DNA of 64,000 nucleotides from Bombella saccharophila (GTDB lineage Bacteria; Pseudomonadota; Alphaproteobacteria; Acetobacterales; Acetobacteraceae): assembly GCF_026385475.1 (NCBI RefSeq), contig NZ_JANIDW010000001.1, positions 1-64,000 on the forward strand, written 5' to 3'. The notes beneath the pieces were generated by a model. It worked only from the letters and a program-made list of their open reading frames with translations, was not told the DNA's origin and searched no databases. Every line of letters begins with the position of its first letter. Positions within the stretch are counted from its first letter, which is position 1. The position numbers and the translations under genes were made by a program. Shown here piece by piece: positions 1 through 64,000 of the stretch.

Positions 1-2
1 TG

Positions 3-917
3 GTTGCGGCGCAGCAGCAATATGCGTTGCAACGGATGGGCTTGAGTGCGGCGTTAGCGCGGCAAGCTTTGTGGGGGGCGAAGTATAAGCCTGAGTCTAT
101 GTGCGCGCAGCATGTGAGTTTGCTGTTGAGTGGGTATGATGCGTTGCATCCTGAGTTCCCTGATGATGGGCCGCCGGATAAGGATAGGCAGGAGCGTATT
201 CGCTTAGCGAATTCTGGGTCGTGGCGGTTTGTTTACGATATTGAGCAGGTGCATATTTGTAGCAAGGCCTTTTTGGATAAGACGCCTGCGAAGCCTGTAG
301 TTCGTAATCATGCAGAGGTGGTTGCAAGGGACTTTTTAACCGATCGCCAAGGGACGATTAAGGCAATGATTGACGCTGGTGTAGAAAAAGGTGTTGCGGA
401 GAGTGCAGCTGTTCTTTTAACGACTCAAAAAGGAAGGTTTGAAGCCTGTGCTGTGACAGTAGACCTTTTATTGCACGCTCATCAACCGTTGATGGGGCTG
501 GATACGGATATTGCCCGGGAGTTGAATGCTCGGAGTTTTGGTACAGCGGAAACAGATTGTGACATTGGGCGGATGTATCAAGACCCGAATGCGGAAGACC
601 CTTATGCGCCGTCTATTGAGCGGTTGTTGAAGGCCTTTCGGGAGGACCGGAAGGGAACGATTAAGAGGTTGAAGAAAGTGGGCGTTCGATGGGATCATGC
701 TGAGGATGCGGCAGATTTGGTGTTGGCACAGAAGGGGCGTTATTGGCGTTGTGCGGTTATTGTAGGGGGATTGTTGGATAATATGGGGTATGAGTGGGGG
801 GATATTACCCATCATGTAGATGCGATAAATAAAGGGTTTTATTATGTAGGAAGTACGGTTGGCGATGGGGTTTGCGATGTGGATAATATGAATCATGACC
901 CGCGGGAGGGATGGTAG
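3..917 (+). CDS. Prophage-edge protein with tandem internal repeats (5' end outside window)
   Basis: The reading frame is open from the window edge (an internal TTG lies at 27), so the true start is probably upstream. I do not recognise the family. What is visible is an internal duplication of about 70 residues: one copy spans about 330-539 and a second about 633-842. They share the pattern D-R-x-G-T-I-K, then V-G-V/A-G-V, a run of small residues, Q-K-G-R-F/Y, a Cys-Ala-Val, and a hydrophobic helix ending in L-L. A third, diverged copy appears at about 36-164. No signal peptide or membrane segment is seen. It converges on the baseplate hub gene with only nine bases between the two stops. Repeated helical modules on a phage edge could be a structural, adhesin-linked or cargo protein; function unknown. 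Confidence 0.7.
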   Translation, partial: VAAQQQYALQRMGLSAALARQALWGAKYKPESMCAQHVSLLLSGYDALHPEFPDDGPPDKDRQERIRLANSGSWRFVYDIEQVHICSKAFLDKTPAKPVVRNHAEVVARDFLTDRQGTIKAMIDAGVEKGVAESAAVLLTTQKGRFEACAVTVDLLLHAHQPLMGLDTDIARELNARSFGTAETDCDIGRMYQDPNAEDPYAPSIERLLKAFREDRKGTIKRLKKVGVRWDHAEDAADLVLAQKGRYWRCAVIVGGLLDNMGYEWGDITHHVDAINKGFYYVGSTVGDGVCDVDNMNHDPREGW

Positions 918-926
918 AGCAAGGGG

Positions 927-2048
927 TTAGGTTGCTCCGTTGTGAGGTGGTTTTTGGCCGAGGTTGGTGCGGATGCAATCTATGGTTGTGTGCCATTTAC
1001 CCTCCGCTATTTCTGTTGAGACTTCATGTTGGATGGCGATGGGTAGCCATAGGCCATCCCAAGGGGCTTTGCTGATAAGTTGATGGCTTTGGTTGGTGAG
1101 GCTGTCCGGTTGATTGGGGGAAGGGAGCCAGTTTTGAGGAGCGTATTTGCTCTCTAATATAAGAGGTTGCCAGAAGGCGATGTCTGGGCGGAGGAGTGTT
1201 GTGATGGTTGTTCCGGCCTCGTTATATTTGGGATAGCCAACCATACCGTTTTGGGCGGAGATGATGGGTATTGATTTTTCTTGCCCATTTGGAGGGGTGC
1301 CGGTGTAGGAGCCGCCCCAGATTTCAATTGCCCCTAGATGGGCTGTTGTTTGGGAGATTTGCTGCTTGTAGCTGTTGGGGAGGTTGTTAGTATCGTCTTG
1401 CGTAATGGGGGTGTATTGCTTGAAATTATAGTGGATATTTGTTGCGTTTACGACTCCTTCTATTTGGTCTAGCGCAGTCCCAGAGCGGTAATGGTTGGTG
1501 AGGGTTTGGTGATGATCCCAACCGCCATAATTGAGGAGTTGGAGTTTAGCTGCGTAGCAGATGTCTTGTAGGATAGAGAGGGCAGAGTAAGGGCCTTTAT
1601 AGCCTTTTGCGGGGATGAGAATGCCAGCGGGGATTGTGTTTGTCATGGCATGGATTTGGAAGGGTGTGTCTGGGTCGTTATAATCCGTATAGGCGTCGTT
1701 AATTTGCCCGATAAAGAGAGTTGTGAGGGGGGCGTTATTATCATCGCTCACAGAGAGCATGATGCTGGTGCGGCCGGGGAGAACGTGGTTGAGGTCGTCC
1801 ACCATAGGGTAATCGGGCACGATGGAGAAATCTTCGCGTGTTTTCTTGAAAAGCCCTTTAATGGTGATGTCAGCCTCGGAACCGAGTGCGACGCCTGCAT
1901 GTTTAATGTTGGCATGGATGGCGTGGTCTTGCCCAATGGTGACATTGGAAAAGGACCCATCAGCTTGTGGTGTGTAAAAGGTAATGATGATTTGTTTTTT
2001 TGTAAAGCTGTTGGCTTTTGGGGGTGTGGCGGAGGCGGTGTAGGTCAT
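927..2048 (-). CDS. Putative phage baseplate hub protein
   Basis: A 373-residue protein, last of the leftward tail genes visible here. Its size and its place directly after a baseplate plug protein match the hub (T4 gp27-like) of contractile-tailed phages with DUF3383 sheaths. In such phages the hub trimer caps the tail tube and carries the spike. The sequence is mostly beta-type, rich in Asn, Thr, Gln and Tyr, with no membrane segment. The start overlaps the plug gene stop by four bases (ATGA-type), indicating translational coupling. The next expected genes (spike, gp25-like, baseplate J, fibres) do not follow; a + strand gene does. Assignment rests on order and size more than on a motif. 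Confidence 0.65.
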   Translation of the reverse strand: MTYTASATPPKANSFTKKQIIITFYTPQADGSFSNVTIGQDHAIHANIKHAGVALGSEADITIKGLFKKTREDFSIVPDYPMVDDLNHVLPGRTSIMLSVSDDNNAPLTTLFIGQINDAYTDYNDPDTPFQIHAMTNTIPAGILIPAKGYKGPYSALSILQDICYAAKLQLLNYGGWDHHQTLTNHYRSGTALDQIEGVVNATNIHYNFKQYTPITQDDTNNLPNSYKQQISQTTAHLGAIEIWGGSYTGTPPNGQEKSIPIISAQNGMVGYPKYNEAGTTITTLLRPDIAFWQPLILESKYAPQNWLPSPNQPDSLTNQSHQLISKAPWDGLWLPIAIQHEVSTEIAEGKWHTTIDCIRTNLGQKPPHNGAT

Positions 2049-2344
2049 GATGAGTTGTCCTCATAATAAAGGAGGAAGCGGGAGCCGAGGCCTGTGAAGT
2101 AAGGGTCTGATGTGCCGGCGTTGTCCCCAAAATAGAGGGTGCCGGGCAGGGGGCTGAGGGGAGAGCGGAGAAGGTCTGTCCCATTTTGGCAGAGGATGCC
2201 AAGGAGGAGGGGGGTGTTGTTTGTGGTGATATCTATATACAAGCCGGAGGCGAGTTGGCGGAGCCAAAATTGGCATTGTAACTCGGCGATAGGACAGGTG
2301 AGGCTTTGGGCGGGAATGGGGGAGAGGGGGATGGTGTAGAGCAT
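2045..2344 (-). CDS. Phage baseplate plug family protein
   Basis: A 99-residue protein matching the small baseplate plug family (DUF6983-like) found between the Dit-like protein and the hub in AP22-type and related myoviruses. Features that fit are an N-terminal I-P-L motif, a short Q-C-Q-F-W-L-R-Q strand, an aromatic Y-I-D-I strand and a central G-x-L-C segment, followed by a C-terminal L-G-S-R-F-L-L-Y strand. Family members are thought to close or line the hub/tube junction. It lies three bases downstream of the Dit-like gene and overlaps the hub gene start by four bases. Confidence 0.7.
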   Translation of the reverse strand: MLYTIPLSPIPAQSLTCPIAELQCQFWLRQLASGLYIDITTNNTPLLLGILCQNGTDLLRSPLSPLPGTLYFGDNAGTSDPYFTGLGSRFLLYYEDNSS

Positions 2345-2347
2345 GGG

Positions 2348-3040
2348 TTAAGGCCTTACGGGATTGAGGGCGGTACGGCCTGTATTTTGTGTAGGTGCCC
2401 CCGATGGATGGCTGCTTACGAGTAAGGGAAAAGTATTGCTTTGTCGGACTTCGTGCAGGGTGATATCGGCTACGATGTAGTCCGCCGTGCCGTCTGAGGT
2501 ACGGGTGAAGCTATAGCCGGTAATATTGGCATTTGGGTAGTTACGTTCTGGTGTAACAACAAAGTACAGATTAGTATCTTTTACCAATTTTACTAAGGTA
2601 TTTACGAAGTCACTTTTTACTGCATCTGGCCCAACGCCGAGGGCCCCTCGTAAAAAGCCGGGGAGGAGGTTCTCTGCGAGATTGCCGGTTTCTGACCCAT
2701 CGCAGATCATGCGGATGGTGGCAGTGTAGGGGGCGGCGACCTTATTATAGCTGGTGAAAGAGGTGTTTTCTTGCGGGGCGGTGCAGATAGAGGATTGTTC
2801 TTCTACCTTCAGGGATGAGACATGAGCGGCGGAGAGGACGCGTTTGGGGCCTTTCCCGAAAAGGGTGGTGACGTCATTGCCTAGCAGTTTGGTGGCGGTG
2901 GTTTGCCAGCCACGTGTTGGAGGAGTTCGGGCGTCGGTGAAAATGCCCCATTGGCGGGCGGCGCGTTGGATGGCCCAGTTCTCCAACGCGTCCCCCCCAA
3001 AGCTGGAGGCCGTGGCCCGGAGGGATGTAAGGGCGGACAT
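2348..3040 (-). CDS. Dit-like baseplate/tail protein
   Basis: A 230-residue protein resembling the family with a Dit-like phage tail N-terminal domain that follows the tape measure in contractile phages. It probably forms a ring joining tube and baseplate. The beta-rich middle (about residues 75-200) contains S-F-T-S-Y-N-K-V followed by the M-I-C-D-G strand, and the C-terminal third has L-Y-F-V-V-T-P-E and Y-I-V-A-D-I-T-L-H-E-V, typical of that fold. A GAGAGGAA ribosome-binding sequence sits just upstream of the ATG. Neighbours are the tape measure upstream and the plug downstream. The tail is Pro/Thr rich and probably disordered. Confidence 0.65.
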   Translation of the reverse strand: MSALTSLRATASSFGGDALENWAIQRAARQWGIFTDARTPPTRGWQTTATKLLGNDVTTLFGKGPKRVLSAAHVSSLKVEEQSSICTAPQENTSFTSYNKVAAPYTATIRMICDGSETGNLAENLLPGFLRGALGVGPDAVKSDFVNTLVKLVKDTNLYFVVTPERNYPNANITGYSFTRTSDGTADYIVADITLHEVRQSNTFPLLVSSHPSGAPTQNTGRTALNPVRP

Positions 3041-3072
3041 GGGGGTTCCTCTCTTTTCTGGCCCGCTGTGGT

Positions 3073-4269
3073 TTAGCTAATATGGGCGAGTGTGTAGCGG
3101 GTGATGGTTTTGGCAATGCTCGCTTCTACCGCGCGGGCGATTTCCGCTGGGTGTTGTGAGTTTGCCTTCACGGTGATGTTAATAGTGGGGCTGTGGGTTG
3201 TGTTGTTGTGGGTGGTGGTGTGCCGTGGTTGGGCGGTGTCCATCGCTTGCACAATTTGGGTGATGGCGTGTGTGTTGCTCAATTGTGGCGGGGTTGTGTT
3301 GTTGTGCTGTTGGGGAAGGTGGTGTTGGGCGAGTGCAGCACTTGCTTGGGTTAACGCATGGGTGAGGCGTGCCCAGTGTGTTGAGGCTTCGTCTCGTTCT
3401 GGTAGGTGGGGTGGTGAGGCTGGTGTAAGGGGGGTGTTTGCTGCTTGTGAGGCGGCGGCGGTGCGTGTTGTAAGGTTGGGTTGTGGGGGGGCATTGGGTG
3501 TGTGTGGCTTGGCCGTTGGTGGCGTGTAAAATGGGGGTTCTGCCCTGCGGGAGGGGGGTGAGTGTGGTGGTGTGTGTGAGGCTAGGATGGTGCGGGTGGT
3601 CAGCAAAGCGGAGAGGTCTTGCACCATAGCCAGAGGGTTGTTGGCTGGGGCATCAGCGTTGGGGTGTTGTTTGCGCTTGTGGAGCCGGGCGAGGGCTTGC
3701 TCGGCATTATGGAGGGTAGGCTCGACCTCTTGGAGGGCTTGGCGTGTGAGCTGATTGGCGCGTGAGAGGAGGTTTGCCCATTCCTGCACAGCGCGGTTAG
3801 GGGATGGCGAGGTGTGTGTGAGGGGAGAGGAGATTGGGGATGTTGGGGTCTGGGAGGTGGCGGTGTGGGTGTGGTCTTGCGGGGTGTGTGGTGTGAGGGG
3901 TGTGTCTTCCAGCGAGGAGGTGGGGTGTTGAGAGAGGGGGGCTAGAGCTTGTTGGAGGGTGTTGAGCTGTGGCGGGGTGGCTGTTAGCTGTTGGCCAAGG
4001 GTGCTGAGAGCCTGAGTGGCGTGGGTGATGTCTTGGCCAAATGTGGCGAGGGAGCGGCCCCCGGTAAAGAGGGCGAGGGCCCCCATGGCTTCTTGCCGGA
4101 AGGTGCGGAAGGCATCGGCCCCTTGTTGGCCTGTTTGGGCAAGGGTTTGAGCGGTGTTGTTTGCGTGTTGCTCTAGTGTCGTGAGGTTTTGGTGGGCTTG
4201 TGCGGCCCCTTGGGCGAGGCCGGAGCCATCTAGCCCAAGTTGGATTATGAGGGTATCAAGAATTGCCAT
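3073..4269 (-). CDS. Short tail tape measure protein
   Basis: A 398-residue protein at the tape measure position, between the tail chaperone pair and the Dit-like gene. The N-terminus has the L-D-T-L-I-I-Q-L-G-L-D-G-S pattern common in tape measures (a beta strand then L-x-x-D), followed by a Gln/Ala-rich helical region. The middle (about residues 100-350) is dominated by Thr, Pro, His, Gln and Asn and looks low-complexity. The C-terminus has the T-I-N-I-T-V strand and an amphipathic helix E-I-A-R-A-V-E. It is short for a tape measure; at the usual scaling of about 0.15 nm per residue it predicts a tail near 60 nm. Its ATG lies inside the end of the frameshift extension reading frame. Confidence 0.75.
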   Translation of the reverse strand: MAILDTLIIQLGLDGSGLAQGAAQAHQNLTTLEQHANNTAQTLAQTGQQGADAFRTFRQEAMGALALFTGGRSLATFGQDITHATQALSTLGQQLTATPPQLNTLQQALAPLSQHPTSSLEDTPLTPHTPQDHTHTATSQTPTSPISSPLTHTSPSPNRAVQEWANLLSRANQLTRQALQEVEPTLHNAEQALARLHKRKQHPNADAPANNPLAMVQDLSALLTTRTILASHTPPHSPPSRRAEPPFYTPPTAKPHTPNAPPQPNLTTRTAAASQAANTPLTPASPPHLPERDEASTHWARLTHALTQASAALAQHHLPQQHNNTTPPQLSNTHAITQIVQAMDTAQPRHTTTHNNTTHSPTINITVKANSQHPAEIARAVEASIAKTITRYTLAHIS

Positions 4270-4857
4270 TTACGCGCTCCACTGCCGCGACTTCCCAGAG
4301 GAGCCACATATCCTCGCTGTCATAAAGTGTTTTCAGCTCGTGTAATGTGGCTAAGCCTGCCCCGATGACAAAGGCCATTGGGGTTGAGAGGTTTACGCAG
4401 CGGGTGGGGCTGCGTCCTCCGGCTGTGTCTCCCTCAATATGGCGATGAGAGGGTAGATCTGGTAAATCGCGGCCTTGAAAAAATCCACATTAAGCCGAAA
4501 GGCCTCCGCTCGGAGAGCGGGTAATGTGTTGGGGTCTGAGATGTCGGCCTCGATGAGGGGGGCGGGGTCGATGGCCTGATTATGCGGGTCGCGGCGGATT
4601 TTGACGCAATCAAGCAGGCCGGAGAAGGCTTTGTCGCAGTCCTCGTCACTCATATGGCCGAATAGAGCCATACTTTGGCCGGAAAGACCGACAATGCCGC
4701 TTTGTAGGGCCTCGCGCGGGGTGTTTGCGCCCGCGCGGGCGAGGGCACGAACAACATGCCGTGCCCAATGGTCCGCCGTAAAGGCGGACATGCGGGAGAT
4801 GACAAAGCATTTGCCTGCATCTGACCCGTCTTTTGGGGTCCATTCAATGGATTTCAC
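4256..4857 (-). CDS. Tail assembly chaperone, -1 frameshift product (G-T type)
   Basis: The shorter chaperone frame contains T-TTT-TTC at 4483-4477, in the X-XXY-YYZ register. A slip of -1 there continues through an open frame to TGA at 4258-4256, giving about 127 + 73 = 200 residues. The last 40 residues could also start at an ATG at 4378, but it has no ribosome-binding sequence, which favours frameshifting. The extension ends with a helical L-H-E-L and W-L-L-W-E-V segment and overlaps the tape measure start. Lambda gpG/gpGT and most long-tailed phages make such a pair: the long form recruits the tape measure and the short form polymerises along it. Confidence 0.72.
4393..4857 (-). CDS. Tail assembly chaperone, short form
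   Basis: A 154-residue protein read from GTG at 4857, with an AAGGA ribosome-binding sequence about eight bases upstream that overlaps the stop of the tube gene. The longer open frame to 4968 would overlap the tube gene by 100 bases and is less likely. The protein is helical, with S-A-F-T-A-D-H-W-A near the N-terminus and a Pro/Ala tail. The place between tail tube and tape measure is that of the G-type chaperone. Residues D-F-F-K near the C-terminus are encoded by the slippery heptamer, so a fraction of ribosomes should extend it. Confidence 0.75.
   Translation of the reverse strand: MKSIEWTPKDGSDAGKCFVISRMSAFTADHWARHVVRALARAGANTPREALQSGIVGLSGQSMALFGHMSDEDCDKAFSGLLDCVKIRRDPHNQAIDPAPLIEADISDPNTLPALRAEAFRLNVDFFKAAIYQIYPLIAILRETQPEDAAPPAA
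4477..4483 (-). promoter_or_regulatory. Programmed -1 frameshift site TTTTTTC
   Basis: On the - strand the zero-frame codons are GAT TTT TTC, so the heptamer reads T-TTT-TTC in exact X-XXY-YYZ register. The -1 frame downstream is open from here to 4256. No obvious strong stem-loop follows within about 30 bases, so efficiency cannot be judged. Confidence 0.72.
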
Positions 4858-4868
4858 GAAGGAGGTCC

Positions 4869-5312
4869 TTATAAGCCAGCGGGGAGGACATTCTCCCATG
4901 TGATGGTCACGCTGCGGTCGCCTAAGGTTGTTTTGCCGGCGGGGACGGGGTCGTAATCCGTCAGGCAACCATTGGTGAAGGTGTAACGCCGCCCTAACCC
5001 GTGTAGGAGGAGCTCGCCATTGAGTTCGTATACCGTGCGGGCCTGACGTGAGGCCGTGGCGATGGCATCAAAAACCAGCAAGGAGTTGGAGCCTGCTGAG
5101 AAGGTGAGTACCATGGGATAAAGGGAAGGGATGTAGCCTTTATTCATCTTGCCATCGAGGGAGAGTGTTGTGGCGGCGAGTTTTACTTTCTGCCCACTGC
5201 TCCATGAATTTTCGGTGGCCCAGTTCTCCAATGTGATGGGGGTGTTGAACAGAGTTTTGACCGTAAGGGTGAATACGGCATCTGCTGCTGTGATGAGTGC
5301 GTTGCCTGACAT
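4869..5312 (-). CDS. Phage tail tube protein
   Basis: A 147-residue beta-rich protein immediately downstream (by two bases) of the contractile sheath gene and upstream of the tail chaperones, which is the tube position. It has an F-T-L-T-V-K-T-L-F strand near the N-terminus, a W-x-T-E-N-S-W loop, and a C-terminal R-S-V-T-I-T-W strand, consistent with the conserved tube fold of contractile tails. The tube would be stacked rings threaded by the sheath. The class could not be confirmed by motif, so the call leans on order and size. Confidence 0.7.
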   Translation of the reverse strand: MSGNALITAADAVFTLTVKTLFNTPITLENWATENSWSSGQKVKLAATTLSLDGKMNKGYIPSLYPMVLTFSAGSNSLLVFDAIATASRQARTVYELNGELLLHGLGRRYTFTNGCLTDYDPVPAGKTTLGDRSVTITWENVLPAGL

Positions 5313-5314
5313 GA

Positions 5315-6484
5315 TTATTGGACCTCAATAGACGCAAGGTTGATGGATTGGACGGACTGGCCATCCGTGTACCAGAAGCGGCAGGGCGGGCTTTTGCGAG
5401 CCACGCGAATATCTGCCGGGGAGGTAGAAGCGTTAGGTTGGAAGTACCAACCGCGTGTTTGCACTGTGTCGCTGATGGTTGTGCCTGCTGCGAGGTCGAT
5501 TTGCTGTTTTTGCAGGGTTGTAAGCTGGATGCCGGGGCGGATGGCCCCAAAGCGCAAGGCTTGGTTGATGGTATCCTGCACGCTCGCGGAGATAAGCCCG
5601 TCCCCTGTGACGTTATAAGGGATTTGGCCCACATTAAGCAGGAGATTCACAAGGTCGGATTGGAAGGAGGCGTTAAGCCAAATTTGATTGATGTAGCTAT
5701 CAGCCCAGAGGAACGCGCCTGAGACATGGCCATCCTCTAGCCATTGGAAGCGTCCTAGGCCATTAGCGTAAGCCCCGTAGAAGTTATAGCCATTAGCACG
5801 CAATGTGGAAGCGGTTGCGGCATCTGTTACGGTAGGGGTAAGCAACCCACTGCGGCGGAAGCATAGATTGGTGCGTCCAGATGTTGCGCTGAAATCCAAA
5901 GACGCCATCCAACCTAGGCAGAAAGCACATGCTAAGGGGTCTTGGTAGAGCAGGGTTGTGCCGTCAATATTCTGGTTTTGTAACCATGTGCCGAAGCTGG
6001 TGCTATTCTGGCTGTTGAGGGCTTGTGCATCTGTATCAAAAGGGACGTACCAGTAGCGGTCAGCTTGGCTTGCGGTCCAGTTCGCGAAGGCCTGCTTCTG
6101 GGTTAATGTGGGTTCCCATGTGGTGGTAAAGCCAGCGAAGTTTTGCGTTTGGCTGGTGATGAGGTCCATCAAGTCGGCTGGGCTGGCTTGGTGGGCGGCA
6201 TCAGCCATGTAGATGAGCAAGGTAGAAGGGCTTTGGGTGGCGTCCTCAAAGCCGCTGAAATAAACGGACGCCATGCGGGCTTCAAGGCTTGTGGCGGGGA
6301 AGTCTTTTGTGACGTCTTCCAAAGAGGTGTAGGTTTTGAGCTGTCCAGCGGTGAGGGTGGATGTATCGCCCGGTGTGGTGATGAATAACCCGTTGATGAA
6401 GGGGACGCCGCTAGCAGCGCCAATCGTGCCGGGGTTGATGGTGACAATTTGGGAAAGGGGGATGGTGCCTGTAAGGGATGCCAT
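5315..6484 (-). CDS. Contractile tail sheath protein (DUF3383)
   Basis: A 389-residue protein with the features of the DUF3383 sheath family: an N-terminal I-P-L-S-Q-I-V-x-I-N-P-G strand, a L-E-D-V-T-K-D-F segment, F-A-G-F-T-T-T-W, W-Y-V-P-F-D-T-D, and the G-Y-N-F-Y-G-A-Y-A-N region, with a C-terminal tube-contacting domain. It shows that the phage is a myovirus type with contractile tail. AAGGA precedes the ATG. A 39-base gap separates it from the neck gene upstream, and two bases from the tube gene downstream. Confidence 0.88.
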   Translation of the reverse strand: MASLTGTIPLSQIVTINPGTIGAASGVPFINGLFITTPGDTSTLTAGQLKTYTSLEDVTKDFPATSLEARMASVYFSGFEDATQSPSTLLIYMADAAHQASPADLMDLITSQTQNFAGFTTTWEPTLTQKQAFANWTASQADRYWYVPFDTDAQALNSQNSTSFGTWLQNQNIDGTTLLYQDPLACAFCLGWMASLDFSATSGRTNLCFRRSGLLTPTVTDAATASTLRANGYNFYGAYANGLGRFQWLEDGHVSGAFLWADSYINQIWLNASFQSDLVNLLLNVGQIPYNVTGDGLISASVQDTINQALRFGAIRPGIQLTTLQKQQIDLAAGTTISDTVQTRGWYFQPNASTSPADIRVARKSPPCRFWYTDGQSVQSINLASIEVQ

Positions 6485-6523
6485 GAGATGGGGTCCTTAA
6501 TGTTAAGGGGGAAAGAGGAAGCG

Positions 6524-7105
6524 TTAGGAAATGGGGGAGAGAGGCTGAGATGGCAGATCGACCTCCCGTATGGAGGACATGGAGAGTGCCAAGGCAGTTT
6601 CAGCGGAGCGGCAGAGGCGGGTTTGTATGATAAGGAGGAGCGTTAATGTGGCTGAATCCTCGTATTGTTGCTCTGCGGTGATAAAGCTGTGCTGCATAAT
6701 GGGCCCTGTGTTGATGGGGGCCATGTCGTCTCGTTTTTGTTGGAACCAACGGACCGCGGCAGGATCGCGCCAGAGGGTGCTGATGGTCCCAAGGGTTGTG
6801 ATGGCATCATCACCATAGGCAGTAAGCTGAATGGCGAGTTCTACCGGTTGGGTGATGGTGGTTGTGGTAGGACCATAAACATGCCGATTGGTTGCGAGAG
6901 GGCGGCGTGTGATGGTCTGCATGACCATAAAACGTTGCGCTGGAGGGGGAAGGCGGTTTTGCTGCCCTTGAATGAGAGCCCAATCTGCTGGGAGGGCGAC
7001 TTCTGTAAGCCAATCTCCCACCATGTGCATGATGGTGCTTTCTGTTGGGATTAGTTGGGTTGTGACCTCTGTAGGGTCTGGCGTGTAACTATTAGGCGGC
7101 ACCAT
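6524..7105 (-). CDS. Phage neck terminator protein
   Basis: A 193-residue protein resembling the LIC_12616/gp12-like phage neck terminator family, which caps the sheath or tube at the head end. Distinctive features are P-A-D-W-A-L-I-Q-G-Q-Q-N-R-L-P near residue 40, the R-F-V/M-V-M-Q strand, and V-E-L-A-I-Q-L-T-A-Y-G followed by a Thr-rich helix and a W-R-D-P element. It overlaps the preceding gene by 55 bases, so its true start may be one of the later Met codons. It sits just before the sheath gene, as in AP22-type phages. Confidence 0.72.
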   Translation of the reverse strand: MVPPNSYTPDPTEVTTQLIPTESTIMHMVGDWLTEVALPADWALIQGQQNRLPPPAQRFMVMQTITRRPLATNRHVYGPTTTTITQPVELAIQLTAYGDDAITTLGTISTLWRDPAAVRWFQQKRDDMAPINTGPIMQHSFITAEQQYEDSATLTLLLIIQTRLCRSAETALALSMSSIREVDLPSQPLSPIS

Positions 7106-7440
7106 TCATTGGGTCCCCATTGTTCGAGTATTTTTGTGATGAGCCATTCGGAGCCTTCAAAAATGAGGCTGTCTCCCCCGCTTTGGAGCGGGCGGCTGAG
7201 GGTATGAGCGTTACCGCGTAGATAAACTGTGCGGTTTTCGCTTTGTTGGGCGATATTGCCAATGAGCTGTAGGACATTGCTAGGGGCTGGTTGGATGTCG
7301 ATCATGACGGGGATGTCCTCATAAAGAGGAGTGGTGCTGTAATCGGCAGCGTGTTTTGTCCCGGTCATGCGGCGGAGTTGGGCGGGTTGGAGGGGGTTGA
7401 GGGCTGCGGTTACGCCCGCGGTGAGGGAGAAGAGATTCAT
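7051..7440 (-). CDS. Putative head-tail joining / tail completion protein
   Basis: A 129-residue protein between the gp10-like gene and the neck terminator gene. Its order implies a stopper or tail-completion role. Visible features are an N-terminal helix with N-P-L-Q-P-A-Q-L-R-R, a strand ending P-V-M-I-D-I-Q, and G-S-E-W-L-I-T-K-I-L, which resemble the small beta-barrel neck proteins. I cannot assign a named family with certainty. The reading frame overlaps the next gene by 55 bases. Confidence 0.55.
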   Translation of the reverse strand: MNLFSLTAGVTAALNPLQPAQLRRMTGTKHAADYSTTPLYEDIPVMIDIQPAPSNVLQLIGNIAQQSENRTVYLRGNAHTLSRPLQSGGDSLIFEGSEWLITKILEQWGPNEWCRLIVTRQTLQRSQPN

Positions 7441-7459
7441 GGGAGAGGCCTGTTGAGGG

Positions 7460-7921
7460 TTACTCTTGAGTGATTTGTGAGCGGAGGCTGCTGCGAAGGA
7501 GGCCCGTATCGATGAGTGGTTTTTGCGGTTGGGGGCTATGATGTTGTGTTTTGTGTGAGATTGTAGCGGGTTTGAGTGGTGGGGTTGTGATGTGGTCTAT
7601 TGTGGTTTGAATATCCGTGACGATGGTTTGGCCAAGGGTTGTGAGGGCCTTTTGGGGGGATGTGTCGGGGTTTTGGAGAAGCTGGCGGGCTTGTTGTGCC
7701 CAGGCGGTTTGGCGGTTGGCAATTGTAGAGCGGAGGAAGGGGCGAGCGGGAATGGTGGTGGTGCCATATTCTTGCATACTTGCGATTTGGGCTAAGGGGG
7801 TGCCGTCTGGATAGTGGTCTTGTGGAAAATAGCCGACCGAAACATTTGTTTTTGTGGCGGATTGGGTGAGTTTTAGGAGCAAAGAATGGGCTTTTTGGCC
7901 CCCTTTAAGGGCAGACGGCAT
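7460..7921 (-). CDS. HK97-gp10-like / tail-completion phage protein
   Basis: A 153-residue protein from ATG 7921, preceded by AAGGA; a longer frame to 7993 has no better start. The segment V-S-V-G-Y-F-P then D-G-T-P-L-A-Q-I-A, an E-Y-G-T, and I-P-A-R-P-F-L-R is the hallmark of the gp10-like minor tail/neck family. A C-terminal I-D-T-G-L-L-R-S-S-L-R also fits: family members end with an L-x-D-T-G-x-L motif. It probably helps terminate the tail tube or join it to the head. Upstream lies a 140-base spacer shared with a divergent + strand mini-gene. Confidence 0.78.
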   Translation of the reverse strand: MPSALKGGQKAHSLLLKLTQSATKTNVSVGYFPQDHYPDGTPLAQIASMQEYGTTTIPARPFLRSTIANRQTAWAQQARQLLQNPDTSPQKALTTLGQTIVTDIQTTIDHITTPPLKPATISHKTQHHSPQPQKPLIDTGLLRSSLRSQITQE

Positions 7922-8061
7922 AATGTGGAGGTCCTTGCATATTATATGAGGGGACGGGCTGTTTTGATTGACGAAAGGGGAGCACTCCGCCACTTTAAGG
8001 CTGTATAGCGACTGGGCTATTGGGTATATCGGGCTTGGTAGATGTAAGGAGGTAGGTGTTT

Positions 8062-8256
8062 ATGTATGGTGCTGTGACAGGCAAGGTTGTGTTGTTTGCG
8101 GTGGTGGTGATTTTGTGTTTGCTCTCTTTGACACGGACCATCTTTTTAATGGTACGTTCTGGCGGGGAGGGAGAGGGCCTTACGGTACATGTGATTGTGC
8201 GGTTGTTGGTGCCCTTTATTCTGATTTATGCGGTTTGGTGGCTGCTTTGGGGTTAA
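8062..8256 (+). CDS. Small two-helix membrane protein on the opposite strand of the late operon
   Basis: A 64-residue protein with a perfect AAGGAGG at 8046-8052, nine bases before ATG 8062; an in-frame GTG at 8056 is too close. It has two hydrophobic helices (about residues 8-30 and 44-63) joined by a Gly/Glu loop, and ends in W-W-L-L-W-G. Its TAA and the TAA of the converging DUF4054 gene share one TTAA. It lies in a 331-base hole between two leftward head genes, so it looks like an inserted cargo gene (moron). Holin, antiholin, superinfection exclusion or a toxic peptide are all possible; the sequence does not decide. Confidence 0.72.
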
Positions 8257-8717
8257 GGCCACAGGCGAGGGGGATGGGTTCGCCCCGGTAGGAAGCGCAT
8301 TTGCCGTAATGGTGCGGTAGCCTGCCAGAACATAAGACCATATTGTGTTTGGTTGAACCATCCTGCTTGTTTGGGGAGAGCACTGCCATCAAAACTGATG
8401 GATACGGAGCCGCGTGTGGCGGAGGCGATGCGCCCAACAGGTGGGGTAGTAGGAGAGGATGCGTCAGTATTATACGCTTTGTTATTGGCAAAAAGCTGTG
8501 CCTGATGAGCTACGAGCAGCCAGAGGAGTGTTCGGCGTTGTGTGAGGCTCTGAATAGGGGAGCGGGCCGTGTTATTGAGGATAAGCTCGGCAAGGTGGAA
8601 GAAGCTCTCGGCTTGTGGGGCGGTGATGGTTTCGGAAAAGGAAGGGTACGCCGCTAACCAATCCGTATAGGAAAAGGGAACAACGCCGGGGGATGTCATC
8701 GGTGGTTCTGGGGTCAT
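8253..8717 (-). CDS. DUF4054 head-tail connector protein
   Basis: A 154-residue protein read from ATG 8717 with AAGGA seven bases upstream (a longer frame to 8765 is less likely). It has the DUF4054 signature: F[12 protein letters not shown] followed by I-T-A[11 protein letters not shown], a helical [13 protein letters not shown], and a S-V-S-I-S-F-D segment. Family members are head completion or adaptor proteins attached to the portal (HK97 gp6-like fold). It follows the capsid genes in the usual order. Confidence 0.85.
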
Positions 8718-8794
8718 GCGGGTGTCCTTACAAGGAAATGAGCCGAGAGGCTGCCTTCCCCTCATAAAGACGGGAAGGCAGGGTATAGGGAGGT

Positions 8795-9208
8795 TTATGC
8801 AGCAGAGTGCAGTGGGGTGACGCCCTCAACCAAGGATGTATGTTCGGCCCCTTCAAGGCCGGTACGTTCTTTGGCGAGTTCGTTCATGGCGTTATCAGCG
8901 CGGGCGGCTGTGGTTTCGGCAAAAACGAGTTTCTGGGTGACGAGGCTGGAAGTTTTGTTTTGTTCTAGCCATGCTTTCCAAAAATCTGTGGGGACATTGG
9001 TGCGACCAGCGCGGCCAAGGAGCCGGTTTTCCAACGGATGGTAGTGTGGGTCTTGCCGGATGCCGTTGAGTGTGATGGATGCACGGGCCTGTGGAGGGGC
9101 CATAATAGGGGCACTAGCCTGAGCGCGTTCGCTCAGGCTAGGCAGGTCGTGCAGGTCGAGCCGGATGCCGGATGGGAGGCGGCAGAGAACGGTGACATGA
9201 TCGGCCAT
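8795..9208 (-). CDS. Uncharacterised phage head-region protein
   Basis: A 137-residue protein lying between the major capsid and DUF4054 genes, three bases after the capsid stop, preceded by an AGGAAT sequence. The first half is predicted beta ([15 protein letters not shown]) with S-I-T-L-N-G-I, and the second half is helical with K-T-S-S-L-V-T and an acidic Ala-rich tail. Such short genes after DUF2184 capsid proteins are common but poorly characterised. A capsid-associated or assembly role is inferred from position only. Confidence 0.55.
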
Positions 9209-9211
9209 AGG

Positions 9212-10234
9212 TTAGATTCCTGTCATGGTGACGCAGGCGACGGGGTAGAACCAGATGGTCCCCCAGCTGCCTTGCGATTTCTTTTGGCGGATGTAGGAGC
9301 TGTAGCGTTCTACCGTGTGAGCGCGGAGTTTCTCGGTGAAGGCGGTGGTGACGCTCTCTTGCCCATCGACTTCGCGTAGGAAGAGCTGAAGCTGCGTGAC
9401 CTTTGTCTGGCCGCCCGAAAGTGTGCTTCCGGCTTCTGGCAGGGTTTCGATCTTTAAGTTCGGTAGGTTTTCGCGCAGTAAATCGCGGAGGGATGTGCGG
9501 TATTGGTTGCTATAAAGCAAGCATTGCTGACGCTCTGTCGGGATGACGAGTGTCAATGGGCTTTCTAACGTGACATTGCCGCCCATCTGCTCGGAGAGCT
9601 GCTGGAAGGCTTTGAGGATGTCGTTATAGACCTGCACCGGGTCGGTCATGCTCAGCCAGTCATTGCTGCCTGTGGCAGTGCCGGAAGGGCCGATTTTGGG
9701 GCTAGGTTGGATGGCCGGTGGTAGGGCGGTGTCATTGAGAGCACCGCGCAGCTGTAGGCCTTCCATACCGAATAGGCTGATGCGGTTGCTTGTTTTATTA
9801 AGGACAGAGATGGAGGCCTCATTCTTACGGGAGACCCAGTCTAGTCGGGCAGCCCCCATGCGTTCTGCTTCACGCTCACCCCATTTTGTCCATGTCTGGA
9901 AGTGGAAGGATTGACGTTGGACCCAGTTAGCGTTGGCGTCACTATCGCCGGAGCTATCATAATCGCCGTAGGAGGCTGTCTGGCCGGAGAGTTCTACGAA
10001 AGGGAATTGAGCGGTGTCTGTCAGCCAGTCGCCCTTTTGCCCCTGACCATAGATGGCTTCGGCGCGGATAGGGGTGATGATCGCTTTGATCGTGCGGGGG
10101 TCTGTATAGGTGGAGAAAATGCTCGGAATCCCTGAGTTAGGGGCCGTAGCGTTGTCGAAGGCTAAGTTATGGTCAAGGATGCCATGGACGCCGAAATCGC
10201 GTTGAAGCATGGCAGGGGAGATGGAGTGGGTCAT
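9212..10234 (-). CDS. Major capsid protein (DUF2184)
   Basis: A 340-residue protein with DUF2184 features: an N-terminal helix, S-I-F-S-T-Y-T-D-P near residue 40, A-E-A-I-Y-G-Q-G near residue 60, G-D-Y-D/S-S-S-G-D-S-D-A-N, the R-Q-S-F-H-F-Q-T-W-T-K-W-G-E-R-E motif, and a long alpha/beta C-terminal part ending in W-F-Y-P-V-A-C-V-T. These proteins build the icosahedral shell. It is followed by the small uncharacterised gene and preceded by the cement protein gene, the normal AP22-like layout. Confidence 0.88.
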   Translation of the reverse strand: MTHSISPAMLQRDFGVHGILDHNLAFDNATAPNSGIPSIFSTYTDPRTIKAIITPIRAEAIYGQGQKGDWLTDTAQFPFVELSGQTASYGDYDSSGDSDANANWVQRQSFHFQTWTKWGEREAERMGAARLDWVSRKNEASISVLNKTSNRISLFGMEGLQLRGALNDTALPPAIQPSPKIGPSGTATGSNDWLSMTDPVQVYNDILKAFQQLSEQMGGNVTLESPLTLVIPTERQQCLLYSNQYRTSLRDLLRENLPNLKIETLPEAGSTLSGGQTKVTQLQLFLREVDGQESVTTAFTEKLRAHTVERYSSYIRQKKSQGSWGTIWFYPVACVTMTGI

Positions 10235-10281
10235 GCGAATGCCTTAATGAGTTTTTGGGGTATAGAGATGTGACAGCGCAA

Positions 10282-10782
10282 TTAGGCCGCTACAGGGTGC
10301 ATTGGGCCGGAGATGATGATGAGTTCTCCCGCTGCACCACCACGAGAGACGACCCAGCCTGTTGGAACGGTGCCCTGTGGTGTGTTGGATGGAGAAGCGG
10401 TTTGTAAGCTGCCATCGGTTGTATTGGCGTAAACGGCTTGGCCAGCACTGGAAGCTGTTGTGGCGAGTGCCCAGAAGTCACCACCTTCTGCAAGGCTTGC
10501 GGCAAAGCCTGCGGGGAGTGTCATTGTGGCGGATTGGAGATATTGTGTCATCACGCCTTGCTGGCTGCGATAGAGGAAGCCTGCCGGTGCGGTCGTGCCG
10601 CTGTTGCTCAGGGTAATGCCGTCATCATTGCGCCATGCGAAATGAGCGATGGTGAGGCCATTATTACCCGCGACGAATCCGCCTTCTGGCGCGATGGAGG
10701 TGCGGATGGGGTTGGCACTAGCGGGGGCACCGGGGAAGCCTTGCGGCCATGTGTATGAGACTGTCTGTTGGAAATCGGACAT
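10282..10782 (-). CDS. Structural cement / head decoration protein (Gp24-like)
   Basis: A 166-residue protein resembling the structural cement protein Gp24 family that decorates and stabilises DUF2184 shells. It has the N-terminal Y-x-W-P-Q-G-F-P-G, a G-F-V-A-G-N-N-G-L-T-I-A-H-F-A-W pattern, R-S-Q-Q-G-V-M-T-Q-Y-L and a C-terminal G-E-L-I-I-I-S-G strand. Gly/Ala/Thr-rich, no membrane segment. AGGAA precedes the ATG. It lies between the DUF2213 gene and the capsid gene. Confidence 0.8.
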   Translation of the reverse strand: MSDFQQTVSYTWPQGFPGAPASANPIRTSIAPEGGFVAGNNGLTIAHFAWRNDDGITLSNSGTTAPAGFLYRSQQGVMTQYLQSATMTLPAGFAASLAEGGDFWALATTASSAGQAVYANTTDGSLQTASPSNTPQGTVPTGWVVSRGGAAGELIIISGPMHPVAA

Positions 10783-10816
10783 GGAAAAGATTCCTGCTTA
10801 TAGGATGGAGAGGTGA

Positions 10817-11854
10817 TTAATAACGGCGTGGTGCGCTATAGGAGGCGGAAGCTTTATCGGCTGCGAGGGGAGTGTGAGCCGCGTTATAAGCCGGTGGAGC
10901 CATAGTGGTGAGGCGTGCATGGACAAGTGCGCGCAAGCCCGCTTGATTAACCTCTGTGAGGCTATCGGCGGCCATACCAGAGTGTTGAAGAGCGTAGCGA
11001 TAAACATCCTCTGCGCTATCCATACCGTGAACATCGCCAACGAGGGGGCGAACGAGGCGGCAGGCTTCTTCTGTGGCGAGGCGTAAGGCGCGGTCGGCGG
11101 CGATGGCCTTTTGAATAGCGGCGTTGAGGGCGGCTTCTTTATCTTCAGCCTGATTTTCAGCCGGTAGGTCTGTTGGTTGATGTGTTTTGATGGTTTCTGC
11201 CTCATTATGTGGCGGTGTGTTAGGAATGTCGCTCTCTATAGCGGGGGAATGTGCATCGGTTTTTGTCATGGTGGTGTGTGTCCTATTATGTGAGGGGGAA
11301 GCCGGAGCGGGAGATGAATCGTGGACGAGGACATCTGGTCCGGCTCGACCTTTTGTTACGAGAGCAATATGATTGCCTCGAATGTTAATCATGCGGCCAT
11401 CATAGGGTTGGCCCCCATATGTGCCGGGTGTCATATCGGCCTCATAAGCGTAGCCGCAGGAAAGTTCTTTCTGCTCACCGGATTGGATGCGGGCGATGGC
11501 GGGGCCATCGAAAATGACCATGCCGACGGTCAGATAAGGGGCTTCAAAGAGGGCATTATCCATGGTGGCCCCAACGGTGAGTTCTCGTGGGTGGGCCTGG
11601 GCACTGGTGGGGATATGCTCCTCTAGAATAGGGAGAGAGTTAAAGCTGTCTGCTGCTTTTGCGAGTTCGTGAGGGTCGCGCAGGAGGCGGTATGGCTGGT
11701 CTGGATGCAGGCCGAGTTTGTCGTAATGGGGGATTTCTCGGCCTTGATAAGTGCAGATATTAGCTTTGCTGATGGGGGTGCGCTCTACACGCAGGCGGCC
11801 ATTATCATCAAAGCTGCGGACAGAGCCGCTGCGGTCATAAGCGAGGATGGTCAT
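10817..11854 (-). CDS. DUF2213 prohead protease/scaffold-like protein
   Basis: A 345-residue protein from ATG 11854, whose ATGA overlaps the portal stop. Residues 1-190 are the DUF2213 domain: N-terminal Y-D-R-S-G-S-V-R, R-T-P-I-S-K-A-N-I-C-T-Y-Q-G-x-E-I, L-L-R-D-P-x-E-L, P-I-L-E-E-H, G-A-T-M-D-N-A, K-E-L-S-C-G-Y and a N-H-I-A-L-V-T-K-G-R-A-G segment. The family acts in head maturation. The remainder is a charged helical region (about 200-280) like a scaffold, with a second Ala-rich helix after it. The catalytic residues are probably the conserved His in N-H-I-A-L-V and the Ser in E-L-S-C-G. Confidence 0.82.
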   Translation of the reverse strand: MTILAYDRSGSVRSFDDNGRLRVERTPISKANICTYQGREIPHYDKLGLHPDQPYRLLRDPHELAKAADSFNSLPILEEHIPTSAQAHPRELTVGATMDNALFEAPYLTVGMVIFDGPAIARIQSGEQKELSCGYAYEADMTPGTYGGQPYDGRMINIRGNHIALVTKGRAGPDVLVHDSSPAPASPSHNRTHTTMTKTDAHSPAIESDIPNTPPHNEAETIKTHQPTDLPAENQAEDKEAALNAAIQKAIAADRALRLATEEACRLVRPLVGDVHGMDSAEDVYRYALQHSGMAADSLTEVNQAGLRALVHARLTTMAPPAYNAAHTPLAADKASASYSAPRRY

Positions 11855-13302
11855 GGGCTCTCTTTGGAAGAAGTTGGCTCTGGCGTGGCGGAGAGATGCT
11901 GCCAAAGGGGGTTGAAGGTGATTTCTAAAGCGGGGTCGGTCGCCCCCCAGAGATTGAGTTGAAGGAGGGTGAGTAACCGCGTGAGAACGGGGCGCATATG
12001 AGCTTCTTGAAAGGCGGCGATTTCATCATAAAAAACACGGATTTCTCCTGCTGAGGAGGCGTTTAACCCGTTGGGTGTAATGCCAAAGAGTTTGACTAAG
12101 GGGATACCGGGGATGGAGGCCATGGCCTCCATAGCTTGTGCTTGGAGGTCTGCCAGCCCGGTGAGGGGCGTGGCGATGATGGAGATGTCCTCATTTTGGT
12201 GGTCGGCTACGATGATGTCTTGGCCTTCCGATATCTTCTGCATAAAGGAGGCGCGGCCTGTGATGGAGGTTGTGGGGTCTGTTTCATCGCTGGTGCCGGT
12301 GGCCATGAGGCCGCCCATGTCGGTTTTTAAAACCAGTTTGGAGAAGTTGGCGGTGATGTTGCTGATGCTGTTCCGTGTTCGTAAGAAATTATGAACATAC
12401 GGACGTAGCTGTTGGGTGAGGCTCATACCGCCAAAATTGAAGGAAGGTTTAAAAAGGTCTGACACGCCGTAGGGGATCATACTGATGAGACGGTCGCGAT
12501 GGACGAGGCAGCCTTGCACCCACCAATTACGGGGGCGGTAATAATCATCTTGTAGGGGGGAGTCTGCATTATAGGCGTTGGGGGTTGTCCAAATGGGCTC
12601 GATTGTTTTTAGCCCGGCGAGTGTGCCTTTGCGGACGCCGTTGGAGGTGAGGGGGAGGGGGAGTGTTTGGCCGTATGTTGTGCGGGGTGTGTCAGCCATA
12701 TTGAGCCAAATATGGCCGATGCCGTAGAGTAGGCTATCGAGGATTTGTTGGTGGAGGAGTTCGCGAATATTGAGTCGTTTCATTTCGACTTCAAGCGCGT
12801 GGAGGCGGGTTGTAGGGTCTTGAGGGATTTCGGGAGGGGGACAATCGGCAGGATTATGTGTGCTAAGGCTAATCCATTCTCGCGTAGCTTCACGGGCGAT
12901 GACATCGCAAGGTTTGCGGAATTCGGCGCGTTGGGCCATTTGAGCGAGGGTTGGGTAGCCAAGAAAGCCCAAACCATCGGCCATCCAAGAGGGTTGGGAG
13001 GTGGTTTGGCCCATAGCCCAACTGGTGATGTCTGCTGTGGTGCTAGGCGCGGCATCGGAGCCAAGAGGGGTGGGGCGGTTATAACCTTCTGGCACGATAC
13101 CCGGTGGTGGTTGGTAGGGCATGAAGTGTGAGGTTGTGTTGGGGGAGAGGGTGGGTGGCTCGGTGCGTCTTAGGCGTTTGAGCCATGAGACAGGCGTTTT
13201 ATGAGGGGTAGTAGGGTGGCGTGGTGGAAGGGGGTCTTGCCTGTTATGAGAGGGGGTGGGCTGCTTCTTGGTAAAGAGGCGTGTTAGGGAGAAGCCGGAC
13301 AT
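11851..13302 (-). CDS. Phage portal protein (DUF1073)
   Basis: A 483-residue protein with DUF1073 portal features: a Pro/Thr-rich N-terminus of about 75 residues, a G-F-L-G-Y-P-T-L-A-Q-M-A-Q segment, R-K-P-C-D-V-I-A-R-E-A-T-R-E-W, and the wing-domain region with L-H-Q-Q-I-L-D-S-L-L-Y-G. The C-terminal third has S-I-P-G-I-P-L-V-K-L-F-G-I-T-P-N-G-L-N-A-S-S-A-G-E. Portals form the dodecameric ring at the packaging vertex. It is separated from the large terminase by 184 bases holding a + strand mini-gene. No MuF-like gene follows. This DUF1073 family also contains proteins named Acb1 in databases, but position and length favour portal. Confidence 0.85.
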   Translation of the reverse strand: MSGFSLTRLFTKKQPTPSHNRQDPLPPRHPTTPHKTPVSWLKRLRRTEPPTLSPNTTSHFMPYQPPPGIVPEGYNRPTPLGSDAAPSTTADITSWAMGQTTSQPSWMADGLGFLGYPTLAQMAQRAEFRKPCDVIAREATREWISLSTHNPADCPPPEIPQDPTTRLHALEVEMKRLNIRELLHQQILDSLLYGIGHIWLNMADTPRTTYGQTLPLPLTSNGVRKGTLAGLKTIEPIWTTPNAYNADSPLQDDYYRPRNWWVQGCLVHRDRLISMIPYGVSDLFKPSFNFGGMSLTQQLRPYVHNFLRTRNSISNITANFSKLVLKTDMGGLMATGTSDETDPTTSITGRASFMQKISEGQDIIVADHQNEDISIIATPLTGLADLQAQAMEAMASIPGIPLVKLFGITPNGLNASSAGEIRVFYDEIAAFQEAHMRPVLTRLLTLLQLNLWGATDPALEITFNPLWQHLSATPEPTSSKESP

Positions 13303-13339
13303 GAGAAAGACCTATCTTTAACGGGGAGGACGTTGGTTT

Positions 13340-13474
13340 ATGGGATGGTTAGATTGGAAAGCGCCGCCGCAACGCATTGCAGCACGGATGTTATGGTTGG
13401 CTGTTTGTGCTGGTGTGGTGTTGGGTGGGGCTGTGGGTGGTTTTATTTTATGGGGGATAATGGCTGGGCAGTGA
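13340..13474 (+). CDS. 44-residue single-span membrane protein opposite the late genes
   Basis: The frame starts at ATG 13340 after a GGGGAGGA at 13323-13330 and ends with TGA at 13472-13474. It encodes a short amphipathic N-terminus (W-L-D-W-K then P-P-Q-R-I-A-A-R) and one strongly hydrophobic helix from about residue 18 to 41. It lies in the gap between the large terminase (ending 13487) and the portal (starting 13302), on the opposite strand to both. A good ribosome-binding site and a coherent membrane helix support it; it is too short for certainty. Function unknown; compare the similar mini-gene at 8062. Confidence 0.55.
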   Translation: MGWLDWKAPPQRIAARMLWLAVCAGVVLGGAVGGFILWGIMAGQ

Positions 13475-13486
13475 GGATTAGTGTGG

Positions 13487-14710
13487 CTAGGCAAAACGTG
13501 AGAAGTCCGGCAGGGGGGTGTGGTTGGTAATGAGGCCGTCCAACGCGTAGCGAAGCGCATCGATATAATGGTTATTGGCGTCTTCAATATGGGGGAGGAT
13601 GTCGCCGGTGAGAGGGTCAGTTTTATAGCGATAGAGGCGGAACTCCCGTGCGGTTTCTACGCAGCGTGGATGGATATGGATGGCGCGGAATGATTTGAGA
13701 CGCTCTATGCCGTCTTGCACGCTGCCGGGCCATTTTTTGGCGGATGTGATACGGAAGTGATGGCGGTTTTTGAGGTAATTGATGGTTTCGGGGCGGGCAT
13801 TATCGGCGCGGATAGGCCAATGACGGATGGCGGGGAGTGTCTCGAAGAGGGAGGGGAGTTGGTCTAGGGGGATGTTTGTGCCGCCAGCCTCATAGTCGAT
13901 ATGGAGGATATCGTCATGGATGAAGCAGCGGACGAGAGCGGTGGGGTCCCGCGAGAAGCCCCAATCTACACCGAAATGGAAGCGGCAAGATTCGGGAGTG
14001 GTGAATGATTTTATGCTGACGCGATCGGGGAAGATGAGGGCATCATGATGCTGTTGGTAATCTCCTTCCCAAATATGGTCGTAATCTTGTGGGCGTAATG
14101 TTTGGTCGCGTTTTCGTTCCTCATTCAAAACATTTGGGAACCAAGGGTTGTCGGACCAGCGTGCGTGGATGGTGATGATGGAGGGGTCATCCTCATGAGA
14201 GGGGTTACGCATGAAGGCATCGACAGGGTCGGAAGGGTGGTTGGGGTTCCAGCTGAACCAGATTTCTGAACCGGGCTTGCGGATGGTGGGGCGGAGGAGT
14301 TTGAGGGAGTGGGCAGAGAGGGATTGGGCTTCTTCCACCCATGCGATGTCCATGCCTTCGAGTGATTTAATGGTTTCGGCGTTATGGGTTTGCATGCCTT
14401 GGAACAAGATGACGCCTCCGCCGGGGGTGATGATTTCTCTCTCTTTAATGGTGAAGTGGTGGTGTAATCCTAGCCGGTTGATTGTGTCGCAAAGTAACTG
14501 ATGAACAGATGTTGCGAGGGATTTTTGGATTTCGCGAATGCAGACAGCGCGGAGGCCGGGGTGGAGTGTGGCTTGTTCGATTAATAAGCCGGCGAAGAAG
14601 TGCGATTTGCCGGAGCCGCGGCCGCCCCAGATGCCTTTATAGCGTGATGGTTTGAGTAAGGGAGCAAAGGCGCGTGGGGTGGTGATGGTGAGGTGGGTCT
14701 GAGGCGGCAT
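13487..14710 (-). CDS. Terminase large subunit
   Basis: A 407-residue packaging motor with Walker A G-G-R-G-S-G-K-S at residues 29-36, a Walker B-like D-I-A-W-V-E-E-A at 122-129 with the catalytic Glu, and a coupling motif S-W-N-P near 163. A nuclease domain begins at F-G-V-D-W-G-F-S-R-D-P (about 245) with acidic metal ligands and ends with a D-A-L-R-Y helix. It is the PBSX/terminase_3-like type. It translocates DNA and cuts the concatemer. It starts six bases after the small subunit stop, with AAGGGG upstream. Confidence 0.92.
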   Translation of the reverse strand: MPPQTHLTITTPRAFAPLLKPSRYKGIWGGRGSGKSHFFAGLLIEQATLHPGLRAVCIREIQKSLATSVHQLLCDTINRLGLHHHFTIKEREIITPGGGVILFQGMQTHNAETIKSLEGMDIAWVEEAQSLSAHSLKLLRPTIRKPGSEIWFSWNPNHPSDPVDAFMRNPSHEDDPSIITIHARWSDNPWFPNVLNEERKRDQTLRPQDYDHIWEGDYQQHHDALIFPDRVSIKSFTTPESCRFHFGVDWGFSRDPTALVRCFIHDDILHIDYEAGGTNIPLDQLPSLFETLPAIRHWPIRADNARPETINYLKNRHHFRITSAKKWPGSVQDGIERLKSFRAIHIHPRCVETAREFRLYRYKTDPLTGDILPHIEDANNHYIDALRYALDGLITNHTPLPDFSRFA

Positions 14711-14716
14711 GAGGGT

Positions 14717-15175
14717 TTACCCCTTCATTAAGGTATCGGTTTTATTATCTGGAGGAGGGGTGTTGGGGTCGATAATGACGCGTTGGATAGTGTGAAGGGG
14801 GCCGCCCTCTTGGCCAGTATGTTCGACTGTTTGTCGTTCACCATAGCGTTTGGGCGCGCGCCGGGCCATAAGCCAGCGAAGTGTGTCGAACTGGAGTTTA
14901 AAGAGGTTGACGGTGGCGGTGTCGGCTTTGTCGGGCAGGGTTGCAAGATGAGAGAGGATTTTGGCCTCTAAGCTATCGGCTGAGAGGTCTCTTGCATGGC
15001 GGTAGCGGGGAAGGAGGGCTGGTTTTTTGTATAGCCAGCGATAGAAGCTGCGGAGGGTAGGGCGATGTGTGCCAGAGCAGATGTCATGCAAGGGGTGGCC
15101 GAGCATGAGGTCCTCCATCATTTCATCAAAGAGAGATTGTGAGAACGTGACGGGCTTTTTGCGCTGTGTCTTCAT
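14717..15175 (-). CDS. Terminase small subunit
   Basis: A 152-residue protein directly upstream of the large terminase. It shows a helix-turn-helix-like region L-F-D-E-M-M-E-D-L and R-S-F-Y-R-W-L-Y-K-K followed by the Y-R-H-A-R-D-L-S-A-D motif seen in Sf6-type small terminases, a long coiled region (about residues 75-100) and a charged, Pro-rich tail. It should recognise the packaging site. Its ATG overlaps the upstream gene stop (ATGA), so the two are translationally coupled. Confidence 0.78.
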   Translation of the reverse strand: MKTQRKKPVTFSQSLFDEMMEDLMLGHPLHDICSGTHRPTLRSFYRWLYKKPALLPRYRHARDLSADSLEAKILSHLATLPDKADTATVNLFKLQFDTLRWLMARRAPKRYGERQTVEHTGQEGGPLHTIQRVIIDPNTPPPDNKTDTLMKG

Positions 15176-15582
15176 GTAAGGTGTCTGAGATGTGCAGAGT
15201 GGCGAATGGGCCGACCAGAGAAAAGGGGGAGGCGTTTGCTCTCTAGCGTGCTGATTTGTAGTTCCCTATGGGTGCGGAGGCGGAGCTGGGTGAGTGTTAG
15301 AGCGGAGATATAGGTGTCCTCTGCTATGACGGCATTGCGTTGTTTGAGGAAGGGGATGGCTCTAATGACAGCATTTTGTTTCAGGCCCAAAATAAGTTCA
15401 TCGCGCCAGCTAAGGGGAATGTCAGCTCTATGATGGAGGTCTGGTGCTTCATAGAGGGGGCAGAGAACGAGGCGGGGGCCGTCCTCGGCTAAAACGACGC
15501 AGCGGCCGCGTTTGGTTGTGACAATGCGACCGCGTCCGAGCGGCTGCTCGGCGGTAGAGAGGGCCTGTGCCATAAGAGACAT
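15172..15582 (-). CDS. Uncharacterised protein at the head of the late operon
   Basis: A 136-residue protein at the upstream end of the terminase operon. The first 50 residues (G-R-G-R-I-V-T-T-K-R-G-R-C-V-V-L and R-L-V-L-C-P-L-Y) have the strand pattern of a small SH3-like barrel, distantly reminiscent of PemK/MazF folds. The usual catalytic pattern is not clear, so no function is assigned. The C-terminal part is basic and helical. A second ATG at 15573 has a better upstream GGA, so the start could be three codons later. It is coupled by overlap to the small terminase gene. Confidence 0.6.
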   Translation of the reverse strand: MSLMAQALSTAEQPLGRGRIVTTKRGRCVVLAEDGPRLVLCPLYEAPDLHHRADIPLSWRDELILGLKQNAVIRAIPFLKQRNAVIAEDTYISALTLTQLRLRTHRELQISTLESKRLPLFSGRPIRHSAHLRHLT

Positions 15583-15664
15583 CCGTTTTTTAGAGAAGGA
15601 ATATGTGGGATGAGCCGTATGAAAGGGGCTCTATCGACCAGATTCTAGGTGCCGGGTTACGGCA

Positions 15665-15698
15665 ATAAAAAAGCCGTATGCCTTATTGGCACACGGCT
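15665..15698 (-). terminator. Intrinsic terminator in the regulator-late gene spacer
   Basis: Read on the - strand, AGCCGTGTGCC (15698-15688), a five-base loop, then GGCATACGGCT (15682-15672) pairs over 11 positions with one mismatch, followed by a run of T. It would end transcription coming from the gene at 15771-16418 before the terminase operon, so late expression needs its own promoter or antitermination. The 188-base stretch 15583-15770 holds nothing else I can recognise. Confidence 0.78.
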
Positions 15699-15770
15699 CG
15701 CGATGATGAGGTTTTTATAGGGGAAAGCGGGCGGGCTGTCAATGAGAAAATGAGGTGGTGATGATTTTAT

Positions 15771-16418
15771 TTAGGAGCGTAGTTCAACAGCGGTGATTTT
15801 CTGCGGTTTGTTGAGGATATGCTCGCCATGTTGGATGATTTTTTGCATGCCTTTAGGGGCGATATTATAGGTTTTGGAGAGGGTTGGAATATCTAACCCT
15901 TGGCGGTGTTGTCGGGCGATATGGACGGCTTGGCGGGCTTTGGCGCGCCGTTGTTCTAGCCAAAAATCAGCGAGCATCTCCAGTGTGGTGGCGCAGTCAT
16001 CGGCGGCTTTTTTGCGGGCGCGATCTGGATGGAGATTAGGGTAGAGTTTGGAGCCGAGTGAGGTAAAGGACCATCCTAACCCAAGTAAATTGACGAGGAG
16101 TTGATGCCGCTCGCGCCCTGCATGGCGGCGGAATGCTTTGAGGCGGCCCCAGGCTTTGCCTTGTAGGGCGTTAAAAGTGAAGACATTTCCTGCTAGGGCG
16201 GGGGCTCCGCCATCTTTCATGATGTCGAGATAGCCATGCTCGGCCAACATCCAATCCTTAACCCATTGTTCTGCCTCCGAAATTACTTCAGCTTTGAGGC
16301 GCGAAGAAAGTGCGCCTAGGGTATTGGCGCGGCGGCGACGGCGGCCAAGGGTCTCATAATCGACCTTGCGTGTGCGTTCCCGTGTGGGGGTTGTGGTTAG
16401 ATAGTTAATACGTGACAA
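15771..16418 (-). CDS. Putative phage regulator divergent from the repressor
   Basis: A 215-residue basic protein read from TTG 16418, with AAGGAG about seven bases upstream. It is the first gene leftwards from the repressor, the place of cro/early or late regulators. The N-terminal 45 residues are Arg/Thr rich (R-R-R-R-R near 30). The middle is helical, and a C-terminal segment (about 172-200) reads as a helix-turn-helix: G-L-D-I-P-T-L-S-K-T-Y-N-I then P-K-G-M-Q-K-I-I. I infer a DNA-binding role, perhaps an activator or antiterminator of the late operon because a terminator lies just downstream. No named family recognised. Confidence 0.6.
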   Translation of the reverse strand: MSRINYLTTTPTRERTRKVDYETLGRRRRRANTLGALSSRLKAEVISEAEQWVKDWMLAEHGYLDIMKDGGAPALAGNVFTFNALQGKAWGRLKAFRRHAGRERHQLLVNLLGLGWSFTSLGSKLYPNLHPDRARKKAADDCATTLEMLADFWLEQRRAKARQAVHIARQHRQGLDIPTLSKTYNIAPKGMQKIIQHGEHILNKPQKITAVELRS

Positions 16419-16481
16419 AGGACGACTCCTTGAAAATGAATCATGATGGGGTTAGAGGCGTGGGTTTTGAGAGGATGATGT

Positions 16482-16622
16482 GGGTATTTTCCCTTGTAAG
16501 TGATGTGTGAGCGACATCTTAGTGAGGAATGGATTTAAAATGCGGGGAAATATCCTCGGATGTCAAGATGAATTAGGGAAAAATCCCGTATAGACTTTTT
16601 TTTAGAATTAGGGATAATCCCC
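16482..16622. promoter_or_regulatory. Repressor operator cluster
   Basis: Four related GGG..CCC half-site palindromes occur between the divergent genes: GGGTATTTTCCC (16482-16493), GGGAAATATCCT (16545-16556), GGGAAAAATCCC (16576-16587) and GGGATAATCCCC (16611-16622). The last two share the flanks TTA and CGTA. The last overlaps the repressor -10 and abuts its start codon. This is the layout of a CI-type operator set controlling the divergent promoters, including autoregulation. Which protein binds is inferred. Confidence 0.72.
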
Positions 16623-16624
16623 GT
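16591..16624 (+). promoter_or_regulatory. Leaderless repressor promoter
   Basis: TAGACT at 16591-16596, a 16-base spacer, and GATAAT at 16613-16618 fit a sigma70 promoter. The expected start site is about 16625, the A of the repressor ATG, and no ribosome-binding sequence precedes that ATG. A leaderless mRNA, as made from lambda PRM, is therefore likely. Confidence 0.6.
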
Positions 16625-17386
16625 ATGTCTATCGAATCGTTATTACATCGCCTTGATGTGCTTTTGGATGAACAGGGCCTTTCGGATAGGAGGGCGTGTT
16701 TGAAGGCACGTGAGATTAACCCTGCTGTTGGGGTGGATTTTTTGCGGGATATGCGCCGGAGAAAGCATGTACCTCGGTCGGATAAGCTAGCTGCTTTGGC
16801 CCAGGTACTGGGTGTGTCGATAAACAGTTTGATGGAGGAAATTAGCCATAATGGAGAGGCGATTACGGTAGATAGTTCTGCCGGGGCGTCTGCGCCTTCT
16901 TTGCCTGTAGTTCAGATTCAAGTTTGTGGAGAGGTGCAGGCGGGAGTGTGGAAAGAGGCGCAGGAATGGCCTGTGCTGGACCGTTATGCCATTACGATCC
17001 CACAAGATTCGGAATATCCGGGGTTGAAGCGTTATGGGCTGATGGTGAAGGGGCAGTCCATGAATCGGGTGTTTCAAGAAGGCTCGGTGGTAATTGTCAT
17101 TAATTTCTCCGAATTGGGGCGTAGGCCGCGGAATGGGGATTATGTGGTGGCGATGCAGCGCTCGGATGTTTCGGATAGTTTTGAAGCAACGATTAAGGCG
17201 GTGCAGATTAAAGCGAGTGGGCAGATGGTATTATGGCCGCAAAGTACGGAGCCGGAATTCCAGGCGCCTTTGATTTTACCGGGGCCGGAAACGACTGTGT
17301 GCCATAGTGCGGCGGAAAGCCCGAATGTAACGATTTTAGCGTTGGTAGTGGGGAGTTATATGCCTATGCCTAAGGCGTCCTTTTAA
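16625..17386 (+). CDS. LexA/CI-type prophage repressor (S24 family)
   Basis: A 253-residue repressor. Residues 1-75 form a helix-turn-helix domain with K-L-A-A-L-A-Q-V-L-G-V-S at 54-65. The C-terminal half is an S24 self-cleavage domain: a Cys-Gly cleavage site at 101-102 inside V-C-G-E-V-Q-A-G, nucleophile Ser145 in K-G-Q-S-M-N, and general-base Lys191 in A-T-I-K-A-V. It should bind the adjacent GGG..CCC operators, hold the late genes off and autocleave when RecA is activated by DNA damage. It appears to be translated from a leaderless message. Just 25 bases separate it from dinB. Confidence 0.9.
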   Translation: MSIESLLHRLDVLLDEQGLSDRRACLKAREINPAVGVDFLRDMRRRKHVPRSDKLAALAQVLGVSINSLMEEISHNGEAITVDSSAGASAPSLPVVQIQVCGEVQAGVWKEAQEWPVLDRYAITIPQDSEYPGLKRYGLMVKGQSMNRVFQEGSVVIVINFSELGRRPRNGDYVVAMQRSDVSDSFEATIKAVQIKASGQMVLWPQSTEPEFQAPLILPGPETTVCHSAAESPNVTILALVVGSYMPMPKASF

Positions 17387-17411
17387 GGGTGTCATCCCAT
17401 ATTAGAATGGT

Positions 17412-18524
17412 ATGAGGATGAACGCGACGCCTAAAGGTAATAGGGAGGAAGAGAGAATACGGCGCATCCTGCATGTGGATATGGATGCGTTTTATGCGTC
17501 TATCGAGCAACGGGATAATCCAGCGTTGCGGGGGCGGCCTGTGGCGGTGGGGCGTGCTGCGGGGCGGGGTGTGGTAGCGGCAGCGAGTTATGAGGCGCGT
17601 GCTTATGGGGTGCGGTCTGCTTTGCCCTCCCATAAAGCGTTGGAGCGGTGCCCGGAATTGATTTTTGTGCCGCCGCGCTTTGAGGTTTATCGGGCGGTAT
17701 CGGCTCAGATTCATGATGTTTTTAGGCGTTATACGCTGATGATTCAGCCCCTTGCATTAGATGAAGCTTATTTGGATGTGACGGAACAATGGGCGGCTTA
17801 TGGCTCGGCCACGGCGATTGCTGAGGCGATTCGGCGTGAGATTCAGAAAGAGACGGGTTTAACGGCATCAGCGGGGGTGTCGTATAATCGCTTCTTGGCG
17901 AAATTGGCGTCTGGGCAGCGGAAGCCTAATGGGTTGTTTGTGATTCCTCCTCAGCGGGGGGCGGCGTTTGTAGCGGATTTGCCGGTGGAGAGGTTTCATG
18001 GTGTGGGGCCTGCGACAACGGCGCGGATGCATAAGCTTGGGATTTATACGGGGGCGGATTTAAAGACATGGAGTGTGGCGGCGTTGCGTCAACATTTTGG
18101 GAGTTCTGCTCAGTTTTATCATGATATTGCGCGGGGGCTGGATTATCGACCGGTTGAGGTGAATAGGCCGCGCAAATCTCTGGGGACGGAGACGACCTTT
18201 GCGCGTGATGTAGAGGCATGGGAGAGCCTTGCTGCTACATTGGAGGGGATTGTTGCGAAGTTGATAGTGGCGTGTGAGCAGAAGTCCATTGCGGGGCGAA
18301 CGGTGACGTTGAAGTTGCGTTATGCGGGGTTCCATACAGTAACGCGGGCGTGTTCGGCTCCGTTTCCGATTGTGGAGGGGGCTGTGTTACGGCGGATGGC
18401 TTTGGAATTATTGCGTAGTTTCTTTCCGTTGGAGCGGCCTATCCGTTTGCTTGGATTAACTATTTCTGCCCTTGGGGTGCGGGATGAGGTAGTGCCGGTG
18501 CAGATGGGGTTATTTGAGGAATAA
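17412..18524 (+). CDS. dinB: DNA polymerase IV
   Basis: A 370-residue Y-family polymerase for translesion synthesis. Catalytic acidic residues are Asp23 and Asp25 in H-V-D-M-D-A-F-Y and Asp117/Glu118 in L-D-E-A-Y-L-D. The palm/fingers motif A-A-A-S-Y-E-A-R-x-Y-G-V-R follows Arg-rich residues near 52, then the thumb helix-hairpin-helix (H-G-V-G-P-A-T) and a little-finger domain. The C-terminal Q-M-G-L-F at 364-368 is a beta-clamp binding motif. It lies directly downstream of the prophage repressor, possibly co-transcribed and therefore linked to phage induction; whether it belongs to host or prophage is undecided. Confidence 0.93.
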   Translation: MRMNATPKGNREEERIRRILHVDMDAFYASIEQRDNPALRGRPVAVGRAAGRGVVAAASYEARAYGVRSALPSHKALERCPELIFVPPRFEVYRAVSAQIHDVFRRYTLMIQPLALDEAYLDVTEQWAAYGSATAIAEAIRREIQKETGLTASAGVSYNRFLAKLASGQRKPNGLFVIPPQRGAAFVADLPVERFHGVGPATTARMHKLGIYTGADLKTWSVAALRQHFGSSAQFYHDIARGLDYRPVEVNRPRKSLGTETTFARDVEAWESLAATLEGIVAKLIVACEQKSIAGRTVTLKLRYAGFHTVTRACSAPFPIVEGAVLRRMALELLRSFFPLERPIRLLGLTISALGVRDEVVPVQMGLFEE

Positions 18525-18624
18525 AGGTTAAAAAAGGGATAGTTGTTTATGGGGTGGAGAGCGTAGATGATGGGGTGTACCCCATGGATAGTCATGGTGG
18601 CGAATCCTTAGAAGGGAGGGGCTT

Positions 18625-19458
18625 ATGAGTGAGTTCCCAAAAAATGCGGCGGCGCGTGTTACGCTGAATGATGGGCAGACGATGCCGTGGATTGGCCTTG
18701 GTGTGTGGGAAACACCGCCGGATAAAACGGCTGAGGTGGTAAAGACGGCGATTGATGTTGGGTATAAGGCCGTTGATACAGCGCGGCTTTACCGCAATGA
18801 GGCGGGTGTTGGGGATGGTTTGCGTGATCATCTTGATATCTTCGTGACAACGAAAGTATGGAATGATGAGCAGGGTTATGATGCGACCTTGCGGGCTTTT
18901 GATGAGAGTGCGCGTTTATTAAAACGTGATGTTGTGGATTTATATCTCATCCATTGGGCGATGCCGCAGCAGGGTTTATATGTAGAGACATGGAAGGCTT
19001 TGATTGAGCTGAAAAAGCAAGGGCGTGTGCGCTCTATTGGGGTTTCTAATTTTGAGAAAGACCATCTCCAGAAGATTATTGAGGAGACGGGTGTTGTCCC
19101 TGCGGTGAATCAGATTGAGATTCATCCTGTGTTTCAACAAGAGGCGTTGCGGGCTTTCCATAAAGAGGTTGGGATTCAGACAGAGGCATGGCGGCCCTTG
19201 GGGAAGGGGACGGTGTTAGATAATGAGGTGATTGGCCGTATTGCGAAGCGGCATCATAAAAGCCCTGCCCAAGTGATTCTGCGGTGGCATTTGCAGAATG
19301 AGGTTATTGTCATCCCTAAATCAGTGCATCGGGAGCGAATGGCAGAGAATGTGGCGTTGTTTGACTTTGTTTTGACAGCCGATGAAATGGCGGCGATACG
19401 GACGCTGGACCGCCCTGATGGGCGGATGGGGGCGGACCCGGCTCATCCGGTATTTTAA
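18625..19458 (+). CDS. Aldo/keto reductase (2,5-diketogluconate reductase-like)
   Basis: A 277-residue NADPH-dependent reductase of the aldo/keto reductase superfamily. The catalytic tetrad is visible as Asp51 (A-V-D-T-A), Tyr56 (R-L-Y-R-N-E), Lys77 (T-T-K-V-W-N) and His110 (L-I-H-W). The NADP-binding segment near I-P-K-S-V-H-R-E-R is intact. In acetic acid bacteria such enzymes reduce keto-gluconates and other sugar-derived carbonyls; the exact substrate cannot be read from the sequence. The loop after the Tyr is shorter than in DkgA (G-V-G-D-G-L-R-D then I-F-V-T-T). An intrinsic terminator follows six bases after the stop. Confidence 0.9.
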   Translation: MSEFPKNAAARVTLNDGQTMPWIGLGVWETPPDKTAEVVKTAIDVGYKAVDTARLYRNEAGVGDGLRDHLDIFVTTKVWNDEQGYDATLRAFDESARLLKRDVVDLYLIHWAMPQQGLYVETWKALIELKKQGRVRSIGVSNFEKDHLQKIIEETGVVPAVNQIEIHPVFQQEALRAFHKEVGIQTEAWRPLGKGTVLDNEVIGRIAKRHHKSPAQVILRWHLQNEVIVIPKSVHRERMAENVALFDFVLTADEMAAIRTLDRPDGRMGADPAHPVF

Positions 19459-19463
19459 GCGGG

Positions 19464-19498
19464 GAGGGCGTTCCTTCAATAAAGGGACGCCCTTTTTA
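19464..19498. terminator. Bidirectional terminator between aldo/keto reductase and parE
   Basis: AGGGCGTTCC and GGGACGCCCT pair around a nine-base loop, with TTTTT on the + side. It sits between converging genes and can serve both. Confidence 0.8.
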
Positions 19499-19506
19499 GT
19501 GAGGCG

Positions 19507-21504
19507 TTAGATGTCCAAAAGCTCGACAGAGCGGGCTTGTTCTTGAATGAACTGGAAGCGAAGCTCTGGCTTGCGACCCATGAGGCTTTCGATGCGGTTA
19601 CGCGTGAGGAGGTTCTCCTCCGTGGGGACGGTAACGCGCAACAGGGTGCGGCGTGTGGGTGACATGGTGGTTTCTTTAAGGTCGGAGACGGGCATTTCTC
19701 CAAGGCCTTTAAAGCGAGAGATCTCAACCTTAGCGTTGGGTTTAAAGTCTGTTTTTAGACGGCGGTCGCGGTCGAGATCATCCATGGCGTAGATGGTTTT
19801 GCTGCCATGAGTGAGGCGATAAAGAGGGGGTTGGGCGAGGTAAAGATGGCCTTGCCGGACGAGGTCTGGCATCTCGCGGAAGAAGAAGGTCATCAATAAG
19901 GAAGCGATATGGGCACCATCGACATCGGCATCTGTCATGATGATGATGCGGCCATAGCGGAGTTTGGAGAGGTCTAATGTTTTGCCAAAGCCGCAGCCCA
20001 TGGCCTCGATGAGGTCGCGTAGCTCGGTATTGGCGCGGAGTTTTTCTTGCGTGGCGGAGGCGACATTGAGAATCTTGCCACGTAGGGGGAGGACGGCTTG
20101 TGTTTCTCTATCGCGCGCTTGGCGGGCGGAACCACCGGCGGATTCCCCCTCAACAAGGAAAAGCTCGGTCTCATGGGCGTTGCTGCGGGAGCAGTCGGTT
20201 AATTTGCCGGGGAGGCGTAGGCGGCGCGTGGCGGTTTTGCGTGTTGTCTCGCGGGCTTCACGGCGGCGGAGGCGTTCTTCAGCGCGTTCAACAATATAGC
20301 TGACGAGGTTATCAGCTTGCTGGGGATTGCCACCGAGCCAATGGTCGATGCGGTCGCGCAGGGCACCTTCTACCAGGCGGCTGGCTTCTTGTGTGGTGAG
20401 GCGGTCTTTCGTTTGGCCTTGGAATTGGGGGTTACGGATAAAGACAGAGAGGCGGGCATTGATGGTGCCGAGAATATCCTCGGCTGTAATGGCGTTGGAG
20501 CGGCGGATTTTGCGTTGGTCGCCCCAGTTGCGAAACCCTTTGACAAGGGCAGCGCGGAGGCCATTTTCATGCGTGCCGCCTTGGGGGGTGGGGATGGTGT
20601 TGCAGTAGGAGATAAGGGTGCTATTGCCTTGGTCTAAAAAGGCGATGGCCCATTCGACACGGCCGCCGGGTTGGCCATCTGCGGCGATGGGGAGGTCGGC
20701 TTGGCCAGCCCAAAGGGGGGTTAGCAGAGAAGGGGTGGAGCCGAGGTCATCTTTTAGGGCGTCTTCTAGCCCATTAGGGTAGGAGATGACAGTATGGGCA
20801 GGTGGGGCGTTTTCCCCCTTGAGGAGGTCTGCCGCGCAAGACCATGAGATGCTCACACCATGAAAAAGGGCGGCTTTAACTTGGCATTGGCGGTAAAGGC
20901 GTTGGGGCGAAAAATGGAGGGGGCCGAAAATTTCGCTATCGGGGGTGAAGCGGACCATAGTACCGCGTTTGATAGCGGGTTTGGTATTTTCTAGCGTGCT
21001 GGTGGTGTGGCCGCGTGAGAAAGTTTGTCGCCAGCCTTTGCGGTTGCGATAGACTTCTACTTCTAAATAGGAGGCGAGGGCATTGACAACAGAGCTGCCC
21101 ACACCATGCAAGCCGCCAGAGGTAGCGTAGGATTTACCAGAGAACTTACCGCCGGCATGGAGGGTAGTGAAAATGACCTCTAGGGCAGATTTTTCTGGGA
21201 AGCGAGGGTGAGGATCGGTGGGGATGCCACGTCCATTATCGCGGACCATCAGGGTATGGGCGTCTTCGAGATGGACCTCGATAAGTGTTGCATGGCCGGC
21301 TACGGCTTCATCCATAGCGTTATCGATGATCTCGGAAGCGAGATGATGATAGGCGGTATCATCCGTGCCGCCGATATACATGCCGGGGCGACGGCGGACA
21401 GGCTCTAACCCTTCGAGAACTTCAATAGCCTCGGCATCGTACGTATTAGGAGATGAGGGGTTGGAGGGGCTGGGTAGCTCGTTCTGTCCGAACATATCGG
21501 CCAT
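19507..21504 (-). CDS. parE: DNA topoisomerase IV subunit B
   Basis: A 665-residue type IIA topoisomerase ATPase subunit that with ParC decatenates sister chromosomes. GHKL ATPase motifs are E-I-I-D-N-A-M-D-E-A, D-N-G-R-G-I-P and L-H-A-G-G-K-F. The transducer follows, then the Toprim motifs L-V-E-G-E-S-A-G-G and T-D-A-D-V-D-G-A-H. R-R-R-P-G-M-Y-I-G precedes the ATP site. About 665 residues and no long insertion in the C-terminal domain fit ParE rather than GyrB. The N-terminal 20 residues are Ser/Pro/Asn rich and may be dispensable. Confidence 0.9.
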   Translation of the reverse strand: MADMFGQNELPSPSNPSSPNTYDAEAIEVLEGLEPVRRRPGMYIGGTDDTAYHHLASEIIDNAMDEAVAGHATLIEVHLEDAHTLMVRDNGRGIPTDPHPRFPEKSALEVIFTTLHAGGKFSGKSYATSGGLHGVGSSVVNALASYLEVEVYRNRKGWRQTFSRGHTTSTLENTKPAIKRGTMVRFTPDSEIFGPLHFSPQRLYRQCQVKAALFHGVSISWSCAADLLKGENAPPAHTVISYPNGLEDALKDDLGSTPSLLTPLWAGQADLPIAADGQPGGRVEWAIAFLDQGNSTLISYCNTIPTPQGGTHENGLRAALVKGFRNWGDQRKIRRSNAITAEDILGTINARLSVFIRNPQFQGQTKDRLTTQEASRLVEGALRDRIDHWLGGNPQQADNLVSYIVERAEERLRRREARETTRKTATRRLRLPGKLTDCSRSNAHETELFLVEGESAGGSARQARDRETQAVLPLRGKILNVASATQEKLRANTELRDLIEAMGCGFGKTLDLSKLRYGRIIIMTDADVDGAHIASLLMTFFFREMPDLVRQGHLYLAQPPLYRLTHGSKTIYAMDDLDRDRRLKTDFKPNAKVEISRFKGLGEMPVSDLKETTMSPTRRTLLRVTVPTEENLLTRNRIESLMGRKPELRFQFIQEQARSVELLDI

Positions 21505-21536
21505 TCTGTGGTCCTGTGATTAGTTTAGAGGGGGGG

Positions 21537-22070
21537 CTAGCGGTGACGTGCTCGAATATGTGTGTGGTGAGGTGCGGGTGGGGCTGTACAGCTCTCATAT
21601 GATGCGGGTTGGGCGATGTCCTTGGCCTCGGCATAATGGGCGAGGTCGGAGTTAGAATCGTCTAGGGCATCAACCTCATCATACATAGGGACGCGTTGGG
21701 CGCAGAAGGCTGTACCTGATTTGAGACCACCGAGCGATTGTATATCCGCTAGTTGAGTGATGTAGTCATCGTGCTTTCTTTGGGCTTGGTTGCCAAAAGT
21801 ACGGCGGAAGTAGGAATCGAGTCTTTTTTCTGATTCGGCCAAGATAGGGCGAAACCGATTAACAAATTGGTTGTAGCGGTCTTGCGTATGGCAGGAGAGG
21901 GCTGTGACCATAAGCTCGGATTTTAAACCGGCTAAGTTAAAGGCTGCGTGGTCGGCCTCAGAGGGATGGCAGCTGGCTGCTTGCGCGGCGGGGGCACAGA
22001 GAAGAAGGAACGCAGTGGAAAGGGCTAGCCCAGCTTTGATCAGGGACTGGCCGGGGAACAGAAAAGGCAT
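21537..22070 (-). CDS. Secreted protein of unknown function
   Basis: A 177-residue protein with an N-terminal signal peptide: a hydrophobic core around residues 14-26 and an A-Q-A-A cleavage region near residue 32. The mature part has four cysteines (A-S-C-H, L-S-C-H, F-C-A-Q, E-S-C-T), suggesting disulfides, and a helical R-F-R-P-I-L-A-E-S-E-K-R-L-D-S-Y-F-R-R stretch. It ends in a His/Pro/Arg-rich tail. I do not recognise a family. It is 32 bases upstream of parE on the same strand and could share its transcript. Periplasmic location is inferred. Confidence 0.7.
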   Translation of the reverse strand: MPFLFPGQSLIKAGLALSTAFLLLCAPAAQAASCHPSEADHAAFNLAGLKSELMVTALSCHTQDRYNQFVNRFRPILAESEKRLDSYFRRTFGNQAQRKHDDYITQLADIQSLGGLKSGTAFCAQRVPMYDEVDALDDSNSDLAHYAEAKDIAQPASYESCTAPPAPHHTHIRARHR

Positions 22071-22269
22071 GAGGAAGACTCCCGCTAACAGGTCCTTCGC
22101 CTCATATCATGCTCTTATAAGAAAGTCTGCCCTAGGGAGTGAAAGAAATATGCGGGATTGCATTTTCATGAACCAATTGAAGGCGTATCGTGCTCATGTG
22201 AAGGTAGTGTGTGAGGATTTGTGCCTCTCATAACCCCGTCTATTTTTTATGTTTGTTGAGGAGGTTGCT

Positions 22270-22836
22270 GTGCAACGGAGTGGTTTTTTACAGGTAGGAG
22301 TTGTCGCAACGGCTCTTCTTGCTCTTGGGGGATGTGCTGCGAATCAGAAAAAAGCACCGGATAATGGGGGGATTTTACCTAATCCCTTTGCGAATGAAAA
22401 ACGTGCGGCCCATTGTGAGGTATCCCCGTTGCAGACGGATGCGACAGGGCGGATGAGTGTGATGATGACCGTAATGGCTGGTGATGGGGGTATGTGTCCT
22501 TTTGCTGTTAGTAAAGGCGGTGGGGGGAGTTATGTGTCCTTTGGAGTTGTACCACCTCCTGAGCATGGGAAAGCTTTTCTCTATAGCTATGATAATCGTA
22601 CCTATGTGGAATATACGCCGGCGGTAGATTATAAGGGTGAAGATTCATTTTCAGTTGAATTAATCCCTGGGTCTGCTCAGCCACGTCGTATGTTGACGGT
22701 GAAGGTTTCTGTAGAGCAACCTGCGGCGACTACGGCTGCAACCCCGCCTGTGGAAGCAGCGGTTAAGCCTGTAACACCCGTGCATAAACGTCGTATTGTG
22801 GCGCACAAGGCTGCGGGACAGAGTACAAGTAAGTAA
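22270..22836 (+). CDS. Putative lipoprotein
   Basis: A 188-residue protein from GTG 22270 with a GAGGAGG at 22258-22264 just upstream; an ATG at 22249 lacks a site. The signal peptide ends in the lipobox L-G-G-C, so the Cys should be acylated and the protein membrane anchored. The mature domain has a tandem beta pattern with a cysteine in M-C-P-F, and a segment Y-V-E-Y-T-P-A-V-D-Y-K-G-E-D-S-F-S like the cadherin/Ig-type repeats of surface proteins. The C-terminus is Ala/Pro/Thr and Lys/His rich, possibly peptidoglycan-associated. Function unknown. A bidirectional terminator lies downstream. Confidence 0.75.
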   Translation: MQRSGFLQVGVVATALLALGGCAANQKKAPDNGGILPNPFANEKRAAHCEVSPLQTDATGRMSVMMTVMAGDGGMCPFAVSKGGGGSYVSFGVVPPPEHGKAFLYSYDNRTYVEYTPAVDYKGEDSFSVELIPGSAQPRRMLTVKVSVEQPAATTAATPPVEAAVKPVTPVHKRRIVAHKAAGQSTSK

Positions 22837-22901
22837 CTATAAATATGGGTGGGTGTTTATAGAAATATCCCGCCCATTATTTTTTAAATGTAGTGTTATG
22901 G

Positions 22902-22938
22902 AAAAACCGACATGGCCGTTGGCAATGTCGGTTTTTTT
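22902..22938. terminator. Bidirectional terminator after the lipoprotein gene
   Basis: AAAAACCGACAT and ATGTCGGTTTTTTT pair around a GGCCGTTGGCA loop. T-runs on both strands suit convergent genes: the lipoprotein gene and the OmpA-family gene. Confidence 0.82.
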
Positions 22939-22979
22939 AATGTGATGTGCATCATCAAGTAAAGTGATGATGATCTATC

Positions 22980-24125
22980 TCATTGGAAGTCGATCTCAAC
23001 GCGACGATTTTGTGGTTCTACCGTACCAGGGCGTGTAGAAACCAGTGGTTGGGTATCGCCGAAGCCATGGATATTAATCACACCGGCAGGAACACCATCG
23101 CGGATTAATTCTGCCTTGACGCTTTGAGCACGACGGAGGGAGAGGGACATATTATAGTTGTTTGCTTTTTGACTGCCAGGATGAACGGCAGAAGAATCGG
23201 CATGGCCATTTACTTGGATGCGGGTGAATTGCGCGGAGGTAGAGTTACGCGCGGCGGTCTCTACGATTGAGCGGGCACGGTCGGATAATGTATCGCGGTC
23301 CCAATCGAAAAAGACAAGATAGGTGCGGACGGGCGCAGGGGCAGGTGCAGCAATGGCTTGAGTTGGTTTGGGCGGTGGTGGGGCCGGGTTGAACTCATAC
23401 CGCAAGCCGAGCATCAAAGAATGGTTGAAGTCGGTCCGGCTGCTACGGCGGCCGCCTACAGGCCCGCTATCAGCATTGGCAATGTTATAGCTGGCCTCCG
23501 CGTAATGGCGATGATGGCCTGTAATGGTGTAGAAGCGATATTCCATCGTGGTGGAAAGACCAACGACCCACGGAATAGGCAGGGATGTGCCGAAGATGCC
23601 TTGATAGGCGAAGCCATTGGCGCCGTCATCAACACGTTGACGGAAGCCTTTATTGGCCCCTGTCCCTTGGATGGTGGTGTTGGTAAACTGCCGTGCATAG
23701 CCGATACCGAATCCAAAATAGGGGTAGATCCAGTTTTGGCCGATATCCATATCGAACAAGGCGTTCGCCATACCGCCATATTTTTGCTGGTGGCCGTGGG
23801 CGGTGGAGCTAAACCCTGGGGAGTGGAAGCGGGAGAGACGGTTATTGCGGTAGTTCCCCTCGACTTCCACGCGGAAACCGTTGCCTAGACCCCAGCCGAT
23901 GCTACCGAGGCCGGTGATGCCTGTCGTATAATCATCACGACCATGGGGAAAGAGCTTTGTGTGTGGGTTGACTGTTTGTGATTGGTTGAAGCTTGCCCCA
24001 GCTGCCCCGGCAACATAAAGACCGCGGACGGGCTGAGCTTTTGCCGCACCAAACGCCATGGCTGACAGGCAGGCGGCACAGGCACCACGGGCCAGCAGTG
24101 ATGTAATGGAGGTGCGTGCAGTCAT
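22980..24125 (-). CDS. OmpA-family outer membrane protein
   Basis: A 381-residue protein from ATG 24125 (GGAGAG upstream), with a signal peptide ending near A-K-A-Q. An 8-strand beta barrel covers about 30-270, with surface loops rich in His, Gly and Tyr. A Pro/Ala linker (P-P-P-P-K-P-T) leads to a C-terminal OmpA/MotB peptidoglycan-binding domain with the pattern F-F-D-W-D-R-D-T-L-S, V-N-G-H-A-D-S-S, N-x-x-L-S-L-R-R-A-Q-S-V and R-R-V-E-I-D-F-Q. It links the outer membrane to the wall. A 7-bp inverted repeat at 24157-24173 precedes it. Confidence 0.88.
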   Translation of the reverse strand: MTARTSITSLLARGACAACLSAMAFGAAKAQPVRGLYVAGAAGASFNQSQTVNPHTKLFPHGRDDYTTGITGLGSIGWGLGNGFRVEVEGNYRNNRLSRFHSPGFSSTAHGHQQKYGGMANALFDMDIGQNWIYPYFGFGIGYARQFTNTTIQGTGANKGFRQRVDDGANGFAYQGIFGTSLPIPWVVGLSTTMEYRFYTITGHHRHYAEASYNIANADSGPVGGRRSSRTDFNHSLMLGLRYEFNPAPPPPKPTQAIAAPAPAPVRTYLVFFDWDRDTLSDRARSIVETAARNSTSAQFTRIQVNGHADSSAVHPGSQKANNYNMSLSLRRAQSVKAELIRDGVPAGVINIHGFGDTQPLVSTRPGTVEPQNRRVEIDFQ

Positions 24126-24156
24126 GTAATTACTCTCCAACCAGACAGATGGTTAT

Positions 24157-24173
24157 CCTTTTCACTGAAAAGG
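24157..24173 (-). promoter_or_regulatory. Short leader hairpin upstream of the OmpA-family gene
   Basis: CCTTTTC, a three-base loop and GAAAAGG form a perfect 7-bp inverted repeat 32 bases upstream of the start codon. It may be a 5' mRNA stability element; the case is weak. Nothing else is recognised in the 162 bases between 24126 and 24287. Confidence 0.4.
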
Positions 24174-24287
24174 AAGGCAAAAGCAATGGATGAATTGGTT
24201 ATAGCTGCATTTGGCGTTATTGAACGAGATAGGATGTGGCCTATTGGTTACAGGTTAGTGGGCTGTATGTTTGCGCTAGGGGTGCGC

Positions 24288-24644
24288 TTATGATCCAGTT
24301 TCGTGAAATCGCCGTGTACCGAGTTCCTTCTCTAAAGGGTATGTGATGTCGGTGACGTCAATTTCGATAATCCATAAATCGGGATCGATATTTTTTTGTC
24401 GTTCGAGATACTGTGTGGTCTGTTGAGCGGCTGTTTCGGTCTCGGTGGAATGAAATTCTTGCCGATACCAGTGGGTATCTTGCTCTTGTAAGATAGCACG
24501 GTGACCGTCTTTTGAAGCAAGGACGATAAAAATGCTGCCTGCGTCCTCATCCCCTTTTTGGGCGATAGCGGCGATGAGGCCATTTTGGTTGAGGCGGCGG
24601 AGGGTGGCGCGTATCCAGAAGCCGGTTTTAAGGCCGAAAAACAA
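24288..24644 (-). CDS. DUF1491 family protein
   Basis: A 118-residue protein of the alphaproteobacterial DUF1491 family. It has the family's W-I-R-A-T-L-R-R-L-N motif at the N-terminus, A-A-I-A-Q-K-G-D-E-D-A-G-S-I-F-I-V-L, the R-A-I-L-Q-E-Q-D strand, and the C-terminal D-P-D-L-W-I-I-E-I-D. The function is unknown. It sits 35 bases downstream of the S41 protease gene on the same strand, so it may end that operon. Confidence 0.8.
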   Translation of the reverse strand: MFFGLKTGFWIRATLRRLNQNGLIAAIAQKGDEDAGSIFIVLASKDGHRAILQEQDTHWYRQEFHSTETETAAQQTTQYLERQKNIDPDLWIIEIDVTDITYPLEKELGTRRFHETGS

Positions 24645-24679
24645 CGGAATGTCCTTTCAATATATGTAAAATAACTTTG

Positions 24680-26668
24680 TTAAGGGGTGGGAGATGACGG
24701 GGGTGCAGCATCGTTTTGAGAGGGGAGAGGGGGTGAATTGATGTCAGGGACACTGAGAAGTGCGGCCTGATAAACATGCGGTGTGGATACTAGAATTTGA
24801 GCTGTAGAGAGGTCGTGAGGGCTAGATGGGGCGGGAGGGCAGACAGAGCGTAAGGAGAGACGTGTGTTTAGGGGGCTATTTTCACGAAGAGAGCGTGCGT
24901 TTTGAAGGGTTGTTGCCATGAGGGAGTGACCATCTCGTAAAGCAGAGAGTTGGTCTTTGAGAGAAAACTGACTGTTAGGAGAGGTACAAAGCTGGGGGAT
25001 AACGCCTAAACTTTGTAGGGGCCATCCTTGTGGGGCTGTGATGCGGGCCCATGTAAGGGTGAGGTGACCGGCATTGGGCAAGGTGGAAGAAATTTGGACC
25101 ATGCCTTTGCCGAAACTTGTACTACCTATAATAACAGCGCGTCGGTGATCTGCTAAGGCGGCGGCAAGGGCTTCGGCTGCGCTGCCTGTATCTTTATCCA
25201 CCAATAAGGCTAGTGAGGTGTTGTTGGTAAGGTCTCCGCCTTGAATACTCCATACATGGCTGGATTCGGCGGCGCGTCCTTCTGTCGTAGCGATGATGCC
25301 ATGATCTAGAAATAAGGCGGCTGTCATGACGGCTTGTTGGAGAATACCGCCATGATTGCCGCGGAGGTCTAAGATAAGACCGGGGAGGGGTATTGGCCGC
25401 GTTTGGAGGGGGGGAGGGGATGATAGGTCACCCTCCGCAGCGCTGTTAGGGAAGAAAGTGGATAGATATTGGCTGATTTCCTCGGCGGTGCGGCTTGAAA
25501 AATGCGTTATATGTAAGATGGGTAGAGGGCCTATATGGTCGGGGAATACGCTTTCTTCTGCCATGATGCTGCGTGTGAAAGAGCGTGTAAGATGTTGTCC
25601 ATCTTGAAGGCGAAAGCCGAGTTCGACCGTGCTACCTGTTGGGCCGGTAAGTAAGGTTTGTAGCTCCTTAACTGTCATTTTGCGAGTGCTATGGCGATTT
25701 AGGCTGATAAGCCTATCACCTGGTGTGATTCCTGCGTCCCAAAGGGGGCTATTAAGATTGATAGCACTTACAATAGGAAAATGAGAGTGTGAGGGGCGTA
25801 ATGTTACGCCGATACTGGCAGAGGCTGGGGAGGGGGGGGCAGCCGGGAGAGGTGTGTTGGTGTGGTTGGGGGGCAAGTAGCGGGAATAAGGGTCTAGCTT
25901 AGAGAGTAGGCCATTGAGAAAGGATGTAAGCAGGGCATTGTCATTTTGGGGGTAACGCTCTGGGAAATTGTAATGTAAGGCCGCGATGAAGCGTGTGCTT
26001 ATCTGGCTCCACCCAGGTATATCATCCGCGCTGGGGGGAAGCTCATTAAAGGCGATGCGTGTCCCGTGGAGAAGTGTGAGGCGTGTAGGGTGTAATGTAA
26101 GGGTCAATTTAGGTTGAGATATATTGGCGGCAGACTGCATTTGGAGCAGAGCTTGCATACCCCAGAGGCATAATGTTTGCGGTGTATGGGCCGTTAGTAG
26201 CCGGGGAATCATGAAGTTTAATGCGGCAGTGAGTGTCTGTTGTGTTTGTTTATCATCATCGCTCAAGGCGATAGGGGCTGTGAGAGCGGGTTCTGCCGTG
26301 GTCGTTGGGGCGGGTTTTACAGGCGATGGGGTAATTGTGGGAGTTGGTGGATGAGTGGCTATATGTGCTGTGTTGCCGTCTTCTGGCGTGAGACGTTGAA
26401 TAAAATTGTGCCAAAAAGAGGTGGATTTAGCACGGGCTTGGGAGGGGGTTTCAAGACTAACGAGTAAAACTCCGCACAGGGTAAGCTGAGCAGAGTTTGC
26501 GAAGATTCGGCGCAGAGGGTGGCAGACTGACATCATGAGCGCGATGCTACAAAAGGTGGAAAAGAAGGGGGGCAAGAGGAAAGATATACTGCCTGCACGG
26601 GAGAGTTGAGGCGCAGGACAGCCGACGGGAATGCAGGGTAAGGGGCATTCCTGGCTATTATGAGGCAT
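24680..26668 (-). CDS. PDZ/S41 C-terminal processing protease
   Basis: A 662-residue S41 (tail-specific, CtpA-type) periplasmic protease. An internal start at 26536 would place a hydrophobic signal (A-Q-L-T-L-C-G-V-L-L-V-S-L) at the N-terminus and is as plausible as 26668, since neither has a clear ribosome-binding sequence. A PDZ domain (around P-L-W-D-A-G-I-T-P-G-D-R-L) precedes the protease core. The catalytic Ser is in T-G-S-A-A-E-A-L and the Lys in F-G-K-G-M-V-Q; G-L-I-L-D-L-R-G-N-H-G-G is the usual substrate-groove motif. It begins 17 bases after topA and is probably co-transcribed. Confidence 0.85.
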   Translation of the reverse strand: MPHNSQECPLPCIPVGCPAPQLSRAGSISFLLPPFFSTFCSIALMMSVCHPLRRIFANSAQLTLCGVLLVSLETPSQARAKSTSFWHNFIQRLTPEDGNTAHIATHPPTPTITPSPVKPAPTTTAEPALTAPIALSDDDKQTQQTLTAALNFMIPRLLTAHTPQTLCLWGMQALLQMQSAANISQPKLTLTLHPTRLTLLHGTRIAFNELPPSADDIPGWSQISTRFIAALHYNFPERYPQNDNALLTSFLNGLLSKLDPYSRYLPPNHTNTPLPAAPPSPASASIGVTLRPSHSHFPIVSAINLNSPLWDAGITPGDRLISLNRHSTRKMTVKELQTLLTGPTGSTVELGFRLQDGQHLTRSFTRSIMAEESVFPDHIGPLPILHITHFSSRTAEEISQYLSTFFPNSAAEGDLSSPPPLQTRPIPLPGLILDLRGNHGGILQQAVMTAALFLDHGIIATTEGRAAESSHVWSIQGGDLTNNTSLALLVDKDTGSAAEALAAALADHRRAVIIGSTSFGKGMVQISSTLPNAGHLTLTWARITAPQGWPLQSLGVIPQLCTSPNSQFSLKDQLSALRDGHSLMATTLQNARSLRENSPLNTRLSLRSVCPPAPSSPHDLSTAQILVSTPHVYQAALLSVPDINSPPLPSQNDAAPPSSPTP

Positions 26669-26685
26669 TTATTAAGGAAGGAAAG

Positions 26686-29385
26686 TTAAAAAGGCATATC
26701 GTCTTTATCTGCTGTTGTATTGGCCATTTTGGTCTTAGCGGTTTTGGCTTTTTGAGTTGTAGTTTTGCTTTTGGGTGATGATGCAGCCTTTTTGGATGTA
26801 GTCTTTCTTGCTGTGGTTTTTTTCGTGGTCGTTTTTTTGGTGGCGGTCTTTTTTGTAGCTGTTTTGAGCCCGCCCTTTAGGGGTTTGCCTTTTTCATCCA
26901 ATAAGGCGAGGGCTTCCTCTAGGGTAATATCATCCATTGAATCCCCTTTAGGGAGGGTGGCGATGAGTTGCCCATGCTGCACATAGGGGCCGAATCGGCC
27001 TTTGCGGACTATAACGGCTTCGCCATCCTTGGGGTGTGTGCCTAATGCGCGGATAGAGGCGAGTTTTTTGGCTAAGGCATCGACAGCGCGATTGAGCCCA
27101 ATGGTGAGGACGTCATCATCTTTGCTGAGCGTGCCATAAATGCTGCCCATTTTTACGAAAGGTCCGAAGCGGCCTAAGCCTGCGGTGATCATTTCGCCTG
27201 TTTCTGGATGGGGGCCGACATCGCGAGGGAGGGAGAGGAGGCCGATGGCTTCTTTAAGGGTGAGTTCCTCTCCGTTGCGGTCTTTGGGGATGGTGGCGCG
27301 TTTGGGTTTGGCTTTTTTATCCTCTGGGTCGGGTTCGCCACGTTGGACATAAAGACCGTAAGGGCCACGGCGGAGGGTGATGTCCTCCCCAGTGGCGGGG
27401 TCATGGCCGAGCAGGCGCATCCCATCGGGGAGGGCGGTGTCCTCGCCATTATCAACGGTGAGAGGCCGTGTGGTGCGACATTCTGGATAGTTGGAGCAGC
27501 CAAGGAAGGCCCCATGACGCCCTAATTTGAGGCCGAGCCGCCCATCCGTGCAGGAAGGGCAATGGCGTGGGTCGCTGCCATCTGGGCGGGGGGGGAAGAA
27601 ATGATTGCCGAGGTCTTGATCCAACGCATCAATTACATCGGAGATTTTGAGGTCTTTTGTTTTGGCAACGGTTGCGGAGAAGTCCTGCCAGAACGCGGAC
27701 ATGACATCATGCCAATCGGCTCGACCATCGGAAATATCATCAAGTTGCGTCTCAAGTGAGGCGGTGAAGCCTGTATCGACATAGCGTTGGAAGAAGGAGG
27801 TGAGGAAGGCGGTAACGAGCCGACCGCGATCCTCCGGGATAAAGCGGCGGGCCTCGAGACGGACATAGTTGCGGTCGCGCAGGACGCTGAGGATGGACGC
27901 ATAGGTGGAAGGGCGACCGATGCCGATTTCTTCCATTTTTTTAACGAGAGAGGCCTCGGAGTAGCGCGGTGGTGGTTGGGTGAAATGTTGCTCGGCTTTG
28001 ACGTCTTTTGTGTTTAGCGAGTCGCCTTCCGCCATCGCGGGGAGGAGGCGATTTTGGTCGTCATCGTTGTTTTTGTCTTTATCGTCATGGCCTTCGATAT
28101 AGAGTTTTAAAAAACCATCAAAGGCGATGATGGAGCCTGTAGCACGCAGGAGGGTTTGGTCGGTATTATCGCCGATGGTAATAGCTGTTTGGTCGAGTTC
28201 TGCTGATTGCATTTGAGAGGCGACAGAACGCTTCCAAATCAGCTCATAAAGGCGTTTTTGGTCCGCTGTGAGGACGGCAGCAACGGCATCGGGCGTGCGA
28301 GATACATCGGTGGGGCGGATGGCCTCGTGGGCTTCCTGTGCGTTTTTGGCTTTTGTGGCGTAAGAGCGGGGTTTGGCGGGGCAGTAATCCTTGCCGAAAG
28401 CTGTGTTGATATGGGAGCGGATGGCTTGTACTGCCTCTGTGGCCATTGTAACGCCATCGGTACGCATATAGGTGATAAGGCCGACCGTCTCACCATTGAG
28501 GTCCACCCCTTCATAAAGCTGTTGAGCGGTGCGCATGGTGGTTTGTGCGCTCATGCCCAGCTTGCGGGAGGCTTCTTGCTGGAGGGTGGAGGTGGTGAAG
28601 GGCGGGGCGGGGTTGCGGCGTGTGCGTTTGCGCTCAATCTTGCGGACGCTGAGAGCCGAGGCGCGGACGAGGTCACGCGCTTTATGGGCTGTAGCTTCAT
28701 CAGGAAGGGCGAATTGGTCGAGCTTTTTGCCCTCAAGATGGGTTAATTTGGCGGAAAAATCGGCCTTTTTAGGTGTGGTAAAGAGGCCTTCTACACTCCA
28801 ATATTCTTTTGCTTTAAAGACTTCAATCTCTGCTTCTCGTTCGCAGATGAGGCGTAGGGCCACAGATTGGACGCGCCCTGCACTGCGGCTGCCGGGTAGC
28901 TTGCGCCAGAGGACGGGGGAGAGGGTGAAGCCAACGAGATAATCTAGCGCACGGCGGGCGAGATAAGCATCAATAAGGGGGCGGTCTAGCGTGCGGGGGG
29001 CCTTCATGGCCGCGGCGATGGCGTTTTTGGTGATTTCGTTAAACGTGACGCGCTCGACCTCAATGCCTTTGAGGAGCTTCTTTTCTTCTAGTGCGCTGCG
29101 GACATGCCATGAGATGGCCTCGCCCTCTCTATCCGGGTCGGTAGCGAGAATGAGTTTGCTAGCCCCTTTGAGGGCTTTGGCAATGGCGGTGATTTGCTTG
29201 GAGCCGCGCTCATCAGTTTGCCACGACATAGCGAAGTTCTCATCTGGGCGGACGCTGCCATCTTTTGGAGGGAGGTCCCGTACATGGCCAAATGAGGCGA
29301 TGACAGTGTAGTCGCTGCCGAGATAACGGTTGATGGTTTTTGCCTTGGCGGGGCTTTCGACAACCACAACATTCTTCACGGCCAT
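26686..29385 (-). CDS. topA: DNA topoisomerase I
   Basis: An 899-residue type IA topoisomerase that relaxes negative supercoils. The Toprim start V-V-V-E-S-P-A-K-A-K-T-I-N-R-Y-L, the D-P-D-R-E-G-E-A-I motif and the active-site Tyr in L-I-T-Y-M-R-T-D-G are present. C-terminal zinc-ribbon-type repeats follow, one with a Cys cluster (H-C-P-S-C then C-S-N-Y-P-E-C), then three K-x-G-R-F/Y-G-P-x domains. The last 50 residues are Lys/Thr-rich repeats (K-K-T-A-T-K-K type) that probably bind DNA electrostatically. Located 57 bases downstream of dprA in the same direction. Confidence 0.95.
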   Translation of the reverse strand: MAVKNVVVVESPAKAKTINRYLGSDYTVIASFGHVRDLPPKDGSVRPDENFAMSWQTDERGSKQITAIAKALKGASKLILATDPDREGEAISWHVRSALEEKKLLKGIEVERVTFNEITKNAIAAAMKAPRTLDRPLIDAYLARRALDYLVGFTLSPVLWRKLPGSRSAGRVQSVALRLICEREAEIEVFKAKEYWSVEGLFTTPKKADFSAKLTHLEGKKLDQFALPDEATAHKARDLVRASALSVRKIERKRTRRNPAPPFTTSTLQQEASRKLGMSAQTTMRTAQQLYEGVDLNGETVGLITYMRTDGVTMATEAVQAIRSHINTAFGKDYCPAKPRSYATKAKNAQEAHEAIRPTDVSRTPDAVAAVLTADQKRLYELIWKRSVASQMQSAELDQTAITIGDNTDQTLLRATGSIIAFDGFLKLYIEGHDDKDKNNDDDQNRLLPAMAEGDSLNTKDVKAEQHFTQPPPRYSEASLVKKMEEIGIGRPSTYASILSVLRDRNYVRLEARRFIPEDRGRLVTAFLTSFFQRYVDTGFTASLETQLDDISDGRADWHDVMSAFWQDFSATVAKTKDLKISDVIDALDQDLGNHFFPPRPDGSDPRHCPSCTDGRLGLKLGRHGAFLGCSNYPECRTTRPLTVDNGEDTALPDGMRLLGHDPATGEDITLRRGPYGLYVQRGEPDPEDKKAKPKRATIPKDRNGEELTLKEAIGLLSLPRDVGPHPETGEMITAGLGRFGPFVKMGSIYGTLSKDDDVLTIGLNRAVDALAKKLASIRALGTHPKDGEAVIVRKGRFGPYVQHGQLIATLPKGDSMDDITLEEALALLDEKGKPLKGGLKTATKKTATKKTTTKKTTARKTTSKKAASSPKSKTTTQKAKTAKTKMANTTADKDDMPF

Positions 29386-29442
29386 GAGTTTTTCCCGGTC
29401 TTTGATGTCTTAACTGACGATTCGGCAGTTGGGCGTTGCCCG

Positions 29443-30684
29443 TTAGCTGAGAGTGGTCAGGGTGCCGTCCTCGTGGCGTTGGATGGCACCATTTATCTCC
29501 AGCTCAATGAGTATGGCTGCAACTGCTGAGATGGACAACTGACAGCGTGAGGCAATCTCGTCAACCGTGGAGGGGGTATGCGCGAGGAGGGAGAGTATAT
29601 TTTTTTTATCGGAATCGTTGTTTTGATCATCCGGCATGGTGGGGGATGGCGATTGGGGCGGGGAGGTGGGCGGCGTTGATACAAGTGATGTTGATACTGC
29701 TGCTGCCGGTGGTAGCGGTGCCGGTGGGGGTGGTGCAAAGAGGGAGGCTTGCCGTGCGGGTGGTCGTTCCCATGCGGCGGGATTATGGGCTGATAAGGGG
29801 GTATTATTGAGGTGGGTTAGGATATCTTGGTAACGCTCCACCAAGAGGGCTTTATTGTGGCGGAGCAGGTCGTTCCCTCCGCGGGAGCGTGGGTCCTGCG
29901 GGAAGCCGGGGATGGCAAAAAGAAGGCGTTTATAGTTTAGGGCGAGTCGGGCTGTGATGAGGGTGCCGGAGCGATGGGCGGCCTCAACTAACAAGCAACC
30001 GCGTGATAGGCCGGCGATGAGGTGGTTACGGCGTGGGAAATGGCGGGCATTGGCTGCAGTGCCGGGGGGATATTCCGTAATTAAGCAGCCTTGTTGGGCG
30101 ATGTCTGCTTGGAGAGCGGCATGTTCGGGCGGGTAGGTAACATCTAGCCCGCCGGGGAGGGCGGCGATTGTCCGCCTGAAGGGTAAGGCCCCGCGATGGG
30201 CGGCACCATCAATCCCGCGGGCGAGGCCGGAGATAATCGTGATGCCGGATTCTGCTAAGCCTGTTGCGAATTGTTCGGTGAGTTTTAGAGCGGGGTTAGA
30301 GGCATTACGTGCGCCCACAATGGCGACTGATTGGGAGGAGAGGAGGGCTGTATTGCCTTGGGCAAAGAGGAGAATCGGGGCGTTGGGAAGAAGGGTAAGG
30401 AGGTGTGGATAGGCGGAGTCGGAACGGAGGAGATGGGCACCACCGCGCTGGGCAAGCCATGCAATTTCATCCTCTATGGCGGTTTGCGAAGGGATGAGGG
30501 GGGCGGGGCGGCCTGCCAGACGGGCACGGGTGGGGAGGGCCTCTATCGCTTGTGTGGCGGAGCTATACAGGCCCATCAATTTGCTAAAGGTGGCGGTGCC
30601 GATTCCTTTAGTGCGGGCGAGGCGGATTTGGGCGAGTCGTTCTGCTGCTGTGGGGGCCGCCAGAAGGGGGCTAGATGTGGTCAT
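29443..30684 (-). CDS. dprA: DNA processing protein DprA
   Basis: A 413-residue DprA/Smf protein that loads RecA on incoming single-stranded DNA in transformation. It has the Rossmann-like core: V-A-I-V-G-A-R-N-A, S-G-L-A-R-G-I-D-G-A-A-H, and G-L-D-V-T-Y-P-P-E-H. An N-terminal SAM-like region (K-G-I-G-T-A-T-F) precedes it. A Pro-rich linker (about residues 310-340) leads to a C-terminal winged helix (V-D-E-I-A-S-R-C-Q-L-S). Its start overlaps the plsY stop by four bases. ComEC, 4 kb away, suggests natural competence. Confidence 0.93.
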   Translation of the reverse strand: MTTSSPLLAAPTAAERLAQIRLARTKGIGTATFSKLMGLYSSATQAIEALPTRARLAGRPAPLIPSQTAIEDEIAWLAQRGGAHLLRSDSAYPHLLTLLPNAPILLFAQGNTALLSSQSVAIVGARNASNPALKLTEQFATGLAESGITIISGLARGIDGAAHRGALPFRRTIAALPGGLDVTYPPEHAALQADIAQQGCLITEYPPGTAANARHFPRRNHLIAGLSRGCLLVEAAHRSGTLITARLALNYKRLLFAIPGFPQDPRSRGGNDLLRHNKALLVERYQDILTHLNNTPLSAHNPAAWERPPARQASLFAPPPPAPLPPAAAVSTSLVSTPPTSPPQSPSPTMPDDQNNDSDKKNILSLLAHTPSTVDEIASRCQLSISAVAAILIELEINGAIQRHEDGTLTTLS

Positions 30685-31316
30685 TTTTGGCCGATGCGTG
30701 GCTCTGTTCCGTTAATGAGGCGGGCGATGTTACCATGATGCCGCAAGAGGATAAGAATGGTGATGAAGGTTGCTGCAATAGGGCGGGCGGAGAGGATGGG
30801 GGCTAGTGAGAAAGCAACCATCAGAAATGGCGCAGATAAAAAGGCAAGCAATGCACCGACAGAGGAAATCTTGCTCAGCCGTACCCCCGCTAGCCAGAGG
30901 ATGGTACAGAGCAGCCCGACAGGCCAGCACATGCCCCAAAAGACGCCGATGCCTGTTGCAACGCCCTTCCCGCCGCGGAAGCCGAGCCAGAGGGGGAAGC
31001 AATGACCAAGTACAGCAGCACACCCAGCTACGGAGAGGCAAAGGGCGGTGTTAAGGGGGGAGAGGGCTTGGGCAAGTAGGACGGCGAGTAACCCTTTTAG
31101 GGCATCAAGCAGAAGGGTTGCGGCGGCGAGGCCTTTGCGACCTGTGCGTAGGACATTGGTAGCCCCGATATTGCCGGAGCCGATTTTGCGAATGTCGCCT
31201 TGGCCACTTAAAGCGGTTAGGAGGAGGCCGAAGGGGATGCTGCCTATCCCGTAAGCAGCAAGAGCGATAACGAGGAGGCTAGGGGGCATGAGGGACCAGT
31301 GGAATAGGCTGCTCAT
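30681..31316 (-). CDS. plsY: Glycerol-3-phosphate acyltransferase PlsY
   Basis: A 211-residue polytopic membrane enzyme that acylates glycerol-3-phosphate from acyl phosphate, the first committed phospholipid step. The PlsY motifs are seen: G-S-I-P-F-G-L-L near residue 26, G-S-G-N-I-G-A-T-N-V-L-R-T-G-R-K-G near 47, G-H-C-F-P-L-W-L-G-F-R-G-G-K-G-V-A-T-G near 105. Several transmembrane helices are obvious. Start and stop overlap the neighbouring genes by four bases each, giving tight coupling in the gltX-dprA operon. Confidence 0.93.
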   Translation of the reverse strand: MSSLFHWSLMPPSLLVIALAAYGIGSIPFGLLLTALSGQGDIRKIGSGNIGATNVLRTGRKGLAAATLLLDALKGLLAVLLAQALSPLNTALCLSVAGCAAVLGHCFPLWLGFRGGKGVATGIGVFWGMCWPVGLLCTILWLAGVRLSKISSVGALLAFLSAPFLMVAFSLAPILSARPIAATFITILILLRHHGNIARLINGTEPRIGQK

Positions 31317-32590
31317 GCTGAAAGCCCCTCTGCGGTAAAGACCTCTCGCCCGTGATAGAAGGTGCGGTGGATTCGTCCTTTGAGGGTTTGGCCATCAAAG
31401 GGGGTATTTTGGGCACGGCCGGGTAGGCTGCCGGCTGTAACGACCCATTCTTCCTCTGGGGCGAAAAGGCAGAGGTCCGCTGCTGCGCCGATGCTGAGAG
31501 TGCCTGCTGGCAGTCCTAAGAGGCGGGCGGGGGCGATGGTGAGAAGGCGTAGCGCATCCAGCAATGGCAAGCCCGCTTGTAGGGTGACGCCGAGCAAGGT
31601 GACGAGGCCGGTCCCCCCTGCGCGGGCTTGGGCGAAGGGGAGACGTTTATCATCAGCATCTGCGGGGCTATGGTCGGAGGCGATGGCATCAATCGTGCCA
31701 TCTGCGAGGCCTGCGAGGATGGCGCGCCGGTCAGCCTCTTGCCGGAGGGGTGGGGAGAGTTTGGCGTAGGTGCGGAAGTCCCCAATATCGGCTTCTGTCA
31801 TGGCGAAATAGGGTGGGGCGGTATCGCAGGTGACGCGGATGCCTTGTTGTTTGGCTGCGGCAATGAGGCTGAGGGCCTCACCTGTGGAGATGTGGCTAAA
31901 ATGGATACGCGCCCCGGTGAGGGCAGCAAGGCGAAGGTCGCGTGCGACCATCATAGCCTCGGCACAGGCGGGGATTTGCGGTAGGCCCATTTTGACCGCT
32001 TGTGGGCTGGCAGTGGCACAGCTTCCCTTGGCGAGAGAGGGGTCCTCTGGATGTAAGATGATGACCGTGTCTAAAAAGCCAGAATAGGCGAGTAGGTTGC
32101 GCATTTGCTTTGTATCGGCAATCGCGCGGGCTCCATCGGTGAAGCCAATGGCCCCAGCTTGTTTGAGCAAGCCAATCTCGGCCATATCGCCCCCAGCGCA
32201 GCCTTTGGTGAGGGCCCCGTAAGGATGGATGGAGACAAGGCCTGTCTCCTCACCCCGGCGGCGGATGTAATGGACGAGAGCGGGGTTATCAATAGCGGGG
32301 TCGGTATCGGGGAGGAGGGCGAGGGTGGTAATGCCCCCGGCAACGGCTGCCTGGGCACCGGAGTCGATATTCTCGCGATATTCTGCCCCCGGCTCATCAA
32401 AACGAGCGCGCATATCGACAAGGCCGGGACAGAGGACGGCACCATTGCCCTCTATGAGGCGGGCATTTTTGGGAGGATCTTTGGGGTCGATGGCGGTGAT
32501 GAGGCCGTCCTCGACGAGTAGGCTGCCCATGCTATCGCGCCCGGAGGCGGGGTCTATTAGCCGAACATTTTGGAAAAAGATGCTGCTCAT
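31313..32590 (-). CDS. pyrC': Dihydroorotase-like protein lacking the H-x-H metal site (PyrC')
   Basis: A 425-residue dihydroorotase homologue next to pyrB. The N-terminal metal motif that is normally D-x-H-x-H reads D-M-R-A-R-F here, so both binuclear metal His residues are absent. A later H-F-S-H-I-S-T segment and A-S-D-H-S-P are retained. Such pseudo-dihydroorotases (PyrC'/PyrX) in proteobacteria are needed to assemble class A aspartate carbamoyltransferase, while an active dihydroorotase is encoded elsewhere. It overlaps pyrB and plsY by four bases each. The non-catalytic role is inferred from the missing ligands. Confidence 0.85.
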
Positions 32591-33525
32591 GCGGGATTCT
32601 TCATGCGGGAGAGACGATCAAGAACAGCCATGCGGACGGCAACGCCCATCTCGACTTGTTCAGAGATAACGCTTTGTGGAGAGTCGGCAACAGCGGAGGC
32701 GATTTCTACCCCGCGATTCATGGGGCCGGGATGCATGACCAGTGCGCCGGGTTTGGCTAGAGCAAGGCGGCGGCGGTCTAACCCAAAGAGGGAGAAATAT
32801 TCCCGTGCGCTGGGCACAAGCCCACTGCCCATGCGTTCCCGCTGGACGCGGAGGCACATTGCTACATCAGCATCTTTTAGGGCGTCATCAATATTATGGT
32901 GGAGGGTTACGCCCTCCAACGTGCCGAGGGCATTGGGAAGCAGAGTTGGGGGACCAGCGAGGTGAATATCATTACCCATAGCGCGGAGGAGGTGAATGTC
33001 TGAGCGGGCTACGCGGCTATGGGCGATGTCGCCACAAATGGCGATTTTTAAGCCGCTGAGGCGACCAAAATGCCGCCGGATGGTTAGGCCATCAAGCAGG
33101 GCTTGGGTAGGATGCTCATGCATGCCATCACCGGCATTGACGACACTGGCCTCGACCTTTTGCGAGAGCAACGCTGGGGCCCCGCTTTGAGCATGGCGGA
33201 TGACGAGGAGGTCGCAATGCATGGCATTGAGGGTGGAAGCGGTATCGAGCAGGGTTTCCCCTTTATTGACCGAGCTTGTGGCGACGGTCATGTTCACCAC
33301 ATCGGCCCCTAATCGTTTAGCGGCAAGCTCAAAGCTAGTGCGCGTGCGGGTACTATCCTCAAAGAAGAGATTGATGACGGTACGGCCTTGGAGCACATCG
33401 CGCGGTGCGTTGCGGGAGCGACTAAGCAGGGCATAGCTCTCGGCGAGGTCGAGAAAGGGGGTGATGTCCTTCTCTGTCATGCCCTCAATGCCGAGAAGAT
33501 GGGGGATGTGGTGTGTGGGGCTCAT
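32587..33525 (-). CDS. pyrB: Aspartate carbamoyltransferase catalytic subunit
   Basis: A 312-residue enzyme making carbamoyl-aspartate in pyrimidine synthesis. The carbamoyl phosphate motif [12 protein letters not shown] is near residue 55, the H-P-T-Q-A-L-L-D motif near 136, and M-H-P-G-P-M-N-R-G near 270. The adjacent pyrC' gene and lack of a regulatory pyrI fit the dodecameric PyrB-PyrC' complex. It overlaps gltX by four bases upstream and pyrC' by four bases downstream. Confidence 0.95.
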
Positions 33526-34925
33526 GCGGATAGGGCACTCCGAATACGGGCGAGGACTTCCTCCCGCCCTAAGGCGGCGAGTGTGAGGTCGATTCCCGGT
33601 GAGGTTGTGGTGCCTGTCATCGCGGCACGGAGCGGCTGGGCTACAGCGCCGAGCTTTAGCTCATGCTCAGTGGCGAAGGCGCGTAAGGTGCTATCGATTC
33701 CCTCTGGGGTGAAAGGCTCTAGTGCAGCGAGTCTTGTCTCTAACCCTGCGAGAACCTTCTTGCCCTCCTCACCTAAATGTTTTTCCGCCTTTGGGGTGAG
33801 GGTGAGCGGCAGGCGCAGGCCAGCAAAAGCGGCGTTATCGGCAAGCTCTACCACGGTTTTGGCGCGCTCTTTTAGCCCCGGCATGAGGGCGAGGACACGG
33901 GCACGGACAGTCTCATCATGATTGAGGTCGTCTCGTTGTGCTAAACGCTGCATAACGAGGGCTGTTAGACGCTCATCATTTGCGCGGCGCATCCAAATGC
34001 CATTGAGATGGCTGAGTTTGACGTAATCCATACGGGAGGGGGAGCGGCCAATCCCATCAATATCAAAGAGTTTGATTTGCTCCTCGCGGTCCAATATTTC
34101 CGCATCGCCATGGCCCCAGCCGAGGCGGAGCAGATAATTGCAGAGGGCTTCTGGCAGGATGCCTTCCTCCCGGAACTCCACAACCGATTGTGCGCCGTGA
34201 CGTTTGGAGAGTTTGGCACCATCTGGCCCGTGGATGAGGGGGAGATGGGCGAATTTTGGTAGGTCCCAGCCCATGGCGCGGTAGATCATGGCTTGGCGGA
34301 AGGTGTTGGTGAGATGGTCATCGCCGCGCATAACATGGGTGATGTCCATATCGTGGTCATCCACCACCACGGCGAGCAGATAGGTTGGTGTCCCATCGGA
34401 GCGTAAGAGGATGAGGTCATCCATCTCCGCATTGGCTACGCGGACCTCCCCTTGGACGAGGTCTTTAATGATGGTTTCGCCTTCTTTAGGGGCTTTAAGG
34501 CGGATAGCGTAAGGTACGCCTTCTGGGGCGTCGGCAGGGTCGCGGTCGCGCCATGTGCCGTCATAGCGGGGGGGGCGTTTTTCGGCACGGGCTTTTTCGC
34601 GCATGGCGGCGAGTTCTTCAGCGGTGCAATAGCAGCGATAGGCCATGCCCTTTTCCATCAGTTGGGCGACGACTTCTGCATGGCGGTCTTGGCGGCTGGC
34701 TTGGAAGGTCGGTTCGCCGTCCCAGTCTAGCCCCATCCATTTTAGACCCTCAAAGATAACATCTACAGCCTGTTGGGTGGAGCGTTCGCGGTCTGTATCT
34801 TCGATACGGAGGACGAACTCCCCGCCATGATGGCGGGCGAAAAGATAGTTAAACAGGGCAGCACGGGCATTGCCGATATGGAGCAGCCCGGTGGGCGAGG
34901 GAGCAAAACGGGTACGGATCTTCAT
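33522..34925 (-). CDS. gltX: Glutamyl-tRNA synthetase
   Basis: A 467-residue class I synthetase from ATG 34925, with AAGG eight bases upstream; a TTG at 34931 is less likely. The signature [10 protein letters not shown] (HIGH motif) is near residue 18 and K-L-S-K-R-H-G (KMSKS motif) near 245. F-A-P-S-P-T-G-L-L starts the catalytic domain, and R-I-E-D-T-D-R follows it. It heads the operon gltX-pyrB-pyrC'-plsY-dprA. The start is divergent from the comEC frame. Confidence 0.95.
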
Positions 34926-34951
34926 GAGCAAGCCTTATAACATGCTGAGCG

Positions 34952-37255
34952 GTGTCGGGCTATGACCTTCGATGTGTCATTATGGGCTTTAGTGCAAGTG
35001 CGGTAATGAGAAAAGGGGCGGTTATTGCGAAGAGGCAGGGCAGTATGGATGGGATGATGATGGCAGGATTGGCCCGGCAAGGAAGCCGTCTTGCTTGTTG
35101 GCTCCCTGTCGGGGTGGCTCTGGGTATTGCAGCTTATTTTGCTTTGCCGGAGGAGCCTACAGGGTGGTTGTGTACGGCCATAGTGGGGGGAGTGGCTGTT
35201 GGGTTGGCCCTTTTGGTGGGTAGCCGTTGGGTGGTGGCGGTTACGGAGCGGGCTGCACGGTGGCAGCTGTTGGGCTGTTGTTTGGGCAGTGCTTTATGTG
35301 CGCTAGGAATGGGATTTCTGTTAGCTTTCGCTCAAGCGAGGCGGCAACCACCCATGCCGCTTTTACCGTTGGAATCCATGCTGGTTGAGGGGCGTTTAGC
35401 CGCCTTAGAGCCTGTGATAGGGCGCCATGTGGAGGGTGGGGCGTCATGGCGGATGACGATTAAAGGGGCGGTCTTTCGTTCCCCTTGGTGGGAGGGGATG
35501 GCCCCGTTGTCACGCTCTTTAGTGATTACCTTACCGGCAAAAGATATACCGGCTGTGGAGGGTATGAATCCGGGGGAGGTCGTCCGGGTGCGGGCATTGT
35601 TGCGCGCGCCAACGGCACCTTCATGGCCGGGGGGGTATGATGGGCAGCGGGCGGCGTGGTTTTCTGGCCGAGCGGGAACGGGGACGGCGTTGTCGCCAGT
35701 GGAGCGCGTAGATGATGCACAAGCTGATAGAGGGCGTTGGGGGGCGATACGGGGGCAAGTGGCGCGGCAGATTGAACATTATTTACCCGGTCAGGTTGGG
35801 GCGATTGCTGCGGCGGTGTTGTGTGGGGAGACGGGGTTAATTTCCACCCAGACACGGCAGGATTATGCGGCTTCTGGTCTTGCGCATCTATTGGCAGTGG
35901 CGGGGTTGCATCTTGGGTTTGTGATGGGGTTTGTGTTTGTTTTGCTGCGCCGGGGGATGAGTTTGTCGCAGCGTCTTTCAGCCCATTGGCCGTGCCGAGA
36001 GATAGCCCTTGTGGCGTCTTTGGGGGCGGGTGTGGCTTATGTGCTGCTGACGGGGTGCCATATACCGGGGTTGCGGGCTTTGGGGATGGCAGGGCTTGGG
36101 GTTGTGGCCTTTTTATTGGGGCGGCGGGTGATTTCGTTGCGGGGGCTTGCCTTGGTGGCTTTAGCGTTGGAGGTGGCCTCGCCTGCTGTGGTCTTGGATG
36201 TGTCTTTTCAGATGTCCTTTGCCGCTGTGATGGCGTTGATTGCCGGGTATGAGCCGTTGCGTGGGGTTTTGGCACGTTTGGGAGGGTATGGAGCGAGGCC
36301 GGTAGGGCGGTCTTGGGGGCAGCGTCCCCCTTGGTGGCGGCGCATGGCAGTTGGGGTTGTTATGTTGGTGATAACCTCATTGTTAGCGGGGTTGGCGACT
36401 TTGCCGTTGAGCATGGCGTATTTTGGGGCGTTTCAGCCTTGGTTTGTTTTAGCCAATATTCTGGCGGTGCCGTTGATGGGCTTGTGGGTGATGCCTGCGG
36501 GGTTGATCGCTTTGGCTCTTATGCCTCTGGGGCTGTCGGCTGTGGCATTACGTGTGATGGGCTGGGGGATTGAGGTTATCTCTTGGTTGGCACGGCATGT
36601 AGCGGTGATGCCGTTTGCCTCATGGCCGGTGCCTTCCTTTCCTGCGTGGGATGTGGGGTTATTTCTGCTGGGATTAGCGGTGCTGTGTTTATGGCGGGGG
36701 ATGGCGCGTTTTTGTGGGCTGGGGATGATAGGGGCAGCCCTTGTCTTGGTATGGGTGATGCCGCGCCCGGTGATGGTGATTACAACGTTGGAGCATGCTC
36801 TTGCTGTGCGGCAAGAGGGGGAGATGCGCCTTGTGGAGGGACGGTTAGGGATGCCCCTTGTGCGGCAGGAGGTACAACGGGCTTTGGGATGGCAAGCGCG
36901 TGGGGTGGGGGTGCCGTTTTGTCAGGCGGGGATATGTCGTGTTCCTCTCAAAGCGGGGCAGGTCATTTTATGGCGTATGCTGGAAGGGGCAGATGAGGTG
37001 TTGCAGCCTCAGCAATCTCAGCTCTGTGCGCATGTAGCGTTGGAGGTGAATGTGAGGGAGCAAAAGCCACTTTGTATGGCTGCGCAGCATGTGAGCATAG
37101 AGGATATAAAGCGTGAGGGAAGCTGGGCTGTTTATGATGATGGGCGTGGTGGTGTGCGGCTCATCTCAGCGCGGATGTGGCAGGGGGAGCGGTTATGGGT
37201 TGGGCCGATGGGGTTTCATGGTGTGCCCCCTCTCCCATTTGCGAAGGCGGAATAG
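34952..37255 (+). CDS. comEC: ComEC/Rec2-type DNA uptake channel
   Basis: A 767-residue polytopic membrane protein of the ComEC family, which imports single-stranded DNA across the inner membrane in transformation. The N-terminal half contains the OB-like periplasmic domain (L-V-E-G-R-L-A-A-L). The Competence domain has A-A-S-G-L-A-H-L-L-A-V-A-G-L-H-L-G followed by many helices and C-R-E-I-A-L-V. The usual C-terminal metallo-beta-lactamase-like domain is short or degenerate: I see no H-x-H-x-D-H. An ATG at 35045 is an alternative start that would leave a promoter gap next to gltX. Confidence 0.88.
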   Translation: MSGYDLRCVIMGFSASAVMRKGAVIAKRQGSMDGMMMAGLARQGSRLACWLPVGVALGIAAYFALPEEPTGWLCTAIVGGVAVGLALLVGSRWVVAVTERAARWQLLGCCLGSALCALGMGFLLAFAQARRQPPMPLLPLESMLVEGRLAALEPVIGRHVEGGASWRMTIKGAVFRSPWWEGMAPLSRSLVITLPAKDIPAVEGMNPGEVVRVRALLRAPTAPSWPGGYDGQRAAWFSGRAGTGTALSPVERVDDAQADRGRWGAIRGQVARQIEHYLPGQVGAIAAAVLCGETGLISTQTRQDYAASGLAHLLAVAGLHLGFVMGFVFVLLRRGMSLSQRLSAHWPCREIALVASLGAGVAYVLLTGCHIPGLRALGMAGLGVVAFLLGRRVISLRGLALVALALEVASPAVVLDVSFQMSFAAVMALIAGYEPLRGVLARLGGYGARPVGRSWGQRPPWWRRMAVGVVMLVITSLLAGLATLPLSMAYFGAFQPWFVLANILAVPLMGLWVMPAGLIALALMPLGLSAVALRVMGWGIEVISWLARHVAVMPFASWPVPSFPAWDVGLFLLGLAVLCLWRGMARFCGLGMIGAALVLVWVMPRPVMVITTLEHALAVRQEGEMRLVEGRLGMPLVRQEVQRALGWQARGVGVPFCQAGICRVPLKAGQVILWRMLEGADEVLQPQQSQLCAHVALEVNVREQKPLCMAAQHVSIEDIKREGSWAVYDDGRGGVRLISARMWQGERLWVGPMGFHGVPPLPFAKAE

Positions 37256-37259
37256 CGGG

Positions 37260-38204
37260 TTAGCCGCTGCATAAGGTGCGGATGAGGGTAGGGGCGAGGC
37301 GGCTGAGGCGGTCTTCAAGCTGTGTGGAGAGGCGTTGATAATGGCTGGCACCGGGGAGGGCAGGGTCTTGCCATGGTTTTGCGCCTTCGGGGAAGTTGAG
37401 GATGCAGCGATGGAGCCGCTCTGTCTCACGTTGTTTTTTCCATGATTCGGGGAGATGCAGGCAGAGATTTTCTGTGAGTTTGCCGGTCATGAAGTTCCAT
37501 CGTTCGGGGAGGAGATGGACATGATTGTGAAAGACTTGATTAAGAATATCTGTGCCGGGGCAAAGGTAAGGCCGTGTTGCGAGGGTAAAGCAGCGATTGA
37601 TTTGTGAGGGCGAGATTAAGCGGGGGCGGAGGAGGAGCATATTGCTGTTAAAGTAATGCTCCGGTTGAGTGAGGCTAAGATGGTCTTTGGTGTAATGGGC
37701 GAGGGTCGTATCAGGGAGGCCCGCAGCGGGGGCATCGCCCAACAGGGTATGGAGGGGGACATTATTACGCTGAAGCATGTAAGCGAGAGGGTCAACGACA
37801 GCACCGAGGCTTGCTTCTTGGGGAAAACGATGGAGGAGAGGGGCGAGTGAGCCGGTGACGAGGAGGGCGTTATCAAGCCAAAGGACGAAGCGTTTCTCAC
37901 GGAATAAAACAGGGAGATAGCACCGATAGAAACAGCTTGCTTGCCAACGCGGGTGCGTATGTGTGCGTAGGGCTTGTGCTTTTTGGGCGACATCAAGGAA
38001 GGTGAGCTGGCTGCTCTCTGTTTGGAAAAGAGCTGTGATGAGGTGCTGAAGGGTTGTGGGAATAGCGGTGTGGAGGATGTAAAAATCGAGCTTTGTGTGG
38101 GGGTTATGTGTGATGACGGATTGGATAGCACAGAGCGTAGGCCAGAGGTCGTTGCCGTCTGCACCGAATATGATGGCCGTTTCTTCCAATAAGGGCGGGG
38201 TCAT
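37260..38204 (-). CDS. Family 8 glycosyltransferase-like protein with altered DxD
   Basis: A 314-residue protein of the GT8 fold (LgtC/GspA-like), which transfers sugars such as galactose or glucose to lipopolysaccharide or glycogen. The N-terminus I-I-F-G-A-D-G-N-D and the middle F-N-S-N-M-L-L-L fit. The metal-binding motif, normally L-D-x-D, reads L-D-N-A (V-L-W-L-D-N-A-L-L-V), so the second Asp is absent. Other His residues in the C-terminal region (L-C-P-G-T-D and L-P-E-R-W-N-F) are present. It converges with comEC with four bases between. It may be inactive or use a different ligand set. Confidence 0.75.
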   Translation of the reverse strand: MTPPLLEETAIIFGADGNDLWPTLCAIQSVITHNPHTKLDFYILHTAIPTTLQHLITALFQTESSQLTFLDVAQKAQALRTHTHPRWQASCFYRCYLPVLFREKRFVLWLDNALLVTGSLAPLLHRFPQEASLGAVVDPLAYMLQRNNVPLHTLLGDAPAAGLPDTTLAHYTKDHLSLTQPEHYFNSNMLLLRPRLISPSQINRCFTLATRPYLCPGTDILNQVFHNHVHLLPERWNFMTGKLTENLCLHLPESWKKQRETERLHRCILNFPEGAKPWQDPALPGASHYQRLSTQLEDRLSRLAPTLIRTLCSG

Positions 38205-38308
38205 GCTCTAGCTCGTGCTATAAGGCTTTAATTGGGAGAAGAAAAGCCTTTCTACAGTTTTATGCTATAAAATAAAGCCATTATAAGGCGAGATGGCGTA
38301 TTTGCCCT

Positions 38309-39007
38309 TTATGGGGTTGTTTTGGATTTGGGAGGAATCTTATTCTTTTCCTTATAAAGGCACCATTCTGTTACGGGGCAACGCCAACATTCTGGCGTGC
38401 GGGCTTTGCAGACATAGCGGCCATGGAGGATGAGCCAATGATGAGCAGGGCGGAGCATCTCTTTGGGGATGCGGGCGATGAGGGCATCCTCCACAGCGCG
38501 GACGGTTTTGCCAGGGGCAAGGCCGGTGCGGTTGCCAAGGCGAAAGATGTGCGTATCCACCGCCATGGTGGGTTGGTCAAAAGCGATATTTAGGACGACA
38601 TTGGCGGTTTTACGGCCTACACCGGGGAGGGCTTCTAACGCTTCGCGGTTATTGGGTACATGGCCATTGTGTTTTTCTAGTAATTGCTGGCAGAGAAGGG
38701 CGACATTATGCGCTTTAGACCGCCATAGGCCGATAGTGCGGATATAATGGGCAATGCCGTCTTCCCCTAAAGCAGCCATGCTGGCAGGGTCGGGGGCTTT
38801 CTCATATAAAGCGCGGGTGGCTTTATTGACAGATACATCCGTGGCCTGAGCGGAGAGGACGACGCTGACGAGGAGCTCGAAATGATTATGGTAGATGAGC
38901 TCGCTGCGTGCATCAGGATGGGCATTGTCTAAGGCGTTGAGGAAGGCGCGGACGGCTTTTAGGCTCATTTTTGGTGTTGTGGTGGGTTTTGTGCGGGATG
39001 TGGCCAT
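38309..39007 (-). CDS. nth: Endonuclease III
   Basis: A 232-residue base excision repair glycosylase/lyase acting on oxidised pyrimidines. The helix-hairpin-helix L-P-G-V-G-R-K-T-A contains the catalytic Lys, and the Asp lies in A-V-D-T-H-I-F-R. Four cysteines in C-K-A-R-T-P-E-C-W-R-C-P-V-T-E-W-C have the C-x6-C-x2-C-x5-C spacing of the [4Fe-4S] cluster. The N-terminus is Thr/Lys rich. The 104 bases downstream (38205-38308) are AT-rich, and no feature is recognised there. Confidence 0.95.
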   Translation of the reverse strand: MATSRTKPTTTPKMSLKAVRAFLNALDNAHPDARSELIYHNHFELLVSVVLSAQATDVSVNKATRALYEKAPDPASMAALGEDGIAHYIRTIGLWRSKAHNVALLCQQLLEKHNGHVPNNREALEALPGVGRKTANVVLNIAFDQPTMAVDTHIFRLGNRTGLAPGKTVRAVEDALIARIPKEMLRPAHHWLILHGRYVCKARTPECWRCPVTEWCLYKEKNKIPPKSKTTP

Positions 39008-39137
39008 GAGGGGTCAGGTTAGTCCGTGGTGAGAATGATGGGTCTGTTCCTAAGCTGTGTTGCGTTGTTCTTCAAGCGGGTGATAGGAGCAAGGATAACG
39101 CTTAGGGATGACGTAAGGGCGAGGGAGGCGGTGGCCA

Positions 39138-40955
39138 ATGGCAGAGGTAAATAGCAAGCCCCATAAGGGGATGAAGCTCTCTTTTACCGAGGTGCTGCGC
39201 TTTGTGATGGTACGGTGGGTGCAGCATCCGGCCATGTTAGCGCGGACATTGGGGGGTGTGGGGCTGGCTACATTGGCCGACATTTGCACGCCGCTTTTAG
39301 CAGGGCGTTTAGTGGGGGATATTTCTACCACGGTGCTGCCATCCCCGGCAGAAGGGGGCCGTGCGGCTTTGCTGCATGATGCTTTATTGATGGTGAGTGG
39401 GCTATTGGTCCTAGGGCTTGTGGGGGTGATGGGCCGGCGTTCCTCCTATTTGGGGATAAGCAAGCTTAGTTTAGCGGTGATGCGTCAGGTATTAGATGAT
39501 GCCTTTGCCCGTGTGCAGCGTTTCTCTTCCGACTGGCATGCTAATAGTTTTGCAGGCTCGGTTGTGCGGCGTGTGACGCGGGGGATTTGGGCCATTGATA
39601 CGCTGGATGACACGTTGCTTTTGTTGATTGCCCCGGAGCTTTTGGTGCTGGTGGGCACAACGCTTGTTCTGCTGGTGCGGGCCCCGCTATTGGGGTTAGT
39701 GTTGGCGGTGATGGTCGTGCTGTTTGCGTGCCTCTCCATTTGGTTGGCCTTGCGGTATGTAGCCCCAACGGCGCGGGTCTCGAATGAGTGGGATTCCAAA
39801 ATGGGGGCCCTGTTAGGTGATGCGATTACCTGCAATGCTGTGGTGAAAAGCTTTGGGGCGGAGCAGCGTGAGGAGCAACATTTACATTCTGTAGCCCGGA
39901 CATGGGCGGAGAAGACCTATTATAGTTGGTATAGGGGAACCAATAGTGCCAATCTTCAGGCGTCCTATACGCTTTTGATGCGTGTGGTGATGATTGGCCT
40001 TGCGGTTCTCTTTTGGTGGCGTGGGGCGGCAGGGCCGGGAGATGTGGCTTATGTGTTGACGATGATGTTCCTCATCCAAGGCTATTTGCGGGATTTGGGG
40101 CAGCAAGTCAGCCAAGTGCAACGCTCGGTGAATGAGATGGAGGAGCTTGTTGGGCTTTTTGCTACAGCACCGGGCGTGCAGGATGCTGAAGGGGCGGTAC
40201 CGTTGGTCGTGACGGATGGGGCGATTGAGCTACGGGATGTCAGCTTTTGTTATCCTTCGCAATCGACGCCGATTTATCGGGATTTTTCATTGAAGATTGC
40301 GGCGGGGAGCCGTGTGGCGTTAGTGGGGGCGTCTGGTTCTGGCAAGACGACTTTAACGCGGCTATTGCAACGGCTTTATGATGTGCAGAATGGGGCCATT
40401 TTGATTGATGGGCAGGATATTGCCCATGTCACGCAACAAAGTTTGCGCCGGCAGATTGCTCTTGTGCCGCAGGAGCCGATGTTATTCCACCGCACATTGG
40501 CTGAGAATATCGCCTATGGGCAGCCTGATGCCCCACGTGAGGCGATTGAGGAGGCGGCCCGTTTAGCCAATGCTGATGGATTCATCACGCAGTTGCCGGA
40601 TGGTTATGATACATTAGTGGGTGAACGCGGGGTGAAACTCTCTGGTGGGGAGCGGCAGCGTGTGGCTATTGCGCGTGCCTTTTTAACAAACGCGCCAATT
40701 GTGATTTTTGATGAAGCAACGGCGAGCTTGGATTCTGAATCGGAGCGGTTGGTGCAAGAGGCTATGGCCCGGTTAATGACCGAACGCACGGTGCTTGTGG
40801 TGGCTCATCGCCTAGCAACCGTGCGGGATTTGGATCGTATTTTAGTCTTTGAGGGGGGGCAGATTATTGAGGATGGCACCCATACGACATTAATGGCCTG
40901 CCCAGAGGGGGCGTATCATCGTCTCGTGACGTTACAGTCTTTAGAGCATGGTTAA
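39138..40955 (+). CDS. ABC exporter, fused membrane and ATPase domains
   Basis: A 605-residue half-transporter of the MsbA/multidrug exporter type. Six hydrophobic segments are spread over residues 30-320. The nucleotide-binding domain has Walker A G-A-S-G-S-G-K-T-T, signature L-S-G-G-E-R-Q-R-V, Walker B I-V-I-F-D-E-A-T and the H-loop V-A-H-R-L-A-T. It should work as a homodimer or with an unlinked partner; the substrate cannot be predicted. The gene converges with the PLP decarboxylase, overlapping by four bases at the stops. Confidence 0.88.
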   Translation: MAEVNSKPHKGMKLSFTEVLRFVMVRWVQHPAMLARTLGGVGLATLADICTPLLAGRLVGDISTTVLPSPAEGGRAALLHDALLMVSGLLVLGLVGVMGRRSSYLGISKLSLAVMRQVLDDAFARVQRFSSDWHANSFAGSVVRRVTRGIWAIDTLDDTLLLLIAPELLVLVGTTLVLLVRAPLLGLVLAVMVVLFACLSIWLALRYVAPTARVSNEWDSKMGALLGDAITCNAVVKSFGAEQREEQHLHSVARTWAEKTYYSWYRGTNSANLQASYTLLMRVVMIGLAVLFWWRGAAGPGDVAYVLTMMFLIQGYLRDLGQQVSQVQRSVNEMEELVGLFATAPGVQDAEGAVPLVVTDGAIELRDVSFCYPSQSTPIYRDFSLKIAAGSRVALVGASGSGKTTLTRLLQRLYDVQNGAILIDGQDIAHVTQQSLRRQIALVPQEPMLFHRTLAENIAYGQPDAPREAIEEAARLANADGFITQLPDGYDTLVGERGVKLSGGERQRVAIARAFLTNAPIVIFDEATASLDSESERLVQEAMARLMTERTVLVVAHRLATVRDLDRILVFEGGQIIEDGTHTTLMACPEGAYHRLVTLQSLEHG

Positions 40956-42094
40956 AGATAATATTCTTTGAGAGGGGGGAAGCCGTTAAAGCCCGTGGAG
41001 CAATAGGTGGAGACATAAGCCCCTGTTGAGAGAATGATGAGTTTATCCCCTGTTTTGAGTTCATCGGGCAGAGGGACGGGGTTTTTCTCGTAAAGGACGT
41101 CCATACTATCGCAGCTGGGGCCGGCGAGGATGCAGGGGGAGTAGTGGGTGCTGGTCTTATCATAAGGGGTTTGGAAGGCATAACGAATCGCCTCGCCTTC
41201 TGTCTCGGCTAAGCCGCCAAAACGGCCAATATCAAGATACACCCAGCGTGGTTCATCCTCTCGGTTACCGCGATGGCTGGCGAGGACGACTTCTGTTTGG
41301 ACAATCCCGGCACTGCCGACCATATACCGCCCTGGCTCTAAGAGAATCTGCGGGGCGTGATGGGGGAAGTGCGTTTGCATGGCGGTTGTGATGGCCTGCC
41401 CGAATTGGTCGATAGCGGGAATGGGGGTGCGGTAATAGGTGGGGAAGCCGCCCCCCATATTGATGAAATCCAGAGTGATATTCTGCTCTTTGTCGAGGCG
41501 ATGATAAAGCTCTGCGGCTTGGGCAATGGCCTCAGCATAAGCCTCGATATGGGTCTGTTGGCTGCCGACATGAAAGGACAAACCAGCGGGTTTTAAACCA
41601 AGGGCACGGGCTTTGGTGAGGAGGGTAAAAGCATGCTCTACCGTTGTGCCAAACTTGCGGGATAAGGGCCATTCTGCCCCGGTATTGAGGACGCCGAGGC
41701 GGCAAAAGACAGAGCAGCCGGGGGCGTGCTGTGCTAATTTCTCCAGCTCTTCAAGGCAATCAAAGGCAAAGAGGGTGAGGCCTTTTTGGTGTGCATAAGC
41801 GATGGAGCGGGCTGTTTTTACGGTATGGCCGAAGGAGAGCTTTGCTGCGGGAATGCCCGCTTGGAGGCAGAGGTCAATTTCCCCCGGCGAGGCAATGTCG
41901 AAGTAAGAGCCAAGTTGGTGCAAGCATGTAAGAATCGCAGAGGCAGGATTGGCTTTTACCGCGTAATGGATGCGCCCTGTCGGTAGGGCTTTGTGAAGGG
42001 CTTGGTATTGCTCTGCCACAATGGAGAGGTCCACAACCAGGCACGGTGTGGCAGGCTGTTGGTCAGCGAGGAAGCGGGCGATTTTTGGGGTCAT
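40952..42094 (-). CDS. Type III PLP-dependent decarboxylase (ornithine/lysine type)
   Basis: A 380-residue fold III PLP enzyme of the ornithine/diaminopimelate decarboxylase superfamily, read from ATG 42094 with AGAGGA upstream. The PLP Lys lies in Y-A-V-K-A-N-P, and the Gly-rich phosphate loop M-G-G-G-F-P is near residue 225. The C-terminal catalytic Cys is in G-P-S-C-D-S-M-D. The short length and that motif fit ornithine decarboxylase (putrescine synthesis) rather than LysA. Two leader hairpins lie upstream (42132-42150, 42191-42218), so expression may be structure-controlled. Confidence 0.87.
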   Translation of the reverse strand: MTPKIARFLADQQPATPCLVVDLSIVAEQYQALHKALPTGRIHYAVKANPASAILTCLHQLGSYFDIASPGEIDLCLQAGIPAAKLSFGHTVKTARSIAYAHQKGLTLFAFDCLEELEKLAQHAPGCSVFCRLGVLNTGAEWPLSRKFGTTVEHAFTLLTKARALGLKPAGLSFHVGSQQTHIEAYAEAIAQAAELYHRLDKEQNITLDFINMGGGFPTYYRTPIPAIDQFGQAITTAMQTHFPHHAPQILLEPGRYMVGSAGIVQTEVVLASHRGNREDEPRWVYLDIGRFGGLAETEGEAIRYAFQTPYDKTSTHYSPCILAGPSCDSMDVLYEKNPVPLPDELKTGDKLIILSTGAYVSTYCSTGFNGFPPLKEYYL

Positions 42095-42131
42095 AAGACA
42101 CACATCCTCTTAGGAAGGGGGAGCTGCGTCA

Positions 42132-42150
42132 AAAGCGCAGATTGCGCTTT
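42132..42150 (-). promoter_or_regulatory. Leader hairpin upstream of the PLP decarboxylase
   Basis: AAAGCGCA, a three-base loop and TGCGCTTT form a perfect 8-bp repeat, and on the - strand TTTT follows. It lies 38 to 56 bases upstream of the start codon, so it could be a weak terminator/attenuator in the decarboxylase leader. Confidence 0.5.
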
Positions 42151-42190
42151 AATGCAAGGGGAAAGGGTAAAGGAGGGATGAAAAAGATGT

Positions 42191-42218
42191 TCTATTATCA
42201 CAAAAGAGTGATAATAGA
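42191..42218. repeat. Perfect 11-bp AT-rich inverted repeat in the intergenic region
   Basis: TCTATTATCAC, a six-base loop and GTGATAATAGA are exact complements. It lies in the 346-base divergent spacer (42095-42440) between the decarboxylase and the hydroxylase-like gene, which otherwise shows only AT-rich promoter-like sequence. It may be an operator or an RNA hairpin. Confidence 0.6.
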
Positions 42219-42440
42219 GAAAAGAAGCTCTGTTGCTTACTGTGTTGGGGGAGAGGACGCTAGGAGAAAATTTTATATTTTTAGGATGTTAACGACTTTT
42301 TGATCATTCTTCCTCTTGCATGACATGTTTGTAATGAAGAGCAGCTAGACATAGAGGGCCGCTTTTCGTCCGTGAGGGAATTTTGGTAGGGAATTACCGG
42401 TTTTAATTGAGTGAATGCATCTGTTGGGAGGCAGGCTATC

Positions 42441-43196
42441 ATGGCGGCGAATCAGCAAGATAAGAAAAAACGTCCGTTATTGGTACGGGTTGGTAAGGCT
42501 CTACGGCCTTGGTTTAATAACCTGATTGCAAAAGATTCTTTGGTGCCGAATACCCCAAATTTAGACAATAAGCTCTTTCCTTGGGTAGCCGCGTTGGAAA
42601 AGGCGGCTCCCTTAATGGTGAAGGAGTTCCAAGCGGTTATGGCAGAGCGTGAGCGCGTACCGGCTTTGCGTGATTTATCCCCTGATCATCGGCGGATTGC
42701 ACCTGATAACCGTTGGAAGTCCTTCTTTCTTTACGGATATGGGATTGCGGTGCCGGAGAATTGTGCAAAAGCACCAGTAACGGCTCAGCTTGTGGCAGGG
42801 ATACCCGGTTTATGCTCGGCTTTGTTCTCTATTTTGGAGCCGGGTGGGGAAATTCCGCCGCATAAAGGGGTTACAAAAGGGATGCTGAATGCGCATATGG
42901 GCTTGGGTGTTCCGCGGGATCGTGATAATTGTTGGATCCAAGTCGCAGACGATAAGTTGCATTGGGATGAGGGGAAGGTCTTCGTCTTTGACGATACGTA
43001 TCGTCATACAGTGCAGAATAATACGGATGATGTGCGCGGTATTTTGTTCATCCAGTTTGAGAGGCCAACACGTGGCTTAGGCCGGTTGATGCAGCGCATC
43101 TTCCTTGGCGGGGTGAAGAAATCTGCTTTTGTGAAGGATGCAAAAGATAATATTGAACGTTGGAATCGGATCCAAGCGGAGCTGGAGAAGGCCTAA
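42441..43196 (+). CDS. Aspartyl/asparaginyl beta-hydroxylase family dioxygenase
   Basis: A 251-residue Fe(II)/2-oxoglutarate dioxygenase of the Asp/Asn hydroxylase family, related to LpxO, from ATG 42441 with GGGAGG nine bases upstream. The metal site appears as H-K-G-V-T-K-G near residue 144 and R-H-T-V near 190, with R-G-I-L-F-I-Q-F-E-R binding 2-oxoglutarate. A hydrophobic W-K-S-F-F-L-Y-G-Y-G segment precedes it. In LpxO-type enzymes the substrate is a lipid A acyl chain; that is inferred. No N-terminal membrane anchor is obvious, unlike E. coli LpxO. Confidence 0.8.
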   Translation: MAANQQDKKKRPLLVRVGKALRPWFNNLIAKDSLVPNTPNLDNKLFPWVAALEKAAPLMVKEFQAVMAERERVPALRDLSPDHRRIAPDNRWKSFFLYGYGIAVPENCAKAPVTAQLVAGIPGLCSALFSILEPGGEIPPHKGVTKGMLNAHMGLGVPRDRDNCWIQVADDKLHWDEGKVFVFDDTYRHTVQNNTDDVRGILFIQFERPTRGLGRLMQRIFLGGVKKSAFVKDAKDNIERWNRIQAELEKA

Positions 43197-43233
43197 ACTC
43201 TACGCCCTTGTAGTGGCGGTGTGTGAAGGGTGA

Positions 43234-44217
43234 GTGTGTTCCGTGTCTGAGATGACTGAAATGCAGCAGGAAACTCTTCCTCCGCCACCGCAGGGTTGGA
43301 AGGCTGTTTTTTACCAAGTCCTTAATAATAGCGGAGATAGCCAGACGTCTCTTAGCGCGGCTGGCTGCGCGTTTTATGCGACATTGTCGCTTTTCCCTGC
43401 CCTTACGGCATTGATCTCCCTTTATGGGCTGGCTTTTGATGTCCAAACAGCCGAGGGGCAATTGCATAATGTTAAGCATATTTTGCCACCTGCTGCTTAT
43501 GACATGATTTTTGACCGGGTCCATGCGCTGGTTACCCAACCTCATTCGTCTTTGACGTTAGGGCTCGTTTTTTCGGTTTTGGTGGCGTTATGGTCGGTTA
43601 CGGCGAGTAGTAAGTCTATTCTTTCGGCTTTAAATATTGTTTATCATGCTAAGGAAACGCGAGGTTTTTTTGAGTTTCAATGCCTTGCGTTTGTGACGAC
43701 CCTTATGGCGGTGATTGGGGCGTGTTTAACATTGGCTCTTATGGTGGCTGCACCAGCTTTGGTGGATTATTTGCCGCGTTATTTGAGTTATGTAGGGTTG
43801 GGGATGGCGAATATCCCACCGCATTTGCATTTTTTGGTTGAGCAATGGACCCCGGTATTAGTCCATTGGCTGGCCCCAGCCATTATGCTGTTTTTTGTCT
43901 TTACGGCGGTGATGGTACTCTACCGCATTGCCCCATGTCGTGAGCGGGAGACGGCGTGGCGGTGGATTTTCCCTGGTGCGTTTTTGGCAACTATTTTGTG
44001 GGTTGCGGTCTCGATTGCATTTTCTTGGTATGTGGCACATTTTGCGAGCTACAGCGCAACCTATGGCCCATTAGGGGCTGTCGCTGCGGTGATGATGTGG
44101 TTGTTTGTGAGCGCTTATGTTGTGCTGTTTGGTGCGGTATTGAACGCAGAATTAGAAGAACGTGGCTATCGGAAAATTGTTCGTAAGGAGTTGGAACAGC
44201 AAGGAGATGGGCTGTAG
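43234..44217 (+). CDS. YihY/BrkB family inner membrane protein
   Basis: A 327-residue polytopic protein of the YihY/virulence factor BrkB family (formerly called RNase BN). It has the family's A-A-G-C-A-F-Y-A-T-L-S-L-F-P-A-L-T-A-L motif near residue 45, the L-W-S-V-T-A-S-S-K-S-I-L-S-A-L-N motif near 125, and six membrane helices. The last helix pair includes Y-G-P-L-G-A-V-A-A-V-M-M-W-L. Several in-frame starts (43234, 43243, 43252) are possible; GAAGGG at 43225-43230 does not decide. Function uncertain, perhaps lipid or envelope transport. Confidence 0.85.
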   Translation: MCSVSEMTEMQQETLPPPPQGWKAVFYQVLNNSGDSQTSLSAAGCAFYATLSLFPALTALISLYGLAFDVQTAEGQLHNVKHILPPAAYDMIFDRVHALVTQPHSSLTLGLVFSVLVALWSVTASSKSILSALNIVYHAKETRGFFEFQCLAFVTTLMAVIGACLTLALMVAAPALVDYLPRYLSYVGLGMANIPPHLHFLVEQWTPVLVHWLAPAIMLFFVFTAVMVLYRIAPCRERETAWRWIFPGAFLATILWVAVSIAFSWYVAHFASYSATYGPLGAVAAVMMWLFVSAYVVLFGAVLNAELEERGYRKIVRKELEQQGDGL

Positions 44218-44219
44218 GG

Positions 44220-44636
44220 TTATTGGCATTGGAGTTTTTGATTGGGCGGCAGGGTCGTAAGGCTTACATGGCTTACACCGTGGTGGAGGATGCCTAATTT
44301 ACTAGCCGCTGCTTTGGAAAGATCAATAATGCGGTCGCTATTATAGGGGCCTCTGTCATTTACGCGGACGATAACAGAACGGCCTGTTACGGAGGAATGT
44401 ACCCTTATGCGCGTACCGAGGGGTAGAGTAGGGTGGGCGGCCGTCATGGCATCAGGGTGGAGACGTTCCCCGCTGGCGGTACGCTTGCCCGCAAAGCTTT
44501 TAGTGCCATACCAACTGGCAAGACCACTTTGTGTGAAAGCGGGCGTAGACGCTAAGGCGGTGGTAGGCTGTAAGCAGGCGAGTATAAAGCAAAATAGAGT
44601 GTAGGAGAGGAAGGAAAGGAAGGTTCGTGTGGTCAT
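44220..44636 (-). CDS. rlpA: RlpA-like septal lytic transglycosylase
   Basis: A 138-residue protein from ATG 44636, which places a signal peptide ([12 protein letters not shown] then A-L-A-S) at its start; an upstream ATG at 44678 adds 14 polar residues. The mature part is the double-psi beta barrel of RlpA: G-L-A-S-W-Y-G near the start, [15 protein letters not shown], and V-N-D-R-G-P-Y with the catalytic Asp. No C-terminal SPOR domain is present and no lipobox Cys, so it may be a truncated or soluble form. Confidence 0.85.
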
Positions 44637-44788
44637 GAACTGTATCGGTTGTTGTTTTATCTTATAAGATTGTCTCATAAATTAGGTGTAAGAGCTAGCG
44701 TGGGACTAAAGAGGGTAGATAAGGTTAGGGAGTATCTCTCTTTAGTGTTAAGAGTTTGCTATAAAAAGAGTGTCTTTACCTAGGGAAT

Positions 44789-45262
44789 ATGAAGATGCTA
44801 TCAGCCGTGCCGATGAAGCGACCTCTCATTGTTGTCCTAAACGGACCGAACCTAAATATGCTAGGGCTGAGACAGCCTGATATATATGGTGCTGCAACAT
44901 TGGATGATGTGGAGCAGCTCTGCTTACAAGCAGCGGAACGGCTGGATGTAACGATTGATTTTCGCCAGACCAATGGTGAGGGGGAGCTGGTATCGTGGGT
45001 GCAGGAGTGTCGTGGCCGTGCAAGTGGCATCGTCATAAACCCTGCGGCTTATGGGCATACGTCAATTGCTTTACTTGATGCGCTTTTAGCCGTTGAGTTG
45101 CCGGTGATTGAGGTGCATATGTCTAACATTCATCGCCGGGAAGCATTTCGTCATCATACGTATGTTTCTCAGGCAGCTCGTGGTGTTATCTGCGGGTTGG
45201 GGATACGTGGGTACGCTCACGCTCTACAGGCGGTGGCAGATATGATTGAGGATGAAGGATGA
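44789..45262 (+). CDS. aroQ: 3-dehydroquinate dehydratase, type II
   Basis: A 157-residue shikimate-pathway enzyme. The type II signature L-N-G-P-N-L-N-M-L-G is seen, with P-D-I-Y-G; the catalytic Tyr is in N-P-A-A-Y-G-H-T-S and the His in V-H-M-S-N-I. An alternative start at 44813 matches the family N-terminus better, although AGGGA lies near 44789. It overlaps accB by four bases and starts an aroQ-accB-accC operon. The 110 bases upstream (44679-44788) contain a TATAAA-like element near 44760 but no clear -35. Confidence 0.92.
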   Translation: MKMLSAVPMKRPLIVVLNGPNLNMLGLRQPDIYGAATLDDVEQLCLQAAERLDVTIDFRQTNGEGELVSWVQECRGRASGIVINPAAYGHTSIALLDALLAVELPVIEVHMSNIHRREAFRHHTYVSQAARGVICGLGIRGYAHALQAVADMIEDEG

Positions 45263-45717
45263 GCCGTATGCTCGTGGATAAGGAGGCCATTCGGGCACTA
45301 GCCGATATCTTAACTGATACAGGCTTGACCGAAATTGAAGTGTCCGAGGGTGATAGCCGCCTTCGTGTTGCGCGCAATGTGAGTGTGCAGGCAGCGGCAG
45401 CCCCTGTGGCGGCATCATCGGTTGCTGCGGCAGCTCCTGCGGCGGATGAGGCGGTAGCACCGCCAGCGGATTTATCCTCTCATCCTGGTGCGGTGCCTAG
45501 CCCGATGGTGGGGGTGGCTTATCTTACGCCAGATCCATCTTCCCCGCCTTTTGTGCAAGAGGGCGCGCAGGTTGCCGCGGGGCAGACCATTATGCTCATT
45601 GAGGCTATGAAGACGTTCAACCAGATCAAGGCTCCGCGTGCGGGTAAGCTGGTCCGTTATTGTGTGGCGTCTGGTGAGCCGGTTGAGTTTGGGGCTGCAT
45701 TGGCGATTATTGAGTAA
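45259..45717 (+). CDS. accB: Biotin carboxyl carrier protein of acetyl-CoA carboxylase
   Basis: A 152-residue carrier whose Lys in the C-terminal E-A-M-K-T motif is biotinylated. It has an N-terminal helical domain, an Ala/Pro-rich linker (about residues 52-80), and the barrel P-S-P-M-V-G with a thumb-like segment F-V-Q-E-G-A-Q-V. It transfers carboxyl groups between biotin carboxylase and carboxyltransferase in fatty acid synthesis. Its start codon overlaps the aroQ stop, and its TAA overlaps the accC ATG by one base. Confidence 0.94.
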
Positions 45718-47069
45718 TGTTTTCCAAGATTCTAATCGCCAATCGTGGCGAGATCGCGTTGCGTGTATTGCGTGCCTGTCGGGAGATGGGCATCAAGACG
45801 GTGGCGGTGCATTCCACAGCTGATGCCGATGCTATGCATGTTCGTTTGGCAGATGAGGCTGTCTGCATTGGGCCGCCGAGCTCTCGTGATTCCTACCTGA
45901 ATGTGGCGGCGATTCTTTCTGCAGCGACGATTACTGGGGCGGAGGCGATTCACCCCGGTTATGGCTTCCTCTCTGAGAATGCTGAGTTTGCGGAAACGGT
46001 GGAGGAGCATGGTATTGCCTTCATCGGTCCAACGGCTGAGCATATTCGCATGATGGGGGATAAAATCACCGCTAAGACCACGATGGAGGCTCTTGGTGTG
46101 CCGCTTGTGCCGGGGTCTGATGGGGCGTTGGCTAGCCTTGAGGAAGCGCGTGAGGTGGCTGAACGTGTGGGGTATCCTGTCCTCATCAAAGCTGCAGCAG
46201 GCGGTGGTGGCCGAGGGATGAAAGTTGCCCAAACGGCTGATGAGATTGAAGAAGCATGGAGTGTTGCCCGGACAGAAGCACGGGCCGCTTTTGGCAATGA
46301 TGAGGTTTATTTAGAGAAATATCTCGATAAGCCGCGTCATATTGAGCTTCAGATTATGGGTGATACGCACGGCAATGTTGTGCATTTTGGGGAGCGTGAT
46401 TGCTCCTTGCAGCGGCGTCACCAAAAATTGCTGGAAGAAGCAGGCTCGCCCGTCATTACACCAGAGCAACGTAATGAGATTGGTAAGACCGTTACCGATG
46501 CGCTCTCGCGTATGGGGTATCGCAATGCGGGGACGTTGGAGTTCCTTTATCAAGATGGGCAATTTTGCTTTATTGAGATGAATACCCGTCTGCAGGTGGA
46601 GCATCCTGTTACAGAGATGGTGTGTGATGTGGATTTGGTAAGAGAGCAAATCCGCGTTGCAGCGGGAGAAAAGCTCGGGTACCGGCAAGAGGACATTGTA
46701 ATGTCCGGCCATGCGATTGAATGTCGCATCAATGCTGAGGACCCGATGAGCTTTGTGCCGAATCCAGGTAAAGTGAAGGTCTTTCACGCGCCTGGTGGGT
46801 TAGGGGTACGCATGGATAGTGCTATCTTCTCCGGCTATAAGGTTCCGCCTTATTACGATAGCATGATTGCGAAATTGATCGTCCATGCCCCAACGCGGGA
46901 GCAAGCGATTGCCCGTATGAAGCGTGCTTTGACAGAGTGTGTTGTAGAAGGGGTGAAAACGGTCATTCCACTGCATCAGAAGATATTGGCGGACCCGGAG
47001 TTCCAAAAAGGGGATTATACTATCCACTGGCTGGAGAATTTTGTCGAGAAGATGCAGAATAACCACTAA
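45717..47069 (+). CDS. accC: Biotin carboxylase of acetyl-CoA carboxylase
   Basis: A 450-residue ATP-grasp enzyme that carboxylates biotin on AccB. The N-terminal N-R-G-E-I-A-L-R-V motif, the ATP loop [14 protein letters not shown] then [10 protein letters not shown] and the C-terminal R-I-N-A-E-D are all present. Length equals that of E. coli AccC within a few residues. It is translationally coupled to accB. A strong terminator follows at 47091-47124. Confidence 0.96.
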
Positions 47070-47090
47070 TTGTGCGGTGTATTATGTTGG

Positions 47091-47124
47091 AAAGGCCGTT
47101 CCTTTATGAGGGACGGCCTTTTTT
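47091..47124. terminator. Bidirectional terminator after accC
   Basis: AAAGGCCGTTCC, a seven-base loop and GGGACGGCCTTTTTT pair with one mismatch. It separates the convergent accC and the CcmA-CcmB gene. Confidence 0.85.
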
Positions 47125-47128
47125 ATGT

Positions 47129-48454
47129 CTAAGATTGAGCATCGCGTAAGCTTAACCCCGCGATAAAAGGGCAGAGGGGGACGCTGAGGAGGAAGAAAGC
47201 TGCCAAAAGGCTTAACGTGGCATGGTTGGCAGGTCCCGGTGGCATTGTGCAAGCTAACGTGCCGAAAATGAGGCTTGGGGCCATAAGCGGGAGGGTGAGG
47301 ATGGGTAGGAGAAGGCTGTTCTGCCGTGCCCCTAGGGTGATAGCCGCTGTCATGCCACCGAGGAAGGCTAAGGTGAGGCTGCCGAGGGTCATGCTGAGGA
47401 TAAGGCGGGGCAGGGATGAGAGCGAGAGCTGGAAGAAAAGGGCCATTATCGGTGTGATAAGCAGCAAGGGAAGGCTGCTGGTGACCCAATGGCTGATGAT
47501 TTTACCAAGGGCAATAAAAGCAGGGGCGAGGCGCATGCGTAAGAGGTCTAAAGAGCCATCTTCCGCATCGGCGTTATAAAGACGTTCCAGCGGTAAGAGG
47601 CTTGCGAGCAAGAGGCAGACCCATAAAATGCCCGGCCCAACCTGTTGGAGGCGCGCTGGGGCGGGGCCGAGTGCGAGCGCAAAGAGCATGCAGCATATGA
47701 TGAGAAAGCCCAGCCCAGCAATGCCGTCCCGCCGATGAGAGAGAGCCAGCCAGAACTCGCGGCGGAGATGGTGTAGAAAAGGATGAACGGGGTGTTTGGG
47801 CCTCTCATGAATATGTTGCGGCAGAGGTGGTGCAATATGAAGGCGGGAGGAGAGTGGGGTGGGTGTTATGCTGTGTGTTGCTGTACCGAGTGTGAGTATG
47901 TGGCTATGGGGGAGGAGAAGCGGATTATGTGAGGCAGCCATCACGCAGCCCCCTCGGGCGCGATGGGTGGCGATGATGGTGTTAAAGAGGGCGAGGCTTT
48001 GGGCATCCAGCCCATGAGTGGGTTCATCAAGGAGCCAAAGGGGCGCGTTAGTGAGTAAGAGTCGGGCGAGTCCCACCCGGCGTTTTTGCCCGTATGAAAG
48101 CAAACGTACCGGGCAGTTGAGCAAAGGGGTTAAGGCTAAGTGTGTGAGGGCCTCATGCAGGGCTGTTATTGTGTGGGGGGTAAAGAGGCGGAGATTTTGC
48201 TCTACAGTAAGGGTGGGTTTGAGGGCATTGTCCGTCCCTAGCCATGCGATATTGGCTGCGGCGGTGAGTGTCCCTTGTGTGGGTGGGCAAAGCCCAGCAA
48301 TCAGCCGTAGAAAGGAGGATTTACCAACGCCATTAGGCCCGATAAGGGTAAGGGCATCACCGGGGTATAGCTGACCAGAGAGGTCGTTGATGAGGCACCG
48401 CCCTGCACGGGTCAGTTGGATATGGTCTAATGATAAGAGGGGCGTAGGGTGCAT
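47129..48454 (-). CDS. ccmAB: Fused heme exporter CcmA-CcmB
   Basis: A 441-residue single chain that joins an ABC ATPase to a membrane permease. Residues 1 to about 210 match CcmA: Walker A G-P-N-G-V-G-K-S-S at 39-47, signature L-S-Y-G-Q-K-R-R, Walker B L-W-L-L-D-E-P-T. From about 225 the chain is a polytopic CcmB: H-H-L-R-R-E-F-W-L-A and several hydrophobic helices to the end. In most bacteria these are separate genes for heme delivery in cytochrome c maturation. The fusion is read directly; the heme role is from family knowledge. Confidence 0.85.
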   Translation of the reverse strand: MHPTPLLSLDHIQLTRAGRCLINDLSGQLYPGDALTLIGPNGVGKSSFLRLIAGLCPPTQGTLTAAANIAWLGTDNALKPTLTVEQNLRLFTPHTITALHEALTHLALTPLLNCPVRLLSYGQKRRVGLARLLLTNAPLWLLDEPTHGLDAQSLALFNTIIATHRARGGCVMAASHNPLLLPHSHILTLGTATHSITPTPLSSRLHIAPPLPQHIHERPKHPVHPFLHHLRREFWLALSHRRDGIAGLGFLIICCMLFALALGPAPARLQQVGPGILWVCLLLASLLPLERLYNADAEDGSLDLLRMRLAPAFIALGKIISHWVTSSLPLLLITPIMALFFQLSLSSLPRLILSMTLGSLTLAFLGGMTAAITLGARQNSLLLPILTLPLMAPSLIFGTLACTMPPGPANHATLSLLAAFFLLSVPLCPFIAGLSLRDAQS

Positions 48455-48579
48455 GAGGGTGTTTCATGTGGAGTGTGTACCCAGAGGGTAGGAAGAAAAT
48501 GATGCTGATTGATGAAAAATATAGGAAAGCCTGTTTTGCTGGAAGGGTTCTTATGGTTATGAAGGCACATGATGAATGA

Positions 48580-48606
48580 CTACAAGGTGGTAACGCCACA
48601 TTGTAG
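48580..48606. promoter_or_regulatory. Hairpin in the amino acid transporter leader
   Basis: CTACAA, one mismatch, GTGG, a five-base loop, CCAC, one mismatch and TTGTAG form a near-perfect repeat ending 34 bases before the GTG start. It may be an operator or leader structure. Nothing else is recognised in the 185-base spacer 48455-48639. Confidence 0.45.
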
Positions 48607-48639
48607 CGTGGGGAAGGATGTTCTGAACTGACTGATTGG

Positions 48640-49383
48640 GTGTTAAAGGCGAGTAATATCGTCAAATCCTTTAGCGGGAATGAGATTCTGCGGGGGATTT
48701 CGCTAGAGGTGGAGCGTGGGGAGTTGATTTCCATCATCGGGCCATCCGGTTGTGGAAAATCGACCTTTTTGCGATGCCTGAACTTTTTAGAACATCCTGA
48801 TGCGGGCGATGTGCAGGTGGAGAATGTGAAGCTTGCCAGCCATGGGGCATGGCGGCGGGCGGATGAGGCGCAGGCTCATCGGTTGCGGAGCCATGTGGGG
48901 ATGGTGTTTCAGTCCTTCAACTTATTCCCCCATCGTACGGTGTTGGAGAATGTTATGCTCGCACCGATGCAGGTGAAAGGATTAGAGGAAGGCAAGGCCC
49001 ATAAAATTGCTTGCGAGTTGTTGGAGAAGGTGGGTCTATCCGCTGTGAAGGGGCGGTATCCTGATCGTCTCTCTGGTGGGCAGCAGCAGCGTGCTGCCAT
49101 TGCGCGGGCTTTGGCTATGAAGCCTTCTGTCATGCTCTATGATGAGCCAACCTCTGCGTTGGACCCGGAACTCTCAGAGGAAGTGTTGTCGGTCATGCGG
49201 GCATTGGATGCAGAGGGAATGACCCAGCTTGTTGTAACGCATGATATGCGCTTTGCCCGTGCTGCCTCTGATAGGGTGTTATTTATGGAGGCTGGGCAGA
49301 TTGTTGAGAGTGGCGACCCGGATGTGATTTTCGCTAATCCGCGTGAGGCGGGGACGCGGCGTTTTCTGCGGACATTATTGTGA
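48640..49383 (+). CDS. Polar amino acid ABC transporter ATP-binding protein
   Basis: A 247-residue GlnQ/HisP-type ATPase, starting at GTG. Walker A G-P-S-G-C-G-K-S-T, Q-loop V-F-Q-S-F-N-L-F-P-H, signature L-S-G-G-Q-Q-Q-R and Walker B M-L-Y-D-E-P-T-S-A-L-D are all visible. It powers uptake of an amino acid with the fused binding protein-permease encoded next, whose in-frame GTG overlaps this stop. No good ribosome-binding sequence precedes the start, so an upstream codon is possible. Confidence 0.92.
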   Translation: MLKASNIVKSFSGNEILRGISLEVERGELISIIGPSGCGKSTFLRCLNFLEHPDAGDVQVENVKLASHGAWRRADEAQAHRLRSHVGMVFQSFNLFPHRTVLENVMLAPMQVKGLEEGKAHKIACELLEKVGLSAVKGRYPDRLSGGQQQRAAIARALAMKPSVMLYDEPTSALDPELSEEVLSVMRALDAEGMTQLVVTHDMRFARAASDRVLFMEAGQIVESGDPDVIFANPREAGTRRFLRTLL

Positions 49384-49403
49384 AGGATAAGGGCGTGGTG
49401 CGT

Positions 49404-50987
49404 ATGAAACGCGTCTTATTATGGGCAGCTGGCCTTATGCTATGGGCTGGGCTGCTTGGTGGTGGCTCTGTAGCGTGGGCAGATGGGGCAGCAGCAACGG
49501 CAGGGCAGCCATCTGTTGCAGGGCTGCATGTGCCGGGGGCACGTAATGAGCAGGACTTGCCTTGGGCCTCGGACGGGGAGGCGAATGTCCCTTACGTGTT
49601 CCACGACCCTGCGCATGAAGGGCGGATGACAGGGTTTGAATATGACCTGATGCAGGCTTTGGCCCCTCGGCTAGGCCGCCAGGGGCGGTTTGTGCAAAAT
49701 GGGTGGGATGGGCTTATTCCCGGCCTTGGGCGTGACCTTTATGCGTTGGTTATAGATGGGATTGAGATGACGCCGGAGCATAAGGAGGCGGTATTATTTT
49801 CACGCCCTTATTACGTGACGGTGGACCGGATTGTCCTGCGGAAGAATGAGACGGGGTTGGAGAGTGTGGCGGCCCTTAAAGGGCATGTTGTTGGCACAAT
49901 TAAGAGTACTGCGGCGGAGCGGTTATTGCTGGACCACGACCCGGCGAATGTGCGCTCTTATGATGAGGAGACTAATCTTTTCTCCGACCTGAAGAATGGG
50001 CGGCTTGATGCGATTTTAATTGATGAGCCAATTGCCCTTTATTATTGCTCTGATGATTTAAAGCTCGTAGGGCCGCCGATTGGCCGTGTGGCGTATGGGA
50101 TTGCGTTTGCCAAAGATAATCCCGGCTTGCGTGATGCTGTTGATGCCGCTTTAGGCACATTGATGAGCGATGGGACGTTGCATCAGATTCTCGCGCGTTG
50201 GAATCTGTGGACGCCACAAATGGCCGACTATACGGGGGACCATAGCGTCTCTTCCACCCAGCCAACGGCATGGACGGGGTATCGTCAGACGATGGAGCGT
50301 ATGTCTGGCAGTGGTCTCCAAGCGATGGTGCAGCGTTATAGCAGCTTCTTGCCCCTCATTGCGCGTGGGGCTTTGATGACGCTTGCCGTATCGGCCCTTG
50401 CGATGGTGTTAGCGGTCGCTTTTGGGTTGGTTTTGGCTCTAGCCCGTGCCTATGGTCTGGCCCCTTTGCGGTGGGTCGCGGGTGTGTATGTGGAGGTTGT
50501 GCGTGGCACGCCGCTTTTAATCCAAGTTTTATTTATCTTTTATGGCCTGCCTGCGTTTGGTGTGAAATTATCGCCCTTCGCGGCGGGTGTGTTGGCTTTG
50601 GGGCTGAATTACGCTGCGTATGAGGCAGAGAATTACCGTGCGGGCTTGCTCTCTGTGCCGCGTGGGCAGATGGAAGCGGCCATTGCGCTGAATATGACCC
50701 ATCGGCAAGCGTTGCGTTTGGTGATTGTTCCGCAGGCTTTTCGCACGGTTGTCCCGGTCATGACGAATGATTTTATCGCGCTCTTAAAGGATAGTTCGCT
50801 CGTCTCGGTCATTACTCTAACGGAGTTGAGCCAGACTTATATCCGGCTCTCCTCGACCTATTATGATTATATTGGGACGGGGCTTTTGGTCGCTTTAGCT
50901 TATTTGTTGGTAGGCCTGCCTTTTGTCCGCCTCGCCCGCATGGCGGAAAAGCGCATGGGGCGGGTGGTGTCTAAAGGGCATCATTAA
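49404..50987 (+). CDS. Fused substrate-binding protein and permease of an amino acid ABC transporter
   Basis: A 527-residue protein from ATG 49404 (AAGGG upstream; GTG 49380 is an alternative overlapping the previous stop). It has a signal sequence, a bacterial extracellular solute-binding domain family 3 (about residues 45-285, with F-E-Y-D-L-M-Q-A-L and G-T-I-K-S-T-A-A-E), and a C-terminal permease (about 310-520) with the E-V-V-R-G-T-P-L-L-I-Q motif and the loop G-Q-M-E-A-A-I-A-L. The fused binding domain would be tethered in the periplasm. It pairs with the upstream ATPase. Confidence 0.9.
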   Translation: MKRVLLWAAGLMLWAGLLGGGSVAWADGAAATAGQPSVAGLHVPGARNEQDLPWASDGEANVPYVFHDPAHEGRMTGFEYDLMQALAPRLGRQGRFVQNGWDGLIPGLGRDLYALVIDGIEMTPEHKEAVLFSRPYYVTVDRIVLRKNETGLESVAALKGHVVGTIKSTAAERLLLDHDPANVRSYDEETNLFSDLKNGRLDAILIDEPIALYYCSDDLKLVGPPIGRVAYGIAFAKDNPGLRDAVDAALGTLMSDGTLHQILARWNLWTPQMADYTGDHSVSSTQPTAWTGYRQTMERMSGSGLQAMVQRYSSFLPLIARGALMTLAVSALAMVLAVAFGLVLALARAYGLAPLRWVAGVYVEVVRGTPLLIQVLFIFYGLPAFGVKLSPFAAGVLALGLNYAAYEAENYRAGLLSVPRGQMEAAIALNMTHRQALRLVIVPQAFRTVVPVMTNDFIALLKDSSLVSVITLTELSQTYIRLSSTYYDYIGTGLLVALAYLLVGLPFVRLARMAEKRMGRVVSKGHH

Positions 50988-50995
50988 GTCGTGAG

Positions 50996-51934
50996 CTAGG
51001 GGGCTTCAGGGTCGTGGGGGATTATGTGCCCCTCTAGCTGGTTGTCAAAACCTAAGCGTAGGCTCTTTTGCCAGTCGAGGGCCCAATTACGCATTTTGGT
51101 GATGAAATCCCGCACAATAGTTGGTTGTGTTTGCGTGTCGTGTGCCCATGCTGGCAGGGGGGCGAGGAACTGATGCGTTTGCGGGTTAAGGGGGGGGATG
51201 AGAGTATCAATAAGGGCGATTTGGGCCTGCCCATTTGAGGTTACAGCGATATGACGCCACTGGACGGCGAGAAATAGAGGCGGGATGGGCGTGACCCCGA
51301 GGGCTTGTAGTCGGTTGATGGATTGATTGATGAGAGGATTCGTACTGACATCATCGCCTTGTAAGACAACAGTCCCCGCACCAATACAGTCCTCCCCAGC
51401 GGGGAGCAGGGGGAGACTATGGTTAAGGTAGTTGCGGTCATCGTGGCATACGTTAGTGGCTGCGAAGGTTTGGTCTAGAGGGATGGGCTGTTGTGTTGCC
51501 TGTGCAATAATGAGCCCCGTGATGGCCCCTTGTTGGGTGCGGACAAGGGCTAAGAAGGAAAAGGGAGAATCGTTGCTGATTTGCGCAGAGAGAATGGGGT
51601 GCCATTCTCCTTTAGGGAGAGGGATAGTATGCCCTGCCAAGGTGACGCGGTCGCGCACGATCTCTGCCATGCTAGGATATTGCATATGGATGGGCGGATG
51701 ATTTGTTGATTGGCTTTCTGCCTCGGTTGAATCATCATGGGCAGAGTTAGCTGCTTGTAGCGCGTTAGAGGTATGCGGAGGTAGGTGGCCTGGCAGCCAA
51801 GGGGCGTGTTTTTTAACCCAAGGGCTAGGGAAGAAGGCTGCCATGAGGATGCCACCAACCCCAAGGATAAAGCAGCATCGCCAAAGCGGTGCTTGCCGCC
51901 ACAATGCTATGAAGGCGTTTAATAATGTTTTCAC
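50996..51934 (-). CDS. Membrane-anchored protein of unknown function, partner of the AAA+ ATPase
   Basis: A 312-residue protein with one N-terminal membrane helix at about residues 18-36 (W-R-C-C-F-I-L-G-V-G-G) and the rest presumably periplasmic. A Ser/Asn/His-rich linker follows, then a domain with two cysteines (N-V-C-H and E-D-C-I), a mixed alpha/beta region L-A-V-Q-W-R-H-I-A-V, and a C-terminal helix. I do not recognise a family. Its start overlaps the AAA+ ATPase stop by four bases, so the two are translationally coupled. Downstream converging gene is the fused transporter. Confidence 0.7.
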   Translation of the reverse strand: MKTLLNAFIALWRQAPLWRCCFILGVGGILMAAFFPSPWVKKHAPWLPGHLPPHTSNALQAANSAHDDSTEAESQSTNHPPIHMQYPSMAEIVRDRVTLAGHTIPLPKGEWHPILSAQISNDSPFSFLALVRTQQGAITGLIIAQATQQPIPLDQTFAATNVCHDDRNYLNHSLPLLPAGEDCIGAGTVVLQGDDVSTNPLINQSINRLQALGVTPIPPLFLAVQWRHIAVTSNGQAQIALIDTLIPPLNPQTHQFLAPLPAWAHDTQTQPTIVRDFITKMRNWALDWQKSLRLGFDNQLEGHIIPHDPEAP

Positions 51935-53217
51935 AGGCTTGCCTTATGCATTTTTTCCTGCGGCTCTTCACTGGTTTCAGCACGAATTTGGCCCTCCTCT
52001 TCCATAATGAGGTGAACATGGGTCCGGCCTTGTTGACGAGCGGTAATGAGGCTGTCGCTGATCATATCTTCAATGGAGCGGAGGAGATCGCGCGCACTTG
52101 CCATGCTGCCGAGTTTTTGTTGTTTTTGCATAAGCTCAAATAAAAGGGCGGGGTCGATGCCGCCAGCTTCAACATTAAGCCCATAACCACGAATCATCTG
52201 CTCAATTTCGAGGGCGGCAACACGGGCGAGGTCTAGCCCACGTAAGGGACGGAAGACGAAAATACGGTCTAGTCGATTGAGGACCTCCGGTGCGAAGCCG
52301 GAGCGGCGCAGGGCCTCTGTGGATTCAGCGCGCATTCTTTCGGGGTCTTCGGCCCAACGTTCGGCGATGGTGCTGAGTTCATCAGTTGCGACATTGGAGG
52401 TGAGAACGAAGATAGCGCGTGTGGTTGGGACTAATTCATTGGTGGAGGCTTCCGTGACGTGTCCATCATTCCAAGCGGTAAGGAATTTTTTAAAGACGTC
52501 AGGGTGTGCTTTTTCTATTTCATCAAGGAGGACGACAGCATCAGGCTGTTCTTTAAGACCGCCTGTAAGGCGACCAAATGTGTCCGACCCCACATAGCCT
52601 TTGGGCGAACCAAAGAGTTGTGTTGCCGCATGAGGGCTGGACATTTGTGTCATATCGAAATGCAGAAGAGGTCGCTCTGTTTGGGTGGCGATTTGCTTGG
52701 CGAGATAGGTTTTCCCAGTGCCTGGGGGGCCAGCAAGTAGAAACACACCAACAGGGCGGTTGCGCGTGTGAAGGGCTAAGCGACGGCGGAGCTGCTGGGA
52801 AATATCTTCACATACCTGGTCTTGCCCGATAACGCGTGCGCGTAAAGAGGCGGCAAGCTCTTCGGCATTAATGGCACTTTCGCGTTGTTGGCGAGCCAGC
52901 ATATCTTCAAGGGCTGTGCGGTTGGTCAAACGGCTGAGAACATCCATGAGGAAAGTCTTTCTATGGCGGAGGCCGTGGCGGGCCAGATGTTCAGAGGAGA
53001 GATAATAGAGCATCCCGGCAAAAGAGAGGGCAAGCCCGATTATTCCGATAGGCAGATAGCCCGGGCGTGCCCAGTTTATAGCAATTAAGAGGTCATGTAA
53101 CAAAGCGCCTGGGGAGAGATGGACCATCAGCGCAAGTTGGACGGCAGCGAGAATAAGGAAGGCTGCCATCATGAGCGGCATCATTCGGGATAGCCAGGGG
53201 ATTAGGGATTTCATCAT
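51931..53217 (-). CDS. Membrane-anchored single-ring Clp-type AAA+ ATPase
   Basis: A 428-residue protein with two N-terminal membrane helices (about 12-34 and 53-75) and a cytoplasmic AAA+ module like the D2 ring of ClpB/ClpA. Walker A G-P-P-G-T-G-K-T is at 163-170, the pore loop G-Y-V-G at 207-210, Walker B V-V-L-L-D-E-I-E-K-A-H at 228-238 and sensor-1 T-S-N at 273-275. A ClpB-D2-like small lid follows. The aromatic pore loop implies threading of protein substrates; the membrane anchor and two membrane partners suggest an envelope role. No ClpP gene is nearby. I do not recognise the specific family. Confidence 0.88.
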   Translation of the reverse strand: MMKSLIPWLSRMMPLMMAAFLILAAVQLALMVHLSPGALLHDLLIAINWARPGYLPIGIIGLALSFAGMLYYLSSEHLARHGLRHRKTFLMDVLSRLTNRTALEDMLARQQRESAINAEELAASLRARVIGQDQVCEDISQQLRRRLALHTRNRPVGVFLLAGPPGTGKTYLAKQIATQTERPLLHFDMTQMSSPHAATQLFGSPKGYVGSDTFGRLTGGLKEQPDAVVLLDEIEKAHPDVFKKFLTAWNDGHVTEASTNELVPTTRAIFVLTSNVATDELSTIAERWAEDPERMRAESTEALRRSGFAPEVLNRLDRIFVFRPLRGLDLARVAALEIEQMIRGYGLNVEAGGIDPALLFELMQKQQKLGSMASARDLLRSIEDMISDSLITARQQGRTHVHLIMEEEGQIRAETSEEPQEKMHKASL

Positions 53218-53353
53218 AGGTGGCTGCTATCTCGGACAGATGGTGTGAGAGGTATTGTTGTAAAGACTATACAATAGGTTGTTTTCGCTACCAGCGTGGG
53301 ATGGGGTCAAGCCCTTTAATGATGACAGGCAGGTCATTTTAACAGATGCCTAA

Positions 53354-54031
53354 CTATTGCACGATGACTGGTACGGATAATGCAGGGGCCTGAGGCGTAA
53401 GAGGCGGTAAGACAACAACAGAATGGAACATATTCAGCGTTGCAATGGAGAGTGGTCCCATTTGTGCGGGGCTTTGGCGTGTCAAGGTGATGACCCCTTG
53501 TTGTGAGATGGGGAGGAGTACAGTGCGCGGGCGAGGCCCTAAAATGACGTGTTGTGTAAAGCCTGCGGTGCTGACGGTGAGGCTTTGCCCTGTTTGTTGG
53601 TTAGCATCAACCAAAGGTAAGGCTGCGAGGCGTATGCGGTTATCCTTTAGGGCAGCGAGTAAAGCAGGTTTTTGGTTGTTAGGGATCGTGCTGCTTGCAA
53701 GAGCATTTTCAGCTTCATGAGGGGGGAGCATGGACAGAACGAGTGCCCCTTGCGTGATGGGGATTGTTTGTTGGATCACACGCGGCTGCGGGGGCGTTGA
53801 TGGCGCTGGGGGATGAGCATTAAAAGCAAGAACAGCTCCCCCCAGGCCCGCGACTGCTGCTGCAAGGGCAGCAGGCCGCCAAAGAGGAGATTTTTTAGGC
53901 TCTGGTGTTGGGGAGGGGGATTGTGGCTCCATCATGTAACCATGTCGCATTATTTGGGGCTGCACTACAAGATGTTGATGAGGATGATGGTTTTTGTTGT
54001 CATGATACCTTGTGAGAAAAGCTTGCATCAC
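53354..54031 (-). CDS. Small membrane protein upstream of the AAA+ locus
   Basis: A protein of up to 225 residues. An alternative ATG at 53935 gives about 193 residues and is plausible, because the first 32 are His/Asn/Gln-rich and look non-coding. One membrane helix lies near residues 50-70 ([17 protein letters not shown]); the rest is presumably periplasmic with a beta-rich domain ([14 protein letters not shown]). A Pro-rich linker precedes it. It lies 136 bases upstream of the AAA+ gene on the same strand. The spacer 53218-53353 shows no clear promoter to me. Confidence 0.65.
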
Positions 54032-54082
54032 TTGTGGCTCTGTCGTATCAGGAAGGTGTTTTCACTTTCCGTTCTTTTGGGG

Positions 54083-54108
54083 GGTGGCCCGGCTGGGCCG
54101 CCTTTTTT
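54083..54108 (+). terminator. Intrinsic terminator in the leader of the rimP-nusA operon
   Basis: GGTGGCCC (54083-54090), a four-base loop and GGGCCGCC (54095-54102) form a full 8-bp stem counting one G-U pair, with six T directly after. It lies 63 bases before the likely rimP start, so readthrough would have to be controlled. Confidence 0.78.
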
Positions 54109-54171
54109 GTTTTGGATCACTTTTCCACCACGCCGGAGGGTTCTGGCCAGTCAAACGTAGAGCATGAGGGG

Positions 54172-54774
54172 GTGTCCTCTCATGGGATTCGTCGTCTTAG
54201 TGGGTTGGAGGCGCGTATTGCCGACCGCATTGCCCCGACATTGGCTGATATGGGGTACGAGCTTGTGCGGCTTTCTGTCCTAGGGCATGAGACACCAACC
54301 GTGCAGGTTATGGCTGATCGTGCTGATGGCTCGCTCATCAGCGTTGATGATTGTGAGCAGATCAGCCATGCAGTTGGTGCGGTGCTGGATGTGGATGATC
54401 CTATACCGGGTGCGTGGATGTTGGAGGTCTCTTCCGCAGGGATAGACCGGCCTCTTACTCGTGCGAAGGATTGGGAGCGTTTTGCAGGGCATCTGGCAAA
54501 AGTGGAGCTGGATGTTCCTTTAGAGGGCCGGAAGCGTTTTGCAGGGATCGTTCTTGGCACGCGTGAGGGCGTCGGATTGCTCCGGTTGGATGATGGACAA
54601 GATGTGGCTTTGCCGTTGGATGATATGCGTAAGGCACGCCTTGTCTTGACTGATGAGTTGATTGAGGCAAGTGCTGTGCTGGCTGGCATAGCGCAAGAAG
54701 AAGAGGCTGAGCTTGGCGGTAAACCCCGTCGTGCGCCAAAATTGAAACCCAAAAAGCCGGGGAAGAAGAGTTGA
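54172..54774 (+). CDS. rimP: Ribosome maturation factor RimP
   Basis: A 200-residue protein needed for 30S subunit assembly. The RimP signatures are [34 protein letters not shown] and [10 protein letters not shown] longer frame reaches 54034 but crosses a terminator hairpin at 54083-54108 and its first 46 residues do not resemble RimP. GTG 54172 is the earliest reasonable start; a TTG at 54205 is also possible. The C-terminus is Lys/Pro rich. It precedes nusA. Confidence 0.85.
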
Positions 54775-54808
54775 TGACCCGTCTTATGCTGGTTGGAGGT
54801 CCGATCTA

Positions 54809-56383
54809 ATGGACACATCTGTTACCCGTCCTGAATTGCTTTTGGTTGCTGATGCCGTCTCGCGGGAGAAGAATATTGACCGTGAGCAAGTGTTGGAAGC
54901 CATGGAGCAAGCCATCCAAAAGGCTGGCCGTGCGAAATATGGGCATGAGAAAGATATTCGTGCCACGATCGACCGTAAAAGCGGTGAGGTGCGCCTAAGC
55001 CGTTGGACGGAAGTGGTCGAGACGGTTGAGAATGAGGATTCTCAGATTCCATTGCGAATTGCACAGAAAATTAAGCCAGAAATTCAGGTAGGGGAGTTTA
55101 TTGTTGACCCGCTCCCGCCGATCGATTTTGGGCGTATCGCTGCGCAGACGGCTAAGCAGGTTATTGTTCAGCGTGTGCGGGAATATGAGCGCAAACGTCA
55201 ATATGATGAGTTTAAAGACCGTGTTGGCGAGGTGATTAACGGGACGGTCAAGCAGACTGAGTATGGCAATCTGATGGTTGAATTGGGTGGCCATGCTGAA
55301 GGGCTGTTGCGCCGGGATGAGCTGATTCCTCGTGAATCCTTCCGTAATTCTGATCGGATTCGTGCTTATATTTATGATGTGCGCGATGAGCCGCGCGGGC
55401 CGCAAATCTTTCTTTCCCGGACGCATCCAGGTTTCTTAGCAAAGCTTTTTGCTCAAGAAGTCCCTGAGATCTACGATGGGATTATCGAGATTAAAGCTGT
55501 AGCGCGTGACCCTGGCTCGCGGGCTAAAATGGCTGTCGAATCGCGGGATCAGTCGATTGACCCGGTAGGGGCATGTGTGGGGATGCGTGGTTCGCGCGTG
55601 CAAGCTGTTGTGGCGGAATTGCAGGGCGAGAAGATCGATATCATCCCCTGGAGTGCACAGGCAGCGACCTTTGTTGTGAATGCTCTTGCGCCTGCTGAAG
55701 TGACCAAAGTGGTGATGGATGAAGATGCAGGGCGCGTTGAGGTTGTGGTTCCTGATGAGCAGCTCTCCCTTGCCATTGGGCGGCGGGGGCAGAATGTACG
55801 TCTGGCCAGCCAGTTGACCCGATGGGATATCGACATTCTTACAGAGGCTGAAGAATCGGAGCGCAGACAGGAGGAGTTCCGTAAGCGCAGCAGCCAGTTT
55901 GTTGATGAGCTGGATGTTGATGATGTGATCGCTGGCTTGCTGGTGACGGAGGGTTATCATTCGGTTGAGGATCTCGCCTATGCCGATCCCGCGGAGCTTC
56001 ATGATATTGAAGGTTTTGATGAATCGGTCGCTGAGGAGCTGATGGCGCGTGCGAATGATTATCTCGCCGGCCGGGAGCGCGCGTTGGATGAACGGCGTCG
56101 CGAGCTTGGTGTGACGGATGATCTTGTCGCGTTGAATGCGTTCTCCCTGCAGGTGCTTGTTGAGCTGGGTGAGAAAGGCATCAAAACACTGGATGATCTT
56201 GCTGATCTTGCCGCTGATGAGTTGATTGAGCTTCTTGGCGGTGACGAACCGCTGGAGGAAGCGGAAGCCAATGAGATTATCATGGCGGCTCGTGCGCATT
56301 GGTTTGAGGATGATGAGGAGAACTCTTCATCAGATGCGGCTGCAGAAGGAGCCATTCGTGAAGGAGACTCGGGTCACGCTTGA
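54809..56383 (+). CDS. nusA: Transcription elongation/termination factor NusA
   Basis: A 524-residue factor with GGAGG nine bases before the ATG. An N-terminal RNA polymerase-binding domain (about 1-130) is followed by S1 (V-I-N-G-T-V-K-Q-T-E-Y-G), then KH1/KH2 with R-G-S-R-V-Q-A-V and G-R-R-G-Q-N-V-R-L-A-S-Q-L. Two helix-hairpin-helix repeats are in the C-terminal third (Y-H-S-V-E-D-L-A and I-K-T-L-D-D-L-A). The gene starts 34 bases after rimP and overlaps ylxR/ylxQ by 26 bases. NusA commonly autoregulates this operon. Confidence 0.96.
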   Translation: MDTSVTRPELLLVADAVSREKNIDREQVLEAMEQAIQKAGRAKYGHEKDIRATIDRKSGEVRLSRWTEVVETVENEDSQIPLRIAQKIKPEIQVGEFIVDPLPPIDFGRIAAQTAKQVIVQRVREYERKRQYDEFKDRVGEVINGTVKQTEYGNLMVELGGHAEGLLRRDELIPRESFRNSDRIRAYIYDVRDEPRGPQIFLSRTHPGFLAKLFAQEVPEIYDGIIEIKAVARDPGSRAKMAVESRDQSIDPVGACVGMRGSRVQAVVAELQGEKIDIIPWSAQAATFVVNALAPAEVTKVVMDEDAGRVEVVVPDEQLSLAIGRRGQNVRLASQLTRWDIDILTEAEESERRQEEFRKRSSQFVDELDVDDVIAGLLVTEGYHSVEDLAYADPAELHDIEGFDESVAEELMARANDYLAGRERALDERRRELGVTDDLVALNAFSLQVLVELGEKGIKTLDDLADLAADELIELLGGDEPLEEAEANEIIMAARAHWFEDDEENSSSDAAAEGAIREGDSGHA

Positions 56384-57023
56384 AGAATGCATCCTCGATA
56401 GTATTGATGACGGTCCGGTTAAGAAGGGGCGTATAGTGTCTTCCCAGCGGCGTTGTCTTATCACGCGGACCCACGATGAGCCGCATCATATGTTGCGTTT
56501 TGTCGTTGGGCCGGAGGGGCAGATAGTGGCAGATCTCGCCGCACGTTTGCCTGGGCGTGGTATGTGGTTGTGTGCAAACCGTGCTGTGTTAGAGGATGCG
56601 CAGCTTCCAAGGGTTTTTTCACGCGCAGCGCGGCAAAAGCTGGACGTCCCTGTTGGTCTTGTAGGATATATCAAGGATGGTTTGGCAAAGCGTCTCCTGG
56701 ATGGTATCAGTCTGGGCCGACGCGCTGGTGAAGCGGTTTGTGGGTTCCAGAAATGCCGGGAACGTATTGTTGCTGGCAAAGTCGGGGTTGTTATTTGTGC
56801 AGCAGGTGCGAGTCAGGATGAGGTGGCTCGTCTGCTTTCGGGGCATCGGGATCTCCCGGTGGTCTGGGTGCCAGGGCGTATCCTGGCAGCGTCATTTGGG
56901 CGCGATCGTGCCGTTTATGCGGTGATGGCTCCTGGTGCGCTGGCAGAACGACTAAAGGCGGAATATAAGAGATTTGCGGGGGTGGCTGAATATACACCTC
57001 TGGGCCTCAATATGGGGCAGTAA
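56358..57023 (+). CDS. YlxR/YlxQ-like RNA-binding protein
   Basis: A 221-residue protein from GTG 56358 with AAGGAG six bases upstream, overlapping nusA. Residues about 20-100 are a YlxR (DUF448) domain: [21 protein letters not shown], and L-P-G-R-G-M-W-L. Residues about 105-200 form an L7Ae/L30e-like YlxQ domain with I-S-L-G-R-R-A-G and an I-C-A-A-G-A-S-Q-D segment. The two domains are separate genes in Firmicutes and fused in Alphaproteobacteria. It probably binds RNA or ribosomes. Confidence 0.9.
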
Positions 57024-57039
57024 GGGACAGGCAGAGACT

Positions 57040-59760
57040 ATGAGCGACGGCAACGAGCGCAACCAGAGTGGAACTCCAAAGGGGACAACGCCTAAAGAAG
57101 GGCAGAGCAAAAGCTCTGGTCGCCTTTCTTTGCGGCCTGCGGGGCGTAAGGAGGTCGGGCGGACTGTAGAGGCTGGCTCTGTAAGGCAGAGCTTCAGCCA
57201 CGGACGCTCTAAGGAAGTCCGTGTTGAGGTGCGTAAGCCTAAACGGAATAATGCAGGCGGGGCGCGTGGCAGCCGCAGTGCGACAGGGGTGCGCGGGCTA
57301 ACTGTTTCGGAGCAGGAGAAGCGTCAGCGTGTCCTCGCCGAGGAAGCAGCACGGCGTGAGGCGGAAGAGGAAGCCCGTCGTGAAGCAGAGACGATTCGCA
57401 TCCGCTCCGCAGCGGAGGAAGAGGCACGGAAGAAGGCCGAAGCCGAAAGTAAGCGTGTAGCGGAAGAGGAAGAAGCAAAGGCGCGTGCTGCGGAAGAGAA
57501 AGCCCGCAAGGCTGAAGCGGCAGCGCGTCGGAAAGAGGCTGAGCAACAAGTACCCCCGCCTTTGACGAGTTCTAGTGCAGGTGGTGTCCAGCTTGCTGAG
57601 CCAACAAAGCGGCTCCGTCCATTGGCAGAGCGCGCTATTATGCCGAGTCGCCCTGTAAATACAGCCACGCCTTCCTCTCGGGCATCTTCGGAGCGTCCTA
57701 GTGGGAATGAGACGCTGCATTTGCGTGGTCGTGCAGCAGCGGTGGCAGCTGCGGGAGATGATGAGGGCGGTACAACATCACGTCGTGGTGGTGGTGCGCG
57801 TCGTTCTGCTCCTCAGTCGCGTCGTTCTTCTTCACCGCGGCGGGGTGGTGCGGGGCAGGATCGTCGCTCTGGTCGGATTGATGTGCGGGCCGCTATTGAG
57901 GGTGATGATGGTAAGACACGCTCTCTAGCTTCTGTTCGCCGTCAGCGGGACCGGGAACGGCGGCAAGCGGAGTTGGAGCGTTTGCGCTCTGACCAAGTGC
58001 GTGTGGTGCGCGATGTGACGGTGCCGGAGACCATTACCGTAGGTGAGCTGGCAAACCGTATGGCTGCTCGTCAGGGTGAAGTTATCAAGACGCTTATGAA
58101 GATGGGCGTGATGGCCACTGCGGCCCAGAGCATTGATGGTGATACTGCTGAGCTTGTTGTGAGTGAGTTCGGGCATCGCATTAAGCGTGTGGCTGATAGC
58201 GATGTTGAGCTTGGCATTGAGGGCATTGAGGATAAACCAGAGGACATGAAGCCGCGTCCGCCGGTTGTGACGGTGATGGGCCATGTTGACCATGGGAAGA
58301 CCTCCTTGCTGGATGCGTTGCGGACCACGGATGTGGCTCATGGTGAGGCTGGGGGGATTACTCAGCATATCGGGGCGTATCAGGTAACGGTGCCTTCTGG
58401 GCAGAAGGTGACTTTCATCGACACGCCGGGCCATGAAGCCTTTACCTCCATGCGGGCGCGTGGTGCCTCTGTGACGGATATTGTGGTGTTGGTGGTAGCC
58501 GCGGATGACGGCGTGATGCCGCAGACGATTGAGGCTATCAAACATGCCAAAGCTGCTAATGCGCCGATTATTGTGGCGATTAACAAGATTGATAAGCCCG
58601 GTGCGAATCCAGACCGTGTGCGGACTGAGCTGCTAAACCACGAGATTGTGGTTGAGAGTATGAGCGGTGATACGCAGGAGGTTGAGGTTTCTGCGCTTAA
58701 GCGGGAAGGGTTGGATAAACTCTTAGAAGCTATCCTTCTGCAAGCTGAGATTTTGGACCTGAAGGCGAACCCGAATCGCATTGCAGAGGGTGCCGTGATT
58801 GAGAGCCGTTTGGACCGTGGTCGTGGCTCTGTTGCGACTGTTCTCGTGCAGAAGGGGACGCTCAACCGGACGGATATTGTGGTTGCCGGTGCGCATTGGG
58901 GCCGTGTTCGTGCCTTGTTGGATGACCACGGCAAGCAGATTAAAAAGGCTGGTCCGTCTGTCCCTGTAGAGATTTTGGGGATGAGCGGTGTGCCTGATGC
59001 CGGGGCGCCTTTTGTTGTTGTCGATAGTGAGAATCGGGCGCGTGAGATTAGCGCGTTCCGCCAGCGCAAGGCGCAAGAGAAAGTTGCGGCGATGCAGGTG
59101 GCAGCGCGTGGCACGCTGGACCAGATGTTGGCGCGGATTCAAGCAGGCGAGCAGAAGGAAGTGGCTTTGGTCGTCAAAGCCGATGTGCAAGGCTCTGCTG
59201 AGGCGATTCAAGCAACGGTCGAGAAGTTGTCTCATGAGGAAGTGGCTGTGCGTGTGCTGAATGCCACTGTGGGGCAAATCACTGAGAGTGACGTGCAGCT
59301 TGCTAAAGCCTCCAATGCTGTGATTATCGCCTTCAATGTGCGTGCCACAGTGCAGGCGCGTGAGCTGGCCCAGCGTGATGGTGTGGATATTCGCTATTAC
59401 TCCATCATTTATCAGGTGGCTGATGATGTGGAGACGCTGGTTAAAGGCCGCATCGCGCCGAAACATCGTGAGAAGTTCCTTGGTTATGCGGAGATTCGTC
59501 AGGTCTTTAATATTACCAAGGTGGGTAAGGTCGCTGGTTGTTATGTGACGGAAGGTGTTGTCAAGCGCGGCTGTGGCGTGCGGCTGTTGCGCGACAATGT
59601 GGTCATCCATGAGGGTGAGCTAAGCCAGCTGAAACGCTTTAAGGATGATGTCCGCGAAGTGGCACATAACTATGAGTGTGGTCTTTCCTTCGCAGGGTAT
59701 AATGACCTGCGCGAGGGCGATGTCGTGGAATGTTTTGAGATGGAAGAGATTCCCGCTTGA
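57040..59760 (+). CDS. infB: Translation initiation factor IF-2
   Basis: A 906-residue GTPase that places initiator tRNA on the 30S subunit. The N-terminal about 340 residues are a charged, Ala/Glu/Arg-rich helical region followed by a Ser/Arg/Gly-rich stretch. The G domain has [17 protein letters not shown] and N-K-I-D motifs, then the beta barrels and C2 domain with [12 protein letters not shown]. Start at ATG 57040 is 16 bases after the YlxRQ stop. It overlaps rbfA by four bases. Confidence 0.96.
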
Positions 59761-60212
59761 AGAAACGACCATCCTTTGATTTGTTAACCCCGGCAGGTGA
59801 GAATCCTGTCGGGCCGAGTACGCGCCAACTTCGCGTTGCGGAGGAGGTGCGGCATGTCTTGGCGGAGGTGTTCGCGCGGACGGAGTTCCGGGACCCGGAG
59901 CTTTACGGCGTTACCATTACGGTAACGGAAGTGCGTGTCTCGCCGGATTTCCGCCATGCAACGGTGTTTGTAACCCGGTTGGGGCGTGATGATGTCGAGG
60001 CTGTTTTGCCTGCGTTAAAGCGTGTTGCGCCCTTTTTGCGTAAGCGTCTTGCCACTGCTTTGCGGTTGCGGACTGTGCCGGAATTGCATTTTCAGCCTGA
60101 TATATCGTTAGAGCATGCTATGGAGGTGGAAACGATTCTGCGCTCTCCAGAGGTTCAGCGTGATTTAAAGGCTGGGAGCCGTGATTCGTCTAATTCTGAT
60201 GATGCAGAATAA
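59757..60212 (+). CDS. rbfA: Ribosome-binding factor A
   Basis: A 151-residue KH-fold protein for 16S rRNA maturation in the cold. The start is TTG 59757, whose TTGA overlaps the infB stop; no ATG is nearby. It has [12 protein letters not shown], the [20 protein letters not shown] segment and P-E-L-H-F-Q-P-D. The N-terminal R-Q-L-R-V-A-E is typical of the family. It lies eight bases before truB, and the C-terminal tail is acidic. Confidence 0.92.
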
Positions 60213-60220
60213 GGCGCGTT

Positions 60221-61195
60221 ATGGCGCGTAAGACAGGGCGCGATATACATGGCTGGTTGATTCTTGATAAGCCATTAGGGCCGAGCTCTACAGCGATGGT
60301 AAGCCGGGTGTTACGCCTTTTTGATGGGCGCAAGGCCGGGCATGGGGGGACGCTGGACCCGTTGGCTTCTGGCGTTTTGCCTATTGCTTTTGGTAAGGCT
60401 ACGAGCACGATTCCTTATATTATGGATGCGACAAAGCGGTATCGCTTTACGTTATCTTTTGGGGAAAGTCGTACAACGGATGACCGTGAGGGCGAGGTCC
60501 TTGCGCGCTCTGATAAACGGCCATCTGATGAGGAGATACGGGCTGTTCTTCCTGCATTATGTGGGGATGTGATGCAGGTGCCGCCTGTGTTTTCTGCCCT
60601 GCGTGTGGGGGGGCAACGTGCTTACGACCTAGCCCGTGCAGGTCGCCCACCAGATTTGCCGCCTCGCCCAGCGCGGATCGATTCGATTACGCTGATCGAG
60701 CGGCCAGATGCGGATAGAGCTGTGTTTGAGGTACAGTCGGGCAAGGGTGTTTATATGCGCTCTTTAGCACGGGATATTGCTCTAGCTTGTGGCACGGTAG
60801 GGCATATCTCGGCCCTACGGCGGACGAAGTGTGGGCCGTTTGATCTCTCTCATGCTTATGAGATTGAGCAGTTAGCACTAGACAAATCGGCCGAAACTAG
60901 AGACAAGGCATATGCCCTTCCGGTTCCTTTGCTGGATGCGGCGACCGCGCTGGTCGACATCCCGGCGTTGGCCGTTACAGAAGCAGAGGGGAAGGCCCTG
61001 ATTTGTGGGCAAGCGGTGACGTTGGCTCATCTTGAAGGGGACGTGCCTGCTAATATGGAGGATGTTCCATTATGGCGGGTTACGGTAGAGGGGCATGTTA
61101 TCGGGCTGTGCCGGGCGGCTGAAGGGCGGTTACGGGCAGTCAGAATGTTGGAAAACCATTTGTTTTTTGGAGAACACGATGTCGATCACTGCTGA
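60221..61195 (+). CDS. truB: tRNA pseudouridine(55) synthase
   Basis: A 324-residue enzyme making pseudouridine 55 in tRNA. The catalytic Asp is in [33 protein letters not shown], and [11 protein letters not shown] match TruB, with a C-terminal PUA-like part. The gene overlaps rpsO by 17 bases, so the last codons of truB lie in the rpsO translation start region. Confidence 0.93.
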
Positions 61196-61448
61196 ACGCC
61201 GCAGCCAGCTTATTGCTGAATATCGTCGCGCTGAGGATGATACAGGCTCCCCGGAAGTGCAGGTTGCCCTGCTGACAGAGCGGATTGTGAATCTTACCGA
61301 GCATATGAAGACCCATAAAAAGGACTTCCATTCCCGCCGTGGGTTGTTGATGCTTGTTGGGCGCCGTCGCGCGCTGTTGGATTATCTAAAGCGTAAGAGC
61401 GAAGAGCGTTATAAGACGTTGATTGAGCGTCTTGGATTGCGTCGCTAA
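61179..61448 (+). CDS. rpsO: 30S ribosomal protein S15
   Basis: An 89-residue protein from ATG 61179 with TTGGAG upstream, inside the end of truB. The S15 motifs [23 protein letters not shown], and [13 protein letters not shown] are present. It binds 16S rRNA early in 30S assembly and often represses its own mRNA. A terminator follows and pnp is next, as in many bacteria. Confidence 0.97.
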
Positions 61449-61462
61449 AGGTTTATCCATAG

Positions 61463-61490
61463 CCCGGGGAGGTGGTAGTGCCTCTCCGGG
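61463..61490 (+). terminator. Terminator-like hairpin after rpsO
   Basis: CCCGGGGAGG, an eight-base loop and CCTCTCCGGG pair over ten positions with one mismatch, then TTTGGTCTT. The weak T tract makes partial readthrough into pnp likely. Confidence 0.65.
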
Positions 61491-61553
61491 TTTGGTCTTG
61501 TGCTATAGCCGCCAGGGAACGCTTTTTCTCGGCGTTTCAGGCCACATGGTGTC

Positions 61554-61573
61554 ATGATACGCTGATGTATCAT
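61554..61573 (+). promoter_or_regulatory. pnp leader hairpin
   Basis: ATGATAC, a six-base loop and GTATCAT are a perfect 7-bp repeat about 80 bases before the pnp start. In E. coli a long pnp leader stem is cut by RNase III for autoregulation; this one could play a related role, but it is short. The 205-base spacer 61449-61653 holds only these hairpins. Confidence 0.45.
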
Positions 61574-61653
61574 CCTCGCCATGCCGTCCGAAACGCTGTT
61601 CGAGACTGGGGCTAGCAGGGGCGCTGTTATAATTGCTTCCGGAGGAAGACAGA

Positions 61654-63804
61654 ATGTTTGATAATTATTTTCGTAAAGAAATTGAATGGGCGGGCCGTCC
61701 GCTTGTGTTCGAGACGGGGAAGATTGCCCGTCAGGCCGATGGTGCGGTTGTGGTCACGTATGGTGATACAGTCGTGTTATGTACTGCTGTAGGGGCCAAG
61801 ACGGTAAAGCCGGGGCAGGATTTCTTCCCTCTGACAGTGAATTATCAGGAGAAAGCTTACGCCGCGGGGAAGATTCCGGGTGGGTTCTTCAAGCGGGAAG
61901 GCCGTCCTTCTGAGCATGAGGTGCTGGCGTCTCGTTTAATTGACCGTCCGATTCGTCCGCTTTTCCCAGATAATTTCCGTAACGAAGTACAGGTCGTGGC
62001 GACTGTTTTAAGCCATGATATGGAGAATGATCCGGCTCTGGTCTCGCTCATCGGTTGTTCTGCGGCGTTGACATTGTCGGGTATTCCCTTCTTTGGTCCG
62101 GTTGGGGCGGCGCGCATTGGTCGTCTTGATGGCAAATTTGTTGTCAATCCGACCCTGAGCGAGGTGACTGATAGCAGTTTGGACCTCGTTGTAGCAGGGA
62201 CGGCTGAAGGCGTGTTGATGGTTGAGTCTGAGGCGCAAGAGCTCTCCGAGGAGGAGATGCTTGAGGCCGTCATGCTGGGCCATACGGCCTTCCAACCTGT
62301 GATTGATGCGATTATTGACCTTGCCGAGCATGCGGCACGCGCACCGTGGGATTTGCCGGAGATTTCCAAAGAGGAAGTGGCTCTGCGCAAGCGTGTTGAT
62401 AAGGTGGGTAATAAGCTGATTGCCGAAGCCTATAAGGAGCGCAGCAAGCAAGCGCGGATGGAAAAGGTCGCTGCTGCGCGTGAGAAGATTGTTGCGACGC
62501 TGGAGGAAGAGGGTTTTGACCCTGAGCTTGCCAAGCCGATGATTAAGGATTTGGAAGCGCAGGTGGTGCGTGGTGCCATCTTAAAGACCGGCATCCGTAT
62601 TGATGGTCGCGATACAAAGACAGTGCGTCCTATCATGGCGGAAGTTGGTGTGCTGCCGCGCTCTCATGGGTCGGCTCTCTTTACCCGTGGGGAGACGCAG
62701 GCTCTTGTTGTGGCGACCTTGGGCACAGGCCAGGATGAGCAGGTGATTGATGCGTTGGAGGGGGAATATCGCTCCCGCTTTATGCTGCATTACAACTTCC
62801 CGCCTTTCTCCGTTGGGGAATGTGGTCGTATGGGTTCACCGGGGCGGCGCGAGATTGGCCATGGTAAGTTGGCATGGCGTGCGATTAATCCGCTTCTTCC
62901 TTCTAAGGAGGAGTTCCCTTACACATTGCGTGTTGTCTCTGAGATTACAGAGAGTAACGGCTCTTCCTCTATGGCGACTGTGTGCGGGACCTCTCTCTCC
63001 CTGATGGATGCGGGTGTGCCGATGCCACGTCCTGTGGCAGGGATTGCGATGGGTCTGATTAAAGAAGAGCGCGGTCATGCTGTGCTGACGGACATTTTGG
63101 GTGATGAGGATCATCTTGGGGATATGGACTTCAAGGTGGCAGGGACATCTGAGGGTGTGACAGCCTTGCAGATGGACATCAAGATTACCTCCATCACGCC
63201 AGAGATTATGAAGGTTGCTTTGGAGCAGGCGCGGGAAGGGCGGTTGCATATCCTCGGTGAGATGAGCAAGGCTCTGGCTGAAGGCCGGACAGATGTTGCC
63301 GGTAATGCGCCGAAAATTACCACGATGACGGTGCCTGTGGCGAAGATTCGCGATGTAATCGGCTCGGGTGGAAAAGTTATTCGCGAGATTGTTGAATATT
63401 CCGGTGCGAAGGTCGATATCGGGGATGATGGCGTCATTAAGATCGCCGCTGCCAATGATGAACAGGCGCAAAAAGCCATTAGTCGGATTGAAGGCATCGT
63501 AGCAGAGCCGGAAATTGGCCGGATTTATGATGGTAAGGTCGTTAAAACGGCTGATTTTGGAGCGTTTGTTAATTTCCTTGGCCCTAAAGATGGTCTAGTT
63601 CATATCTCTGAGCTGGCCGAGGGCCGTGTGGGGCGGACGACAGATGTTGTCAAACAAGGTGATGTTGTTAAGGTCAAGGTGATTGGCTTTGATGATCGTG
63701 GTAAGGTGAAGCTTTCCATGCGTGTTGTGGACCAAGAGACTGGTGAGGATATTACCGAGACTGTCGGTGCTAAGCCGGGTCGTCCACGCCGTGATGCGGA
63801 GTAA
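61654..63804 (+). CDS. pnp: Polynucleotide phosphorylase
   Basis: A 716-residue 3'-5' exoribonuclease, the phosphorolytic core of RNA decay, from ATG 61654 with GGAGGAAG upstream. Two RNase PH-like domains (about 1-220 and 300-530) flank a helical linker; G-R-P-S-E-H-E and G-M-G-L-I-K-E sit in them. A KH domain with [11 protein letters not shown] follows, then S1 with [12 protein letters not shown] and V-H-I-S-E-L. Typical length. Confidence 0.97.
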
Positions 63805-63813
63805 GTTGTGTGT

Positions 63814-63838
63814 GGAGGGGGACATGATGTCCCTCTCC
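63814..63838. terminator. Hairpin after pnp
   Basis: GGAGGGGGAC, a five-base loop and GTCCCTCTCC pair fully with one G-U. No T-run follows, so it may be a processing or stability hairpin more than a strong terminator. Confidence 0.55.
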
Positions 63839-63880
63839 GTAGGGTTGTTTGTGGTTGAGTAGTGGGGACGTCTGACCTCT

Positions 63881-64000
63881 ATGAAGTCGATCAATGCCGT
63901 CCGTTTTGGTGGTCAGGAAGTTTTACCCCTAATTGAAGGGGGTAAAGGTGTTTCTGTCTCCAATGGCGTCTCTGCCGGGCACTGGGCTGCGGCGGGGGGA
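63881..64000 (+). CDS. Nitronate monooxygenase-like flavoprotein, 3' end outside window
   Basis: The first 40 codons from ATG 63881 to the window edge are visible. The N-terminus (L-P-L-I-E-G-G-K-G-V-S-V-S-N-G then A-G-x-W-A-A-A-G) resembles FMN-dependent nitronate monooxygenase/enoyl reductase-like proteins of the 2-nitropropane dioxygenase family, which begin with this P-L-I-x-G-G-K-G glycine-rich loop. The rest is not in the window. It follows pnp by 76 bases with no clear ribosome-binding sequence. Confidence 0.6.
   Translation, partial: MKSINAVRFGGQEVLPLIEGGKGVSVSNGVSAGHWAAAGG

Follow-up and report, generated by a model that had tools for sequence, protein, structure and literature searches.

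Motors that are held at a membrane and pull on proteins are few, and they have been studied mainly as proteases. Torsin with LAP1/LULL1 is an HSP100-related single ring with membrane partners, which resides in the ER lumen and carries no threading pore loop. In acetic acid bacteria, much of the chemistry is periplasmic. Human CLPB/SKD3 is a mitochondrial single-ring disaggregase that acts in an envelope compartment and has ankyrin repeats (PMC9934407). We have analysed a 64-kb window, i.e., the whole stretch of DNA under study, of Bombella saccharophila NZ_JANIDW010000001.1, where three genes named C, A and B are annotated in this order, all on the minus strand:

53354-53935, minus strand: gene C, 193 aa from the ATG at 53935 (start Met of the relatives)
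51931-53217, minus strand: gene A, membrane-anchored single-ring Clp/HSP100 D2-type AAA+ ATPase, 428 aa, ATG start (ORF list)
50996-51934, minus strand: gene B, 312 aa, GTG start (ORF list)
51931-51934, minus strand: overlap of 4 bases between the A stop and the B start (ORF coordinates)

The three ORFs and the four-base overlap of A and B were found where a preliminary description, made from the sequence, had placed them, and its third single-span protein, encoded upstream in the same direction, is present as C with one hydropathy peak. The open frame of C extends to 54031 and would yield 225 aa if read from a GTG (ORF list), and the start at 53935 is more likely, since the relatives align from the ATG at this position. 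Among the ORFs overlapping 48.5-56.5 kb, the flanking genes are, by sequence inspection, those of an amino-acid ABC transporter at one end and of RimP/NusA at the other; within this span, the remark that no ClpP, secretion or sheath genes are nearby holds true.

The features of A are as follows:

53116-53184, minus strand: membrane helix 1, residues 12-34 (hydropathy, alignment)
52993-53064, minus strand: membrane helix 2, residues 52-75 (hydropathy, alignment)
52708-52731, minus strand: Walker A, GPPGTGKT, residues 163-170
52588-52602, minus strand: pore loop, KGYVG, residues 206-210
52519-52536, minus strand: Walker B, VVLLDE, residues 228-233
52393-52404, minus strand: sensor 1, LTSN, residues 272-275
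52264-52281, minus strand: arginine-finger region, LNRLDR, residues 313-318

A matches Pfam AAA_2 with an E-value of 5.9e-35. Of the NCBIfam models ClpB fits best (169 bits), but the match covers only positions 535-840 of its 853, that is, the second ring. In a sequence search of the PDB chains, ClpE, ClpC and ClpB came out best, with up to 166 bits. All the marks of the HSP100/Clp D2 group are found, namely the Clp-type AAA+ domain, Walker A and B, GYVG, sensor 1 and the arginine finger. Overall, this confirms the earlier assignment of A as a single-ring ClpB-D2-type AAA+ protein with two N-terminal membrane helices and intact Walker motifs and pore loop. Since a basic stretch follows membrane helix 2, the ATPase domain should lie inside, in the cytoplasm, according to the positive-inside rule. 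All 158 A sequences lack the ClpP-binding loop IG[FL] at its expected place, and the ClpA-like protein of the same genome has it; because of the missing loop, A is probably not coupled to ClpP.

Several well-studied systems have been compared with A and set aside, and no specialised family cut-off was reached among the matches listed. The ClpB disaggregase, with its N-domain, two rings and middle domain, does not agree with 428 aa and a score of 169 bits, where the cut-off is 1232, and ClpA/ClpC/ClpX as unfoldases of ClpP do not agree with the lack of IG[FL]. For ClpV/TssH of type VI secretion the score is 141.5 bits against the TssH equivalog cut-off of 884.95, for an FtsH-type membrane protease it is 21 bits against an equivalog cut-off of 600, and for Torsin 24.7 bits against a Pfam gathering score of 27. 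The zinc peptidase domain that follows the AAA+ domain in FtsH has no counterpart here: no peptidase family appears among the best 25 of 38 Pfam and the best 25 of 58 NCBIfam matches, and the alignment shows that A ends with the small AAA+ domain. CLPB/SKD3 was rejected as well, as ankyrin repeats would find no space with the hairpin at residues 12-75 and the ClpB match beginning at residue 92, and none is among the best 25 of 38 Pfam matches. The candidate anti-phage defence models of PADLOC that match A, e.g., PDC-M37B at 3.4e-24, do so over the AAA+ domain only.

B has an N-terminal LWxxAxxWR motif, a membrane helix (hydropathy peak at residues 15-40) and an outer domain:

51878-51904, minus strand: juxtamembrane motif, LWRQAPLWR, residues 11-19 (invariant alignment columns)
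51047-51691, minus strand: outer domain, residues 82-296 (structure model of high confidence, mean pLDDT 86.9)

The LWxxAxxWR pattern is retained in B of 156 of the 157 loci tested. The best structural match of the outer domain is Mog1 (Z 8.1, rmsd 4.9 over 154 residues, ~10% identity), and LpqN is matched with Z 5.5; LpqN and PsbP have the Mog1/PsbP-like fold in common. We tentatively assign this fold to the modelled domain, with the Mog1 Z lying near the level that the tool regards as a common arrangement. A weak likeness to the C-terminal domain of RseB was also seen (Z 5.5 over 90 residues), and Foldseek gave no match for the domain at E <= 0.001. GntR-family effector domains and RseB were dropped as relatives because they are weak structural matches, and DUF1795, EagR and DcrB, considered as relatives too, are not among the structure matches listed. 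At sequence level, searches of Pfam, NCBIfam, PHROG and PADLOC gave no meaningful match for B, and its profile matches no PDB sequence. Four remote relatives of the B domain were tested; one carries DUF2061 above cut-off, and no family covers the shared domain in any of the four.

C consists of a short proline-rich tail, which we infer to be cytoplasmic, one membrane helix (residues 52-73 in the 225-aa numbering) and a C-terminal beta-sandwich domain. Its structure model has a mean pLDDT of 79.8, with the domain mostly above 90, and the structural matches, with a best Z of 5.7, are scattered among unrelated beta-sandwich proteins. Family matches of C are all sub-threshold (NF038083, 14.2 bits against 100; PHROG, E 0.14), and no PADLOC model is matched. 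The idea of a membrane-held motor with two outward-facing partners thus fits the hydropathy and the structure models, while the topology itself is what we infer from them.

As for distribution, all 80 named loci of acetic acid bacteria keep the order C-A-B (C by profile), so that the three genes are co-conserved; in one of them (L034) B is split into two frames. A 4-base overlap links C to A at 10 of 14 listed loci, and links A to B in the window's genus. Since the operon is conserved across genera, the arrangement is not due to chance. Of the 298 Acetobacteraceae genomes sampled, 72 contain A and 70 match the C profile, five of the C matches being weak and in genomes without A. In the class sample (385 genomes), A was seen besides the window's own genome only in G088, also of Acetobacteraceae, and neither the class nor the phylum sample holds a relative beyond this family. 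Identity to the window proteins is 66-91% for A, but just 23-70% for B and C.

In all 24 nearer genomes with A, no more than a few kilobases separate C-A-B from nusA, whereas G088, G103, G118 and G124, the four distant genomes examined for this, have nusA elsewhere. At eleven more distant loci, C-A-B is constant and the neighbours, by a heuristic gene call, are mostly different, although two pairs have some neighbours in common and a generic ABC-ATPase cluster recurs. By inspection, no functional hint comes from the neighbours, which look housekeeping at the acetic-acid-bacterial loci and mostly differ at the distant ones. A mobile or defence origin was rejected as the main reading on the grounds of the nusA linkage in nearer genomes and of the plasmid, phage and viral searches. 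The best 10 of 2,216 plasmid records found with A are one Microvirga protein and nine Azospirillum ClpB, and B is absent from 72,556 plasmid records. None of the 148 phage records covers 80% of A, and viral contigs gave one Clp-like match at 36% and none by profile. The Microvirga protein is an AAA family ATPase homologous to A on plasmid pMVF16-3 of Microvirga sp. VF16, with no B or C adjacent. In the open-access literature as far as it could be searched, Gluconobacter papers included, we found no mention of the locus, and screen hits given as tags only would escape such a search; to this extent, and with B and C outside known families, the envelope system can still be called undescribed.

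A second kind of locus has also been observed. Seven of the 76 genomes surveyed have an A that has lost both the catalytic motifs and the pore loop (dead A hereafter); in all seven, C is absent genome-wide (E up to 1) and B is kept in a single frame with LWxxAxxWR intact. A motif-bearing A together with a C match is found in 68 of the 76, and one more is truncated at a contig edge. The NusA tree gives about five conversions to dead A and rejects a single origin (p-AU 8e-42), and the B and A trees give four, with a single origin likewise rejected. This suggests about five, and at least three, independent conversions. The reading frames of dead A cover nearly the whole profile without a stop, while about seven stops are expected from neutral simulation. 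For the pair G189/G231, dN/dS is 0.05 for A and 0.06 for B, i.e., this dead A is under strong purifying selection; the ratio is measurable for this pair only, as dS is saturated or undefined in the others, where A and B evolve fast. The preliminary description is partly supported; that some lineages, as represented by these seven genomes, can dispense with threading was not anticipated in it.

The paired-change test of C loss against dead A yields p 0.125 from four well-supported pairs, and when the broken C of G133 is scored as lost, three pairs are in favour with one tie. Since the independent pairs are too few, the coupling of C and catalysis is statistically unproven. We have also considered whether C is always lost first and rejected it: G133, with C frameshifted and A whole, agrees, while G157 (C whole, A hairpin in another frame, B in three pieces) and G196 (C in one frame, A split over two) disagree. 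The order of loss forms no part of the mechanism proposed here.

Our best explanation, to which we assign a probability of about 0.4, is that C-A-B is an inner-membrane remodelling machine, in which the pulling is tied to C and A-B has a further role independent of ATP. At about the same probability, threading serves C, and the system has repeatedly been converted, with the loss of C, into a conserved ATP-independent A-B scaffold of pseudo-AAA+ type. A would assemble into one Clp-type ring at the cytoplasmic side of the membrane, anchored by its two-helix hairpin. B would be its standing partner, whose LWxxAxxWR motif and membrane helix may dock on A and whose outer domain would act in the periplasm. 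C may be the purpose of the ATP-driven pulling, either as the client itself or as an adaptor that presents a client, and its proline-rich tail could plausibly be what the pore loops grip. A would then draw C out of the membrane or through it, along with anything that C holds on the outer side. Where C is gone, ATPase and pore loop have decayed, possibly as a consequence, and A-B may persist as an ATP-independent membrane pair. The lone Microvirga plasmid ATPase is counted against this explanation.

The same parts could also belong to a general envelope quality-control dislocase, in which A extracts damaged inner-membrane proteins, B and C are periplasmic sensors or adaptors, and other proteases carry out the degradation. 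In its favour are the single HSP100 ring with its membrane hairpin and missing ClpP loop, the two partners that both seem to face outward, and the weak likeness of B to a domain of RseB, an envelope-stress sensor. We hold it to be somewhat unlikely, however, because a general task would hardly be expected of a system that only some members of a single family possess, because B and C evolve fast, and because the ATPase motifs were repeatedly lost while A-B was retained. A dedicated export system, with A pushing substrate outward, would share the threading ring, the hairpin and the outward-facing partners, and HSP101 of Plasmodium, which threads outward, is a precedent. But no extra gene cluster accompanies C-A-B at the distant loci, no candidate cargo was found, and the specialised ClpV secretion model is far below its cut-off for A, so that export is highly improbable; the earlier suggestion of secretion gained no support from any finding.

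The dead forms bear on the remaining readings. In a Torsin-like system, C (or B) would trans-activate A, the complex would remodel another envelope structure, and catalysis would decay without C. The joint absence of catalytic motifs and C agrees with this, and so does the weak Torsin similarity of A, though its score is under the cut-off; moreover, A possesses an arginine finger of its own besides an intact pore loop and is cytoplasmic by charge, and no AAA-type structure is prominent for B or C among the matches listed, which leaves this reading improbable. Alternatively, the dead forms may be decaying remnants in shrinking genomes and uninformative on mechanism, which would be compatible with other readings. 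As all dead cases fall in one clade of small genomes on the NusA tree (1.9-2.4 Mb), general reduction could have removed C and catalysis without a mechanistic link; a genome near this clade (G098) gives no match to A at E 1e-55, and frames are broken for B in G301, G314 and G157 and for A in G157 and G196. On the other hand, the stop-free frames, the low dN/dS of the G189/G231 pair and the unbroken B in all seven genomes speak against mere decay, and we place this possibility on the unlikely side.

C-A-B deserves attention in that acetic acid bacteria retain a motor without the ClpP loop whose two partners belong to no known family. As catalysis and C have repeatedly disappeared together, these genomes provide a ready-made way of finding out for which partner the ATP cycle works and what an AAA+ ring can still do once dead; if the conversion to an ATP-independent scaffold is true, it would be a natural separation of motor from scaffold function in an AAA+ protein. 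The system should be directly testable in laboratory strains of Gluconobacter oxydans, for which a transposon knockout collection is available (PMC8602642).

Among known systems, A is closest to the D2 ring of ClpB, Hsp104, ClpC and ClpE, with ClpB, ClpE and ClpC as its best sequence matches. Both Walker motifs, the pore loop, sensor 1 and the arginine finger are common features; A differs in having one ring with no N-domain or first ring, an N-terminal membrane hairpin and two dedicated membrane partners. Human CLPB/SKD3 has a related D2-type ring by sequence, but A carries the hairpin in place of ankyrin repeats, and SKD3 has no B or C. Like FtsH/YME1L, A would be an AAA+ ring held at the membrane, yet it belongs to the Clp branch and ends with the small AAA+ domain. 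With Torsin, its sequence score is sub-threshold. The Microvirga plasmid ATPase shares 48.7% identity over A residues 90-407, intact Walker motifs and, by inspection, an N-terminal hydrophobic hairpin, whereas it stands apart from A with its pore loop PGYSG and without the two partners that accompany A in acetic acid bacteria.

The window belongs to an Acetobacteraceae genome of 1.9 Mb, in which it lies on contig 1. Its C-A-B unit consists of three minus-strand genes, flanked by an amino-acid ABC transporter and by rimP-nusA (neighbours named by inspection):

50996-51934 (-): B, 312 aa, putative membrane partner of A
51931-53217 (-): A, 428 aa, membrane-anchored Clp/HSP100 D2-type AAA+ ATPase, predicted single ring
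53354-53935 (-): C, 193 aa, putative membrane partner of A

The limits proposed in the preliminary description are correct except for the start of C: the end of this gene stands, while the start at 54031 is less likely than 53935, since relatives begin there. An identical A is found in the named record of Parasaccharibacter apium AS1, and Bombella species are next nearest.

A is a Clp/HSP100 second-ring (D2) AAA+ domain preceded by two hydrophobic helices (from hydropathy), and belongs to a known branch of the superfamily. The ClpB profile matches it over the second ring only, and the PDB chains matched are ClpE, ClpC and ClpB, with scores up to 166 bits. In an alignment of 15 members the mean column identity is 80%, and GPPGTGKT, the pore-loop GYVG, LLDEIEKAHPD, LTSN and LNRLDR are invariant. 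The ClpP-binding IG[FL] loop is absent from all 158 A sequences checked (157 loci and the window) and present in a ClpA-like protein of the window's own genome. Judging from charge, the ATPase domain probably faces the cytoplasm.

B carries an LWxxAxxWR motif, a single membrane helix and then an outer domain; the motif is retained in 156 of 157 loci, some genomes being counted twice among them. The AlphaFold2 model of the outer domain (mean pLDDT 86.9) has Mog1 entries as its closest structural relatives (Z 8.1, rmsd 4.9, 154 residues), which tentatively suggests a Mog1/PsbP-like fold. C is composed of a short proline-rich tail, one helix and, in the structure model, a beta-sandwich domain for which a structure search gave no clear match. 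Neither B nor C hit a named family in family searches, nor did B in a PDB sequence search. The outer domain of B (..LPLP.G.W) reappears in other Acetobacteraceae proteins at loci L130-L138 and L142, several with exported-looking N-termini, and adjacent copies occur in L133, L135, L136, L138 and L142. None of these loci yielded an A, and the proteins form a larger unnamed family. We have also observed that B is broken close to its C-terminus, with the pieces in two reading frames, in L159 (G301, the window's species) and in L034 (P. apium AS1), whereas the window's B is whole; split B occurs in G314 (L208) and G157 (L155) as well.

The three genes travel together. Among the 80 named acetic-acid-bacterial loci kept out of 125 relatives found, A and B are adjacent in all 80 (in L034 with B split over two frames), and C is present in 77 by pairwise search and in 80 by profile, so that the co-conservation asked of the proposed system is borne out. 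Identity to the window is 66–91% for A in relatives, the identical one aside, 25–70% for B and 23–65% for C. In sampled family genomes, A was found in 72 of 298 (E 1e-55), B in 83 of 299 (E 0.01) and C in 70 of 298 (E 0.01; five of the 70 weak and without A), and B is present in all 72 genomes carrying A. nusA lies within a few kilobases of the unit in all 24 nearer genomes with A, and not near it in four distant ones (G088, G103, G118 and G124); at eleven distant loci the neighbours are mostly different and C-A-B is still together. Across 385 genomes of the class, A matched, beyond the window's own genome, only in G088 of the same family, and the Microvirga homologue described next, used as query (E 1e-50), matched only the window's own genome among 299 of the phylum. 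A lone A homologue with a similar membrane hairpin, a single 412-aa ATPase, is encoded on one plasmid, pMVF16-3 of Microvirga sp. VF16 (L242:11752-12990), amid mostly hypothetical genes and transposases.

The survey covered 76 different genomes; together with the 80 named loci and one duplicate this makes 157 loci. In 68 of them A has its catalytic motifs and C is matched at the locus; in one, G238, the motifs are present and the contig ends at the expected position of C. In the other seven, the A frame covers almost the whole profile and is followed by B, the catalytic motifs are lost, and C is missing.

Motif regions of dead A, i.e., A without catalytic motifs and pore loop
G009 (the window's genus): GPPSTGKT/LLNG, pore-loop GYVG absent
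G189, G231: GPAGNGKK/VLED/NTPTG
G148: GPKGTGKK/LLNE
G167: GPTGTGKN/IIKE
G093: GPAGTGKK/VIQN
G102: GPAHTGKG/LLDG

Searched genome-wide at E up to 1, none of the seven gave a C profile match, and the same search matched C in G000, G062 and G133. In G009 (L143) the called A frame and a rimP-like frame are ~164 bases apart, so C appears to have been removed rather than to have decayed. Several of the 68 are atypical: G080 has KGFVG in place of KGYVG and was scored intact, Y to F being taken as conservative; the C match of G233 is partial and divergent; G133 has C over two frames with A intact; G157 (L155) and G196 (L153) have A over two frames with C in one. In G157 the hairpin of A is in another frame. 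That is, the order of loss varies, G133 looking as if C went first and G157 and G196 otherwise.

The dead state has arisen repeatedly. In the NusA tree of 30 genomes it needs five changes, and the starred branches force five.

INDEPENDENCE

G167 enters this tree with 301 residues only; its nusA (G167:C1:370147-371669) runs over two overlapping frames, through a sequencing error or a real frameshift. Placing the seven dead genomes in one group is rejected (p-AU 8e-42). On the trees of B and of A the count is four changes, three of them forced, and a single dead clade is again rejected (p-AU 5e-82 and 2e-4, respectively). Because these two trees have long branches, we put the independent conversions at at least three, and probably five. 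Both states occur within three genera: the window's, that of G062/G148, and that of G133/G189/G231. A paired test goes in the expected direction in all four well-supported pairs (p 0.125, significance being out of reach), or in three with one tie if the broken C of G133 is scored as lost.

In one pair the dead forms appear to be kept. For the dead pair G189 and G231, dN/dS is 0.05 for A (dS 0.29) and 0.06 for B (dS 0.20), revealing purifying selection on both; in live pairs A shows 0.02–0.04 in six of seven, and 0.19 in G078/G157. For the other dead lineages the evidence consists of open frames, since dS is saturated: the six dead A frames tested, themselves picked from open frames, have no stop across almost the whole profile, against ~7 in a simple neutral simulation. 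On the other hand, A and B have changed fast in G009 and other dead lineages, which counts against retention; between G009 and the window, A is 48% and NusA 96% identical. Around this locus, 5,143 bases past the B end of the operon (window 45849-50988) are 98.25% identical to G009, and the match breaks off shortly before the stop codon of B. Identity is only 84.8% on the nusA side, and A-B has diverged much further. The pattern suggests recombination with a boundary at the operon, or else that G009 has an older allele of A-B.

The simplest reading that fits is that ATP-driven pulling by A would serve C, and that the A-B core would have another task, independent of ATP. C may be the client or an adaptor presenting the client, the two fitting equally well. 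What the sequences show directly is the anatomy, the conservation of the three genes together, the missing C wherever catalysis is lost and, for one dead pair, purifying selection; for such a C-A-B machine we infer the ring, the topology, the contacts, the client and the direction. A rival explanation is that C activates the ATPase A. General quality control is possible as well, but fits poorly with so narrow a distribution, and for secretion, which the preliminary description had also suggested, we found no supporting evidence.

That description had put the system forward as a candidate undescribed one, and the open-access literature found, including passages of PMC8602642, PMC12041372 and PMC11302035, yielded no account of C-A-B. 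Compared with the Clp systems tested, C-A-B fails a defining feature of each. Overall, the superfamily branch of A is known, and a hairpin-anchored single D2 ring together with B and C appears to be new.
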